A stretch of DNA of 64,000 nucleotides, from assembly GCA_001599915.1 (NCBI GenBank), contig BCIG01000008.1, positions 62,001-126,000 on the forward strand, written 5' to 3'. The notes beneath the pieces were generated by a model, which made no database searches, had not been told where the DNA came from, and worked only from the letters and a program-made list of their open reading frames with translations. Below, piece after piece: positions 1-64,000 of the stretch (position 1 is the stretch's first letter; each line of letters opens with the position of its first letter). A program made the translations under genes and the position numbers. Source of the DNA: Symbiotaphrina buchneri (Eukaryota > Ascomycota > Symbiotaphrinales > Symbiotaphrinaceae).

Positions 1-834
1 TATCTGAATCTGCCGACTTGGCCAGTCCAGCTTTATTGCTCTTTCTTATGCAACTGATTTTCAGTCGCGATGTCCCCAGGTTGTCGGTTTCCATTTCATA
101 ATTTCGTTCGAGAAGATTTCGGGCTCTTGCAGTATCGCTGGATCATGTCTTTATAGACAAATTATTGTGTGGGGTGCATCTGTCTTTTGCCTTACAGTGG
201 AGTCATACCTGCAATTGACTCGTCAAGATTGAATGCTGTCCTTAAAACCAGGTTCAGCTGGAAGCTCGGACCATTCCAGCAACCTTTGTTCGGGCTGAAA
301 ATGAGTTCTCTACGGGTCTAGACTTTGCTCACCATTTATGTGGCTACATGATATGACCTTTCTAGCCGGCGCCAGCCGAGGCAACGTCTTATCTCAGCTT
401 TCTCTTCTCTTTTCTGCCTCGGTAGGCTTCTTCTCACTCGATTGTGTCATGCCAATGCTTCCCAATACTTGGCGTTGACTCCCAAGAACATCTTTGATTG
501 GCGCACACGCCAGCCGCCAACCGTTCCGGGCAGGTCAAGAGGGTTACGGCCCGCCGCCAAGGTGCAGGGCTACGCCCTTGCGCTGCGTAGGCTGGATGCC
601 CAGAATGGCCCAAGAAGATTCCAAGAAGATTCCAAGACCGTTATCAAGAGGCTGTGCATGCCCTTGACACCCTCATCTGTTCTCTATAAGACTCTGAGAT
701 AACGCTGTTCCGGCATCAAGTTTTCACCCTTCCCAAATCTCGTTGCCAGCGTTGTTATCCATCCTGACGGGCCCATTCTTTAATCCGGGTAAATCTCTTA
801 GCTTGACGTGCTTCCGAAGCGAAAGCACGCAATC
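1..834. other. Intergenic, 5' flank of the permease
   Basis: No frame in this stretch gives a protein that looks conserved, and no tRNA or rRNA pattern is visible. It holds pyrimidine-rich tracts just before position 835, as expected of a fungal promoter and leader for the permease gene. Confidence 0.5.
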
Positions 835-2853
835 ATGGAACCAACTGCACATCACCACAACGGCGCGACCGATACGGAGAAGACAGTCTTCAACGAAGGC
901 GCCGACTCCTCCGAAATGGGAGCGGAAGCCGTGGCGCCCTCCCACCGGGAGCTGCACCGTGGCTTGAAAGCGAGGCATATTACCATGATAGCCATTGGTG
1001 GTGCAATCGGTATGCACCCCATTTCACTCGTGGCCCGTTCGCGGTACATTTGATCAAGTATTGACTGTATCGGACAGGTACTGGACTCATCATAGGGACG
1101 GGATCAGCCCTGGCTCAAGCTGGACCGGCATCGATCCTCATTTCCTACACCGTCGTCGGCTTCCTTGTTTATCTGGTTATGTGTGCCCTAGGCGAGATGG
1201 CCGCTTGGCTGCCACTCCCGTCGGGGTTCACAGGTTACGCCAAGAGGTTCTGCGACCCTGCGTTAGGGTTTGCGATGGGTTATACGTATTGGTTCAAATA
1301 TATCATTACGACGCCCAATCAACTGGTAAGTTGTCGAACAGCCATAAAGGAATGCCTAACATAGCCAGACTGCTGCCGCCTTGGTCCTGCAATACTGGGT
1401 CAGTCGGGAGAAAGTCAATCCTGGCGTTTGGATCACCGTGAGTCTCCCATGCGCATGGACCACTCATGAAAGGTTCATCTTATGCTAACGCTTCTGGTAG
1501 GTTTTCTTGGTGACGATCATCTTGATTAATTACTTTGGCATTCGTTTCTTTGGCGAATTCGAATTCTGGCTGTCGAGTATCAAGGTCATTGTTATCGTAG
1601 CTTTGATCCTGCTTTCCCTTATTCTCGCATTGGGAGGAGGCCCAGACCATGATCGCAAGGTCCGTAGAAATCTCAATCGGACCGTCAAGGCTGGATTTTG
1701 CTCACATCATACAGGGATTCAGATACTGGAAAGATCCGGGAGCCTTCAAGCCTTACATAATGAGTACGCATCCCACCTTGACGTCACAGCTTTCGTGAGA
1801 GGAACTCAGCTAACTCATACGTAAACAGCTGGCGCTTCAGGCAAGTTCCTGGGATTTTGGTCGACCATGACCACTGCCGTCTTTGCCTATCTCGGCACCG
1901 AACTGGTAGGTGTCACAGTAGGAGAAGCCCAGAACCCACGCAAAACAATCCCTCGCGCAATCCGCCTGACCTTCTACCGCATTCTATTCTTCTACGTGCT
2001 CAGCGTCTTCCTTCTCGGAATGCTCGTACCCTACAACTCTCCGGACCTCATCTTCGCGACAAAGAAGAAAAACTCAGCAGCCGCCTCGCCGTTCGTCGTC
2101 GCCATCGAACTCGCCGGCATTAAAGCGCTGCCTGGGATTCTGAACGGCTGTATTCTGGTCTTTGTCTTCTCAGCCAGCAACTCGGATCTTTACATCGCCT
2201 CTCGTACGCTATATGCTCTGTCGAGGGAGGGACATGCTCCGAATTTCCTTTCCTGGACGGACAAACGCGGCGTGCCAGTCTATGCGCTCGGCTGCAGCGC
2301 GCTGTTCTGCTTGCTTGCCTACATGAACGTGTCCGAGGCATCCACGACCGTGTTCGGGTACTTTGTGAACCTCGTCACCATATTCGGGCTGCTGACGTGG
2401 ATCTCCATCTTGGTGTCGCACATCCACTTCGTCCGGGCCCGGCGCGCACAGAACATCCCCGACTCATCCCTCGCTTTCACCGCACCGCTGGGCATCTACG
2501 GCTCATACGGCGCGCTGTTCTTCTGCTGTCTGATCGCCGTGTTCAAGAACTTCAGTGTCTTCACGCACGGCTCCTACGGCGATTTCGACTACAAGAACTT
2601 TATTACGGGGTATCTGGGCATTCCTCTCTATCTGTTTCTGATTTTGGGGTATAAGCTCTTGCACTGGAATGGGGGTAGAGCAAATGGGATTGGGTGGAGA
2701 GGATGGGAGCCGGCGGTCGTGGATCTGTATAGTGGCAAGGATAGGATCGATCGTGAGGAAGAGGAGTTTTTGGCGCGGCAGAAGGAGAAGAAGGAGTTGG
2801 GGAAGGATAAGAAGGGAAGGTATTATAAGATCTTTGTTGGGTGGCTGTTCTAG
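835..2853 (+). CDS. Amino-acid permease (YAT/APC family)
   Basis: Plasma-membrane proton-coupled amino-acid uptake carrier. Six exons join in frame (835-1009, 1078-1325, 1369-1437, 1501-1659, 1715-1763, 1829-2853) to give 574 residues, the usual length for fungal YAT permeases. The soluble N-terminus is followed by the TM1 hallmark IAIGGAIGTGLIIGTGSAL, then by further hydrophobic helices and a conserved core with GTELVGVTVGEAQNPRKTIP (helix 6 region). The charged C-terminal tail ends in YKIFVGWLF. The start ATG is the first in frame and lies 25 residues or more ahead of the conserved core. The substrate cannot be fixed by eye; general, proline and dicarboxylic permeases share these motifs. 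The downstream neighbour is a Zn2Cys6 factor on the same strand. Confidence 0.93.
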
Positions 2854-3248
2854 GGTGTCGTGCTGTGTTTTTCAGAGCAAGCAGTGACGGTTAGAGGTTG
2901 AACAGCTGTAGTATATTTTTAACGGATTATCGACAAATGTCTAGACATGATAATTGTATTTAGACGTGCTGATTGTATATGGCCCCCTTTTATGTTCCAA
3001 CTCTATCTTACTCCGTACGCATGAGTGATTCGTCGCGGAGAGGGTACACCTTCCCGGAAGAGGAAGGTGCAAATTCCGCTGAACGCCGGTCGCCATCCGC
3101 AATCCCGCACATCAATCCGGAGTTCATCCGCTTTCCTCGAGCAGCATCCCTTGCACGACACAACATTCTTTCATCGGCAGCTGCGTTAGGGTCGTCGCTT
3201 GGCTGAAATCTACGTCCATCTCCGCTTCGGACCCTATACGCATCGAAG
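2854..3248. other. Intergenic between permease and Zn2Cys6 gene
   Basis: About 395 bp holding the permease 3' UTR (AT-rich, near 2,900-2,990) and the promoter of the next gene. No coding sequence or RNA gene seen. Confidence 0.5.
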
Positions 3249-5579
3249 ATGCTTCTAGCAGACAATACACCGATCCGACGACGCCGGAATGGAAAGCCAC
3301 CATCCTGCGAGCCATGCCGGAGAGGCAAGCTGGCCTGCGATCACACTTTGCCTGCCTGTGGACGATGTACACGCCGCGGTACGGCTTCACAGTGCATCTA
3401 CCATCCAGCGCCCATGACCCGGCCGAGAATGGACCGGCAAACGCCTACTGAGAATCTCACTGCTATTCCGGAGCAGCGGGCCGCTCCCGCACAGCTAACA
3501 CCAGCATCGACTACACCGGTATCAGTCCAGAGCTCCGCAGTACCGGAGTCGGCTTCCGACAACCAGTGGATGCCTGTCAAGCGCTTTTCTGGGTTCTTCG
3601 GTCCGACGAGCTTCTCGGCAATCTACTCCGAGAACCAGGGCGAGTTTGGAGCGAATGTCATGGACAGCCCGGCGGACGAGCTAGCTGCCAATGATGCTAC
3701 GCGTTTTGCCCCTCCGCTATTGTTCGGGGGAGCAGATGTTCAGGGCAGTGCTCGGCTGAATATGGGTGTCAAGATCCTGGCGCAACTTCCAGGGCATGCC
3801 GTCTGCCAACGGCTGGTTGACATTTTTCACACCATGGATGATGTCGTCATAATCGAAGGGATGATGCATCATACAGTCAAGGAATTGTGGGCGACGTTCG
3901 GCCGCGAACTAAAGGAACCAAAGGATCCTAAAGCGCTCTCCACCATCGCATCCAGGCTGTTTCAGAATGAGCAACAGCCATTACGGATCAAAGAGCGTGC
4001 GCAAGAATGGTTCGACACTTTTACAGGTAGCAACATGCGTTGGGAGTCGCTGGGGTTGTTGTTCTGTATGTGTGGCATGTCTTCGCTGTCACTGTTCGAA
4101 GCCGACCCACTATTTCAATCCGAATCTGTGGGAGGGAAGTACAACAGGAAAAGGTTTGCTTCAAGAATGTGCGAATGCGCGGAGGCGTGTTTGGTACTTT
4201 GTGATTATATGGATACTGTCAACGACTTGATTGTTGGTCTATTGTCAAGGATAGCATTGTTGAAGAGCACCGTGATGGGAGATACAAGTAAGTTGTATAA
4301 GGCCGTGCGGAGAACCGCTCCGGGGTAGAGTGATGGTCTCTGATCTTGCCTAGGCTACCTGGTATGGAGAAGACATGGTGAGAATGTTTCTGCTATTACA
4401 GCACTTGGAATCCATCGATACCATCCAGTGGAGAAAGTTACAGCAATCACGGAGTTTCGAAAGCGGATGCTTTCGTCCGCATACATCCTCGATAAGACCT
4501 TGTCTTCATTCCAAGGAAGACCACCGGCGCTAAGTCGACGCTACTGCGATTGTGAGCTGCCATTAGACCTTTCGGATCAGGAGCTGCTTCTGGACGTGGA
4601 CACGCTTCAGCGGGTTGTAAGCAGACTCGACCAGCATGGCTGGAACCCGGATTGGCGGGTATCCACTATCACAGTCAATCGCGCCTTATTCATGCTTTCA
4701 ATTGTCCGTGAGGAAATTTTGGAGATCTCTTTGGGGTCGAGCATTGAGCAAGCGGCGGCGGGTGCGAAAATAAGGTGCGTAGTCTTAGCCAAGATGAAGA
4801 TAATATGCTAACTTTTGTAGGCATGTGATTACACGATTACAGGAAACCTACAAGCAGCTTCCTGAACCGATTAGACTGACGCCTGGATGGAGTCCCCTCT
4901 TCAAGATAGCCGGCCGCAATGAGTTTTACCAAGCAATAACACGGCTAGAATATCTACAAATCCTGTTCCTTGTATTCCAGCAGCAGCGGCGTTTCGGAGA
5001 AGCCACGGAGGAAAATGGAAAGAACCTTTTGGACACTTCTAGAGAAATGCTTAGCCTTACCGTCCAACTTTGGATTCAGAGGGACAACATCCCGGAGCGA
5101 CATGGATGCCTTGACTGGACTGTGAGCTAGCCGCTTCCTCTTCCTGACCTGCGGTCAGACGCGATTCTCCTAGGCATGGCTAACAGAAGGAACAGGCTCT
5201 GACATATGGAGTCCCCGCGGCAGGTGCTCTCAGCCTACGCCTACTCGAAGAGATCAAGCAGCCCAACTCCGCCGGACCGTCACTCCTCCCCCGCTCAGAA
5301 GTCATACAGAACCTCAGCACGTTCATCGCATTTCTAGACTGGGTCCGTCCCACAGACCCCAACTACGACCTCTGCCACCGGATAAGCCGCGTTATACAGC
5401 ATGTGCTTGACCAGATCCTGGAACCGCCGCGTGTGGAAGAAGCGCAGACCGTACAGGTGCAGCCGTTTCAGTATGATACCGAGTTCCCGAATATGGATAT
5501 ACCTCTCGATGAGACCGAGTTTATGGATTGGCTGGGCGCGGTGGATTGGACGAGGGGTCCATATGTGGATCTGAGTTAG
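3249..5579 (+). CDS. Zn2Cys6 transcription factor with fungal TF middle region
   Basis: Nuclear DNA-binding regulator. Exons 3249-4287, 4354-4774, 4821-5121 and 5196-5579 join in frame to 714 residues. Near residue 20 lies a binuclear zinc cluster of the form CEPCRRGKLACDHTLPACGRC, with the sixth cysteine in SQCIYH. It is preceded by the basic stretch RRRRNGKPPS. The middle third (GRPPALSRRYCDCELP and following) is the alpha-helical part of the fungal-specific TF domain, and the C-terminus is acidic (DETEFMDWLGAVDW), possibly for activation. Introns are 46-74 bp with clean GT-AG ends. It is convergent with the beta-mannosidase pseudogene; control of the neighbouring sugar genes is possible but unproven. 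Confidence 0.9.
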
Positions 5580-5726
5580 GATGAATTAAATCTTCAAGAA
5601 TTAGACGTCCCAAGTCCACGGTCGTTTGGGGTCTAGGTATGCCTTGCACCTAGCTGTGGAGTTCTAAGTTTCCATATTGACTGATACTCTATGCAGCTGT
5701 CTACACCTAATACTGATCCACGATTA

Positions 5727-7440
5727 TCAAGCGGATCCAAGATGACGCGCCTTCAATTTCCATCCACCGTCTGGCATACTGTGACCTGTGGCAACTCTCA
5801 TATGAACGACGCGATCATGCCCCGAAACTAGGTCAAATCCATTATCATCGAAGCAACAGGCATCAGCCAGTTCAGCGTCGTCTGTGACTACAGCCAGCTC
5901 CAAAGCCTTCAAAGGGGGACCTTTTGCGGAGACAGAGTACGACAAAGTGTTGCAATTGCCAACTTTGACAGGCCCGATTTCCACAGCGGATTCGGAAAGG
6001 TCCAGATATTTCAACGGCTGTGGCCATTCCACGAAGCGGGCTACGACCTCGTCACCTTGGAGCAAGCGCACCGAGACGACGACTTGAGCTGGATCAGCGC
6101 CCTTGGGGAAGTCGACGCTCTGTAACTCCGAAGACCGATTTGGGTGAAGCACAACCTTGTCCTGGAAGTCTCCCAGCACGGATCCATCCGCCACTGCAAT
6201 GAATACCGCCTCGGGCGTCGCTTCTACCGGCTTGAGTGTAAGATTCGACGCCCACAACTCCACGTACGTTGTCCGCTCGATATACACTTGTGTGAATTCG
6301 TCCGCTGGGAGCTCCCTCACCCGCCGTGAGGCACCCACTATGACTGGTTCGAAGTCTCGCTTGGTGGTATAATATGCGAGTTTCCGTCGCATGAAACTAT
6401 CCGCAAGTGACCAACTGACAGCGGGGAAACAATCATTCAGCTGCCATATTAAGCTGCCGGCACATTCTTCTCTGCCGGGCTCTCGCCAAGGCCGACGGAA
6501 AGCGCGAAGGGCGAAATCCATGGCCTCGGCCTGTAGCACCTGCGTGGTATAGGCGTAGTCCTCCAGCGTCATGCCGTGCTTGAAGTTATCAATCAGATAC
6601 AAGGCGATCGTGCGTTGGTCTTCGGGCGCCATGTGCCACGCGTCCATGGTGCGAGACTGCGGATACTGTTCTTTTGGATCGCTGATTAACTGCTTCAGCG
6701 TGCGGATACTTGGATAGGACTTCATCCCAAACTCGCTGACGAAGCGTCCGGTCAGCTTCTCATAATCCTGGTATGGGTACCGAGGCTGATCAGCCATCCA
6801 AACACGCCAGGAATGCATGTCGCCGACGGTCGGGTCGTTGCTGTATGATCCGCCATATGGACTGCTGATATGATACGGGACGCGTGGGACCAGCTCCTCG
6901 CATACATCTTTCAGCAGCTTCTCGTAGTAGTACCGCGCCGGCCAATTAGTCTTCAGCCAACTTTGCGGGTCTTTGTCGGTCATGTCGTACTCGAGATGAT
7001 GGAGTTCAGCGAACATGTGATCCTCATTATTCCCACACCAGAGCACGATGCAAGGATGATAGCGCGTGCGACGGAGGTTATACTCGGCTTCCGCCTTGAT
7101 GGACGCCATCAGGTCTGGATTGACGGGATAGGCGCCGCAGCCAAGCCTGAAGTCGTGCCAGATAAGGATGCCCAGCTCGTCGGCGATGTCGTAGAATGAG
7201 TCATCCTCGTAGGTGCCGCCGCCCCAGACACGGACCATGTTCTGGTTACTCTCAACGGCCAGTTCTAGCTATGCTCAGTACTGCTCCGGCGTCAAGCGCA
7301 AGAGGAAGGTGTCTCCAGGGATCCAGTTTGTGCCGTGGCAGAAGATAGGGATGTTGTTGATACAGAAGAAAAAATGTACTGCCTTCTTTCCTAGGAAGAG
7401 GACATTGGACAAGTTCAGAGAGACAGAGGCCAATATGCTT
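5727..7440 (-). pseudogene. GH2 beta-mannosidase, N-terminal half destroyed
   Basis: Remnant of a glycoside hydrolase family 2 beta-mannosidase, which removes terminal beta-mannose from manno-oligosaccharides. The 3' two-thirds is open from about 7238 down to 5727. It keeps the acid/base motif (CGNNEDH) and the nucleophile motif (FVSEFG). Upstream on the same strand the family text continues: a GTNWIPGDTFLLRLTPEQY stretch, then two in-frame stops (TGA, TAG) exactly where R/Q-type codons are expected. Both stops are explained by C-to-T changes. Further upstream, near 7370-7440, homology persists in altered frames (FFFCINN, PLPRKEG) and then melts into AT-rich RIP-mutated DNA. About 300 N-terminal residues, including the sugar-binding domain, are lost. 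No signal peptide can be judged. It formed a divergent pair with the MFS transporter at 11032, plausibly for uptake and hydrolysis of mannosides. Confidence 0.88.
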
Positions 7441-8960
7441 AAATGCTGTATCTAGACCGTTCTTGATAATAATTATAATAGTATATAAAGGTTGTAAGCT
7501 GAAGCCTATAGGGTACTATAGCTACAGGTTTATGATAGAGAACATAAACTTAGAAGAAGGGTCAATAGTGAATATCTATAACCTTTTACCAGCAGGGTTT
7601 ATAAACATTATCATAACTTTCTATCTACTGAGATTTAGGCCCTTAAGCTTTATAATCACTGTTACTATAATTGATTAAAGATCATCTGCCATCTTGATAT
7701 CTATAACCAGATCTGTTATTTATACAATATACATCTTTAAGTAAATAAACCTGTACAGGTTGATTGTTATCAACATTGGATCTTTAATATACTTATTTAA
7801 TCAGTAATCATTAATTAAAGCTATTAGGGAAACAAAATAAAACAATACTAATCTTATCTATAATGGTAATTAATCTTTCTAATATTTAACCATAAAAAAT
7901 TACTATTTTAGAATAAATTTTTAAACCTTTATTCTTTCTTTAACCTTTTACCTATTAACTATACTAATTTAAACTATAGCTTTAGCTTATTACCTTTTAG
8001 CTTTACATTTACTATAATATTGATTTTATACTTTAAAAACATATTACTTATCTTTATAACCAGTTTATTGTTAATCTTAATTACTATAAATATATCTAGT
8101 CTTTTAAAGATAAGTATATGTTTCTTTTTTTATTCTTTTATGTTTACAGTTTAAATTTTAGATTTAGAACAGGAATCTTTTAAAATATAAAAAGCTATAT
8201 AGTATAGCTATGTTATTTTGTTAACTTATTATATAACATGCTGGTTAAGATTATAAGTTAAATCAAAAATAAGATTATATAAAAAAAGATTAAGATAGAT
8301 GTTTATTAAAAAGTTAATAATAAATAAAAAAGACTTATCTACAACATTGGCCTGGTAGAACTTTTAGCTTTTATTTATCAAAATACAAGTTAATAAAAAA
8401 GGTATTGTTTATATAAAAAAGAATCTTAAATATATAGTTTTAAAGAAAAAAATAACAGGTAAAACATAATTAAAAGTTAATTATAGTTTTGAAATTATTA
8501 ACATTATAACATGATTATAAAGTAAAACAGGTATTAGATTAAGCTTTTAAAAGGATTTCTTTTATAATAATATATTATTTTAATAATAAAGATTTTAATA
8601 CCTGATATCTTTAATTATCTATCTTTTTTAGATTAAATAACTAGGTATTATTTTATTAAATTACCAATGTTAATCTTAGTTTTTAAGGTTTAATATACAA
8701 TATGTTATTAAAGTATAAAAAAACAAGATAATCTTATATATATTCCTTGATATATATAGCTTTTATAGATTAATCTATAGATTGTTATATTCTTTAAATA
8801 TATCTTTTTACTTCTTTAAAATTAACTAATAACGTAATTGAAAACATTTATAACAGAGTTAAAATAGCTTAAATAATAATAATAATTAAAAAAGATACCT
8901 TTATACTTGATTATTATATTTTTAAAAACATATAATAATGATAATAACATAACTTTATAT
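7100..8960. repeat. Tandem duplication, unit A (left copy)
   Basis: Left copy of a direct duplication. It spans the 5' part of the beta-mannosidase, the divergent promoter and the first ~70 bp of the MFS transporter coding region. Positions 7143-7300 align base by base with sequence 1,877 bp downstream. Its right end (8663-8944) aligns with 10819-11100 at an offset of 2,156. Differences are almost all C/T or G/A. In this copy the mannosidase edge is nearly clean and the transporter edge is heavily mutated; for example 8885-8940 is a RIP version of 11041-11096. Confidence 0.85.
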
Positions 8961-10535
8961 TTAATTATAATGTTTATCCTGTTAATCTAGACTTAATAAT
9001 GTTTATTAAGACAAAAGGTAAATATAAAGTCATGTTAAATAAAAATGTCCAGCTTGTCAACAATGTTATAGAATAAGTTATCTTTATAGATGCTATTGTC
9101 CTAGATATAGATTATATTCTAATTACTTTTGATAATTAATTCTAGTTATGTTTAATATTGTTTTAGTATTAAGTACAAGAAAAAAGTATCTTTAAAGATC
9201 CAGTTTATATTATAACAAAAGATAAGGATGTTATTAATATAAAAGAAAAAATATATTGTTTTCTTTCCTAGGAAAAAGATGTTAGATAAGTTTAAAAAGA
9301 CAAAGACTAATATGTTTAGATATTATATCTAGATTATTCTTGATAATAGCTATAATAATGTACAAGAGCTATAAACTAAAGCTTATAAAATATTATAACT
9401 GTAGATTTATAACAGAAAATTTAAATTTAAAAAAAGAATTAATAATAAACATCTATAGCTTTTTATTAACAAGGTTTATAAATATTATTATAACTTTCTA
9501 TCTATTAAAACTTAGATCTTTAAGCTTTATAACCATTATTATTATAATTAATTAAAGATTATCTGTTATCTTAATATCTATAACTAAATCTGTTATTTAT
9601 ATAATGTATATCTTTAAGTAAATAAGTCTGTATAGGTTAATTATTATTAATATTAAACCTTTAATATATTTACTTAATTAATAATTATTAATCAAAGCTA
9701 TCAGGAAAACAAAACAGAATAATATCAATCTTATCTATAATAACAGTTAATCTTTTTAATATTTAATCATAAAAAATCATTATTTTAAAATAAATTTTTA
9801 AGCCTTTGTTCTTTTTCTAACCTTTTACCTATTAACTATATTAATTTAAACTATAGCTCTATTATTACCTTTTGACTTTATATTTATTATAATATTGATT
9901 TTATACTTTAAAAACATGTTATTTATCTTTATAATCAGCTTATTATTGATTTTAATTATTGTAAATATATCTAGCCTTTTAAAGATAAGTATATATTTCT
10001 TTTTTTGTTTTTTTATACTTATAGTTTAAGTTTTAAACTTGGAATAGGAATCTTTTAAAATATAAAAAGCTATACAATATAATTATACTATCTTGTTACC
10101 TTATTGTATAATATATTAGTTAAGGTTGTAAGTTAAATCAAAGATAAGATTATATAAGAAAAAATCAAAGTAGATATTTATTAGAAAGCTAACAATAGAT
10201 AAAAAGGACTTATCTATAGTATTAATCTAATAGAACTCTTAGCTTTTATTTATCAAAGTATAGGTTAATAAAAAAACATTATTTATACAGAAAAGAATCT
10301 TAAATATATAATCTTAAAAAAGAGAATAACAAGTAAAATATAATTAAAAATCAGTTATAGTTTTAAAGGCTGTTAATATTATAATATGACTATAAAGTAA
10401 AACAGGTACCAGATTAAGTTTTCAAAGGGATTTCTTTTATAATAGCATATTATTCTAATAGTAAAGATTCTAGCACCTGATACTTTTAGTTATCTGTCTC
10501 TTTTAGATTGAATAACCAGGTGTTATTTTATTAAA
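7460..10535. other. AT-rich RIP-mutated block
   Basis: Three kilobases of very AT-rich DNA with no credible genes. Short open frames at 7463-7678 and 9340-9555 are two copies of the same non-coding sequence. Paired comparison of the two duplication units shows one-directional C-to-T and G-to-A changes, which is the mark of repeat-induced point mutation. Mutation is densest in the middle and fades at both outer ends (before about 7460 and after about 10380). Confidence 0.85.
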
Positions 10536-11100
10536 GACAACATTAAGACTATGTTGTTGATCATGCAACTTGACAAAACAAAGATTGATTTCTGCTGTTA
10601 TAAGTGCACTATACAGAAAAGCATAACCTGATCTTAGCCAAATCTGCTGTAATACAACATATAGTCATTGAATAAAGGATTACATTTTCAGTGAAATACA
10701 GAGTTTACAGGGCATTGCATAGGGTTTTCCTGCATCTTAACCTTTTAAAGCAACGTTGAGCTTCCCAAAATAGACCGTATGCCTGAGCGTATACCGATCG
10801 ATAATATCTCATAGCTTCGCCGGTGTTGGTCCTAGCTCTTAGAGTCTGATATGCAATATATTGTTAGGGTGCATAAAAGCAGGGCAATCCTGCATATATT
10901 CCTTGATATATGTAGCTCTTGCAGATCAGTCTATAGATCGCTGCGTTCTCCAAATATATCTCTCTACTCCTTTGGAATCAACCAATAGCCCAACTGAGAA
11001 CACTTACAACAGAGTCAAGATGGCTTAAACAATGACAGCAGCCAAAAAAGGCACCTTTACGCTCGGCCACCGCACCTTTGAGAACGTGCAATGGTGGCGA
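8961..11100. repeat. Tandem duplication, unit B (right copy)
   Basis: Right copy of the direct duplication. It begins with a heavily mutated copy of mannosidase 5' sequence: 9092-9240 is the RIP version of 7215-7363. It ends with the clean promoter and start of the working MFS gene. It is about 280 bp longer than unit A because of a block at about 10536-10818 with no partner in unit A. The junction between the units lies near 8945-8985 and is blurred by mutation. Confidence 0.85.
10536..10818. other. Unmutated ~280-bp block present only in unit B
   Basis: Normal-composition sequence that starts abruptly after RIP-mutated DNA. It has no counterpart in unit A, where flanking homology closes up near 8660. 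No open frame, terminal repeat or RNA gene was recognised. It is either an insertion into unit B after RIP or sequence deleted from unit A. Confidence 0.6.
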
Positions 11101-13040
11101 GACCCCAACCTACGCACTCTCTACCTGCTACTGCTCGTCCTGCTTGTGATGTCCATGACCAACGGCTACGACGGCAGCATGATGAATGCGCTGCAGACGA
11201 GCGAGCGCTGGCAGAACTACTTCGGACACCCCACCGGATCGCTGTTGGCGTTCTATAACCTCTCTTTTGCGCTGGGCCAGCTGGTTGCTATTGTGCTGTT
11301 CCCATTCCCTGCCTTTATAGCGGATAAGTTTGGACGTCGGTGGGGCGTGGTCATCGGCAGCTCGATTAGTCTTGTTGGTGTGGCGCTCCAGGCGGCGAGT
11401 ATTAACTGTATGTGCGACCGTGATTGGAATGGGACAAGCAGATTGCTGACCGCTGGATCTAGTTGCTATGTTTGTCGTTGCGAGATTTGTAGTTGGTTTT
11501 GGAGGTAAATACTCCCAAACTTCTAATCCCGGAAACAGCGGCTACTAATATCAAATGTAGTGATGGTCGACCATGGCAGCGCTCCTCTTCTAGTCACTGA
11601 ACTCGCGCATACACAACATCGTGCAAAGATTACAGCCGTCTACAACTCGATGTGGTATTTTGGCTCGATCGTCGCCGCATGGGTAACGTTCGGCACCATC
11701 AACATCAACAGCGAATGGGCATGGCGTGTCCCCTCTCTACTGCAGTCGTTCCCAGCCCTCATCCAGATCATCTTCATCTGGATCCTGCCAGAGGTATACT
11801 TTCTTCCACCACATCTGTCAGGGTCCATCTAACATATCAACCCAGTCACCCCGCTTCCTCATCGCCAACGACCGGCACTCCGAGGCCTTGGCCATCTTAC
11901 AAAAATACCACGGCAACGGCGAAATCACCGAGTTCGTCGCCGCCGAATACATCGAGATCAAAGAGACGCTCGCTCTGGAACGCGAATTCGCCAAGAAGAT
12001 CAAATGGGCGGACCTGCTCTCGACGCCGGGCAACCGCAAACGCACGCTCATCTGCTTCATCCAGGGCTTCTTCTCGCAGTGGTGCGGCAACGGCCTCGTC
12101 AGCTACTACCTTGTGCCCGTGCTGCAGACGGTCGGCATCAATGGCAGCACCGAGCAAGCGGGCCTGAATGGCGGCTTACAGATATGGAACTTCATTGTCG
12201 CTATGTGGGCTGCGTTCAATGTTGATCGCTTCGGCAGGAGGCCCATGGTCCTCGGCAGCACGGGGGCGATGCTGCTGATCTTCATCATGTGGACGGTGTT
12301 GAGTGCGCGGTATAACATTACTGGCGATGCTGGCGATGCCAAGGGCGTCATCGTCGCCATCTTCCTGTTTTACACGGCTTTCAACTGTGGCTGGTAAGGT
12401 TGCCCGCAATTTTGAATTGCGTTGTACGACGCTGAGTCGCTGACATCTTACAGGCAAGGACTCGTCCTGGCTTATCCAATTGAGATTCTGCCTTACGAGA
12501 TCAGAGCAAAGGGTCTTAACGTTGTATTCTTTGGAGTGTCGACTTCCCGTACGTTGGCTCCGCGTTGTCTACCCCAAACATGACTGATCTGTTGCAGTTT
12601 TGAACCAGTATATCAACCCCGTCGGCCTCGAGAGTCAAGGATGGCGCTTCTACATTGTACGTCTGCGTTCCTGCTTCGACGATATAGTTACTAATACAGT
12701 CCAAGTTCTACTGTGTCTGGCTTGCCGTGGAACTAGTGGTCGTATACTTTCTATGGGTGGAAACAAAGGTAAACTCTCCAGCCTACGTGGCTCTCTCCGT
12801 GTTCTGCGGACACCTGTTGACGGTGAACAGAATACACCGTTGGAAGAGATTGCGAAGTACTTCGACGGCGAGAACGCAAAGGTGGGAGGTGGCGGGGCTA
12901 CGGCGCAGGCGAGCGTGGCTTTGGATGAGCTCCGGGCTAAGGACAAGCTGAGCAAATTGACGGGTGACGACGCTGTTATGGCTGTGAAATTCGGTGGTGA
13001 TGGCGGGCATGTACAGACGGTGGAAGATGTTCAGCCCTGA
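11032..13040 (+). CDS. MFS sugar transporter (lactose/oligosaccharide permease type)
   Basis: Plasma-membrane sugar/H+ symporter of the fungal sugar-porter family. Eight exons (11032-11407, 11463-11504, 11561-11793, 11846-12393, 12454-12548, 12598-12656, about 12697-12767, about 12832-13040) join in frame. Sugar-porter marks are visible: NGYDGSMMNAL in TM1, ADKFGRRWG in the first cytosolic loop, a PESPRFLI-type motif across the third intron (PE then SPRFLI), NVDRFGRRP in the second half, and an ETK motif after TM12. The overall pattern (WRDPN start, FNCGWQGLVLAYPIEILPYE) is that of LAC12/cellodextrin-like carriers rather than hexose carriers. The promoter and first 70 bp are duplicated and RIP-mutated upstream, but this copy is clean. 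It is paired divergently with the dead beta-mannosidase, so mannoside uptake is a reasonable guess. Confidence 0.9.
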
Positions 13041-13169
13041 CGAATCCTAGCACCGCAGATATCTAATATAACGGATCACCTGGGAATATATATAATACTC
13101 TATCGGCACAAAGGTATCTATCTGCTGTGGCCTCAACAATCTAGCAAGTCTCCATGATTATCAAAGCTC

Positions 13170-14751
13170 TCATTGCACAACAAACCGCTCAGTGTGAGCC
13201 TTGTACAACACCGATGAGTCTAGAACTGCGCCAGTCGAAGACCTGATGAACTGCACCTGGAGATGGTGAGCGTCCTGCAGAGACACCGTGGCGTAACTGA
13301 AATCCTCAGCATAGGCAAACGCATTATACGAGACATTGCTGCCAACGGAGCTCAGTCCTTCGATATTGCCTGCACCTCCAGCAACAATGTACATGGGCGC
13401 TTTTGGATTCTCCAAGCCGGCGGGGTCCGCCGTGTCGTTGACAACAGGCTGGAATCTCTGGGAGTTATGCACGTGGCCGAAGATCGCCAGGTCGACGCCG
13501 TACTTGTATAGCAGCGGTTCGAAGGCCGCTTGACATGGACTGCAGATATTGCTGCTGCCCCCGGTCGAGTACCAGGGCCGGTGACCGCCGACGATGAGCC
13601 AGGGTGTCACTGTGCGATCGACGGAGGCTAGATCAGCCTCAAGGAACTCAAGCTGCTGGTTAGGTGCACCGAACGGACCGCTATCTAGCCCCGCCGAACC
13701 GGTTGGTCCATCAGGGGCATCTGTAAAGTCGGTCTCGGTGTCGATCATCACGACGTGCACCATGCCGTACTCAAATGAGTACCAAAATGGCGGTTTCGCC
13801 AGCTGCTGGGCCTTGTCGGCGTTGATGCGCGCGGTGGAGTCGGAGGATGTGGACGGGAAGGCCGTCGGCATGGTCTGCCCGAAGCGGTTCATGAAGTCGG
13901 TGAAGTTCTTCTGGCCCATCGGACACAGGCCCGTCGTGTAGTCGATCTCTTCGCAGTCGGCCTCGTGGTTACCCGGGCTGGCCATGTATGCCTTGCGCCC
14001 GGCGATGGGCGCCAGCTGGTCATAGAACTGCTCTAAGATGGCTTCATAGGCGTCCAGGCCGTCGAACAGGTTCTTAGGGCGCAGATACCAGTCATCCGCA
14101 TAGGCGAAGTCTCCTGGATGGACTACGAGTTCGTAGTCATTCACGGTATCAGCGAGAGCAGCGATTGTCGTGTGGTTCAAGGAGGGATCGATGGAGGGGA
14201 TGGTATCCCGCTTGGTCTGGTCCATCTGAATGGTGTATCCGTCGGCCCCGTAGACGCCCATGTCTATCACTGCGTTCATGGTAAATGGGGTCTTGTCACC
14301 AGCCGCACGAGGGCTAAAGAAGTGCTCGACACTCGAGTTCGTGGACACTATCTTGTAGTAGTAGGTGGTGGCCGACCTCAGGCCGGTGAGGCTGACTGCG
14401 TTTGACCAGGTTCTTGATGTAGCATATGTGACTGACGAGGTCGAACAGGCCTCGGCATTGAGGTTGTTGCTGGATAGGCCATACTTAACGCAAGGCCGGC
14501 TCAACTGTTCGTAAGTGTTCCATCCAACGGATATTGCTGAACAGACCAACACAATCGTGTTAGTTTGTGGCTCGAAACAGTATCATATCTTTCGCCACCT
14601 TTCCACTACGCTCACAGTTTGGCCCATTTATGGCAATGCGCTGCTGGACAGGGGTTGTCAGGTCAGCGGGCTTGGGTGGATAGCTGGCGCCAGCTATCAC
14701 ACAGGCAGCCAGGAGTGGTAGCCCTTTGAATATCCTGAACAGGTCGTCCAT
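13170..14751 (-). CDS. Secreted purple acid phosphatase
   Basis: Metallophosphoesterase that releases phosphate from phosphomonoesters, probably outside the cell. Two exons (14751-14616, 14536-13170) join to 500 residues. The first exon gives a hydrophobic signal peptide (LPLLAACVIAGAS). An N-terminal fibronectin-like domain (LTGLRSATTYYYKI) precedes the catalytic domain. Metal-ligand motifs appear in order: MGVYG (at the expected DxG site), GDFAYADDWY, GNHEADC, GGHRPWYS and FGHVHNSQRF. Several NxS/T sites suit a glycosylated secreted enzyme. Its 3' end faces the 3' end of the MFS gene. The first motif carries D in IDMGVYG, as expected. Phosphate-responsive control is usual in the family but not shown here. 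Confidence 0.93.
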
Positions 14752-15733
14752 CCTGAAATTTCGCCGAGGTCAGTGAAGCCGTAAAGGCCTTTATTTGCTC
14801 TATTACAGAAGACCAGCGGACGGAACGGAACCCGGGAGTATGCACGGCATCAGAGACCGGCGTTATATTTATCTTTTGCAGGAAGGACCGGACCGAGGTC
14901 ACATTTGAGATCCACGTGCAAATAATAACTTCCTAATTCTGCTATTACTGCATGGCGTACCGCCTGGTGACCCCACGGATCTGTACCTGACTTGTTCGCT
15001 CTCCCGAGGCGACTGGCGGGATACTGACTCGTGTGAAATACGGGACCCCCGATTGGGTGACAACGAAAACAAGCTCATCGATCGACATTTACACGACATT
15101 TACAGCAGTTGATAGGCCCAGTCTGGAAAGTTATTTCCATGGGGAGGTCTGTATCATCCAATAGTTCTTCTTGCAATTGTTTTCCGACCCGGCGTTGGAG
15201 ACAGGGGCAGCTGAAATGGCTTGTGTGTATGCGCCAAGGCACGCACATGTGCCAAATCAACGCAATCTGATTGGCTTTGTTAGCAGGGCTCTCACAGCCA
15301 CACATCCCCTCGATCCATCATGATCAAGCAAAATGTCTATGAGTAGGCAGGTATTTATCAGGCTGAACGCTGAGGGAAGCGGGGAATTGGAGGTGGTGTT
15401 TTCAGCTAAGAGATTCGGAAAGTCCAGAACAGGGATATGACGGGCACTCAACGGTTCTTTACAATATAACGGTTTTCCCTTCATTTAAAGGTAGGCCGAG
15501 AGTCAACATGCTCGGTGATTGCAAAGTCCAGGGGTATGTGCAGTTTTGTGTGCCATTGATTTCGATTTCAGCAAACTTGGAGAAAGTAATTCCGGGAGTG
15601 ACTAAATCAATGATATCTTATCCTACTGCTTCTAAAGCGTATAGCGTGCTCCTTTACGAAGACTCAGAACCCACGACAAATCAAAGCGATTGCGAATTAC
15701 CCAGGAAAAAATGGTCGTTGCCGTTCAAGCGCT

Positions 15734-17041
15734 TTACGCTGGGCGTCGAGCGATCATAAGGTACATTGGTGTGAAAAGATCCTCCTTCGCCCCCTGTACC
15801 AAGCAATCCGCACCCCAAGCGATATGATCCGACGTCCTCTTCGTCCCTTTCGGTGCCAGCCCCAGCGCCTCCATTCCAGCCGTGAACCAATGCGCGGTAC
15901 TTCTCCCTACCTTCGTCATCCGCAAGACCGTATACAAGTCCCATACACTCTGCACACGCCTCCAGTCCCCTGCAATTGGGTAAAACCATGGTATAGGATC
16001 TTTCCTGCGAGCCAGGTCTTCATGATGTTCAAGCATGAATCCTGCTGATTCCATCGCCGCTAAGGCTTCTTCGACCTTGCACATGTTGGAGATGCCGTTG
16101 CCCTGCTCGATGCCTAAGCGGATTTCTCGGTGGTGTAGAATGCTATCGTCGTATTCTGAGGTCATGAGCCATTCATAGACGCCGAAGATGCCGCCGGGCT
16201 TGAGGACGCGGTAGATTTCGCTGTAGATATCTTTCAGATTCGGAGCATGCACTGTGGCTTCGATGGCGTAGACAGCGTCGAAAGTCGCGTCAGGGATGGG
16301 CATGCTCTACGTTGGCCACTGTCAGTAGCAGTCACAGACTCGTTCAGAAGGTATAAAGGACTTACCATGAAGTCTCCTTTAAAGAACGAAACTTGCCTCT
16401 CGAGGCCGTCTTTCTTCGCATACTGTTGTGCTCGCTTGATCTGGTAGTCGTTGTTGTTAAGCCCGACGACTTGCGCACCCGTGAACTGGGCGATCTCTCG
16501 CGCTGGCTTGCCAATACCACATCCGACGTCCAGAACCTGCATGTCCGATTTGATGCCCATCATATAGGCCAGGTAATGTTCATGTCGTGCAAGAGCTTGT
16601 AGAAAGGGCTCGCCGCGGTAGAAGCGGCAAAAGTGGAAGGACTGTGCCCAGCCCCATTCGTATGTATCCGTTGCAAGATCGTAGTAGCTATACATCGTCA
16701 GCACGCTGTCGACCCGTTATAATTGGAATCTTGGATGATCTTACTGTTGCGTCAACCTTGCATAATCCGACTTCCTAGACTGTACACGCACTCAGCACAG
16801 GCTTTCCGTACGTATCGACAAGCAATGGGCATACCTCTCGGACTTCTTCCGTCTCAACTGCAGCTGACTTGTTCTCCCAATGTTTCCAGTAGTCTTCCAG
16901 AGCTATTTTGTACGCTTCGGGATCTTTGTTGCGCATAGCGGCAAGACCGCCCTTGGCCTCGCTGGACACACCGTGTAGGGCCTTGCTGAACTCAGCATCC
17001 CGTGCATAGTGTGCCGGCAGAATATCTGTAGACGAGACCAT
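15734..17041 (-). CDS. erg6: Sterol 24-C-methyltransferase
   Basis: Ergosterol-pathway enzyme that moves a methyl group from S-adenosylmethionine to C-24 of zymosterol/lanosterol-type sterols, in ER or lipid droplets. Four exons (17041-16835, 16779-16745, 16687-16366, 16306-15734) join in frame to about 378 residues, the normal ERG6 length. Visible marks: the sterol-binding motif [17 protein letters not shown] motif [16 protein letters not shown], and the acidic region [10 protein letters not shown] with [11 protein letters not shown]. The start is taken at MVSSTD; an ATG five codons upstream (17056) is possible. Shared promoter with the UPC2-like factor at 17616. Confidence 0.95.
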
Positions 17042-17615
17042 GTTCAATTGGTACACTGGCGCAAGTACACCGGGCGATTGTCTAGGAGTAGGAGGAAGGA
17101 CATGTTTCGGGTGGTAAGGGGGACGATCCCCAATTAAAGGCGTTCAGATTTGCCCTGGGCTGTACTGGCATGAAAGCTGGCGGATACAACCTTCAAAGTT
17201 GCAGTATTCGCCTCCGTATCCGTCATTGCAATGGAATTACCCCAGCCTTGGAACTGAAGGAAGATAAATCATAGACGCTGTTCGGACAGAGCAAGGCACT
17301 CTCTCATTGGCTCATATCGCACGGCGCGTTTATAGCTCCGTATTCGCTTCCGTATGAGTGGACCGCCACAAATAATGACGTATGAAGTACGAGAAAATAC
17401 GGCGCCGGCAGCTGCCACCATTTCAGACACCGCTTACATCCGTCTTCGACGTCTTGCCTCCTATTCCTCCATCCCTCTACCCAGGGGATCTATCGTTGCT
17501 TGCATTACCCGTCACCAAATCATTAAAGAATGACAGACAAGTGAAGGAAGTCGGCGTGGCAACCAGATCATGGGCCAAAGTCTAGTTCGGAAAGTACGTC
17601 CAGCTAAGCTCGATC
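17042..17615. promoter_or_regulatory. Divergent promoter between erg6 and UPC2-like gene
   Basis: 574 bp between divergent starts. The hexamer CCGTAT occurs at 17214, 17338 and 17350, and in reverse as ATACGG at 17397. Two copies share the longer context TTCGCYTCCGTAT. This resembles zinc-cluster or sterol-response half sites, but binding is only inferred. Confidence 0.45.
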
Positions 17616-18833
17616 ATGGCAACTCGGCGGCCTCATAAGAAGTCACGGACTGGCTGTGTCCAGTGCAAGCAGCGGCGGCTTAAGTGCGATGAGCAAAAGC
17701 CTACCTGCGGAAACTGTGAGGGATACAACTGGACGTGCCAATACGCGCCTAGGCCAAGGGGCGCTGTTTCGGCCGGGAGACTTAGTGCGGCTGCGGCCGC
17801 AGCACCGGTGAGACATGGCGCCGTCAGTCCACAGCCTTCACAGCACTCGAGTGCTTCTACACCATCCACAGTTCACGCTAGCCTCTCCAGGCCAGGGGAG
17901 CACAATTTCTCACTATCGGATCTAGAGCTTCTTCATCATTTCTCTACGCAGACGTATCGCACGTTATCGAGCCAGGCAGATCTGCAGAGCATATGGCAGG
18001 TCAACATCCCACAGCTGGCGCTGGAGCACGAGTGCCTCCTGCGAGGCATATTCGCCGTCTCTGCGTTACATCTAGGGTACTTGCGGCCAGATAGGAAAGA
18101 ACACTATACAACAATTGCTTCTGTACATCAGAACATTGCTCTGAGCTCCTTCACTCCTCTCACAGCTAGGCTGGACAACGCCAACTTCAGTGCCCTCTTC
18201 GCCTCGTCCATCTTACTGATCGTCTTCAGCCTAGCTTCACGAGCTCCGCAAATGCCAACCTTCCCAGAAGCTGCGTTTGGAGACGGCCAGGATCCGGCTT
18301 GGATCGAAATGGTACGCGGCGTCCGCACGATTCTCTCATCCACACAAGGCATCACCAGTGACAGCATCCTTGAACCATTTATCCGTAGTGTCCTCGACCA
18401 AGGGAGCCCGATAGACACCCCCCTGACAGATCCCTGGACCGCAACCGATCCGGACATCGCCGAACTCTCTAGAGTCGAGAGGGTCTGCAGCAGTACCGCC
18501 GACGGCCCAGATGCAGCGGCAGCGTACAAGACAGCGATAGCACATCTGCGGTCCTGTTTTGCACGTCGCCGGGAGACCTCGTACGGCCATTGTCTTGTGA
18601 ACACGACCTTCATGTGGCCAACCGTGGTATCACAGACCTATATTAGCTTGCTGACGCAGCGGAAGCCAGAGGCGTTGGTGATTCTGGCGTGGTATGGTGT
18701 GCTGTTGAAGCAGTTGGACGAGTATTGGTGGATCAAAGGCTGGAGTGTGCATTTGGTTGCCAGGGTGAGAGATATGTTGGATAAAGACTGGAAATATTGG
18801 GCCGATTGGCCAGGTCAGGCTGTTGGCCTGTGA
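17616..18833 (+). CDS. Zn2Cys6 regulator, UPC2/sterol-uptake-control type
   Basis: Nuclear transcription factor of 405 residues in one exon. The zinc cluster lies at residues 9-40: RRPHKKSRTGCVQCKQRRLK followed by CDEQKPTCGNC, then WTCQYAP. The spacing and the lead-in HKKSRTGC are typical of the UPC2-like (sterol uptake control) group of zinc-cluster proteins. A Ser/Ala-rich linker follows, then LSLSDLELLHHF-like text that opens the conserved helical domain. The C-terminus, WWIKGWSVHLVARVRDML, is the usual end of these proteins. It is divergent from erg6, which makes a role in sterol gene control attractive; many UPC2-like paralogues have unrelated targets, so this stays an inference. Confidence 0.88.
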   Translation: MATRRPHKKSRTGCVQCKQRRLKCDEQKPTCGNCEGYNWTCQYAPRPRGAVSAGRLSAAAAAAPVRHGAVSPQPSQHSSASTPSTVHASLSRPGEHNFSLSDLELLHHFSTQTYRTLSSQADLQSIWQVNIPQLALEHECLLRGIFAVSALHLGYLRPDRKEHYTTIASVHQNIALSSFTPLTARLDNANFSALFASSILLIVFSLASRAPQMPTFPEAAFGDGQDPAWIEMVRGVRTILSSTQGITSDSILEPFIRSVLDQGSPIDTPLTDPWTATDPDIAELSRVERVCSSTADGPDAAAAYKTAIAHLRSCFARRRETSYGHCLVNTTFMWPTVVSQTYISLLTQRKPEALVILAWYGVLLKQLDEYWWIKGWSVHLVARVRDMLDKDWKYWADWPGQAVGL

Positions 18834-19283
18834 CAGGCTGGGCCGTCCCCTTCTGCTACCCGGTTGCAGGTCAACGACATCGAGAGGACACAGTGAAGGT
18901 CGACCGGAGATGTCCAATGAGATTGTCGGAGGAATCAACGGGTCTTGACTGCTCATATCTGATCTGGCCTACTGGACGTTCATTCAGTATCCCTTCGTTC
19001 GCTCGTAGGAGTCAATCCTCACCTTGCAACACCGGATTTGGAAGCCCAGTTCACAGTCGGCACTCAGGATGGGCGAACAGGATTGTTAGACGTTCTATAT
19101 TCATCAATCATGGGAGCCAAACGCATAAGATGGCTCTGCCTGTAGCCAAAGATCAACATACCCCGCCGGCGGAAGGACAAAGTCTAAGCAATATCCCAAG
19201 TCACACTCTGCAAATCCTGTCCCCGCCAAACGCAGAAGAAAGCGCCGTGGCTATATCTTAGCACACAAATCGGAGGTGGGAAC
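18834..19283. other. Convergent intergenic region
   Basis: 450 bp between two gene ends that face each other. It holds 3' UTRs. An open frame crosses it on the + strand but shows no conserved feature, so it is not called. Confidence 0.45.
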
Positions 19284-20099
19284 TCAAAAGCCAGACCCGC
19301 TCATCCCATCCAAGCCACCTCCTGGGCCAGGAAGTTCCGTGAAGCTACCGGTGCCCACACCATCAGAAATAAGATCCGCAGTCGGAAGAAGCACATTGCT
19401 CGGCGGCTGTGCCGGCATTCCGTTCCAACTCTTCGCGGCCGCTACGACTGGACACGTTGCACACGAAGCTTCCAACCGAAGGACAACATCCTGGATTTCC
19501 TTCCTGAGGAACGTGATCCGTGCATTCATGACGCTCTCGCGGCGCTCTAACTCGGCCATGTAGTCGACGGCGCACTGCATGATGGCGGACTTGCTTTGAG
19601 GACCCTCGGTGGTCGTGCTCCGGTCGTCATCGTCTTCCTGGACGTACGAGGCGTCATCTTGGGCGTCGGATGGAGGTACCCTGATTGAAGCCGGTGCTGA
19701 CGCGACGACGTCACGGAGGGTGTCGAATGCTTGGGCCAGACGCGAGCGGTATTCGCGCTCGATACGGCAGTGCCGCTTCTTCCGTCTGGCAAGCGACCGG
19801 GAGGCGTATGAGTTTCTGCCCTTGTCTTGCGTTGGGGGAGGAGGCGCCGATATGGGACCCGGAGGGGGTTGCATGCTGCTACTGCTGGATGTTATTGTGG
19901 TCGCGTCAGTGGTGGAGGTTTGGGTAGTGTCTGTTGAGCTTGTGCTGGAGTTGCGGGTGGATTCATTGCTGAGGTCTGCCATGTTGGAAAGATCGGAAGT
20001 CGGATCCTCAATGGTTCCTTCGAAGCTTCCTTCGAAGATTGGTGTCTCCCATGGGGAGGTGTAGATCGGTGGATCTCGTTTCAACCGGAAGGGCTCCAT
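19284..20099 (-). CDS. bHLH transcription factor with SREBP-type tyrosine
   Basis: Intron-free protein of 271 residues. Residues 1-100 are acidic and then Ser/Thr/Pro-rich. The basic region is at 105-120 (RRKKRHCRIEREYRSRL), with H110, E114, Y117 and R118 in the same spacing as SREBP proteins; ordinary bHLH factors have Arg in place of that Tyr. Helix 1 is followed by a long acidic loop (QEDDDDR, 155-160) and helix 2 (KSAIMQCAVDYMAELERR), then a coiled-coil-like extension to about 210. No membrane segment is seen, so it resembles soluble SREBP relatives such as SrbB rather than membrane-bound SrbA. Tail-to-tail with the UPC2-like gene and 3 kb from erg6. Identity as an srbB orthologue is possible but not shown. 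Confidence 0.85.
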   Translation of the reverse strand: MEPFRLKRDPPIYTSPWETPIFEGSFEGTIEDPTSDLSNMADLSNESTRNSSTSSTDTTQTSTTDATTITSSSSSMQPPPGPISAPPPPTQDKGRNSYASRSLARRKKRHCRIEREYRSRLAQAFDTLRDVVASAPASIRVPPSDAQDDASYVQEDDDDRSTTTEGPQSKSAIMQCAVDYMAELERRESVMNARITFLRKEIQDVVLRLEASCATCPVVAAAKSWNGMPAQPPSNVLLPTADLISDGVGTGSFTELPGPGGGLDGMSGSGF

Positions 20100-22895
20100 T
20101 GTTGTGGGTGATGGTTACTGTCAAGCGAATCAAGGTCGATGGCGATATCCGACCGATGTCCAGGGGAAAGTCTATCGATGATGCTTCTTATCGAGCTCAT
20201 GAACCCACTGTCCGTGGGCTTCTAGTTGTTGATAATGGTACTGGAGTCGGACCGCCTCCTGTGACTTCAGCGTACGTCGAGTGCATGCGGGCTGAGTGAC
20301 AACACCAGGTAACACACGGTATGTCGTTGGACCTTCATTGACTGGAAAGAGAACAAAAACCTTATGTGCACGAATAGGAAATCAATCAGAGGGATGAAAC
20401 GAAGAAAGACCAGAGAGGTGCGTTGATAGAGCCAAAGCGGATGCTCCACGTCACAGAAAGGGCCGTAACCGATGCTTTTGTTGATCAATTTGGGTTCGTT
20501 TGCTCGGGTAGGTACTGAGGAGTCTATGTATGCGGGAAGTGCAGCCAGCATGAGACCGTCGCGGAATGAGAAACCACACCAATTGCGAACGCAGCAGCTC
20601 GCCTTCTCGAGCCAGCATCGGCGAATTCGTTGGATTGCTCCCCGAAGGCCGGGGGCCAATCACAACGCTGCTCTGGGCTGTTCAGCTGCGCAAGAGCACG
20701 TAATGCTGGTATGCCGTTGTGTGCTAAGCAATGCTAGCACGAGACGGCGGCATGGCGGGATGCAGCTGTGGCGGGAAAGGGTGCTGCTTGGACGGTCCTC
20801 GGCCCGGGCAGGGGCGAATCATGAACGAGCGCGACACTGGACCCTTCAAGACTAAGCCGCTTATTCAGCGTTGCTCGCTCTCCTTTGCGGGCCAAGGCGC
20901 CGGGATTGGGGCCGGGAATCAGCTATGCTCCGATGCCCCTTCCTCTGGCCGAGGCTGTGTGTGGGTGGGTGTGTGGGCATCTGGTAGAGATTGCAGCGCG
21001 GGCTCCGGACTTGTCTAATTGGGGGCATGCGGAGCTGGGCAGGCATGTCTTACGAGATACGAGACGGAATTGGCAGGCCTAAGGACCCGTCGATCTTTGT
21101 ATCGGAAGGGGGTTACGGGGAGGCCAAGGCGGAGCGCGGTGTGGGTTTCCGGCCGTCGGGCGATGTGGGCCCCCTGGAAAAAGGAGCTCAGACCTCTCGG
21201 CCGAGAGATGGCAGGAGCACATGCTTTTTTCCATTCACGCATTATCTGTCCCAGGGAAATTACGGAAGACCTGGAAAGGAAGGAGCCAGAGTAGTAGATT
21301 GTTATGTGGAGCAAAAGGATATTTGCTGAGATTGAACGTGTCCTGTGTTGTGTTTGCTGTTTGATGTGCCGTGGTCGTGGTGCGATTGTTTAGACGTTCC
21401 GCCAATCTTCGGTTGGCGATGATGATAAACATCGACAAGTAGAGCTGCGGAATTCCTCCGTATCCCCGATGCCCAGAATGATCTTCCAGCCATTCCTACC
21501 GTAGCTGTAGAGGTTTGAACAAGGATGGTCAGATGAAATAAAAATGGCAAAAGGAATCAAGGAAGACGAAGGCAAGTCGTGCGAGAAGTCTTGCATCACT
21601 GCGCCTTTCATCCGAGGTCCTCTTGGGTCTTTGCACGAGTAATATACAGCATACTCCCCTGCCCAAGAGCACGCTGCACCCGGCCCTCCTCCGCACGGAG
21701 TTACGGCTCTGTGCAGAAGCCACCGGGGCCATCGCCAACCTTCTCGAAAACCCTATCCACAGTCCAGCGACTCCAGCCAGCCTAGCTCGCTGCATGAGAC
21801 AAAAAAAACACCCCTAGCTCACGCCTCGACGACGCCTCGTGCCAACGCTGCCTTTACTAACTCTTGCTCTGCATGGCCTGGAAGGCGCCACGGGAGTGTG
21901 ATCCTGAGATCATGCTTTTTTGCTCTATGTATTTGCTTTTCTAGTGGCCGGCAGGGGAGCTAGCAGTAATCTAAGGTAGCAGGAACTGTGGGTAGGACCC
22001 TGCCAGCCCGCTTGCCGGGATCCGGCTGCGGCCGAGAGGAGATGAGTGGAGCACCCTGGTCTGATGTCTGATGTTTTGAGCTGGTTGGTTGGTTGGTGTA
22101 GGGTAGGGTATGGTATGATGTGTGGTCTGCGGGACATGGTTCCTAAAGCACCACTACGTATGGAGTGCAGTGCTGCAGCTGCTGCTTGCTTTCTTATGCA
22201 TGCAACAGGGGCGCCGGGGAAGGTTAGATAAGAAACCTGCGATTGTGCTTTATGCTTCTGGACTTTCCCTCCTAGATCAGTGTGTATCTGGACGTCGTTG
22301 CACTGCTGGATACCACATTCTACACGCAAGTGGACAGACTCTTTCTGGTTTTCTGATACCCGGCCGGAAGAAAGGAAGCAACGACCTGTTACCAGGCCTG
22401 AACATACCGCACATACGAGGCCCTATCAACCCCTGTCACGAGCTCTCCTCCCCCGAACCATTCGCTCTGTCGTCGTCATCGTCATCATCATACCTCTCAG
22501 CGGCTTTCTATCTCGGTCGATAGAAAATCCATCCGGCTCTTCATCAGAATCATATCTACTGGAGTCCCCCGCCTTAGCAAAGACCCCTCCACCGAACCAT
22601 CCGCTCAGTCGTCGTCATTGTCTCCATCATACCTTTCGTCGTGCTCCTTCTCGGTCGATAGAGATTCCATCAGGCTCTTCATCCAAAACATATCTACGAG
22701 ACTCTCCCGGCTTCAAGGCAGGTTCATCCTCAATCCGCGCCACGCGTCTGTCCAAACATCATCTCATCAACCGGCCAGCTCAGCCAGTCTAGCTGAACCA
22801 GTCCAGCTCAACCGAGTCGGGGTCAACGCACCATACCACCATACCAGGACACCCGCACACAAACACACACAAATCAACCTTCCCACCAAGCAGCC
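20100..22895. other. Long gene-poor region, 2.8 kb
   Basis: Lies between two divergent genes. Several open frames are present on both strands, but none shows a domain, consistent codon bias or splice-supported extension. The right third is pyrimidine-rich and holds a direct repeat (22453-22715). It is probably long promoter and 5' UTR sequence of the small gene at 22896. Confidence 0.4.
22453..22715 (+). repeat. Imperfect tandem repeat, period 139 bp
   Basis: A block starting CCGAACCA at 22453 recurs at 22592. Both copies contain a CGTCGTCAT tract, then TCTCGGTCGATAGA, then CCATC and GGCTCTTCATC in the same order. The copies differ by scattered changes. It lies in the probable leader of the gene at 22896. 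Confidence 0.7.
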
Positions 22896-23237
22896 ATGCC
22901 GAAAACGCAACTCCCCCTCCTCCGCCGCGCGCACGAAGCTATCCCGCGGTATTATTACACCACACTCTCCGTCCCCGATGCTACCGTCCACGCCTCTAGC
23001 CGCTCCCCTTCCCCTGTCCACGCTGCCGGCAAAAGGGAGGAACAGGGGGAGCAGCAGCAGCAGCAACCGCGTAACAACACACCCCGACGGACACCGGTAT
23101 GCGAAACGAAGGGCCGCCTGGTGCTGCTGAAGGATCTCCGCGACGATGCAGAGGTCGATCAGCTGGCGCCGTTGTGGAGGCTGCCGCCGGCGGTGGATTG
23201 TGTGGATGAAGGGGGTGAGCGAGAGCGGGAGGGATGA
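22896..23237 (+). CDS. Small protein with WRLPPAV motif (A)
   Basis: Predicted 113-residue hydrophilic protein, not recognised. ATG at 22896 in CAGCCATG context, no intron needed. The N-terminal part holds RYYYTTLSVPDATVHASS, then a Ser/Pro and Gln-rich linker. The C-terminal part is KGRLVLLKDLRDDAEVDQLA followed by PLWRLPPAV. This last part resembles the end of the small protein at 29896-30402, the main reason to believe it is a gene. No signal peptide or membrane helix. Function unknown; a long gene-free region sits upstream. Confidence 0.6.
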   Translation: MPKTQLPLLRRAHEAIPRYYYTTLSVPDATVHASSRSPSPVHAAGKREEQGEQQQQQPRNNTPRRTPVCETKGRLVLLKDLRDDAEVDQLAPLWRLPPAVDCVDEGGEREREG

Positions 23238-24375
23238 GGGTGGGAGTGTGATGCTAAGTGGAAAGGAGGGGCGGAAGATTATGGAAGAAGAAAGAGGTTG
23301 GGCTTTATGCATGGATGATGAATAGAATTACGAAAAGGTTTGAGTCATGGCCATATGGGCAGTGGTCAAATGCTCAGTGAGACTTCGGTTGGATTCGTGT
23401 CAACGTTTAAGAGGGACATGAACGAGAGACGTCAAAAGCTCAGGACGCAGGATGGCGTTCTTCACCGACAACCAGAAGAAAGCTTGCACGATCTGATGAA
23501 CGGTCTTTGACCTGCGGCATTTAGGATTTGATATGATCAGGCGTTGTTGGCTCTGGGCTGGCGTGCCCCCTCTTTTTTGTTCTGCTAGTCAGAGCTGGCG
23601 AGCTCCTGCTCCTGCTGCCGGGAAGCAGATGATGACGGAAGGATATATGGAGAAGAGTCCTTGATGACCTTCAATACAATGCCGGTGAATAGACCCGGGA
23701 GGCTTCTACTTTATGACATAGAGAATCGGTTCATTAGTCTGGTTCGATGACAGTTCCCAAGTGCCCTGTGCAGTTGGAGTCGCGCAAGATCGATATCCTA
23801 TCCGTACCAGGGCCCCACGCCGTCCACTGTCAGCGAAGTCGTTCTCCCCTGCGGTTGTCGCTCCCGATATGCCTATGACCCAAGCTCAGTTTCTTGCAAT
23901 TTATTGGACTACAGGTCGGGAATCGGATTTGGAAGGAGCGCCAGAGGCGGAAGTCATCTGAGTCAGTAGATAGGAGAGGAGTCCAGGCACATCACATTGC
24001 GCCATAGGAGATGCTTGATCTCTGTCACTTTTGCAATTCCGGTCGTATATGGCGGAATAGGGTAGGTACATAAGGTAGGTATCATCATCAGATCATAAAA
24101 GCAAACCATGCCAGCACTTCAGCGGTCAATGCCGTTCCGCCCATCAGTAATCCACTTCAGCGGGTCACATAACCATGCATGCAGCCCTATATCGCGATCA
24201 GACGCATTTAGGGGGTGCTATCCAGCCAAAAAAAAAACCCAACTCGCTCACTCACTACTGAGCTAGCAGTTCAGCAGCTCAAAACGTCATCCCAGAGAGC
24301 AGAAAAGAGAAGCTCCCGGTCTGCAAAATTCCCGAGAAGGTGCCATAGCTGATGCCCGAACGGAAAAGAAAATGC
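23238..24375. other. Intergenic, 1.1 kb
   Basis: Between two gene ends. No convincing coding sequence; poly-A run near 24230 and a repeated GGTAGGTA-like motif near 24060. Nothing further recognised. Confidence 0.4.
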
Positions 24376-24925
24376 TCAAAGCCCAATTTCATTCACAGCG
24401 CTCTTCCGCTCCAGCATACGTAGCCGCTCGAGGATATTATCGCGCACCATCATCTCTTCGCGGTCTGCTTTGATCTAGCCGCCGTGGTCAGCCTCTCATC
24501 AACCACCTCAAGCAAGAAAAAAAGGGCCCCAGAATTCGAATAAAGGGGGACTAGAAGTACAAAAGGCACTTACATCAGCTTCACTCTCGCTCGCGAGCTG
24601 TTCCTGCCAGTAATGTTTCGGCTGCGTCTGCTGCTTTGGCAGCCCTTGCTGTGGTTTTGCACCGGCCGCGGTCGCGCTCGAAGCTAGAGCAGGAGTTTCG
24701 GTTGTGGGATTGGAAGGGCTAGGGATGACTGTTAGCTTTTGTCTCTGCTTTTGCTAGGAAAGATGAGGAGATGGGAAGCTGGAGAGGCGGGGAGCGGGGA
24801 CGGAAAACGTACTTCTGCAGCACGGTCTTGCCGGACCAGATCTGGAGGGCGCGCTGGGCGCCGGGGTGGATGCGTGCGGAGCGGGCGAATTGCCGGGCGG
24901 TGGATGTGGAGAGCTTGGATGCCAT
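24376..24925 (-). CDS. Small predicted mitochondrial protein
   Basis: Three exons (24925-24813, 24718-24574, 24474-24376) with clean GT-AG introns join in frame to 118 residues. The N-terminus MASKLSTSTARQFARSARIH is rich in Arg, Ser and Ala with no acidic residue, which fits a mitochondrial targeting peptide. The middle is Pro/Gln-rich (KPQQGLPKQQTQPKHYWQEQ). The C-terminus is a charged helix (DIKADREEMMVRDNILERL). The splice pattern that rescues one frame across three pieces is strong support for a real gene. Exact family not recognised; a mitochondrial assembly factor or ribosome-associated small protein is possible. Confidence 0.75.
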
Positions 24926-27060
24926 TATGTGGGTTGGGCGTTATTGAGATGTGCGAAAGAAGTGGTGCAGAGGTTAACGTTGATGTGATTGCAGGTTGTG
25001 AACTGTGTTGTAATTTTACTAGAATTCGTCCTCAATGTGATTCGATGACAAATGGTGGAGTTTCTGAATGTCTGGAGAAGAACCAGACAGGGGACACGAG
25101 ATGATGGAATTACGATCCTTATCAATAGTATGGGGAAGTTCGGGGACCTGGCCAGAACATCTGCTTCCCTTCGTCCTCGGTCGGGGTCTGGCTCGGCAGT
25201 CCACCGGTGGGAAGGTTTGCGACGACTTCATTGGCTACTCTCTTGCTACTGTTACCCCAAAGTCGAATGAGTGAGCATGCGACTCCATGCGCTTCTCCAC
25301 TCGAATGACGCTCACCCCACCTGGCTTGGCCGAGAGCTCATGCCAGACGTCGGACGACAGCAGCAGGGGCCACCGAGAAATCCCCGGCTCCGGACCAGCC
25401 CGAGGGGGTTGCCTCTCTTGGGCGTTTCCATGTGGAGTTTGTGGGCTGCTTTCCGAGAATATCCGATCCTTTAAGGGACGGCTTAGGCCCAGAGTAGAAT
25501 ATGTCCCACCTGCGCAGTTCTACTTGGCACTCCATACACTCATCACAATCCTACCAAGGTACGAAGTTACCTACCGCTCGCTATGCTTTCTCTTGCCTCT
25601 CGCCGCCAAGTATTTCCCTTTCCAACTCAACCAGCACGCGTCTCGTGATCTCGTCAAGACCTGCCTTGCCGTTCCTTCCGTCAATGGAATGCAGCAGAAA
25701 CAACAATTGAGTTGCACGACACCAGGGTTGCGCCAATCAGAGGCCGGCCGTCGTTCGCTTTACGGCCCCATTTGCAAAAGGACGAACCGATGCACACAGC
25801 AAAGCCAGATCGCCAGCCGTCGCTGCGCCTAACGCCGGACCTCCCGGTCGTACCCCAGCAAAATGGCCCGTCGCCCCGACCTTGCCCCATCCAGGCTGGT
25901 TAAAATGGGGCTATTCGTAGGAACTCGATGGAAGAAGGTGTACGAATACTTACGATAAGGAGACCAATCATGGCGGGGAAAGGGGCCATATTTCGCGCAA
26001 AGCTGCAACGCAACGGCGGGAATTGAACCCTACCGAGCCGTGTGTGCCCTGTGAAAAGCAACTCGCTGGTTGTCCGTTCTGTCGTTTGCGGACACGGCTT
26101 GGCGTGTGGAGGGGGCGTGTGGTTCCTGATTGGGTCACAGCTCCCGGCTACCACACCTGTCTTCTCTGCAAGGGCGGGTTTCAAACTTTCCATTGGGGCT
26201 GCGCGACGAGGGCGAAACGGAAAGAATCCATGCATGTCATGATGGGAAAGGACAAGCCGGGCCTTCCGCAGGGCAGCATTGCAGCAGTCGCAGGCCGGCT
26301 ATCCGTCTGTGACTCTGTGTCGTTCTGATCTGCGTGCCGTGGGAGGTTCGAGAAAAAGGGTGAGGCTGCGACGAAAATATCCCTAGGCCCCAACGAAAGG
26401 GCGACCACCCAACCAGAAAGGGACAAGCAGCCCAGTCCGTTGGTGCCCGGCGCCCAAGTCTAACGCTGCTGACAAGGCGCCGGCGGGCGGGCACTTAGGC
26501 TAATGTTACTTGCTTGGTGCGCTCCCCCAGACACGCCAGAACGGGATAGGATAGGATGGGATGATGGAAGAGTGTGGTCAGAGTGTGTCTTGCTATGCCG
26601 TAGGAAGTGTGGTAGCACACACAACCACCACAAACCCTATATAGGTTACCTGATGAGCCGCCCGCCAGCCAGGTGCGCAAGACGTGGCACCAACAACAAC
26701 GGCCGAGGATACCCAACGTCGTACGAACTTCGCAAAAAAAGAAAGAGCCCAAGCAAAAGACCCTCGCTGTCGCAACGTTTGAGCCTCCAGACGCAGGGCT
26801 CTCCCCACACCCCCTTTTTGTGAATTGTGAGGCATCACAGTCGGATGCTGCGTCGTTGGCCGATAGATCAGACGGATGGTCCTGTCGTGGCGGGGTATTT
26901 GATGTGCTCGCAGTCCGACCTGGTCTGAAACCCTCGTCCTTTCCTCTTCGACGAACTCCTCAATCACCTCTTTGGCAACATTCTCTCTCATCTTCTCCCT
27001 GGCATCGGCCCTTTTCAATTAAAGTACTTTCACCCGAACCAATTCCAACTTAGCAGCAAT
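24926..27060. other. Long divergent intergenic region, 2.1 kb
   Basis: Between the starts of two divergent small genes. GC-moderate, with many short open frames on both strands that contradict one another. A T-loop-like string near 25998 was checked for tRNA and failed. Probably promoter and leader sequence. Confidence 0.4.
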
Positions 27061-27712
27061 GGCTTCCACAGCCACCGCGACCACAACGACAACCACACTC
27101 CCCAAACCCAACCGGAACCTCATCATCCCCATTCCTGCGCTGCCCGACTTTGACCGCGACGCCTATCTGTCCGAGTATGAACCGCTTCCCTTCCCCTCCT
27201 TGGTCTCCAAGCACTAATCCATCTGGCCACCATACAGCTCCTCCGAATCCTCCTCAGACAGCACCACCACCACCTCTTCTCTTCCCTACGATCTCCAACC
27301 CCTCGACGCCTCCACGCCAACCTCGCACGGCTCGCTCGGCGGCCACCTCTACCACATCTTCCAAAAGACCTACTCTCCCTCCTCCCTCTCTCCCACCTCT
27401 CCCACCACCTCCTCCAACACCTCTCCCACCTCCGCCTCCCCATCGTCCACCACTCTGTCAGCAGGGTCGCCACCCCCAACAGAAACAATCATGCGCGGGA
27501 CGTACTCCTCACGCGAAGCCGCCGAGCGCGCGGCCAAGACGATGCTGCGGTGGGACGACGATACAGAGGAAGACGAGTTTGCGGCATATGAAGAGTTCGC
27601 GGGTCAGGGGGATTGGAAGTATGGTGGTGATGTGTTAGTCCGTGCGGTGGATCGTGAGGGCACGGTTAAGGTGTTGAGTGTGTTGAGGGAGAAGTGGGAT
27701 GTTTGGTTTTGA
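27061..27712 (+). CDS. Small Ser/Thr-rich protein, unknown function
   Basis: Two exons (27061-27174, 27238-27712) with a 63-bp intron carrying a CTAAT branch-like site. They join in frame to about 195 residues. The N-terminus has a Thr run, then LPKPNRNLIIPIPALPDFDR. A long low-complexity Ser/Thr/Pro stretch follows. A compact C-terminal part (TYSSREAAERAAKTMLRWDD, acidic stretch, then VLVRAVDREGTVKVLSVLRE) looks conserved and folded. No signal peptide or membrane helix. Not recognised. Confidence 0.65.
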
Positions 27713-29895
27713 TTGTGAGATGGGGGGAAGAAGGGGAGGATGTGGATGTGTATTTGATGATTGATGGAATGGAATGATTTTGCATGATTGACGGATGGGA
27801 TTGCTACTCGTTTGATTTTGGGGCCTCACTCTCCTTGTATTGATTACGGCGACGGCTACGGCCATGGATTAAGGGAAATACTGACGGACGCTATCCATGG
27901 GGAAAACGGCCACGGCTTCACAACGCCACTTGATGCTGAGGATGGATGGACTGGACGTGCAATTGAGCATCGGCCTTACATACCCTTCTTTCTTTCGCTT
28001 CTTGTTTCTATAATTATCCTGTGTAGTTAACCTCGCAGTGTCTTACTACCAGTTACCTTACTACTACCCTCACACTCCTACCTCCTGCCTATGTATATGA
28101 TTTCATTCAGCGTGATTCAGGATTCGGCCTACCCTTTCTGACTGTAGAGTAAGTACGAGTAGGTAGGTAGGTCCGGCATGCGATGATGCACAATGACATA
28201 CCTACGGTAGGCACTCATGGATGATCGTCCTTCTGCAATCTCGTCACATCTCGTCACACTGCGGCCCATGCAGCAGTGCAGTGGGCGATCTCCTTCCTCG
28301 CTTCTAGCTTGTTCTTCTCCCTGCAGCACAGCAGACACTTAGGCCAAGACCTAGACCAAGACGATCGGGGGCGGGGTAGGTTGGTTACCTTTCCTTAGAC
28401 TCACCCGAGCCAGGCAGGCAGCCGGCAGCCGGGAAGCATAGTAGGCTGGTAGGTGGGCTAGAATCGTCAACGGTATCCGCGCCAAGGGGCCATGCCGGCA
28501 CAGGGAGCCGGGCGGAGGGTGTGCGGGGAAAGGATAGGCGTGGTACCTTGTGGTTTGTGTGATGCTTTCCCCGGCCTGCATGCTTGACCTATTATGAGAG
28601 CTCTGTTCGCATGGTCCTCTGTCTGACTTCCTCTCGCGTGCCTTGCTTTCCGTCCTTACTTGCACGGCCCGTATTGGTCCCAGCGCCTTGCCCCCCCAGT
28701 CCTGCTTGAAAAAGCGGGGAAAGGAAGTTGTAGGAACCAACCAACAACCCACCGTACCACATGACCTACCTACAGCACTCAGTAAATGGACACAGTAGGT
28801 AACTTGACCACTACACAATGCTCTACAAAGCGCCACCTAGTAGTTGGTTGGTTGATAGACGTTGTGGCGTACACACTAGTAGATAGGTAGATGGCGATCT
28901 TTGTTGGGCTAAAGAAGGTAAGCAAAGGGATGAGTCTTGGAAGTTGCGGGGTAGGATAAGGTAGGATAGTGTAGGATTCTAGAGGGTTAGTTTTGGCGGA
29001 AAATTATTAAGCTGGGCTAAGGTAAGTAAGGCAAGATCAGACAGATCAGGTAGCTTTATATACACACTTAGCCAGCTTTAGGTAGGTGTGCAGCACTGGA
29101 ATGTAAAAAGCGGGAAGAGCATCCGTGGCCTGGAGTGGTTTGGCCTGCTTCGGCCTGCTCCTGGTGGCGGCGGTTGGGGTTGCTCTGCTACTCTTTCCTT
29201 GGCTCACAGAACTACAAACAAGGTATGTAGTTCCTAATTGTGGACATGGAGTCAAGCAAGCGAGCCTTTGCTAATGCGGGACCTTCACATGTGCTGCTCA
29301 AAGGTTCCAGGGAAGAGAGTGACAGCAGCTCTCTCTGCGGACGACTCGGGCTTCGTGTCGCTCATTCATTGTGTAGTACAAATGTTCAGGTAGAGAGTGG
29401 GGGACTATAACTAGTATAATGGACTTCAGGGTCGCAATACATAAAGTAGGGTTGTATAATCCATTGATCATTGTGGAAACTGATGTTGAAACAGCATGAA
29501 TGGCCATGCCCTTCATGTCCTTGTTCGTTCTTTTAACCGAAGTTGGTATCCCCCAATATAACGAAAGAAAATCATATTTGACGCCCGTTGAGGAGAGCCA
29601 TTGAACATCCCATCCTCCGAACACCTGCCTTTTCAAACTCACCAGGCAAAAGCTGGCTAGCTGGGTATCTGATGAAGACTCCAGCGCTGTCCTATGGTCA
29701 AACAGGCAATGTGCAGTCCGTAATGAAACACACCATCATCATAATCCTTCCCAAGCACCGCCAACGCCGTTCCCGAAGCCCAATACTCGCCAGGCACCCT
29801 TGAAACTGCCAGAATTTCTCCAATCTTTCAAACAGCCAATTCAGCAACGTCCCTTACCAATTGCTTCTCTAAACAGGCACCATCGAAGTCAACAT
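27713..29895. other. Gene-poor region with TAGGTA-type motifs, 2.2 kb
   Basis: Between two gene ends. No supported gene. Between about 28140 and 29090 the strings TAGGTA/TACCTA and GGATAGG recur many times on both strands. Their meaning is unknown. Confidence 0.4.
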
Positions 29896-30402
29896 TCAAC
29901 ATCCCGCCTCTTCCCTCCTCCTCAGCCCAACCCACATCTCGCCCTCCCTGACCCAGCGCCACTTGCGCTCCGGGCGCTCCACCGCCGGCGGCAACCGCCA
30001 GCTCTCCTTCAGCGCTAGCATGTCGAGCTCCGCCTCGTCGGCTTCCAGGTGCGCCAGTACGCCCAGCTTGCCCTCGTGCGTCAGCGACAACCGCGGCGTA
30101 CTGGGTAAGGATTGTGTTGTGAGCGAACCGCGCCGGGTGTTGGTGTTGGAGCTGCCGTTGGAGGTGGTGGTGGAGGAGGAGGTAGAGGCGGTAGAGGTGG
30201 CTGAGGTGTAGAGCGAGTATGGGTGCGGGTGTGACTGTGAGTGCGAGAGGTGGCTGCTGGGACTGGAGGAGCGTAGAGAGGATTTGAAAGAGGCCCGGAG
30301 AAGGGAGAGTTCGCTTGGTGGCATTTGTGGTTCGAGAGGAGATGTTGGTAGGTGTTGATCTGCAGGGATGTCCGTTTTGTTCAGGGGAGACGCCTTGGCC
30401 AT
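29896..30402 (-). CDS. Small protein with WRLPPAV motif (B)
   Basis: Single-exon protein of 168 residues with a Ser/Thr/Pro-rich N-terminal two-thirds (including PPSELSLLRASFKSSLRSS). The compact C-terminal end reads EGKLGVLAHLEADEAELDML, then ALKESWRLPPAVE, then a Trp/Arg-rich tail (RKWRWVREGEMWVGLRRRE). The first two parts of this end match the C-terminus of the protein at 22896-23237. No targeting signal. Upstream is another long gene-free stretch. Function unknown. Confidence 0.65.
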   Translation of the reverse strand: MAKASPLNKTDIPADQHLPTSPLEPQMPPSELSLLRASFKSSLRSSSPSSHLSHSQSHPHPYSLYTSATSTASTSSSTTTSNGSSNTNTRRGSLTTQSLPSTPRLSLTHEGKLGVLAHLEADEAELDMLALKESWRLPPAVERPERKWRWVREGEMWVGLRRREEAGC

Positions 30403-32634
30403 GCGTCTGGACGATGAAGTCGTCGAGTTCAGTTGGGCCGTGGCCCCGAAGATATCCGTTGTTGGATGGATTTGATGAACAACCTCTCAACCTTCAAAGG
30501 GTGTCAAAACGTGCAGCGTTGCCAAAAATTGAGCCTCTCCCTAGCCATGCAGCATCCCGCTCTTATAGCCTCAACGACCCGTTCCTGCTCAGGGCATTAA
30601 TTCTCAGCCCCGCAAGACAACCTAAAAAATCCCTCTGGCCTTCCGCATTTTGGCGCACGAGGCAGGCTAAAAAATTGCTCCAGAAGACGCCCGCACTCAG
30701 ATCCCGCTCCGGATTCAGGCACCAACGACGCAGCCGCAAATCAGCATCATAGGACCTTGCACCCTCTGCAACAGAGTTTCATGTGCGCCCACAGGCGGGA
30801 CAGGGGCCAACCAGCTTCACGAAACAGACGAGCCAAGAAGACAGCGTGTGCACACACGGCCTCTATCAAAGCCCTATCAAGATGCCAGACCAGCTTTCAA
30901 TCGCAAAACTAGTCTGTGGCTTTTCCTGTGGCTCTTCCGCAGACGAGTCTAGAACGCGAGTCGTCTGCGCCGGCCAATGGCAGCAAGGGGCTTTGGATTC
31001 CGATGGCTGATGCGCTGGGACGCTGGGGATGTGAGTGGGTGTGCTGCCTGCTGCGTTGGGTTAGGAGAAGGAGGTGCGCAGATTGCGTGGTTGGATGCAG
31101 GTCAGTGCAGGGGGCTGTTTGGGTGGTTGCTGGGCGGTTGCTTTTGGTAGGTCGAACCTGGGGTTGGCTGCCGGAAAGGGGCTGGGCTGTGGAAAGGGGG
31201 ACAGGGAGCGGGATGTTCCGAGCTTTGGCCTCGCGTCAAAGCGAAGCTGCTGCCAGCACATGTGCACAACACCACAGCAATGAATTGGACGGGCAAGACC
31301 AATAGCTTTGTTTTCGACTTGTCACATGTGGGATATAGATTTCGCGAGAAAATTTGGGCAGGTTGGACTTGACTGTTTGGGACGATGAGTAAAAACTTTT
31401 TTCGAGGTTCTGCTTCGATTTCTAGCTGGAATTCTGGCTATGGGATCCGCTCGATCACTACACAGTTGTTATAGCACATGTAAGAATATATTAGCTATTG
31501 GCGACTCCTTATTATTTTCGTTTCCATGGTGATGAAGCAGCAGCCATAGGGTGCTAGGGACCTCGCGAATTATGTGATGCAGCTCATTCAACCCCATTGC
31601 TATCATGAGATATCTAATGCTATCTTTTCAATTTGGAGATTTTCACCATAGATTATTGTCCTCGGCTTTACTCTTCTGACACGCATATGTTCATTCAAGT
31701 TGTACTCGCATCCAGCAAGAAAAGGATGATAGCGCCGCATAAAGAGCGACCGCTTAGCAGGGGTTTGAACCAATGATTGGCTTGAATTAGGCCGTTACGT
31801 TATACTTTTGGTGAGGCAATTGCCTAGCCCTCAGGAACGCTATTCAACTATTCATGCCTCATCCGAGTACTGGGCGTATCTCTCTGACAACTCTCCGAGA
31901 AAGGACGGCAACTAACGTCGTAGGTATTACTAGTACCGGTTTCTGTCTTCACATCGCAAACGACGTGCATGATCTTGATGTGTAAGTCCTTATAGATATC
32001 GCGCTATGTTGCCTATCCTTCGCAATCTAGTCATACTACAAGAGCACAATACGTTCCTCCTTCTAGAGAGCCATTTCATGATATGACAACACAATTCGCA
32101 ATGCGCCGTCCACTTCTCACAGGGTACGCAAATCTCAAAATCAACTTCGTCGTGATGGTGGGAGCGCCAAGAGTCAGTTTAAAGATGTATTTCTAACCAA
32201 CCATGGCTAGAGGAATCGCTGAACTGCACGCCTTACCCAGGTGGTGCTGGAAGCGATTGGGGGTAAGATACCTTAAAAATGTCGCCGGCGAGATAACAGT
32301 CATTAGGCCTCCTTCGCTCCAGCCGAGGGGGGTAGCGCTATTGTCCACACTATTGCTATCAACAGGAAATGACATCGGCAGGGAAATTCGAGCCTGCCTT
32401 GGTTTAGCTGGTCCTAATCATGTCTCTGTCGTGTGCTCCCATGGACGGCGTGGCCGACGCTGCCCAACGTGTCGCTGCTACATTGGAAGTCGGCCGCTGG
32501 GGTAGAGCAGCTTCTCGTGATATCTCGAATCATGTTCTATTGATTTTACGTTACCACTCATCGTAACATCTGGAGTCCAGTCGGCCAACACCGGCTTTGA
32601 TTGTTCTGCTCATTGCGCACACAAGGAGGTCACG
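30403..32634. other. Gene-poor region, 2.2 kb
   Basis: No gene supported. A short open stretch near 31860-31982 followed by GTAAGT could be a first exon, but nothing joins to it convincingly. The right half is less GC-rich and may hold an eroded gene. Confidence 0.35.
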
Positions 32635-33777
32635 ATGAGCTACGATGCTACTCCTGATGAAATATTCGATCCTGAAGTACTCCACCCCAGACTCATCCTC
32701 CACTTTTCCAACAAGACACTGAGACCATCCCCTAGATCCATCTCGCCTACTCACCTCCTAAAACCCGACTCACCTTCGCCGACCTAGACCTCCACCCCAG
32801 CACAACCGCCACCTCCATCGCCGCCACCTCTCCCTTCCCCATCCTCTCCGCCGAGGGCATCCTCGCCTACCGACGCGCGCTCTTCTCGCCCTCCATCATC
32901 CAGCAATGCGCCACCTCGCCCCGGCCTGGGACGCTCGTGCTGCGCAACGCGGCCGAGCATTCCCGCTTCATCCACGACTTCTGGACGCACCCCGAGACGA
33001 TGCGGCTGGTCTCGGACGCGGCGGGCGCGCCGCTGTCGATTGTGATGCGCACGGAGATTGCGCATACGAATATCCAGGCCGAGGGTGAGACGCTGGAGGA
33101 TATGGCCAGGGGCTTGAGGCCTGAGCCGGATAGGACGAAGGTGCCACTGACGGAGGAGGAAAGGCAGTATGACCCGCTGCAGGCGACAACGGTCATTCCG
33201 TGGCAGTAAGTGCAGTTAAATTGCGGAGTTGAGGGGAAAGAAGACTTAAATGATCCTGACGGTGCTAGTTATGACTCTTATCCCTATGTTTGCGTGCTTA
33301 TGCTGAGCGATACGGAGGGGATGGTGGGAGGGGAGACATATATCAAAAAGGGCGACGGGACACCTGTCAAAGTACGTCCTCAATCCCACCCTTCGACCTC
33401 CACACCTCCAACTAACCCTCAACCAGGTCGAAGGCCCCACCATCGGCTACGGCGTCATCCTGCAAGGCGGGGAAGTACAACACCTAGCCGCACGCTGCCT
33501 CGGCGTGCGTGAACGCATCACAACCATAACATCATACTGCGCCAACCTGCCGGGCGTCTACGATAGTAGCTACATCGCCAACATCCGGTCATACTGCGAC
33601 ATCTCCGTGCTCTACAAGCAATGGGCCGAGTTCCGGCTCGCCAAGATGAAGGCCGAGATCGAGCTTCTCCAAAACCAGATCGCACTCACCCCAGCCGGCC
33701 ACATGCTCGACGTCGCCGCCGTGCACGACTTCGTCGCCATAAACCAACTTTCCATCCGGTCTTTAAGGTTACCTTAA
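32635..33777 (+). CDS. 2OG-Fe(II)-type oxygenase-like protein
   Basis: Four exons (32635-32676, 32736-about 33205, 33269-33371, 33427-33777) join in frame to about 320 residues. The middle holds WHYDSYPYVCVLMLSDTEGM, where H and D fit the iron-binding HxD motif. It is followed by GGETYIKKGDG, then the second His in EVQHLAARCLG and an Arg for the co-substrate in VRERITTITSY. This is the layout of uncharacterised fungal prolyl-hydroxylase-like 2-oxoglutarate oxygenases. No signal peptide. The last residues come from a short repeat (TAAGGTTACCT twice at 33766-33786), so the true C-terminus may have been changed. Substrate unknown. Confidence 0.78.
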
Positions 33778-34530
33778 GGTTACCTGCAGAAGCCGTGATT
33801 CGTACAGTGGCCGTCGAAAAATGCATAAGTCTATAGCTAAGACGAAATGACCACGATGATGTCTGATATATTTTCTGTGGAACTCATGCATGTCTCTGGG
33901 TTCCTTTATCGGTTCATCCTTACGGCGGGGATAGTCCGAGATCTCTGGATGATTTCCTGGAGAAGAACTCTCTCAGGCTGGACCTTCCACCCGAGGAAGG
34001 ACTAAATCTGAAACTTGTACGCGGTCCGCGATCTTAGCATCTTAGCCGCCGATAAACTCTCCCACTTGCCGCATTGTCTTAGTCAAACTGCTCCACAACG
34101 AAGAAAAAAGAACAAGGATCTTCCATTAACATTACTTAGAGGTACTTTTCGTCGCCGTCCGGCGGGCCTCCCGCTCCTCTTTCTGACGCCGGTGGATGCC
34201 CCGCGCCGGGGATCTGCGTCCGCTTCCCTGTGTTCAGCATAGTGTGGAGAAGATTTTCACGGAACAGGCAGGTCACGCGACGCCCGGGTGGCCTTAGCGG
34301 GAGAATCATGCCCGAGTTTGGATTCTCCACAGCTGCACTCCAGGAGTTTGTTGTCTTCCTGGAGAGCGCGCGTGGAGGGAAGAACAGGGATGTATAGTGA
34401 AGGAGGGAATATATAAGGTGCAGGGGAGATCCGCCCCGGGAGCGGATCGCTGCGTTCCCTGCATTTTTTCATAGCTCCACCACGGTCTTTGTACGGTCGT
34501 GTGTTCCCCGTTTGATTTCAAAACAGCAAA
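33778..34530. other. Intergenic, promoter of the hexose transporter
   Basis: About 750 bp with no supported gene. The last 100 bp is pyrimidine-rich, as in a fungal core promoter and leader. Confidence 0.45.
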
Positions 34531-36790
34531 ATGGCGACGACATCGGAGCCGGTGGTCATCAGCGACCTTCCGGCTGATCGCAAGGGCGGTGGCCTTCAGC
34601 TGGTCTTGAAGAACCCTTACCTCTTCGGCGTGGCCCTGGTGCGTACTCATCGAGAGCATCCTTCTCTCTCTGTGATGTGCCACTGACACTCGTTTCGATG
34701 AAATCCAGTTCTCGTCGCTCGGCGGTCTACTCTTTGGCTATGACCAGGGCGTCGTGTCCGGTCTCCTGACCATGGAGTCCTTCGGCGCAGCCTTCCCGCA
34801 CATCTACACCGACAGCGGGTTCAAAGGCTGGTTTGTATCGACGTTACTGTTGAGTACGTGCCCTGCTTCGGGCCAGCAATGCCAGTTGTAGTTAACAAGA
34901 AATTCTCCAGCTGCCTGGTTTGGGTCTCTCATCAACGGTCCATTGGCGGATCGCATCGGGCGCAAGCGAGATATCAGCGTCGCCGTCGTGATCTTTCTGA
35001 TCGGGTCGGCGATCCAAGCGGGGGCGGTGAATATTCCGATGCTATTTGTTGGCCGGGCCATTGCTGGGTGCGGAGTGGGGATGTTGACTATGGTTGTCCC
35101 GTTGTATATATCTGAGGTTTGTGTGGCCCCGAGTTGTGCGGTCGACAGTTCTAAGAATCATAGGTCTCTATCGCGGAAATCCGCGGTGGACTTGTCGTGT
35201 TGCAGCAGTGTAAGTCTCCCGAACCCGAGCTACTGGATCGAATACGGCACGAACCACATCGGCGGGACGCGGTGCGCGCCCAACATCCCATACACCGGCG
35301 GGACAGCCTCCTCCCCAACCTTCGATCCCTACAACGACGTCGGCCCCGGCGGCTGCACGGGGCAATCCGACGCATCATGGCGCGTCCCGCTGGCTCTGCA
35401 GCTCGTTCCAGCCATCGTGCTCGGAATCGGGATGTTCTTCTTCCCAGACTCGCCCAGGTGGCTGCTGATGAAAGACCGCGACGAGGATGCGCGCGCGGCG
35501 CTGGGGAAATTGCGCCGCCAGACATTGGATCACCCGCTTTTGATGACGGAGTACCTCGAGATCAAGGCCTCGGTTATTCTTGAGAACTCGCTCGCGGCGG
35601 ATAACTACACCGGCCTTAGTGGCGTGAAGCTTCATGTGGCGCAGTATCTCTCTCTTTTCAGCACTTGGGGAAAGTTCCGCCGTCTCTCGATCGGCTGCTG
35701 CGTCATGTTCTTCCAGCAATTCATGGGCTGCAACGGTATATTTCCCTCCTCCCTGCCTCTCCTCCACCGTGCAAATCAAACAACACCAGCTAACCTCCGT
35801 CCCAACCCCACAGCGATGATCTACTACGCACCCACGATCTTCTCACAGCTGGGGCTGGACGGAAACACCAGCTCGCTGCTCGCGACGGGCGTGTACGGGA
35901 TCGTCAACACGCTCAGCACACTGCCGGCGCTGTTCTTCATCGACAAGCTCGGCCGCCGCACGCTGCTCATGTGCGGCGCTACGGGGACATGTATCTCGCT
36001 CGTGATCGTCGGCGCCGTCATTGGACGCTATGGATCTCAGCTAGTGGATCATAAGACGGCTGGATGGGTCGGGATTGCGTTCATCTATATCTACGATATT
36101 AACTTTTCGTATTCCTTCGGTAAGAGATCCTTACGCCTGAGCACAATAAGGTGCTTTGAATTTTCGTGGGCCGGAAGAAGCTGACTTGTGTATGCCCTTG
36201 TAGCGCCGATCGGCTGGGTCTTGCCATCTGAGATCTTCAATCTCGCGATCCGATCAAAGGCAATCTCCATCACCACCTCCGCGACCTGGATGTGCAACTT
36301 GTAAGTCTGCCCCTCCTCTTCCACTAGGAGTCTCTCCACGTAAGAGCGAACCTCAGAACCAAATGTCCGCCTGACTGACTCCAACCCGCACACAGCATCA
36401 TCGGCCTCGTCACTCCAGACATGCTCGCCGCCATAACCTGGGGCACCTATATCTTTTTCGCAGCCTTCTGTCTGCTAGCTCTAGGTTTTACCTACTTTTG
36501 CATCCCCGAGACGAGAGGAAAAGTGCGTATAACTTCATCCCTTTCATACCTTCTGGCGCCGTCCCTCTTTTCTTTATCTAGTTCAAAGCAAAAACGAAAC
36601 TTGGTAAACAGCTGCTAATACCCATGTCGAACGGTAGACTCTGGAAGACATGGACCTTGTCTTCGGGGACATGGCTGCGCACGAGGAACAGCGCCGTATC
36701 ATCCAGATCCAGGCGCAGCTTCGTGGCGTGCCGATCCTGGTCGAGTCCGAGAAGGAGGCTGCGCTTACGCATGAGGTTGAAGCGGCGTAG
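34531..36790 (+). CDS. MFS hexose transporter, probably broken by an internal deletion
   Basis: Sugar porter of the fungal high-affinity hexose/monosaccharide type. Visible motifs: GGLLFGYDQGVVSGLL in TM1, ADRIGRKRD, GRAIAGCGVG, PDSPRWL, the QQFMGCN/AMIYYAP stretch around an intron, DKLGRRTLL and the closing PETRGK-TLEDMD across the last intron. Introns are otherwise regular, and the end at 36790 gives a normal tail. The problem is at about 35190-35235. The exon ending VVLQQ is followed by GTAAGT and only about 20 bp before the next coding text SYWIEYG. The family normally has an LSITIGILI-like helix segment there, and the frame no longer matches. It seems that most of an intron and some 27 bp of exon are missing. 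Unless this is an assembly error, the protein would shift frame in TM4-5. Confidence 0.8.
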
Positions 36791-37099
36791 CTGTTGATGT
36801 GCGATGAGGAGATGGCTGGCATGTCACGAGTAGGGCGTGGTAAGGAAGCAGACATTATACCTAGTTGGGGCCGGAGGGTCGTGTGCATATGAGATGACGA
36901 CGTGCCGATATCCCTGGTCAGTTTCAGGATGATGAGATCTGCATGTATGGGAAGTAACTCGGTCGTCCGAACAATATCAATCAAAGACATTATCTGCTAT
37001 ATTATCTGGTCAGCCATGGATGAGCAGCAGAGCCTGAAATGACACCTGGGTTGAACTTCTATGGCGAGCATCCTTTTTCTGTGCACTGTGTTGAAATCA
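36791..37099. other. Convergent intergenic region
   Basis: 309 bp between the 3' ends of the transporter and the amidase. Nothing seen beyond likely 3' UTR sequence. Confidence 0.45.
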
Positions 37100-39094
37100 T
37101 CACGCCTTATTTTGATATCTCTCAACTTCCCGCCCCAAATATTCCGCCAGAGCCAGCACCTTCTCCTCCTGGAACCGTCGTCCTACAACCTGCACACCCG
37201 CGTGACTTCCATGATACGCATCCGGGTCATCTACCGCATCCAAACACATTGTTAGCACTGCATAATGGTAACCCACTCTGGGGGCCAAAAGGACCATAAT
37301 CCAGAGCACAAACAGGGTGCAAGACTCACAAGCCTCATAAACCGCCTGATCAAACTCATTCTTCGGTTCATAGCCCTCCACCTTCCCATCCAGCTCCTTA
37401 TTCACTCTACAAACCGGCATCGCCACCGCCGGGAAGTCCAACATGTTCACAATCGTCTTGTAGCCATAATAATCATACTTCTCGGGCTTGACCGCCGTGA
37501 ACGGTGCCACCGGCATGATCAGCGCGTCGACCGGCCGCCCCGTGCCTGTGCTCTGCGCCGTACCGTTCCAGTAGTCAATGTAGGCCTTTACCCACTCGCG
37601 CTTGGCGACGTTGTCGAGGCTCATGGCGTGCCCGCCGGATTCGGGGAATGGTCCTTCAGAATGCAGCCAGGACAGTTGCGGCACGGGCGGCTCGCCGGAG
37701 AGGGAGAAGGCGTGCAGAATGTCTTTGAAGCCAGCGGCGCCGTGGAGTCTGTTCTGGAGAGGGGTGGGGGTTAGTCCGGGATGGAGTTGACATGCGTGCA
37801 CAGAGAGATTTGGGGATGGTACGTACCAAGATATCACCGCCTTCTTCGTGGGATGGCGGGGTCCATTCGACCACCTGAACTTGCATTAGCCATCTGGTGG
37901 GGAAGATACTGGTCTGACTCTCGCTTACAGTATGTCCAAGGCTCCTGATAACGTCGACGATGATCCTCAGGGCTCGAGCAATAGGAGGCTGGGGAGTAAC
38001 CTTCCCGTCGTCTTTCATGACCCCAAACGCGAGCTTGCCCTTTCCACTCTTGGACTCCTCAATAAGCTTCCGTACTTCATCTTCAACACTATCTCGCCAA
38101 GGTATATCGACCGTTTGAGGATCATACAGCCAAGGCTCCTGACTCAACACCGCCCTCGTTACGAGACGAAGGGCAGCAACTGTCGGCGCAATCGGACCCA
38201 CAACAGGCAAGACATTGATCTGCCCATCCCCAGGCGTGGCAACTCCATAGTACGGTAGCCTACCAGCAGATGGTTTCAACCCATAGAGACCATTAAACAT
38301 GGCCGGCACGCGGATACTGCCTCCAATATCATTCCCGAAGCCGACTGGCGAGCCCTTGAGCGCAATCAGGGCGCCTTCACCACCGGAACTGCCCCCGGCC
38401 GTAAGAAGACGGTTCTGCGGGTTGGTGGTATAGCCTATGATGTTGTTGGCCGTCTCGCAGAACATGAGCGCCTGCGGCACGCTGGTCTTGCAGTAGAGAA
38501 CCGCACCGAGGGCACGTAGTTCGCGGACAAGCTCGCTCTCAAAGACGCCGCGCCGGCGGTCGTTTTTATTGCCTTGAACGTGCCGATCCAACCAGTATAA
38601 CCCATGGTCGTCTCGACGCCTTTGACGTGGAATTGATCTTTCAGGCTAATCGGCAGCCCGTGTAGCGGCCCGGTCGGTTTGCGGTGTTCCTGGAAGTAGG
38701 CATCGAGGCGTTGCGCATCGGCGATGGCGGCGTCGAAGAAGATCTCGTGCAGACAGTTTGTCTGGATGAGTTCAGTAAACTGCCATGTATGGGCTTCAGG
38801 AGGTTCATTTACGAGCTGGTGCGCAATGGCTGCTCGATGGCAGAATGCTTTGGTGACCTCTTCAGCCTTCCACGACCCCGTACAGGTGCGTGCAACAATC
38901 TCCGTCGCATCGGCTTCGGTGATCGAAATTTCATCCTCGGTCAAAAATTGCTTCACATACTCTCCCGTGACATCTGGTCGATCCTGTGGCGTGGGCAAAT
39001 CTTGCAACCGTCATTGCTTGGGGATGGCTTCGAAGATTTCATCTCTTTTCTTGCGGGCCAATTGCTCCCAAGAGCCGGAATTGTCTCCGACCAT
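37100..39094 (-). pseudogene. Amidase (amidase-signature family), recently broken
   Basis: Would hydrolyse carboxamides to acid and ammonia. The reading runs from ATG at 39094 to TGA at 37100 over several exons. The amidase-signature core is clear: GLPISLKDQF (catalytic Lys), the Ser/Gly stretch TAGGSSGGEGAL, and GNDIGGSIRVPA with the catalytic Ser. The C-terminal parts GVQVVGRRFQEEKVLALAEY are normal. Two lesions stand out. The conserved PKxWR-type tryptophan near residue 30 is a TGA stop at 39011-39013, explained by one G-to-A (C-to-T on the other strand at CpA). Around 38571-38574 one G is missing, so the text after GTFK shifts frame before resuming at FESELVRELRALG. The remaining sequence is well kept, so the loss looks recent. 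Confidence 0.85.
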
Positions 39095-39335
39095 CGCCGC
39101 GGAAAGTGTTAAACTAGGGGCGATGAATTATTTCCGGAGCCAGCCAGGGCATTGATGATGATTCAGGTAATCAAAGCTTCTGAGAATTGTAGATGTGGAA
39201 TTTTACAGGATGCACGCTGACGCAGGGTCCAAACAAAAGGAGACCAGGGGTTGCCAAGGAACGCTTTGACTTCGCCTGCTGCCTGGAGCTTTTGCCCTAC
39301 GTTCTAGCCCGATATAGGAGGTGCAGGGCATGGGC
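39095..39335. other. Amidase upstream sequence
   Basis: Promoter side of the amidase pseudogene, ending at the target duplication of the TIR element. No gene seen. Confidence 0.4.
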
Positions 39336-39343
39336 GCGGATGC

Positions 39344-39901
39344 CCGCGATGCTTCGGGAGCGTTGATTTCGAAAGTTTTTTAACACAAAAAGTTACATAG
39401 TTTTAACCATGTTGCTTACACACACCCCGTGAGATTGTATGGGAATCAACGCATCGGCAGTGCTACCGTTCAAATTATTGAAGCTTTTTCTAATCTACTT
39501 GAGTATAACAATTTAGGATATTTGAGATGGGCCGTTATATTGTAGCTGATGTAATTCAAGGGACGTAGGAGGCCTGAAGGCTACCCAGAAGTTGATTTGC
39601 AGCGATGCTGTCCTAGCCAAGAGAGCTAAATCTTCAGGGACTGCAACGTTGGATAATATAGAAGAGACTAAATGAGAAACCGACGACCGAAGTCCCTAAG
39701 AGCTTCAAAACTCTCTATCCAACCATTTCCAAAGGTTGAAATAGATAATTTAGGAATAAATTTTGAGCCATCACACTGATTACCTTATCTACATGTTGAC
39801 TCCCATACTGATGTTGGTAGGGGCTACATAAGCGGAGTGGATAAAATTCGGTAACTTTTTGTGTTAAAAACTTTCGAATCAACGCTCCCGAAGCACCGTG
39901 T
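39344..39901. mobile_element. Non-autonomous TIR DNA element (MITE-like), 558 bp
   Basis: The ends are inverted repeats of about 50 bp: TGCTTCGGGAGCGTTGAT on the left matches the reverse complement on the right, continuing through CGAAAGTTTTTAACACA to AAAAAGTTAC with 1-nt indels and a few C/T differences at the tips. The 8-bp sequence GCGGATGC flanks both sides (39336-39343 and 39902-39909) as a target-site duplication. The interior is AT-rich and holds no transposase. Eight-base duplications suit hAT or Mutator-like families; long TIRs favour a Mutator-like one. Confidence 0.82.
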
Positions 39902-40222
39902 GCGGATGCGATCAAGTACGGCTACCTCTTGTGGAGTGTCGAAGATGATAAGTAGGAGTATTGCTATGTAGATGGAATGATGGACTCGGAAATCACACAA
40001 TATTTGGAGGGCTGCCAAGGTGCTTTTAAACAGATATAGACTTAGGCTAAATTTTCAAGGTTCTGATGTTGCATCCCGAGTCACTTCCAAAGATGTGAAG
40101 AATAGCCTATAACGAACACACGAAACCAATAATAGCTATGATGGTAGAGGATCTGCGGTACATCAGATGTTCCAAAATTGTACTTCAGCCATCTCAGTCC
40201 AACACATTAAAATGATCCACAA

Positions 40223-41020
40223 CCCTCTGCCCTCCCACACTCCCCACAATATCTACACTCGCTCTCCCAAGATATCCCTCCGCAAGCGGCACACTCCCCG
40301 TATACAAGCTATACCTACCGCTTCCGCCCATCTACTCCAGCGTGACATTCCTCCTCACAATCTTCGGCGCCAGCGTGCCCTGCTGCGCACTCGGCATCGC
40401 CACCTCCGCGCGCACCTCACCATCATCGACGTCCAGGCCCGCCGCTGCGATCTCGACGCTCGACGCGCTGACGAAGCTCCTCGAAGGCAGCAAGGAGAGC
40501 TTGCTGCTGAGTGGTCAGGTGATGGGCCCGTTGCCGGCGTCGAGGTTGCAGCATGCGGAAAATTTGGACGGGAACGTCTCGGTGGAGGGGACGCTGATGC
40601 GGAAGCCGTAGTAGGTGACAGGTCACGTGCCCGGCGCGGGATGCGTTAGGGACCGACGAGGCGTGTGCGGGCGAGGACCAGCGGCCGGCGAGATGGTGAT
40701 GGATGAGGGGGCGGCGTCGCTGAGATACTGGCTTGGTTGCCAAGTATTCCGCGCATTATACATTATACATGGGCGAGACCCAGGTCGGTGCTCGCCCTGA
40801 TGGCTCCGGAGATGGTCTGCGCGCCATGCTCTGAAATGTCCAACGTGACATTCACCGGTTTGAGCGGCAGCACCTCAATCGGCTCCGTCAACGTCACGGT
40901 GCCGGGCACAGTATCAATCATGCGGCCCAGCAGGTGCGCGCAGACATTGAAGAAATACGCCGGCGACTGCGCCAGGTCGCGTATCGTGGCATTGCGATCG
41001 CTGTCATGGAACTTGATCTA
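40223..41020 (-). pseudogene. Degraded C-terminal part of a fungal haem-peroxidase-like secreted protein
   Basis: On the minus strand a coherent stretch reads FHDSDRNATIRDLAQSPAYF, then NVCAHLLGRMIDTVPG, TVTLTEPIEVLPLKPVNVTL and DISEHGAQTISGAIR (about 41020-40800). It resembles the end of fungal peroxidase domains and the beta-rich tail that follows them in secreted members. Beyond 40800 the homology continues weakly (YYGFRISVPSTETFPSKFSA near 40600) but is cut by stops and frame changes, and no catalytic N-terminal part is present. The family name is from memory of the motif pattern and is the weakest part of this call; that it is a decayed coding region is clearer. Confidence 0.42.
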
Positions 41021-41834
41021 TCACTGCAAGGGTCCAACGGCGAATCTATTCCAATGGGGCGGATGAAATCTAAACCAATACACCGCTATCACAGACAAGT
41101 CCAGGCACGGGTAAAGGAAGGAAGGTACAGAGGATAGAATTGAAGGGTGAAGGACAATTTCATTGTTTACAAACTTGCGTGTTATGACTACGGCGTTGTG
41201 CGGAAAGACAGTTTCTCAGCATGTCCGGGCTTGTCTGTCCTTCCTTGGCGCCCAGGATATCGAAGTCGAGTCGTTATCTACTGCACACTCGGGGGCAGAT
41301 GCCGGACATCCTTCGCGTACAACAAACTTCAGGAAGTAAACAGTATGGGGTCCGTACCTTTTCATTTCCGTCGCTCAGGGACAGAAATAATGGAGGCGGA
41401 TCAGATAAGTTAAGAGCTCGCGGCACTGGGTCTGGCCAGGCATAGCGCCATCTTCTGGGGATCGGGAATGGTTGCCGAGAGCTGCTACACCAAAGGCGGC
41501 TTCTTCATTCCCCAGACATCCACGTTGGCGCCGACCATCACGCGAGGATTGACTCGGCACATTTCCGACTCGGTTCCGCTTTCTATTTCCGGTTGACCCC
41601 TGGGAGGTTGCTTGGGTCCTTGTGTCTTGTTTTCTCAAACCCAATTTTCCTGATGAAAGCGACAAGATGCACTGAGTATAGTAACCAAAGCCACAATTTG
41701 CGGAGAAACATGTCTTATCCAGCTGACTCGAGATTACCGGAGCTGAAAATCTTAAACATATGCTCTGCCTGCCTATACTTTTATGACTGCTTCTCTGCGT
41801 CATAAACATCTAAATTGGACATCCCATTTAATCA
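41021..41834. other. Intergenic, 0.8 kb
   Basis: No supported gene; contains upstream sequence of the secreted protein gene at 41835. Confidence 0.4.
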
Positions 41835-44032
41835 ATGTACACAATCATGCGGCCGGCTCTGGCAATAGGATTCGTAGCTTTGTTTGCACGTGCAATACGT
41901 GCTTCATCCTCAGCTTCCAGCACTCCAACCTCGAATCTCACCGCCACTGGTCTAAGCCTTCCAAGCTCCAATGTCGTTTGTTAGTCCCCATCGTCGATAA
42001 CAGACATATGTATTTTCGGCTGAAGATAGTCGTGTGGTCCGCAGGTTTCGGCTCGGACAACTCTTGTTGTTATAACTCAACCTTGGGCTATCTGGACAGT
42101 TGCCTCTGGGAGGACGCCCAGATTTATAACTGGCTTATATCCCAGACATGGGATACGGGTTCATCGGCACCAAACTGGTTCGCGCAACTAATGAATGCAA
42201 GTATAGAGCGAGATTCCGGTGAACAGACTGTCCACTTACGGGTTTTCAGCGGTATGGCTGGAATAGCAATCTCCAGTGCGACCTCACCAACGGATGTGCG
42301 AACATCGGACTGGTAGGAGCAGGGAGCTCCGATCCGGATACAGTCAAGGCGTTTATTGCAGCCACCATAGTGAACAACTACATGATTTATCAGTATGCAA
42401 ACTATTACATGTTGACGAATACCATGAATGGCTGGTTGCAGGAGACCGGGACGTGAGTCATATCAATGTTGCTTGATTCTTTGAGACGTGCTGACCAGAG
42501 AAAACAAAATAGGTTGACAACAATCTGGAATGATCTGGTCCCTTCTTCTGCAAGTCCGGAAAGCGACACCGCACTTGTCTCTGATGGACTAGGTATCCTT
42601 GGAGCTTGCCTTGGTATTCTAGCCACAGTTCTCAGTGGTGGTGCAGCCAGTGCTGTTGCAGCTGGAGTCTTAGCTGGATCTCTCGCTGTGAGTCAATACA
42701 CGTCGTTTGTTTTCCACCCTCTAACAACCCCTCTACAAGGCTGGCGGGGGTATGGCAGAGTTGATTCAAGAAATGGGCGGCTCGTCTGTGGCCGGAAGTT
42801 TCATATCCATTGATCAGACCCGACAGTATTTCCAAACAGTGGAAAATACATGGGAAAATCAGATATCTTCGGTTGTCGATGAGTTCCTGACCAACAGCAC
42901 CTCGGCCGCGGACATTCTTGACGCAAACGGCCTAGGAAGCACATGGACTTCAATCAGCAGTACAGAGACTGACTTCTGGAATAACCCCCAAACATTTGAG
43001 GCATCCTTCTTGCGCATCATGAATCAGTATGCTTCCGTCAAGATTTGGCAAGCTCTGGGGATCTTCCTGCAGTAAGTGACATTTTAGCTGTATTCCCCGA
43101 ACACATGCTGACTCCAGGGAAGTTGGGAGACCGGATGTCCGAGTAGTGCACTAGGTGCGTCTCTCGAAGAGCTGATCATGCCTCTACTTACGCCATCTGC
43201 TTTATCTAGGACAGGACTATCCGTCACAAGATTGTTTCAGTTACACCGGGAGTAACGTGACCATATCACAGGCATATGTACGCAAGAGCACTGAATGGCG
43301 AGGGAATCATTATTAACACTCAATCCACAGATCTTCCCTGTCCATTATGTAGGCGACAGCTTGGGTCGAACACCACATTGGGTCCGCGAATACTCAAATT
43401 CCGTCAATTGGGACAACTGGAGCAGCAATAGCTCTGTCAACCTTACGCCTTGGCAGCGTGTATTCGTCGGCTCTTACTACTGCCAGACGATGCAAGGAGG
43501 CAATGCGTTCGTCCCAATCCCTGCTATATCCATCTCAGCTCGTTCAAACTGACTCGGAAAATCCAAGGTTCCCTGCAAGCCCATCCGCAGCGTATCCCGC
43601 CGCGCAAATCAATCTGCAGTTGCTCTTCGACAACACCACCGACGCCATGGACGTTCCCTGTTTCTTCAACCTGCCCATTTGCTTTGATTCGGGCGATGTC
43701 TGGAGCCAGGCCAGAAATTCTCCGCAAACTTGTATGCCGACAGCAAGACTACCAGCTGGATCTGTCGTAGGCTTACCCTTTTTTCTAGGTGTTACGGGCC
43801 ACGGAGGCAGTGATATCGTACCTCTCAATCAGCTTCTGAGTGGTCAAGCTCCATATTATAAACCGTACAAGAGCGACAACTTTGGCTTAGACAACTGGTG
43901 CGCAAGAACGCTCGGGGCGGTATCATTTGGTAGAGACACGTAAGAGATGTCCCGCCCTCTCGGCATTTTGTATAGTGAGATTGATGAACACTGATTTATC
44001 ATTGACGCAGGCTTGATTTGAACAAATGCTAG
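41835..44032 (+). CDS. Large secreted protein of unknown function, many introns
   Basis: Starts with a signal peptide (MYTIMRPALAIGFVALFARA). Short introns join pieces in frame, among them FGSDNSCCYNSTLGYLDSCL, RYGWNSNLQCDLTNGCANIG, WNDLVPSSASPESDTALVSD, WETGCPSSALGQDYPSQDCF, WSSNSSVNLTPWQRVFVGSY and DNWCARTLGAVSFG. The last exon gives LDLNKC and TAG at 44030-44032. Paired cysteines and several NxS/T sites suit an extracellular protein. A Gly/Ala-rich hydrophobic helix (LGACLGILATVLSGGAASAV, near 42600-42690) could insert in a membrane. Between about 43510 and 43580 the frame changes with no evident intron, so the model is uncertain there or the gene is damaged. Family not recognised; a domain of unknown function is likely. 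Confidence 0.6.
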
Positions 44033-45099
44033 TGTTGTTCTAGTATTTCATCCCGTCGATTGATTCAGCGAGCCAGCTCGACTGGGAGAACGATGAAAGC
44101 AAGGGGATCGGTTCTGGAGTATGTACATTTGACATGAGAAATATCTATGTATCTCTTCATGAATTCCCTCTAGCTTATGTTTGGCTATGTCCTCTAAGAA
44201 AATATCCTATCAATTCATTGTGCTCTACCCCTATCATGAATTGTTGTATGTTATATCGTAATCGGTAATGGCACGCCCCGATTTTGGTCACCACACGCCC
44301 TCTCATCTACTCGCATAGTATCATGTCTATTCGCAATCACATCTATCTATCGTATCTCATCTATCTGGTTAAACTTCAGAATTGACAAATCGATCAACTA
44401 AACATCTGATTCAGAATGACATATGTCAGATCTATCCGCATATCTGCGTCATATCGTATCTTATCAAGCTATATCAATCTTGTCAAATGACAGACTGATT
44501 GACCGATTGATTAATTATCCTATGACAATATCTTATATATATACCTTTGTCTATCTATCTGGTTTATCTCTGTGATGGATGGACTGCTTAACCCACCAAT
44601 TGATCAAGGATGTCATCTTATACCTGTTCATATATTTATCTGCATATCAAAGTGGGATTGATCTGCACAGTCCACCAAGTCGTCCTCTTTCTTGTATGAA
44701 AAGGTCGTACAGTTACCGAAAACAGGGGCGTGCCATTACCGATCACCATGTTCTATCCTGTCTGGAATTATTGGGGGTACCTTCGGCCTCGGCATTTCCC
44801 CGACGGATGCCGAACCCCCAAAATGGTCAGTAGCCGAAAACCCTGCTGCCGATCCCTCAACGACGATATATCGCTCCTAGTTCGGAACTATAGCAGCTGT
44901 TAATGCTCTAGCAGATGCGGAGTTCATTATAAGCCATAGCCCATACATAATTGTCTCGGACCTGCTGTTGTGGTTCGATAAATCACCAGTCGGGCGTGCA
45001 TTTGGCCGCGTTCCTACGCTGGCAATCAGAGGGGCCCAGTCAGCAAGAGGGCCCGCAGCGTTCACAGCCCCAATGACGCAGTATGGGCGTCGATGAAAG
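44033..45099. other. Intergenic with inverted-repeat element
   Basis: AT-rich and without a supported gene. ATCTATCT-like simple sequence near 44340-44570, inside the inverted-repeat element listed separately. Confidence 0.4.
44261..44743. repeat. 483-bp inverted-repeat element, candidate MITE
   Basis: Left end ATCGGTAATGGCACGCCCC (44261-44279) is repeated exactly in reverse at 44725-44743, and the match goes on with lower identity for some 14 bp inward. The interior is AT-rich and non-coding. No clear target-site duplication was found, so a mobile origin is likely but not proven. Confidence 0.6.
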
Positions 45100-46611
45100 A
45101 TGGACGCGGTAGATTCCACAGATCAAAACACTGTCAATACTCACCATGGCGCCTTGTCATCCCCAGAAGAGGCCTCCGATCCCAAAGACTCCCATCAAAC
45201 ACAACGCATCATCTCGCCGATGGAGCACTGCGCCGAAAGCTTAGGCGCGCACCTCCCAGACGCCGAAGAGGCAGAGGACTTCCCCGAGGGCGGGGTGCGG
45301 GCATGGTGTGTGGCGGCGGGTGCGTGGTGTGCGATGCTGCCGTGCTTCGGGTTATTGAATACCATGGGTGTGCTGCAGGCGTGGTTGGCGACGCATCAGC
45401 TGCGGCATTATTCGCAGGCGCAGATCGGCTGGATCTTCAGCGCGTTTACTTTTTTCTTTTATTTCTTTGGTGTGCAGGTTGGTGAGTCGTGCATATATCC
45501 GCGTGTCACGGTATGTTGGAGTGACGGGGATGCTGACAAGGGGCTGGCTATAGGTCCGATTTTTGATGCGCATGGCCTGAAGATGCTTCTTCTTCCAGGC
45601 TGCGTCGGACTTATTGCGACGATCTTCCTGTTCAGTGTTTCCACAGGTTTGTCTAGGCCGGTATATGTGGCTCTATGCATTTACTGACCACAGGTTCTAG
45701 AGTACTACCAGTTCTTCCTATCGTTCGGCGTCCTAGGTGGCCTCTCCTCCTCGCTGGTTTTCACACCCAGCATCGCCTCCGTAGGACACTGGTTCCTACT
45801 TCGACGCGGGCTAGCAACGGGCCTCGCCACCACAGCCGGCGGCTTCGGGGGCGTCATCTTCCCTCTCATCATCCTCCACCTCGCGCCCTCGATCGGCTTC
45901 CCATGGGCCATGCGCGTGATCGGCTTCATCTGTATCGGGATGTGCATTGCCGCCGTGCTCCTTCTAAAAACACGTCTCCCACCCAACAAGAAAGCCGGTG
46001 CCAGCATCGACCTGAAAGCACTGAAAGACAAGCGGTTCGCCATGACGGAGCTAGCCATCTGGCTCGTCGAGTTCGCCGTCTTCATCCCGCTGCAGTACAT
46101 CACGTCGTACGCGCTCAGCAAGGGCATGGACAGCCATCTGGCGTACGAGCTCATCGCGATCCTCAACGCCGGCTCTGTCCTGGGCCGCGGTCTGCCGGGC
46201 TACGTCGCCGACAAGTGGGGCCGCTTTAATGTCATGATCATCACCAGCCTTGTGTGTGCGCTGCTCACGCTGTGTCTGTGGCTCAATGCCGGCGCTGACT
46301 CGGCCGCCATTATTGGCTATGCTGTGTTGTTTGGGTTCTGGAGCGGGTCTGCTATCAGCTTGACGCCCGTGTGTGTGGCGCAGGTGTGCAAGACTGAGGA
46401 TTATGGCAAGAGGCATGGGACGACGTATTTCCTGGTCAGTTTTGGAACGTTGACTGGCATTCCGATTGCCGGTGAGATCTTGCAGTCCCAGGGCGGACAG
46501 GATTACCAGGGCTTGATTCTGTTTTCGGGTGTCACATATTTGGCCTCAGTGGTTGCCTTCATAGTCGCAAGGGGCTTTGCTGCCGGGTGGAGCTTGAAGA
46601 TCAAGTTCTGA
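45100..46611 (+). CDS. MFS transporter, monocarboxylate (MCT) type
   Basis: Membrane carrier of the fungal monocarboxylate-porter-like family. Three exons, with introns near 45482-45554 and 45647-45692. A hydrophilic N-terminus of about 60 residues ends in the family lead-in FPEGGVRAW before TM1. Further marks: FGVLGGLSSSLVFTPSIASV, FLLRRGLATGLATTAGGFGG (helices 4-5, conserved RRxxAxG), PLQYITSYAL in the second half, and ADKWGRFNV with GFWSGSAISL. The C-terminus is short. Same strand as the iron-type dehydrogenase 460 bp downstream; together with two oxygenases this looks like a small metabolic cluster with its own carrier. The substrate could be an organic acid, but family members also carry other small molecules. 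Confidence 0.88.
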
Positions 46612-47070
46612 GACTCGTTCGGCCGAAAGTAGATATAGGCCCCTTTCTAAGGCATGGAATTGCATATGTGAACGCAATATATGGTATGATAATGCGCAGC
46701 TTTCATTCTGCTCCATTAAGAAATGTGTCAGGAGGATCTCTCGGCAAGTGCTTCCCTAAGATGGCACCTGGCCAGAGAACACATCGAGCACATTCTGCAA
46801 TGCCCATGTCGCCGCGGCATCTACTTTCCTCTGCGCTTGCAGTACGGCCCGAGATCTTAGGCCACGGGCTACTACAAAAAAACAATCATTTAGTAATAAA
46901 AAATTCGTAGCCGTTGTCGGCCCGGGAACATCGGAAGCTTTCTCTCGCAAGCGAGTACGAAGGCTGACGTCAGGCCGGGAACATAGCACAGGCAGCGTAC
47001 AACTCATTAACACCACAGTCTCTTGCAAGCAGGCTCTAGCACATCAATTGATCAAACCGCACGTCAGATA
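46612..47070. other. Intergenic between MCT carrier and dehydrogenase
   Basis: 459 bp with no gene; holds the carrier 3' UTR and the promoter of the downstream gene. Confidence 0.45.
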
Positions 47071-48294
47071 ATGCATCGCCGTGTTCAGCAGCTCCCAATC
47101 CCCGAACGGAGTGGCTATGACGCCATCTTCGACGCCTCCTACCTGGACGACATCCCGCAGGAGCTCTCCAAATGGAACGCCCAGCGAGTCGTCCTCGTCG
47201 TCAGCGCATCTCTCGACTCCAAAACGGACAAGGTACGCGCCCTAGAGAACAAACTGGGTGATCTCGTGGTGGGCAAGAAGGCGGGCGTAGGCAGTCACAC
47301 GCCGTACGCAGATGTCATCGCTATCGCAAACCTCCTATACGAGAAAAACGCCGACGCACTCGTCAGCATCGGATCGAGCTCTTATAGCGACGGGTGCAAG
47401 GTGGCGCGACTGATGCACTCGACGCTGCAACCCGGGTTCGGCGAGGAGGACATGGAGGCGCTGGTCGACCAGCAGCGGGGAATCACCAGCGGCGACCGCG
47501 TTAAGCCGCCGACGGTGAAGCTGATCTGCGTGCCGACGAGCCTGAGCGCGAGCGAGTGGAACGCCATCAGCAGCGCGACGAACCGGAAGGGGAAGAAGCA
47601 GCACTTCGGGCACCCCAAGGGTGCGCCGGACTTGATCATACTAGATCCCGAGGTCGCGGCTACGGCGCCGGAGCAGCTGTGGTTGTCGAGCGGAGTGCGT
47701 GCTATAGATCACTGTGTCGAGACTATGTGCAACCCGCAGAGCCATGACGAGGTCAACGAGCACATGGAGAAGGGCCTGCGGGCGCTGCTGAAGGGGTTGA
47801 AGGAGTACAAGACGGGCCACCAGCGCGACGACAAGAGAGCGCTGCTGCAGGGCATTTCGGACTCGCAGGTCGGCGCGCGCGAGGCGATGATGGGCCTGGT
47901 GGTGTACAAGGTGGCGGTGGGAGCTAGCCATGCGATCGGGCATCAGATCGGCAGCGTGACAAATGTGATGCACGGCATCACGAGCTGCTTGATGTTGGCG
48001 CCCGTGCTGAAGTACACCAAGCACAAGAACCCGGAGGGGCAGAAGAGGGTGTTGAACATCTTCAATGAGGTGCTGGGATGGGATGAAAAGGAGGCCGGCG
48101 ATGCGGTGGCAAAGTTCGTGGATTTGCTTGGGTTGCCGACGAGGTTGTCGCAGGTGGGAGTCACAAAGGACGAGCAGATTGGACAGATCGCGGAACATAC
48201 GATGAGTGATGCTTTGATGGGCGGTGGTGTCAGTAAATATAAGCCACTGGACAGCAAGGAGCAGGTATTGGAGATTTTGAATATGGTAAGGTGA
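47071..48294 (+). CDS. Iron-type alcohol dehydrogenase family protein (maleylacetate-reductase-like)
   Basis: Intron-free, 407 residues from ATG at 47071; sequence upstream in the same frame lacks an ATG. NAD(P)H-dependent oxidoreductase of the dehydroquinate-synthase-like/iron-ADH fold. The N-terminal Rossmann-like half holds VVLVVSASLDSKTDKV and the nucleotide-binding VSIGSSSYSDGCKVARL; GSSS replaces the usual GGGS. PTVKLICVPTSLSASEWNAI matches the central motif of the family. Metal-site region: RAIDHCVET, then GASHAIGHQIGSVTNVMHGI, with His residues in the expected spacing. Closest by eye to the maleylacetate reductase/Fe-ADH group. Neighbours suggest a catabolic or biosynthetic cluster. 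Confidence 0.87.
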   Translation: MHRRVQQLPIPERSGYDAIFDASYLDDIPQELSKWNAQRVVLVVSASLDSKTDKVRALENKLGDLVVGKKAGVGSHTPYADVIAIANLLYEKNADALVSIGSSSYSDGCKVARLMHSTLQPGFGEEDMEALVDQQRGITSGDRVKPPTVKLICVPTSLSASEWNAISSATNRKGKKQHFGHPKGAPDLIILDPEVAATAPEQLWLSSGVRAIDHCVETMCNPQSHDEVNEHMEKGLRALLKGLKEYKTGHQRDDKRALLQGISDSQVGAREAMMGLVVYKVAVGASHAIGHQIGSVTNVMHGITSCLMLAPVLKYTKHKNPEGQKRVLNIFNEVLGWDEKEAGDAVAKFVDLLGLPTRLSQVGVTKDEQIGQIAEHTMSDALMGGGVSKYKPLDSKEQVLEILNMVR

Positions 48295-49171
48295 AAGAAC
48301 ATATGGCCATGATCATGGACAAGCTTCCATTTTGGTTCTTGACTCTTTTCACAGCAGCGATCAAATGGCCAATTCCGATAGTCAGACCAAGCCATTCATA
48401 ATCAAGAGGCTCGATATTCGAACTGCCCAGGCTGGTCGCGGTTTTTGCTGTTGCTTCTGCAAATGGGAGGTTATCAGACTGTCTGCAGATGCAAGACTAC
48501 CCCTCATTGACCGAGTTATAACCCTCGTTATATCTAATCAAGAATCATCGTAATTTGATATAGCTAACCAGATAGAGAAACTGATGCCTCCAATCTGATC
48601 AGGATTTTCAAGACCGAAGATCCAGATCAGACAATCAGCCAACTACAGGGATCAGCATCTGTGGGTCTAGAACGCATCCTAACCACTGAAGACTTCCATC
48701 TTACGTTCATCGCATCATCCATGGAACTTCTGGAAATGAAGAAGATGATTTTAGTCGAAAAGGGACTCGCCCGCTCCATTGGCTAGGCCTGGAAGCGCTG
48801 GCGGTGCGCTGCCTCCAGATTATTGGACCGCGGTGCGGGAGCTAGCGGCAAATGGCTGCTTAGGACTGAGCTTATCGTGATGATAAGGACTACAAAAGCC
48901 CCGCCACAGCCCTTCCTGTATCAGTCTTTCTTCATAACACCAATCTTGCAGTATCTATCAAATCAATTCTCTATTGTTCTCACGGCTCACCACATATTTA
49001 CTTGAGGACCCAGTGCTCAGCACTCGACAAGGATTCGTGACGGCTCTACCACATACGCCGTGCTCCTTCTTCATCCTTTATCATCTTGCGCATACAGCGG
49101 ACGAAGCTCTCCCCTCTCTGAAAAGTCCCTAACGTCCGCTGCCATCCCTCGAGGGAGACTAATCCTACAAG
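48295..49171. other. Intergenic, 0.9 kb
   Basis: No supported gene. Less GC-rich than its neighbours; the right end is the promoter of the 2OG oxygenase gene. Confidence 0.4.
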
Positions 49172-50185
49172 ATGGGCATCGACCAGACCGCCTTCCCTAT
49201 AATCGATATCTCCAAGATCGACGACCCCGACTCTCAGCTTCAAATCGCCAATGAAATCACCGACGCATGTAAACACTGGGGGTTCCTGCTGATCAAAGGC
49301 CACCCCATCCCGGCCGAGACGATCGAGGAAATGTTCTCTCTCAGCAAAACCTTCTTCTCACTCCCGGAATCCGAGAAAGAACCATGGCCCATCAAGGCCA
49401 ACAGCACAGGCTACGTCGGGTCCTTCAAGGACAAAAACAAAGACGACAAAATGTCCATGTGGTTCGGCGGCACCCCGGGCGCGCTGCAAGCGGGCCCCAA
49501 CGCCGACGCCCTGCCGCCATTCTGGAAGGGCTCAAACGCGCGGAAAGTCGAAGCCTTCAAAGACGAGTGCCACGCGCTGGTGCAGAAGCTGCTCGTGTGC
49601 TTCGCGCTGGCCATGGGCCTGCCGGACCGGAACTTCTTCGCCGCCGCGCACAAGGAGCACGTCGACCCGGGCTGCTCGCTGCGGATGCTGCTATACCCGG
49701 CGCGGGGGTCGGCGCCCGCGGCTGACGTCGGCAGCCGCATGGGCCAGCACACGGACAGCGGGTCCGTCACGCTGCTGTTCCAGCAGCAGCCCGGCCTGGA
49801 GGTGCTCTCGCCCAGCGGGGCGTGGGTCAAGGCGCCCATGTACGAGAACCATATCCTGGTGAACTTGGGTGATGCGCTGAGCTTCTGGAGCGGTGGCGCG
49901 CTTAAGGCGACGCTGCATCGTGTTACGTTCGAGGGCCTGCCGCATGATCGCGAGAGGCAGACGATGGCGTACTTTGGCTCGGCGAACCCGGATACGGTCC
50001 TCCAGCCGCTCGACCTGGAGAAGAAGATGGGCAAGTATCTGGCTAATGGCTTGGAGATCCAGCCTGGTATTACGGCCGGCGAGTATCTTGAGATGATCAT
50101 GCGGGATATCTATGGCACGGGCCCGAGTGGGGAGGGAAAGGGGAAGCCGGCCGAGGAGAAGCGACCTGCGGCTATTGCAGTGTAA
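49172..50185 (+). CDS. 2-oxoglutarate/Fe(II) dioxygenase, isopenicillin-N-synthase-like (1)
   Basis: Single exon, 337 residues, soluble. The N-terminal DIOX_N part has FPIIDISKI and CKHWGFLLIKGHPIPAETIE. The catalytic barrel has MGQHTDSGSVTLLFQQ (iron ligands H and D), the distal His in LKATLHRVTF, and Arg in RQTMAYFGSANPD for 2-oxoglutarate. The length and motif spacing match plant-type 2-ODD and IPNS relatives common in fungal metabolite clusters. The substrate is unknown. It is tail-to-tail with a second oxygenase of the same superfamily, and downstream of the Fe-ADH and MCT genes. Confidence 0.9.
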   Translation: MGIDQTAFPIIDISKIDDPDSQLQIANEITDACKHWGFLLIKGHPIPAETIEEMFSLSKTFFSLPESEKEPWPIKANSTGYVGSFKDKNKDDKMSMWFGGTPGALQAGPNADALPPFWKGSNARKVEAFKDECHALVQKLLVCFALAMGLPDRNFFAAAHKEHVDPGCSLRMLLYPARGSAPAADVGSRMGQHTDSGSVTLLFQQQPGLEVLSPSGAWVKAPMYENHILVNLGDALSFWSGGALKATLHRVTFEGLPHDRERQTMAYFGSANPDTVLQPLDLEKKMGKYLANGLEIQPGITAGEYLEMIMRDIYGTGPSGEGKGKPAEEKRPAAIAV

Positions 50186-50597
50186 ATCGTCATCTAGAAC
50201 TTAGCCAATATCAAAACTGCAAATTTTTAGCCTGCTTCGCCGCTACGTGTCCGCTAGCCTACGCCTTTTGGACCGTAGTCTTGGATTGGACATCGATCCT
50301 TGACCCCCCACATCGGATCTGTCTTCATGCGGTCTGAGTGTGCCGGCGTGCCACCAGCCCTTGCTTGGCCCGGCAGTGTACTGTTATCACAAACTCGTCA
50401 AGCACCCTGGACTATCATAATGACCTTCATGAGCCAAACAACATGTAGCTCGGATAGTGGTTCTCCTGTATATTCAGGGGCATATATATCGCTAAAGAAT
50501 TCCAAATGTTACAACCCAAATCAAACACCAAACAGGCACTGCCTTCTCCAGCTGTTGTTCCCACGCCTCCTTCTAAGTCCAACCTCGGCAGTCGGGA
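50186..50597. other. Convergent intergenic region between two oxygenases
   Basis: 412 bp of likely 3' UTR from both sides; nothing else seen. Confidence 0.45.
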
Positions 50598-51709
50598 CTA
50601 TGCCTTGACGGGCATCTTATAATTCTTCGCCGTGCGCATCGTCCTAAACTCGCCCGCATTGACCGTATCATACTTCCGCGCATGGCCCTCCTTAACCACC
50701 GGCACAATCATCGTATCCGGAGACGGATGGACAAAATACGCCATCGAGTACCTCGGCGGCAACAAATCCTCATCCTTCATAGTCGCCAGGACTTCGGCGG
50801 GCAGCTGCGGGGCCACAACACGATGTCTCGTGCTCCTCAACATATCATTGCTCATGAGCTGCAGCAGGTCCGCGACATTGATGACGCAGGTGCCCTCAAT
50901 GGACGTCGCGGGCACGAAATGCCCGTCGTGGAAGCGGTCGACTTCGAGCCCGCCGACGGAGTCTTGGAAGAGCAGCGTGCACAGCCCGTAGTCGCAGTGC
51001 GGGTTGATCCGGTAGTGCTCTTCTTGCTTGAGGGTTCCCAGGGAGACGGGCATGTAGTGCAGGATCCGCATTTGTGGGTCCGCCTGCTGGAGGCTGTCGG
51101 TGAAGAATTCGGGGTCGATCCCCATGACCATGGCCAGAGCGCGGAGGACTTCGATGGAGAGGGTGTAGCATTTCTAATGCAAAGAGAGCGTAAGCAGAAA
51201 TGACGGCGCAGTGCGATTAACGGTACGGCTTTTTGGGGATAATCGCACCTGATAGAAAGCGTCCATAAACTCTCGAAAGCCTTCTAGCTCGCCGGGCGCG
51301 GGACATAACTCGTTTTTGAACCGGCGGTGCTCATATGCTTCTTTGTGGCTGTGTCCACTGCTCTGCTCAGCGCCCTCGGCGGTGTACCCTTGGTTCACGG
51401 CTGGATCGATGAGTTTGTGCTTCAGCTTCTCCTCGAGAGGACGGTCGAAGTATTTCTTGCTCTATTGATCGCTGAGCATCAGCATCGCTGCGACGTGCCA
51501 TGTGGCTGGCCAGGAGCAGAATAGCAGGTGAAACTTACGTATGTAAACATCTCTTGGATCTCTTCTGTCGAGATGCCGAAGTCTTTCAGATACACCCAGC
51601 CATATGTGTGGAAGGCGTTGTACAGTTGTTGAGCGACTTCCCGGCGCCCTTCGGCCGTCCCCGCAAGGAAAGGGGCAAAGGATATGACGGGGAACGCTGT
51701 GGAGACCAT
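50598..51709 (-). CDS. 2-oxoglutarate/Fe(II) dioxygenase, isopenicillin-N-synthase-like (2)
   Basis: Three exons (51709 to about 51540, about 51464-51251, about 51173-50598). Start taken at MVSTAFPVISFAPFL, the first ATG. N-terminal DIOX_N text: YNAFHTYGWVYLKDFGISTE. Iron motif HCDYGLCTLLFQD, then GGLEVD, distal His in RSTRHRVVAP and co-substrate Arg in RYSMAYFVHPSPD. The two oxygenases in this window are only distantly alike, so they are not a recent tandem duplication. Substrate unknown; the cluster context suggests serial oxidation of one small molecule. Confidence 0.88.
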
Positions 51710-52194
51710 CTTGAAGGTTGATGCCTTATAGGACAAAGAACGACCGATGTTCTTTCCAATCAGATCACTAGGCGGTTAATAGGCTGTGGGTTCGCTTTGA
51801 GGATCAAGAATTGAATGTCAGAGCTGTGTTTGTGAGATATACCATCAAAGTCACAACTCACAATCGACGGCGATATCAATCAGGCGGGATAACCCGATCC
51901 GTAAGCAGCAAAATAGCCACTGAATATTAAGGCCGTCCCTGCTCAGGGCCGTCTTGTCATTGGTTAGGAGACAAAGGTGGGGATGAGGGGTGGCTTATCG
52001 CACTGATAAGCTGATCCTTCTCCGACGGAGCGCCGGACCTATCACAGCACACATCTTGGTAGAAATGCGGTTACCGGCCAAGCAAGGCGCAGCTATAGAG
52101 AGAGTTGGGAAAGAGGCAGGAGAGTCGGATCAATCGGCTTCTGCAGAAGGTTCGCAAACTGAAGCTTAAACCGTCAGGGTGCCATTATGGACTG

Positions 52195-52324
52195 TAAACC
52201 ATTAAGGAACCGTGAACCATCCAACAACCGTACCTAAACCGTCCAACAACCGTAAACCGTCCAAAAACCGTAAACCGTCCAAAAACCGTAAACCGTCCAG
52301 CAACCGTAAACCATCCAAAAACCG
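52195..52324 (+). repeat. 18-bp minisatellite, seven units
   Basis: Seven head-to-tail copies of TAAACCGTCCAAAAACCG. The third is 22 bp long because of an extra TACC-like insert, and the first two have diverged. The array ends in a partial TAAACCG. Confidence 0.93.
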
Positions 52325-52425
52325 TAAACCGATCGCTACGGCACTTGGTAGTTACAGTCCACCGTAGTACTCTTGTCTACAGCAGAAAATGGGCTAACTG
52401 GCAGGTACCGACGACTAGCGCGTCC

Positions 52426-52462
52426 GGGGGGTGGGACAAAAAAAAGTGTCCCACCCACCCCC
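52426..52462. repeat. G/C-rich hairpin with poly-A loop
   Basis: GGGGGGTGGGAC (52426-52437) pairs with GTCCCACCC-ACCCCC (52448-52462) around a 10-nt loop made mostly of A. It is followed by TGGTGTTGTTACCAA, which resembles the TGGTGTTGCTACCAA of the repeat at 63714-63879. Confidence 0.7.
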
Positions 52463-53073
52463 AGCTGTGGTGTTGTTACCAACCACAAATGGTGAACCGC
52501 ACCGCCGAGCTTACAAACGTGAAACAAAACCCGATACAAACAGTTATGGGATCTTTTTTCTCAAGAATCATGTTGTAGTTCCTTGGGTCACAAAGACTGT
52601 CAATTTTTAACATACAGTAATATGGAAAAATCAAAGCTGATCATGAATGGAATCTTGCAAGGTAATCCTCATCATTTTCGTATAAATGAGAATCTCCAAC
52701 ACGTTTGGCTAAATAATAGACTTCTAGGCCGTGGAGCGCTCAGTACTGAGGTAGTGGCACTCTGTATCTCGGTCATAGATTCTCCAATCTCCGCTACATT
52801 AATACATCCAAAAGCCACCCACGTGACGGGAATCATCAGCTGGTCAAGTGAGGCTGAATCCCCCGCTCCACTGCCGATGGCTCTCATCCATTCCAACGAG
52901 TCCAGAACTTGCGGTCTCAGATGATTTGTTGCTCTACAATCTCTCCAGTGCACTAGTGGTTCACGGCTTTGTTGACCCACGCTACCCCGTTCATGAAGCT
53001 TGCGATACGCAGCCATATCCTTAGCCTTTCCTTTAACCTGCAGAGGGCAGCTTAACGGCACCAGCGGTAGCTC

Positions 53074-55173
53074 ATGGATTATACTCCCCTAGATTCAGAG
53101 AAGAGTGAGATACGGGTCCTGAGAATCCTTCCAAAGCAAACAGGAGCGGGTGCAGTGCCTGTTATCCGGTGCGAGCTGAAGGTAGTCTCTCTTCTCGACA
53201 AAACCGAGCGGTTCCTGGAAGCGGAGCGCGAGCTAGAGGAACAAGGTGGCAATACCAGACTTATTGTTCTAGGCTGCATCGCTGCCCGTGAAGCCGCTCG
53301 CGCCGCCGGTCTTCCGGTGGTTGGTCGTTTCAACTGGGGCGACTACACAGCCTTGTCGTATACATGGGGCGAAGAGACCGAGCAGGAGGAACTTATTCTA
53401 CACGGAAAGGTCAAAACTGTCAGGAGGAATCTTTGCTCGGCACTCCGCTGCCTTCGAGACAATATCTCTGATTTTGGAAGAGGCCTGTATGTCTGGGTCG
53501 ATGCGCTCTGTATCAATCAGGATGATCTGCAGGAGAAGAGCACGCAGATCATGCTCATGGGAGACCTCTATCAAGAAGCCCTCATGACATATTCTTTCCT
53601 CGCCGGAATCGACGCCGATGCTCTTATGATTAAGGACTTCATCGGCGTTTTGGCCCAGCACAGCGAGAAGGACGTGCGCGGCACATATGAGTTCCTGTCC
53701 AGCCTGTCTCCCAAGACATCACGCCAGAATGCGGAGAAGTGGGTGGCCCTCAGTAGATTCGCCATGCACCCATACTGGAGTCGCCTCTGGATCGTGCAAG
53801 AAATGATCCTGAGTTATCCGGTGACTGATATCCTGATCGGCGACTCTCTTATAACCATTCAAGATTTCCACAAAGCCTTAACCGTATCAGCGAAGTGCCC
53901 ATACTTGTGGATGGAAACAATCGAGGAGTCTTACACCCAGCTTGGCTCGCCGCTGCCAATGACCGTATTCGGGCCTTCCTGGGACTGGATCCTGGACGTA
54001 AAGGCAACGTCAAACAGGCTCCATTCCTCAGCCACGGCGGAACTCCGCGAAGCAAACCTGTCGCACATCCTCAACCTCAGCCGGAGGTCTTTCCAAGGTG
54101 AAATCAAGGACAAGGTCTACGCCATCATGGGCCTTGTCACCGAGAATGTCGCGCACCGGATCAAGCCCGACTACCAGCTATCTCTGGAGACGATACTGAC
54201 GCAGTTCACCAAGGCTACGATCCAGGGATTCCGTTCACTCGAGATCCTGCGGCTGTCGGGGAACACGAACTCGCTCCAACATTCTCAGGAGGCTACTTTG
54301 CCGTCCTGGGTTGTGGACTTCACGAATCATGAGTTCCAAGATGAATACTTGCAGCCCAAAGCATACCGGACCACGCAGGGCATGCCTGCGATATGTTTCT
54401 TCTCCGCAGACGACAAGATCCTCGCCTGCTTCGGCTTCATCATCGACACCGTAGACGGCGTCAGTTGTACGCGTGATGAGGTGAAGTTCCGCTCCGAAGA
54501 CTTCATCCAATCCAAGTACAGTGTCAGCCACTACGGCTCGGTTCGGAAGACCTCCGAGGCAGTTTGGATGACTTTAGTGGCCGGGCAAAGAGCTGACGGC
54601 TCGCCGGCACCACGTCGCTGGGGAAAGGTCTGGAAGAGCTTGACTGCCCGAAGAGGCGAACTTCAAGATCTGATGCTTCCTGTCGAGGGAAGTCAGGAAG
54701 CGTGGAAGTGGTGGAGAGATTTTCGGATCGAGAACAGACGTTTCCAAGTCCTTGGGCATAGCCTTGCGGACTGGATTTTAAACTGGGTTCGAGACCCGGA
54801 CGAAGAAGTTCAGCCTCCTGAAGACGATGGAGAAGACCCAGGAGATGAAGATGCAACCAGCCAGCTGCGAGAGGCTGAAGAGATGCTACTGCTTATCTCA
54901 GGGGAGATCAAGACACGGAGAGTCATCACCACGGCCAAAGGGCGCGTGGGTCTGGCAGTCAGGTCCGTCGAGCCGGGAGATGTCATTGCTCTCCTCTTCG
55001 GCTGCGATGCACCGCTGCTCCTTCGGTGGAAGGGAGAGCACTACCAGGTCATTGGTGACTGTTATGTGCATGGGGTGATGGATGGAGAGTTCTTTGAAGG
55101 ATTTGCAGGCTTGGACGCCGGCGAGATCTTTCAGGAGGTCGTGAATACGGTGCAGGAAATTACTTTATGTTGA
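53074..55173 (+). CDS. HET-domain (heterokaryon incompatibility) protein
   Basis: Single exon, 699 residues, cytosolic. The HET domain starts near residue 85 with YTALSYTWGEE. It continues with the core YVWVDALCINQDD, QIMLMGDLYQEA and RLWIVQEMIL, the usual three conserved blocks. The rest is a helical C-terminal part like that of HET-6-type proteins (VYAIMGLV, RFMVDF-like text, ending with GDVIALLFGCDAPLLLRWKG, which also closes many HET proteins). No NACHT or WD repeats. Such proteins can trigger cell death after fusion of unlike strains; most have no tested role. The gene is intact. Confidence 0.93.
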   Translation: MDYTPLDSEKSEIRVLRILPKQTGAGAVPVIRCELKVVSLLDKTERFLEAERELEEQGGNTRLIVLGCIAAREAARAAGLPVVGRFNWGDYTALSYTWGEETEQEELILHGKVKTVRRNLCSALRCLRDNISDFGRGLYVWVDALCINQDDLQEKSTQIMLMGDLYQEALMTYSFLAGIDADALMIKDFIGVLAQHSEKDVRGTYEFLSSLSPKTSRQNAEKWVALSRFAMHPYWSRLWIVQEMILSYPVTDILIGDSLITIQDFHKALTVSAKCPYLWMETIEESYTQLGSPLPMTVFGPSWDWILDVKATSNRLHSSATAELREANLSHILNLSRRSFQGEIKDKVYAIMGLVTENVAHRIKPDYQLSLETILTQFTKATIQGFRSLEILRLSGNTNSLQHSQEATLPSWVVDFTNHEFQDEYLQPKAYRTTQGMPAICFFSADDKILACFGFIIDTVDGVSCTRDEVKFRSEDFIQSKYSVSHYGSVRKTSEAVWMTLVAGQRADGSPAPRRWGKVWKSLTARRGELQDLMLPVEGSQEAWKWWRDFRIENRRFQVLGHSLADWILNWVRDPDEEVQPPEDDGEDPGDEDATSQLREAEEMLLLISGEIKTRRVITTAKGRVGLAVRSVEPGDVIALLFGCDAPLLLRWKGEHYQVIGDCYVHGVMDGEFFEGFAGLDAGEIFQEVVNTVQEITLC

Positions 55174-55768
55174 GAGTCCTGTCTCCTAAGAGACTCCTGC
55201 AGGTTATGGTGAGAAGCCTGCAAGAGGTTCTTTTCCTTTCTCACTTCCTACATCCATATTTCGTCTCAACGGCAGCTTCCTGGGTTCCATCGATCAGTTC
55301 AACTTGTCATCCGCACTTAAGTTTGATCTTGACCGCTGACGGAGCCCTGCCCATTGTCACCTGCGGAATAGTTATATTCTACCAGTATCAATGAGATTAT
55401 TCAGTCCAAAAGCGCAGCGATCAGCAGGTCCACAAGTGACTGAACAATGTGATCCAACGGAGATTGCATACCGGACCCTCTTCTATATACAAACATACCA
55501 CAACCTTCAAACCGCAATGGGCACAATCATCTCTTCCACATTTCTGTACAGATGCAGAGCCATCGACGTCCCTGACTTATATATAGGAGACGAATACACT
55601 GAATATTAAACAGAGCGGAGGCTATATATATATATGTGTGTCAGAATATGTTAGATACTATACAGAGTGGAGGATATGTTATATATATGTGAATATATAT
55701 ATATATATCCCAGATGTACGTCCCACCTCCCTCTCAAATCTCAACAACCTACCTATCTCTCCACCACA
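55174..55768. other. Convergent intergenic region with TA repeats
   Basis: 595 bp between gene ends. Contains (TA)n tracts at about 55622-55642 and 55682-55712, each preceded by ACAGAGYGGAGG, so a short local duplication. No gene. Confidence 0.5.
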
Positions 55769-58700
55769 TCAAGAATATTCATACAGCTCCCTAAATCTCG
55801 ATCTTGTCTCCAAGAGCGCTCTCGGGTTACCAATCTCCACCAGCCGTCCTGAATCCAGCAGTGCCACTCTATCATAGTCCATGATCGAGTCCAACTTGTG
55901 AGCGATGGCGATCACGGTCCAGTCGGCGAACCACTCATCAACAACAGCCTTCAGGACGGCACTGGTGGCGTCATCCAAGCTGCATTCAGAGGCGATCAGT
56001 CATTTATTCGCATATGTAAAGAACGCGGGAATTGATTACCTTGTAGTCGCCTCATCCAAGACAAGCACTTTCGACTTCCGTAGGATCAGGCTAAAGAGTT
56101 GTGCCTGGCCATGAGAGAAGAACTTATCATCAAGCTCTGCATCCAATCCGCCTCTGGCATGTATCACAGACCAGATCTGGGTCTTCTCGAGAACGCGCAC
56201 AAGGTCTTCGTCTGAAGCCTCCCCGTGCGGGTTGAGATTCAACCGCACCGTCCCCTCGAGGATGCAGGCCTCCTGTGGAACAGCGACGATTCGAGAACGG
56301 ACGAAATGGTGCGACAGCTGGGAGATGTTGATACCGTCGATCGTAATGGACCCCTCGTCGAAGTCCATCATGCAGAAGAGGCATGATACGAGAGAGCTCT
56401 TGCCACTGTAAAATATTAGGAAAGGGTCGGGTTTTGACTCGCGGGAAACCTGTCGTTGCTTACCTGCCCGTCCTGCCGCAGATGCCAATCTTCTCACCAG
56501 CCCTGATGGAAATTGAAATGTCACTGAGTACAGCACCTGTCGATCTTTGATTGTCTCTTGTTAGCTTCCTCGAAACGCATCAAGAGGCAGAAACAAGAAG
56601 TATAGAGCAGACTCACGGATATGAAGCAGTCAAATCACGAATTTCAATCCTGCCAGCAGTTGGCCATGGCCCTTCCGGCTCTTTCACTGTCGCTTCCAAG
56701 AAACCTTCCGGCTTGGTGTGCATGACGAAGTTCTTGATGCGTGCAACTGCTCCAATGGATATTTCAAGAGTCACCCAACATATCATCATTGCCTGCAGCG
56801 TCGCACTGAAACCCGCGATATTCACCAAGGCAATGGCCATATATCCCGGTCCGACCTGCTCCCGGAGCGTAGAAGTGATGGTGATTAGCATCACAGCCAT
56901 CACCGCAATGACCATGTTGACTGAGAAAATCAACCATCTCTGAAGGCAATATAGAAGATAATTTGGCCGCTGTGAATCATCCAGGATCTTCCAGTTCTTT
57001 TTCTCGAGCTCCTTTTCCCATTGAAATGCTCTGATGGTGGACAATCCGCTCAACGTCTCCATTACCTGGGAATACAAAGGCGCTTTATGTTCGATGTCGA
57101 GAAAACGCATTTGCCGGGACGTACGCAAGTAGAAATTCTGCAAGAGGTAGAAAACAACGAAAACGAAAGGAAAGGATATGGCAATGTATTTAGAGGCTAT
57201 TGTCATCATAATCGCTTGTGCGACACCGATAGCAACGGCTAAACAATCAGTTACTCGAGTCTCCACAATATGTTCATGGCTAAATACTTACAAAATGCCA
57301 CTCCTGTGGCTGACCCTGGAAGTTCCATATCGATGTGCTGCAGATCCTGACTAAACCTGTGATCCACTTAAACTATGGCTTCTTGGAAGACGCTCTCTAA
57401 GAATTGAACCTACCGGTTTATCGTCACGCCATTATCAACAGATGAGAAGAACGAAGTCGGCGCCCTAGAGACCAGTCAATCATAGCTCATAGCACAGATT
57501 GACGTCAGGTACCCTTACCTTGAGACGGTATTCACGAGAATGGAGTGAAAATACTGGCCAGATCGCGTGATCGTGACGATAAAAAGCTGCCTATTACCAT
57601 GTAAGTGGCACTTCGCGGAGGCTATCACTAGTCGAGACCTACCAGCAACCAAACATGAGTGCAACAACAGCCCCAACCGTCAGCGCTGCATACACTCCCA
57701 GCCATTTTCCCAAGTCAGTATTCGGTGCTCTCGCGTTTGCGTCTGCCCACCAGTTGAGCCATATATCTGTTACATCCTATTAGATCTCATTATGATACCG
57801 CGTCTGATAATCTTACTTGGGAATGTGTCGCAAAATCCGAAAATCGCCATGGAAATGATGAAGAGCGCCAGTGGTCTCCAACCCGCGGATTTGAAGTAAT
57901 ATTTATAGACGGTGGCATCACCAGTCCGGCGAGCGTGATCTGCTTGATTTTCCGCCTCCTGGAATACATCCTGAACCTGCTTGGGCACCGAGGCGGCCTC
58001 ATACTTTGGTATCTCCGTTTCTGCGGTCTTTTTTCGGCTTTTCATGACTGCCTCCAGTCCGCTGATAGATTTGATATCAGAATAGGAGCCTTTGTTCGCG
58101 ATTTTGCCGTTTCCATCAAGGATTACGATACAATCTGCATGTGCAGCGCGGCGTACTACATCACTTTAGCGTCGGTATTACAGAATGTGAACCGAATGGA
58201 TCATACCATCAGAAGATGCGAGTACCACCGTTATGTTAGCTTGTCGGAGTAATCCTTCTTGTCCAAGCAAGTTGTGGAAGACGGCATCCTCAGTCGAAGA
58301 GTCCAGACCAGTGAAGACATCATCGAGGACAAGGAACTCTTTGCCTGAGTATACAGCTCGGGCCATTGCCTTGAAAAGCAGTCAGCAGATGTAGTCCGAC
58401 AATCTCATATACAAAACTTACAACTCTTTGCTTCTGTCCTCCACTGAGTGAGATCCCTTTACTGCCCACGACCGTCTCGTCTCCTTGTGGCCATTGAAGA
58501 ATGTCCTGTTTCAATGCACATGTCTCCAGAACCGTCTGATACCAATGTTCATTAAAGTCGGTGAACCCAGTGATCAGGCTGCGAACTGTTTCGTTAGGCA
58601 GCCATGGCGTTTGCTCACAGTAGACTACTCCGCTGTAATTGGTAAAAATACTCCCTTCAAAATCAGAAAGTTCGCCGAGCAAACACTTCAGTAGGGTACT

Positions 58701-60940
58701 CTTTCCACATCCGACGGGCCCAAGCAACAGAGTAAGACCGCGTTCAATGTCCAAGCGGCTGATGTCGATGACTGGAGTCGAGGTTTCTGGCCACGCAAAC
58801 TTGCCGCGCAGAGAGACGATGACATTTTCTCCCATACTTTCTCCTCGCTGCTCATTGTACACCCCCAGTTCAATATCGTCATTGGAACAGCCAGAAGATG
58901 AGGACAAACGCTGACTGACTCCATGACCATCTATGGCACTGGACCGCTTGTCACGCTTCGCAGGAATGTTTAGATATTCTTGTATTCGCTTGAAAGAAGC
59001 CATAGATCCCGCACCATATGGTAGCAACTGGACAAACAGCGTAAGAGGTTTGTTGAGAAGCTGGAAAAGTGTTAGAGAGGTAAAGATTTTCGAAATGGTC
59101 ACGGTTTCGTTGTTTCTCGCTGCAAGACCAGCGAATGTCATCAAAGTCAAAAGCACACTGAGGATGGGGACAGAAGTGGCTGAACAATGTGAGCGGCGTC
59201 AATTACTTGCGGGGGTCGCATATCGCTCACATAATGATACGAGGCCCATCAGCAGAACTCGGTATCTTTGCGATACTTGGAGCTCGTGAATTCTTAACTT
59301 GTTGATAATAGAGAATGCAACATCATCCAGAGCGGAGAGCCTGAGCCATTTGATACTTCCTAATATCTTCGACGTGTTGGCAACGCGCTTCTGTGAAGCA
59401 GCTATCCAGGCTGCTTGCCCTTTCCCTATGGGGAGAGCCAAACCTATACTGCCCAAAGAGACAACTAGACCTCTCTGTCAGTCGACATCTTCGAAGAGAG
59501 GACAGCAAGGTCTTACCTATGGAGAAAGCAAGCGGGACCGCACAAGCAGCCCCAATTTGCCTTGCAAGTAAATATGTTGCCAGCCCTATCTCCAAAGGGG
59601 TCGCCCAAAGTTCGTGCAAATGGACGATTCCAATACTGATCGTTTCAATGTCAGTACTAACCAAGGTAAGAGCCGTTGATGGCTTCGCGTCTAGAGTATC
59701 CAGTAACAGCGTCTTTCTAAAGATACAAGGAATCAAGCCTCCTCTCATCATAACTGCAGCTCGATACATTTTATGTTCGTACTGCCCAGTGGAGACCTCA
59801 ATGACTGTCAGTGAAATCCAGGCAAATGGGAGAAGTATATATTCACCGCTATTCCCACATAGACAATGGCGTAAGCTCCTATCAGCCCATAGCCTACGTT
59901 GTTATATGGTTGAATGCTTGGTGAAGCGGCTAATTCAATAGCACGAGACACCAAAAAGGGCTGAGCGAAGCTGAAGCCTGTGACGCACAGTCTGGGGAAA
60001 GCAGCAGCTAAAACAGGTCCGGCATGCACACGGAGCCATGTCTTCGCCAATGCGTTCGGCGAAGTTTTGTTTGAGACTAGACATCAAATTTTTTCAGCAT
60101 AGCGATCTTGAACCGGCAGAATAATGCCCGACCTTTGTCCCAACCCTGTTGCAGCCTTGCTTGCAAGCCTTCAGAATACAACTCGTCATCCAATGGGAAA
60201 AGGTCTTTTAAAGATAGGACCTTGCTGTAACCACTCAAGAATAGTTTGCTCAGCCAAAAGAAAACCGAGCGGCTGAACGTGCCGCTTGTAGCCTCTTTCG
60301 AGTATTCTTTGTATGGTGGCATCAATATGCTTCTCTTTTCTGTCGACTCCAGAACCATCATGACACATCGTAGCGCCACAGTGCAGGTAAATAGCACAGG
60401 TATGACCATATCCTGTCCCAGTAGCCATAATGTTCGCGCGCGGGCCGAGTCGAACAGGACAGACAAGAAGAGATATATATCGAGGATGAAAGAAGGTCGA
60501 ATTGATCGCGTATGCTCATACCAAGACAAGACACAAAATCCGAGCGAAACGACAAAAGCTAGAGCAGCCGTCGGTATTGTTGCTTCCGTGTGGACTATTC
60601 TTGTTGGGGAGCCTGTCCAAAAAATGAGGAGAGCGAGTTGGAGACCGACCAGGCAGACAGCTGAGACCTGATCACTCATCAATTACAAGATAGTCATGAT
60701 TTCTTGAGGGAGCCGTACCAATTTGTACACTTGCAGTGGGCTGTTCACAACTTTGCTCCCAGCCTTTGTAAGCTGTGCAACTCGAAATGGCAGCACCAGG
60801 AGGAAGATGCATTGTAAGGGAATTGCCAGGATGCTTTCTTCGAAGAGCAGCGTGAAATCAAAGCCTCCTCTACATTGGCCAGCCCAGGGACCAAAGGACT
60901 GATCAATGGAAGGAGGACAAGCAGAGGTTAGGTGTTCCAT
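55769..60940 (-). CDS. ABCC (MRP-type) ABC transporter
   Basis: Full-length multidrug/conjugate exporter of about 1,450 residues in roughly ten or more exons, from ATG at 60940 to the stop at 55769. Order: N-terminal TMD0 helices, linker, TMD1, NBD1, TMD2, NBD2. NBD1 has Walker A GPVGCGKST, signature LSGGQKQRV and Walker B FLVLDDVFTGLD. NBD2 has Walker A GRTG-SGKSS split by an intron, signature FFSHGQAQLF, Walker B VLVLDEATTSLDD across an intron, and the switch AIAHKLD. In NBD2 the text after the signature reads LFSLILRKSKV where relatives have ARA before the ILRK, so three residues seem missing, and GQA replaces GQR/K. Such pumps often sit beside metabolite clusters. Function of NBD2 could be reduced. 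Confidence 0.88.
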
Positions 60941-61621
60941 CGTTCTTAACACCTCCTCGTCAGGAGGACGTAGGAAAGGAGGTAGCTAAGACAATAGGGG
61001 CAAAAGATTTGGCGCTGATTACTCGTACATAGCCAAGGATTGCGGCAAGAAAAGTTCCTTATATATCAACATCCAGTCGATGCGAAATGTTTCTTGTAAG
61101 AAAAGAGCGGCCGGTATATCGGTTTCTAGAATGGGGAAAGTTAGGGTGATAACAGGTGCGAAATCATTGTGGAGAAAGTTCAGGCAGCAGCGTCCCTAAG
61201 ACTTGGCCTTGGAAACTTCCAAAATTGGTAAGACGAGGTACCGAGCCAAGAGTCTACCTAGGTATGAAAGTCCCTTGAGTCACCGAGTCCTCATTAAGTA
61301 ACAACAACTCTAGGTTAACCCAGATTCTGAGACAGTGCTTGCTCTAGGCAGCATTGTTCGGGAAGCCGGGAAAACAGCAAACAAAGCGTGTCTTCCAGTG
61401 CCCTTCTCTGAGCTTGAGACACACGTCCACAGATGCAGTTATACGCGTATTAAATAATACAATTCACAATCACTCAAGCATGATGAGGTCCATTTTTATT
61501 TCGACATTCAAGCAAGGCTCGATGCGTCCCATAACACTCGAGCCCCAATCTCGGCCCAGCTTAGGACCTCTGCGCTAGCTCCATCACATAAAGCCGCCTT
61601 GAGCAGCACGAAAGGGAGCTC

Positions 61622-61834
61622 TTGGCAGGAAGGTCAAACTTCGGAAACAGCAAAAGAGATCATCACTCCCCTGGCTTCAGCTTTGAAGGGCTTGGCGCCA
61701 CTCGTACGGTCAAACTTATTGTGATCGCTGGTGTTTCGGTCATTGCGACGATGGAGACAATCTTCTGGGTGCAAGCCATCAAGGCAAGATTCTGGCCTTC
61801 AACGAAGGAACAGACGCCGCAGGAAGTTGAATAG
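61622..61834 (+). CDS. Possible exon of a small membrane protein
   Basis: An open frame with a clear membrane helix (TVKLIVIAGVSVIATMETIF), preceded by FSFEGLGATR and ended by a short charged tail, with a stop at 61832-61834. It has the look of small single-pass fungal proteins. No ATG lies in this frame at the left end, so an upstream exon is needed; the best candidate, with ATG at 61481, has no clean splice to it. Low confidence. Confidence 0.28.
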   Translation: MAGRSNFGNSKRDHHSPGFSFEGLGATRTVKLIVIAGVSVIATMETIFWVQAIKARFWPSTKEQTPQEVE

Positions 61835-62956
61835 GCAAGGAGCCGGCAGAAAAGACGCGCACAGGCATCTTCTATGCCAGAAGCACTGTGGCTGCGCCGG
61901 AGTATGGAGTTGATACGAACAAAGCTTGCACGATGGATGAAGGAGAGCGGGAGTTAGTCGGCATTGGTTGACATCATGATACCCTCTCTGCTCTTTTGTC
62001 TTCCCATGTACTCTAATTTGTATGACTCTGCTCATCATCAATTCACATCGTAATGAAGCCGTTGCATCAGTTCCACAGTTGCACTCATGCTGTCATCGTG
62101 ACCAAATGAAATCATTCGATCGACGCCTACAAAGCTCCTGGCCACAGCTCGGGAAGCAGGAACATCCAGCTTACCTCCTCTTCCACGACTGATAGACCAA
62201 GAATCGCATGAGGAATGTAGACAGTCTTCAGCATCATACAGTGAGGACACCTTGTGGTCTTCTTTACCTTCCGGGTTGATAAGCGGGAGCAGTTTAAGCT
62301 TAATTGGCTGGTCGTTTTTGCATCGCAAGCTTTCTGCGCTGAGAATTCAGCGAATCTGTCCGGGATTTTCCGGCTTTGCTTGGCGGGCCGCAGTGGGGCC
62401 AAGCCCTGCCGCACTTTCCTCGCTTGACCTAAAAGCCATCCACCCCCTGTTTCATACCAGCGAGCCCAGCTAGGCACCAACCTCTCTCCTGCTTCACAGC
62501 TTGTCCAACCGGGCACTCATCCATTCCTTCAACACTCCGTACGTGGCCTTATGTCGAGAAAATTCTCCATGGCCAGTCCGATCGAGTCCGCCGACCAACT
62601 TTGAGGCAGTAAATCCTTTCAAAAGGACTGGAGCTCCTCCCTTCTGTCGACCCCTTCGTTGAGTGCTTCGACGGACGATGAAGCTCACAGAGCTCAATTG
62701 GGTTCTCTCCGGATGTCTTTGTGGGCGTCAGGTGTTAGCGGGCGTTCATTCACCTTGAAACTCTTCTTCAACTGCCTCATTGGCAGCTAAGCTCTGCTTC
62801 CCGACTCTTCCTCGTATCTCCTCGCCGAGGCCCTGGGAGATGGCCGTGTCATCTCCCGCGAAGGCCCCCTCCCCAAGGGAAGGAGATAACTGGGGCGAGC
62901 CTCCGAGGCTACTCGGATGCCGCATATGGGGATGACAAGGGCAACCGGCGATCAAA

Positions 62957-63070
62957 TAATCCGGGAGGCTCTGGAACCAGAAAATCACCAATTTCCTAAG
63001 ACTGCAAAGGCTTGAAGCCTAGCCTTTCTAGGAAATCGGTGATCTTCTTGTTCCACAGTCTCCCGGATTA
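62957..63070. repeat. Fold-back (hairpin) element, 114 bp
   Basis: Two 42-bp arms (62957-62998 and 63029-63070) are reverse complements with five mismatches, around a 30-bp loop. The ends are TAATCCGGGAG and its complement, so the element is bounded by TA on both sides, as for Tc1/mariner-type MITEs. Confidence 0.8.
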
Positions 63071-63713
63071 GTCTGAACCGAGCTTATTCCTTCACGTAAA
63101 TCGACCGCACGTGGAGTGCTTCAGAGCCTGGTGTTGTCTTTGTTTCGTGCATATTCCGAAGGAGAAGAGGACAACGCTCGACCGAGTTAGCTGGTAGGAT
63201 ATCTTCGTTGGATACGATGTAACGACGGGATACTATAAGGTCTGGGAACCGGTGTCCTGGAAAAACACGAAGGAGCGCTCCATTGTGACCCCAACCACGT
63301 ACGTCGCAGTGACTGCAACGGCAAAGGAAGGGTCTGGATAAGGCAAATGTTGGTGGAGCTGAAGCAGGTGGACTTGGCAAGGGTGCCACATGGCTACTAG
63401 CTGATAACCAGTCAGCGATCGCGATTCGAAGATGCCATGTGGAATATCTGGGTCTTTTACCCAGCACCGCTGTCGCTGTTGAGGTACTACCTCCAGCGCT
63501 TGACGATCAGCGGGTCAAGGCATCATCTCTTCGTGTACGGGTCTACGTCACTATTGGACTATGCATGTTCTGGAAACAATATGCTTTGCTTTGCGGGCCA
63601 TCTGGGAGGGTCGTCATGGTGGTGGGGTACCGTGGATGGAGAAGCAAGCTCCTTTGTCTATCTATCCAAGCTACCCCACCCCATCCATGGCGTCCTCCGC
63701 TCCTCGAGTCGGC

Positions 63714-63879
63714 GGTCCTACCATGGTGTTGCTACCAATTGTTAAGCCCCTGGTTCGCCGGGGGTGATACGAGAGGCAACAACACCATGGTGGGCGCGGT
63801 CCTGCCATGGTGTTGCTACCAATTGTTAGGCCCCCGGTTCGCCGGGGGTTGATACGAGAGGCAACAACACCATGGCGGG
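63714..63879 (+). repeat. Tandem pair of 84-bp hairpin-forming units
   Basis: Two copies with period 84 bp. Each begins and ends with ACCATGGTGTTG-type sequence in opposite directions, and has a G/C-rich inner hairpin around GGTTCGCC. The units differ by a few C/T changes and one extra base. Confidence 0.85.
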
Positions 63880-64000
63880 TCCGTCGGTGTCGCACGAGGT
63901 CTTGGTTCTGCAACGGGCCTCGTTGAGGTTATTATCTCCGAGGTCTTTGTGTCACCCAAGAATATTGGTCTACTGCGTTGAACGTCCTGCACGTCTTCGC

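Follow-up and report, generated by a model that had tools for sequence, protein, structure and literature searches.

We analysed a window of 64,000 nucleotides from contig BCIG01000008.1 of the ascomycete Symbiotaphrina buchneri. In its left part we found a broken beta-mannosidase gene, a tandem duplication that took in the 5' half of this gene, and a sugar transporter gene on the far side of the duplication. The features of the locus, numbered from the first base of the window, were as follows.

5727-7238, minus strand: open C-terminal remainder (503 codons) of a GH2 beta-mannosidase pseudogene
7139-8955: copy A of the head-to-tail tandem duplication, from a transition-tolerant self-alignment to 9016-11111
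7139-7439: left outer end of copy A, almost free of mutation (2 of 62 sites), GC 52.5%
7269-7277, minus strand: two stop codons of the mannosidase frame in the clean edge of copy A (P0002 residues 475 and 477)
7440-7860: intermediate zone of copy A, GC dropping from about 33% to 16%, with copy B flat at the matching columns
7440-10386: contiguous mutated zone across the junction, GC 15-29%, placed by RIP index windows and by step fits at 7440 and 10386
7851-8300, minus strand: N-terminal mannosidase domain PF22666, within the mutated portion of copy A
8956-9015: junction between the copies, 60 bases of GC 17%, not assignable to the end of either unit
9016-11111: copy B of the tandem duplication, from the transition-tolerant self-alignment to copy A
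10386-11111: right outer end of copy B, almost free of mutation and enclosing the B-only stretch, mutated at 2 of 22 sites (A columns 8512-8660) and 2 of 44 (A columns 8661-8955)
10536-10816: stretch of 281 bases, GC 36%, present in copy B only and a gap in the alignment
11032-13040, plus strand: sugar-porter-type MFS transporter of 543 aa, with eight exons delimited manually at GT..AG sites

The two direct head-to-tail copies that a sequence-only reading had proposed were recovered by the self-alignment, and five direct repeats (D1-D5) ran across copies A and B at spacings of 1874-2156. The register of the alignment was constant except at three short gaps (2, 1 and 1 bases) and a long one of 281 bases. 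Among the 1814 aligned columns there were 409 differences, namely 400 transitions and 9 transversions. The final 10-13 bases at the right end of the alignment, which held three of the transversions, were uncertain. A core count that excluded the blurred ends, leaving out the columns beyond A 7150-8940 (26 of 1814, with 9 transitions and 5 transversions), gave 391 transitions and 4 transversions in 1788 columns. Extension of the homology into the 60-base junction scored near shuffled sequence (12.2 against 13.5, sd 2.3; 16.0 against 13.0, sd 2.1). The duplicated unit ran from the 5' half of the beta-mannosidase gene through intergenic DNA into the first codons of the sugar transporter. The unit had been labelled a divergent promoter, which was wrong since it coded for the mannosidase over most of its length (PF22666 at A 8300-7851, E 7.6e-11).

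The mannosidase was a pseudogene, broken in both copies. The ten best solved beta-mannosidases aligned to its open remainder from their residue 366-378 onward (best E 7.3e-65); the remainder also contained the PF17786 Mannosidase_ig domain (E 3.7e-17) and had no match in viral_contigs. The PF22666 domain was recognised at residues 134-283 of P0002, a frame read with X at stops, and scored 42.8 bits where the cut-off was 27. According to the alignment of the copies, B had stops at both of the codons that were stops in the clean edge of A. Moreover, a frame change near 7370 became apparent on joining two frames, and it was common to both copies because this part of the alignment was ungapped. 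The frame change was moderately rather than firmly supported, since the upstream piece was not recognised until it was joined to the following frame; the upstream frame alone gave no Pfam family and, in the PDB, only four auxin transporter sequences at E 0.02-0.04. Thus, what had been taken for the real mannosidase body was not intact: the N-terminal domain lay in the mutated zone, and the two stops fell within the clean edge of A.

The joined translation of the transporter had no internal stop, and its 543-codon frame was open. The stretch 11726-12397 matched PF00083 (E 5e-29) and TIGR00879 (E 1.5e-24, under the full-length cut-off of this family). Its first 27 codons or so lay in copy B, in whose clean outer part the transporter start read open, as had been claimed. 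The counterpart in copy A, from 8876, was wrecked: the start codon was absent and five stops occurred in 27 codons.

RIP is a process of the sexual cycle that requires a RID-type methyltransferase, and its target preference is CpA in most fungi. The divergence of the copies was of this type, with C:G to T:A transitions and hardly any transversions in duplicated DNA. We scored a site as mutated when it showed a C:G to T:A change at a column where the partner copy kept C or G. Both copies were affected, with 70 of 176 sites mutated in the middle part of A and 121 of 227 in that of B. Mutation was essentially confined to duplicated DNA, the GC content being 55% at 6800-7138 and 57% at 11112-11400. 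The usual RIP index thresholds were passed in 11 successive windows of 500 bp spanning 7501 to 10500, and the combined index was negative in windows starting at 6001-7001 and 10501-11751. Mutation across the full extent of homology, which we treated as typical of RIP and not as defining it, was absent, for the outer ends of both copies were spared.

With both polarised ends summed, mutations were found at 37 of 46 CpG, 63 of 85 CpA, 35 of 67 CpC and 48 of 92 CpT sites. The target context was wider than that of classic RIP, and a preference for the neighbour of the target C was present but weak at such saturation. The two strands were equally affected (43 and 40 in A-right, 47 and 49 in B-left), and a strand-run test detected no tracts (z 0.79 in A-right and -1.23 in B-left). 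The absence of strand tracts fits several rounds of RIP, yet it is no evidence for them.

The broad target context would also suit ordinary AT-biased decay, and an assembly artefact was considered as well; we find either origin scarcely credible. Neutral decay is expected to give more transversions and more gaps than the 391:4 of the core and the three gaps of 1-2 bases besides the 281-base one, and 409 differing columns out of 1814 are hard to obtain by mis-assembling one locus. Both were rejected on the 391:4 ratio and the near lack of gaps. The sequence-only reading had held that transversions as common as transitions, or an even mutation density, would speak against RIP with a gradient; transversions were 9 of the 409 differences, and the density was strongly uneven across both copies. 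We infer that RIP caused the mutations.

The unevenness had a clear polarity. At the left outer end (7139-7439), 2 of 62 sites were mutated in A and 96 of 156 in B at the matching columns. At the right outer end (A columns 8661-8955) the roles were exchanged, with 88 of 130 sites mutated in A and 2 of 44 in B. Fisher's test of the outer end against the remainder gave p 1e-14 for A and 4e-16 for B, and an A edge as clean as this one appeared in 0 of 100000 permutations. The inner DNA was mutated and the flanks were not, in one continuous zone from 7440 to 10386, which is the pattern of DIM-2-type mutation between close repeats, a process that depends on DIM-2 and heterochromatin factors. A single symmetric function of distance fitted both copies, with the best centre at 9075 and a 2-log-unit range of 8975-9175 that overlapped the junction; this fit, like a logistic fit across all of A, depends on partner-kept sites, among which protected contexts are enriched. 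The facing sides of the copies were heavily mutated as originally described, but the clean DNA was restricted to the outer ends and did not amount to outward halves. The proposed mirror-image gradient held in that both outer ends were clean, but A faded over several hundred bases and B stopped sharply near 10390. Taken together, RIP-type mutation of a tandem duplication in which both outer ends are clean was supported.

The best reading, which we favour with slightly less than even confidence, is that RIP acted on a tandem repeat with a mutation zone centred near the junction and fading outward, much as DNA between close repeats is strongly mutated in Neurospora. In a filamentous fungus a segment of about 1.8-2.1 kb had been doubled, the copies lying head to tail, and RIP would then have turned some 60-70% of C:G pairs into T:A in one zone of about 2.9 kb across the junction. 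This zone would fall short of the outer limits of homology by 300 bp on the left and by about 445 duplicated bp on the right. Mutation may nucleate at or near the junction and then spread outward, the extent of the zone depending on where a site lies within the looped repeats and not only on its being paired. As every outer site has a homologous partner of opposite fate, the final load of mutations cannot follow from pairing alone; these opposite fates point to position within the looped pair as what would set the zone.

At the left edge, G and C made up 104 of 360 bases of A at 7440-7799 and 108 of 598 at 7800-8399 (p 1.1e-4), while the matching columns of B had 57 of 360 and 104 of 598 (p 0.59). 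Within the plateau of A mutation still climbed once context had been corrected for (likelihood ratio 5.9, n 176). The fits used for this edge were those limited to the stretch where the partner was evenly mutated, and in them a step at 7440 was as good as a ramp (-119.6 vs -120.1). A step fit across all of A, at 8131, was set aside because conditioning on B-kept sites biases the middle. The GC content of A already dropped from 58 to 37% within 7139-7498. However, the GC kept by either copy over these positions also dropped, from 60 to 32-50%, and A showed little mutation there, so this fall reflects ancestral composition or shared mutation and not a gradient.

The main rival explanation assumes that RIP affected the full length of both copies and that the outer ends were later restored in meiosis, through gene conversion or crossing over with a homologue that was neither mutated nor duplicated, which we consider unlikely, if well within reason. 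Its details, with events beginning in the shared unique flanks and inner ends staying mutated for want of a unique flank alongside, seem to us just as doubtful. Conversion would account for the cleanness of outer ends only and for the sharp right edge, and a left edge fitted by a step as well as by a ramp agrees with it. Moreover, the clean stretches, 300 bp on the left and about 445-726 bp on the right, match the order of conversion tracts quoted in a passage of PMC10294615 (950 and 284 bp in N. crassa, 539 and 432 bp in Z. tritici). On the other hand, two events would be required, the left one without evident benefit as the mannosidase is still dead. A single haplotype should also give a step, yet A was intermediate over 7440-7799, and the two stop codons that the clean edge of A shares with B would be unexpected from a clean donor unless the donor was already broken.

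It is improbable that RIP was even and that the only survivors were chromosomes whose outer ends had escaped, selected for the mannosidase on the left and the transporter on the right. The open start and frame of the transporter would make the right edge explicable, but the mannosidase was dead in both copies through its mutated N-terminal domain, shared stops and shared frame change, and nothing evident was left to select for at the left edge. Since this gene was broken in both copies, selection for it cannot explain the clean left edge, whereas selection for the transporter, given its open frame, could account for the right one. Gene conversion, which had also been suggested for the edges, may have played a part.

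The right boundary was abrupt, with the best step at 10386 and a 2-unit interval of 10386-10401, and no slope was detected within the plateau of B (likelihood ratio 0.34, n 123). The clean duplicated DNA of B came to about 445 bp (10386-10535 and 10817-11111) on the two sides of the 281-base stretch. A transposon origin of this stretch was unsupported, as no end-pairing repeat of 10 or more bases was found. If the 281-base indel predated RIP, which we regard as a plausible but not a favoured assumption, the effective repeat would have measured about 1.5 kb, with 7139-8660 paired to 9016-10535. A 8661-9015 would then be a mutated linker and B past 10535 a spared unpaired flank, roles that we find conceivable to the same limited degree. 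As a variant of the best explanation it concerns only the right side, and its probability is not exclusive of those of the other readings. It would explain why A 8661-8955 was mutated and B 10817-11111 largely spared, through the mutation between repeats that a passage of PMC4858203 reports, and the homology past the indel was indeed short (295 bp). However, B was nearly clean already from 10386, 150 bp ahead of the indel, and the left edge would be left unexplained. With a zone centred near the junction, the right edge might have been sharpened by selection for the promoter and start of the transporter, or by the 281-base break in homology.

In favour of a field centred on the junction we counted the intermediate state of A at 7440-7799, while B was flat over the corresponding ancestral sequence, and the clean left edge despite a dead mannosidase gene. 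Against it we counted the abrupt right boundary with the flat plateau of B, which a spreading zone alone does not predict, the left step at 7440 that fits as well as a ramp, and the target context that is wider than in classic RIP. The locus suggests that position inside the repeat, beyond mere repetition, decides where RIP strikes. More specifically, and only tentatively, we propose that RIP mutates a sequence in tandem repeats for lying inside a loop made by pairing and not for being paired, starting at the junction and reaching outward by about 1.5 kb, with opposite fates of the partners. If this is true, a natural tandem duplication would record the RIP field at base resolution. The locus would also show RIP ending one gene while the adjoining gene keeps a working start, and a field centred on the junction is a shape to seek in other tandem duplications.

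The zeta-eta region of Neurospora crassa is likewise a natural head-to-tail duplication that diverged by RIP-type transitions. Its unit, of about 0.8 kb, includes a 5S rRNA pseudogene, whereas the unit described here covered parts of two protein genes and its outer ends were spared. Our search of the open-licence literature, which takes in little of the older RIP work, turned up no natural tandem duplication described as having its outer ends spared.

Passages of PMC4858203 report that in Neurospora single-copy DNA between close repeats can mutate strongly with few mutations outside the duplication, and that repeat recognition and mutation are separable. Gladyshev and Kleckner's constructs had engineered 802-bp repeats and a 729-bp linker, as a passage of PMC11969663 describes. 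These repeat-linker-repeat constructs resembled our locus in strong mutation between the repeats and few mutations outside, as far as the quoted parts of both papers go, but they were engineered and had known RID and DIM-2 genetics, whereas our locus was natural. In one such construct with partial homology, some 130 bp of distal sequence escaped (PMC4858203, same passages). That escape was tied, in the part of the work describing it, to one pattern of partial homology, whereas the homology of our spared ends was continuous except for the 281-base gap. Contrary findings are given in passages of two other papers, namely RIP leakage into flanks in Neurospora (PMC7296669) and one S. nodorum repeat family in which RIP increases slightly towards the ends (PMC2621366). 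For the MATE transposon of Aspergillus nidulans, a passage of PMC2621366 describes a RIP preference for CpG and CpA. These two contexts may likewise be preferred, if weakly, at our locus, where CpC and CpT were also mutated at about half of their sites, and the MATE sequences were transposon copies whereas ours was a tandem gene segment.

A transition-tolerant self-alignment of the window, together with a repeat search, recovered two copies of one segment.

Repeats recovered in the window
7139-8955, copy A, direct repeat
9016-11111, copy B, direct repeat

The copies differed at 409 of 1814 aligned columns, by 400 transitions and 9 transversions, so transversions were not as common and the sequence-only reading of two direct copies with transition-type divergence held. 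Five of the nine transversions lay in the blurred alignment ends, and the core alignment (1788 columns) held 391 transitions versus 4 transversions. The alignment was gapless over 7139-7984; beyond it lay three small gaps (2, 1 and 1 bases) and a large one caused by 281 bases exclusive to copy B (10536-10816, GC 36%). For the 60 bases of the junction between the copies (8956-9015, GC 17%), an assignment to the A side or the B side was sought and none was found.

The mutations were distributed unequally between the copies. The mutated share of one copy was counted at sites where the other copy kept C or G.

Mutated sites in each copy by alignment columns
7139-7439: A 2/62, B 96/156
7440-8511: A 70/176, B 121/227
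8512-8660: A 19/39, B 2/22
8661-8955: A 88/130, B 2/44

The asymmetry of the ends was far above chance (Fisher 1e-14 and 4e-16), and the alignment, which had been suggested as a check, thus gave an uneven mutation density; a permutation test of the clean end of A gave 0 of 100000. In window coordinates the mutated zone was single and continuous from about 7440 to 10386, junction included, between flanks of 55-57% GC, and the usual RIP index thresholds were passed by 11 successive 500-bp windows covering 7501-10500. Elsewhere in the 64 kb, three windows passed them (starting at 12501, 52001 and 52251; GC 45-52%), and these regions, 12501-13000 and 52001-52750, were probably chance. The low GC of 44001-44750 (39%) probably had another origin than the mutated zone, since its RIP indices were opposite to those of mutated DNA.

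The duplicated unit was the 5' half of a beta-mannosidase, an intergenic stretch and the first codons of a transporter. Its description as a divergent promoter was therefore apt for the smaller, intergenic part and not for the coding remainder; its length by estimate was 0.5 kb for copy A and 0.75 kb for copy B, the mannosidase start not having been located. On the left, a minus-strand open frame (5727-7238) matched solved beta-mannosidases from about residue 370 on and thus was without the N-terminal part of the enzyme. The N-terminal domain PF22666 was recovered at 8300-7851 (E 7.6e-11) when copy A was read with X at stops. A piece between the two was recognised once two reading frames were joined near 7370, the upstream one of these frames by itself having no mannosidase match in Pfam or PDB. 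A frame change on an A/T run at 7360-7400 was likely. If real, it was common to both copies because the alignment was gapless there; it then probably predated the duplication or, alternatively, originated twice. A common frame change suggests that the mannosidase was broken already ahead of the duplication. One scan of the remainder of this gene against viral contigs gave 0 matches.

Stops occurred at the same two mannosidase codons in A and B (7269-7277), inside the clean edge of A, and this gene is a pseudogene. Selection acting after an even round of mutation, with selection having been proposed as one way in which the edges were kept, fails on the left because the gene there is dead. On the right, the plus-strand transporter started at 11032 and read through for 543 residues (exons placed by hand), parts of it matching sugar-porter families; its counterpart in copy A had no start codon and five stops within 27 codons. 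Across 3249-13040, a Zn2Cys6 regulator (PF00172), the mannosidase pseudogene and the open-frame sugar transporter adjoined, perhaps a small sugar-use cluster that lost its enzyme through these mutations.

The polarity of A and that of B would be explained together by a mutation field with the junction at its centre, namely a RIP zone nucleated at or near it and fading outward. A and B were both fitted by a single function symmetric in distance, which leaned on sites kept by the other copy; its best centre was 9075, and the range within 2 log units of it (8975-9175) overlapped the junction. We tentatively took this field as the main cause, at slightly below an even chance. One study describes that DNA between close repeats can be heavily mutated with few mutations outside, and one partial-homology construct whose distal portion escaped mutation (PMC4858203). 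Pointing the other way, two reports describe leakage into flanks in Neurospora (PMC7296669) and one S. nodorum family with slightly more RIP near its ends (PMC2621366).

The GC content of A per 120-bp step from 7139 was 58, 49, 37, 33, 28, 23 and 16%, flat thereafter, versus 14-23% throughout at the same columns of B. The first three steps were not a gradient because A was little mutated there relative to B, and GC retained in one copy or the other also dropped. The part that counted was 104/360 at 7440-7799 versus 108/598 at 7800-8399 in A (p 1.1e-4), with 57/360 versus 104/598 at the matching columns of B (p 0.59). With neighbour context modelled, the plateau sloped in A (likelihood ratio 5.9, n=176) and not in B (0.34, n=123). 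At the left edge a step and a ramp fitted about equally (-119.6, -120.1), and the right edge fell sharply at 10386-10401. Thus, the proposed mirror-image gradient was borne out in direction but not in shape, A being intermediate over 7440-7799 and the right edge sharp. Gene conversion from an unmutated homologue would explain that sharp edge and the clean outer ends, but a single haplotype should give a step on the left, an unselected event would be required there, and the clean edge of A should not bear the stops of B. We considered conversion less likely than the junction-centred field; the two are not fully exclusive. Under the field reading, selection on the transporter, or the interruption of homology by the 281 bases, may have made the right edge sharper.

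Both strands were equally affected, without runs. Summed over the two end segments, with the clean copy taken as ancestor, the mutated shares were 37/46 for CpG, 63/85 for CpA, 35/67 for CpC and 48/92 for CpT. As far as comparisons hold near saturation, where such differences blur, this context range was broader than the CpA pattern of a 14-kb duplication in Zymoseptoria (240/242 in CpA, PMC10294615) and closer to the CpG plus CpA preference reported for A. nidulans MATE (PMC2621366).
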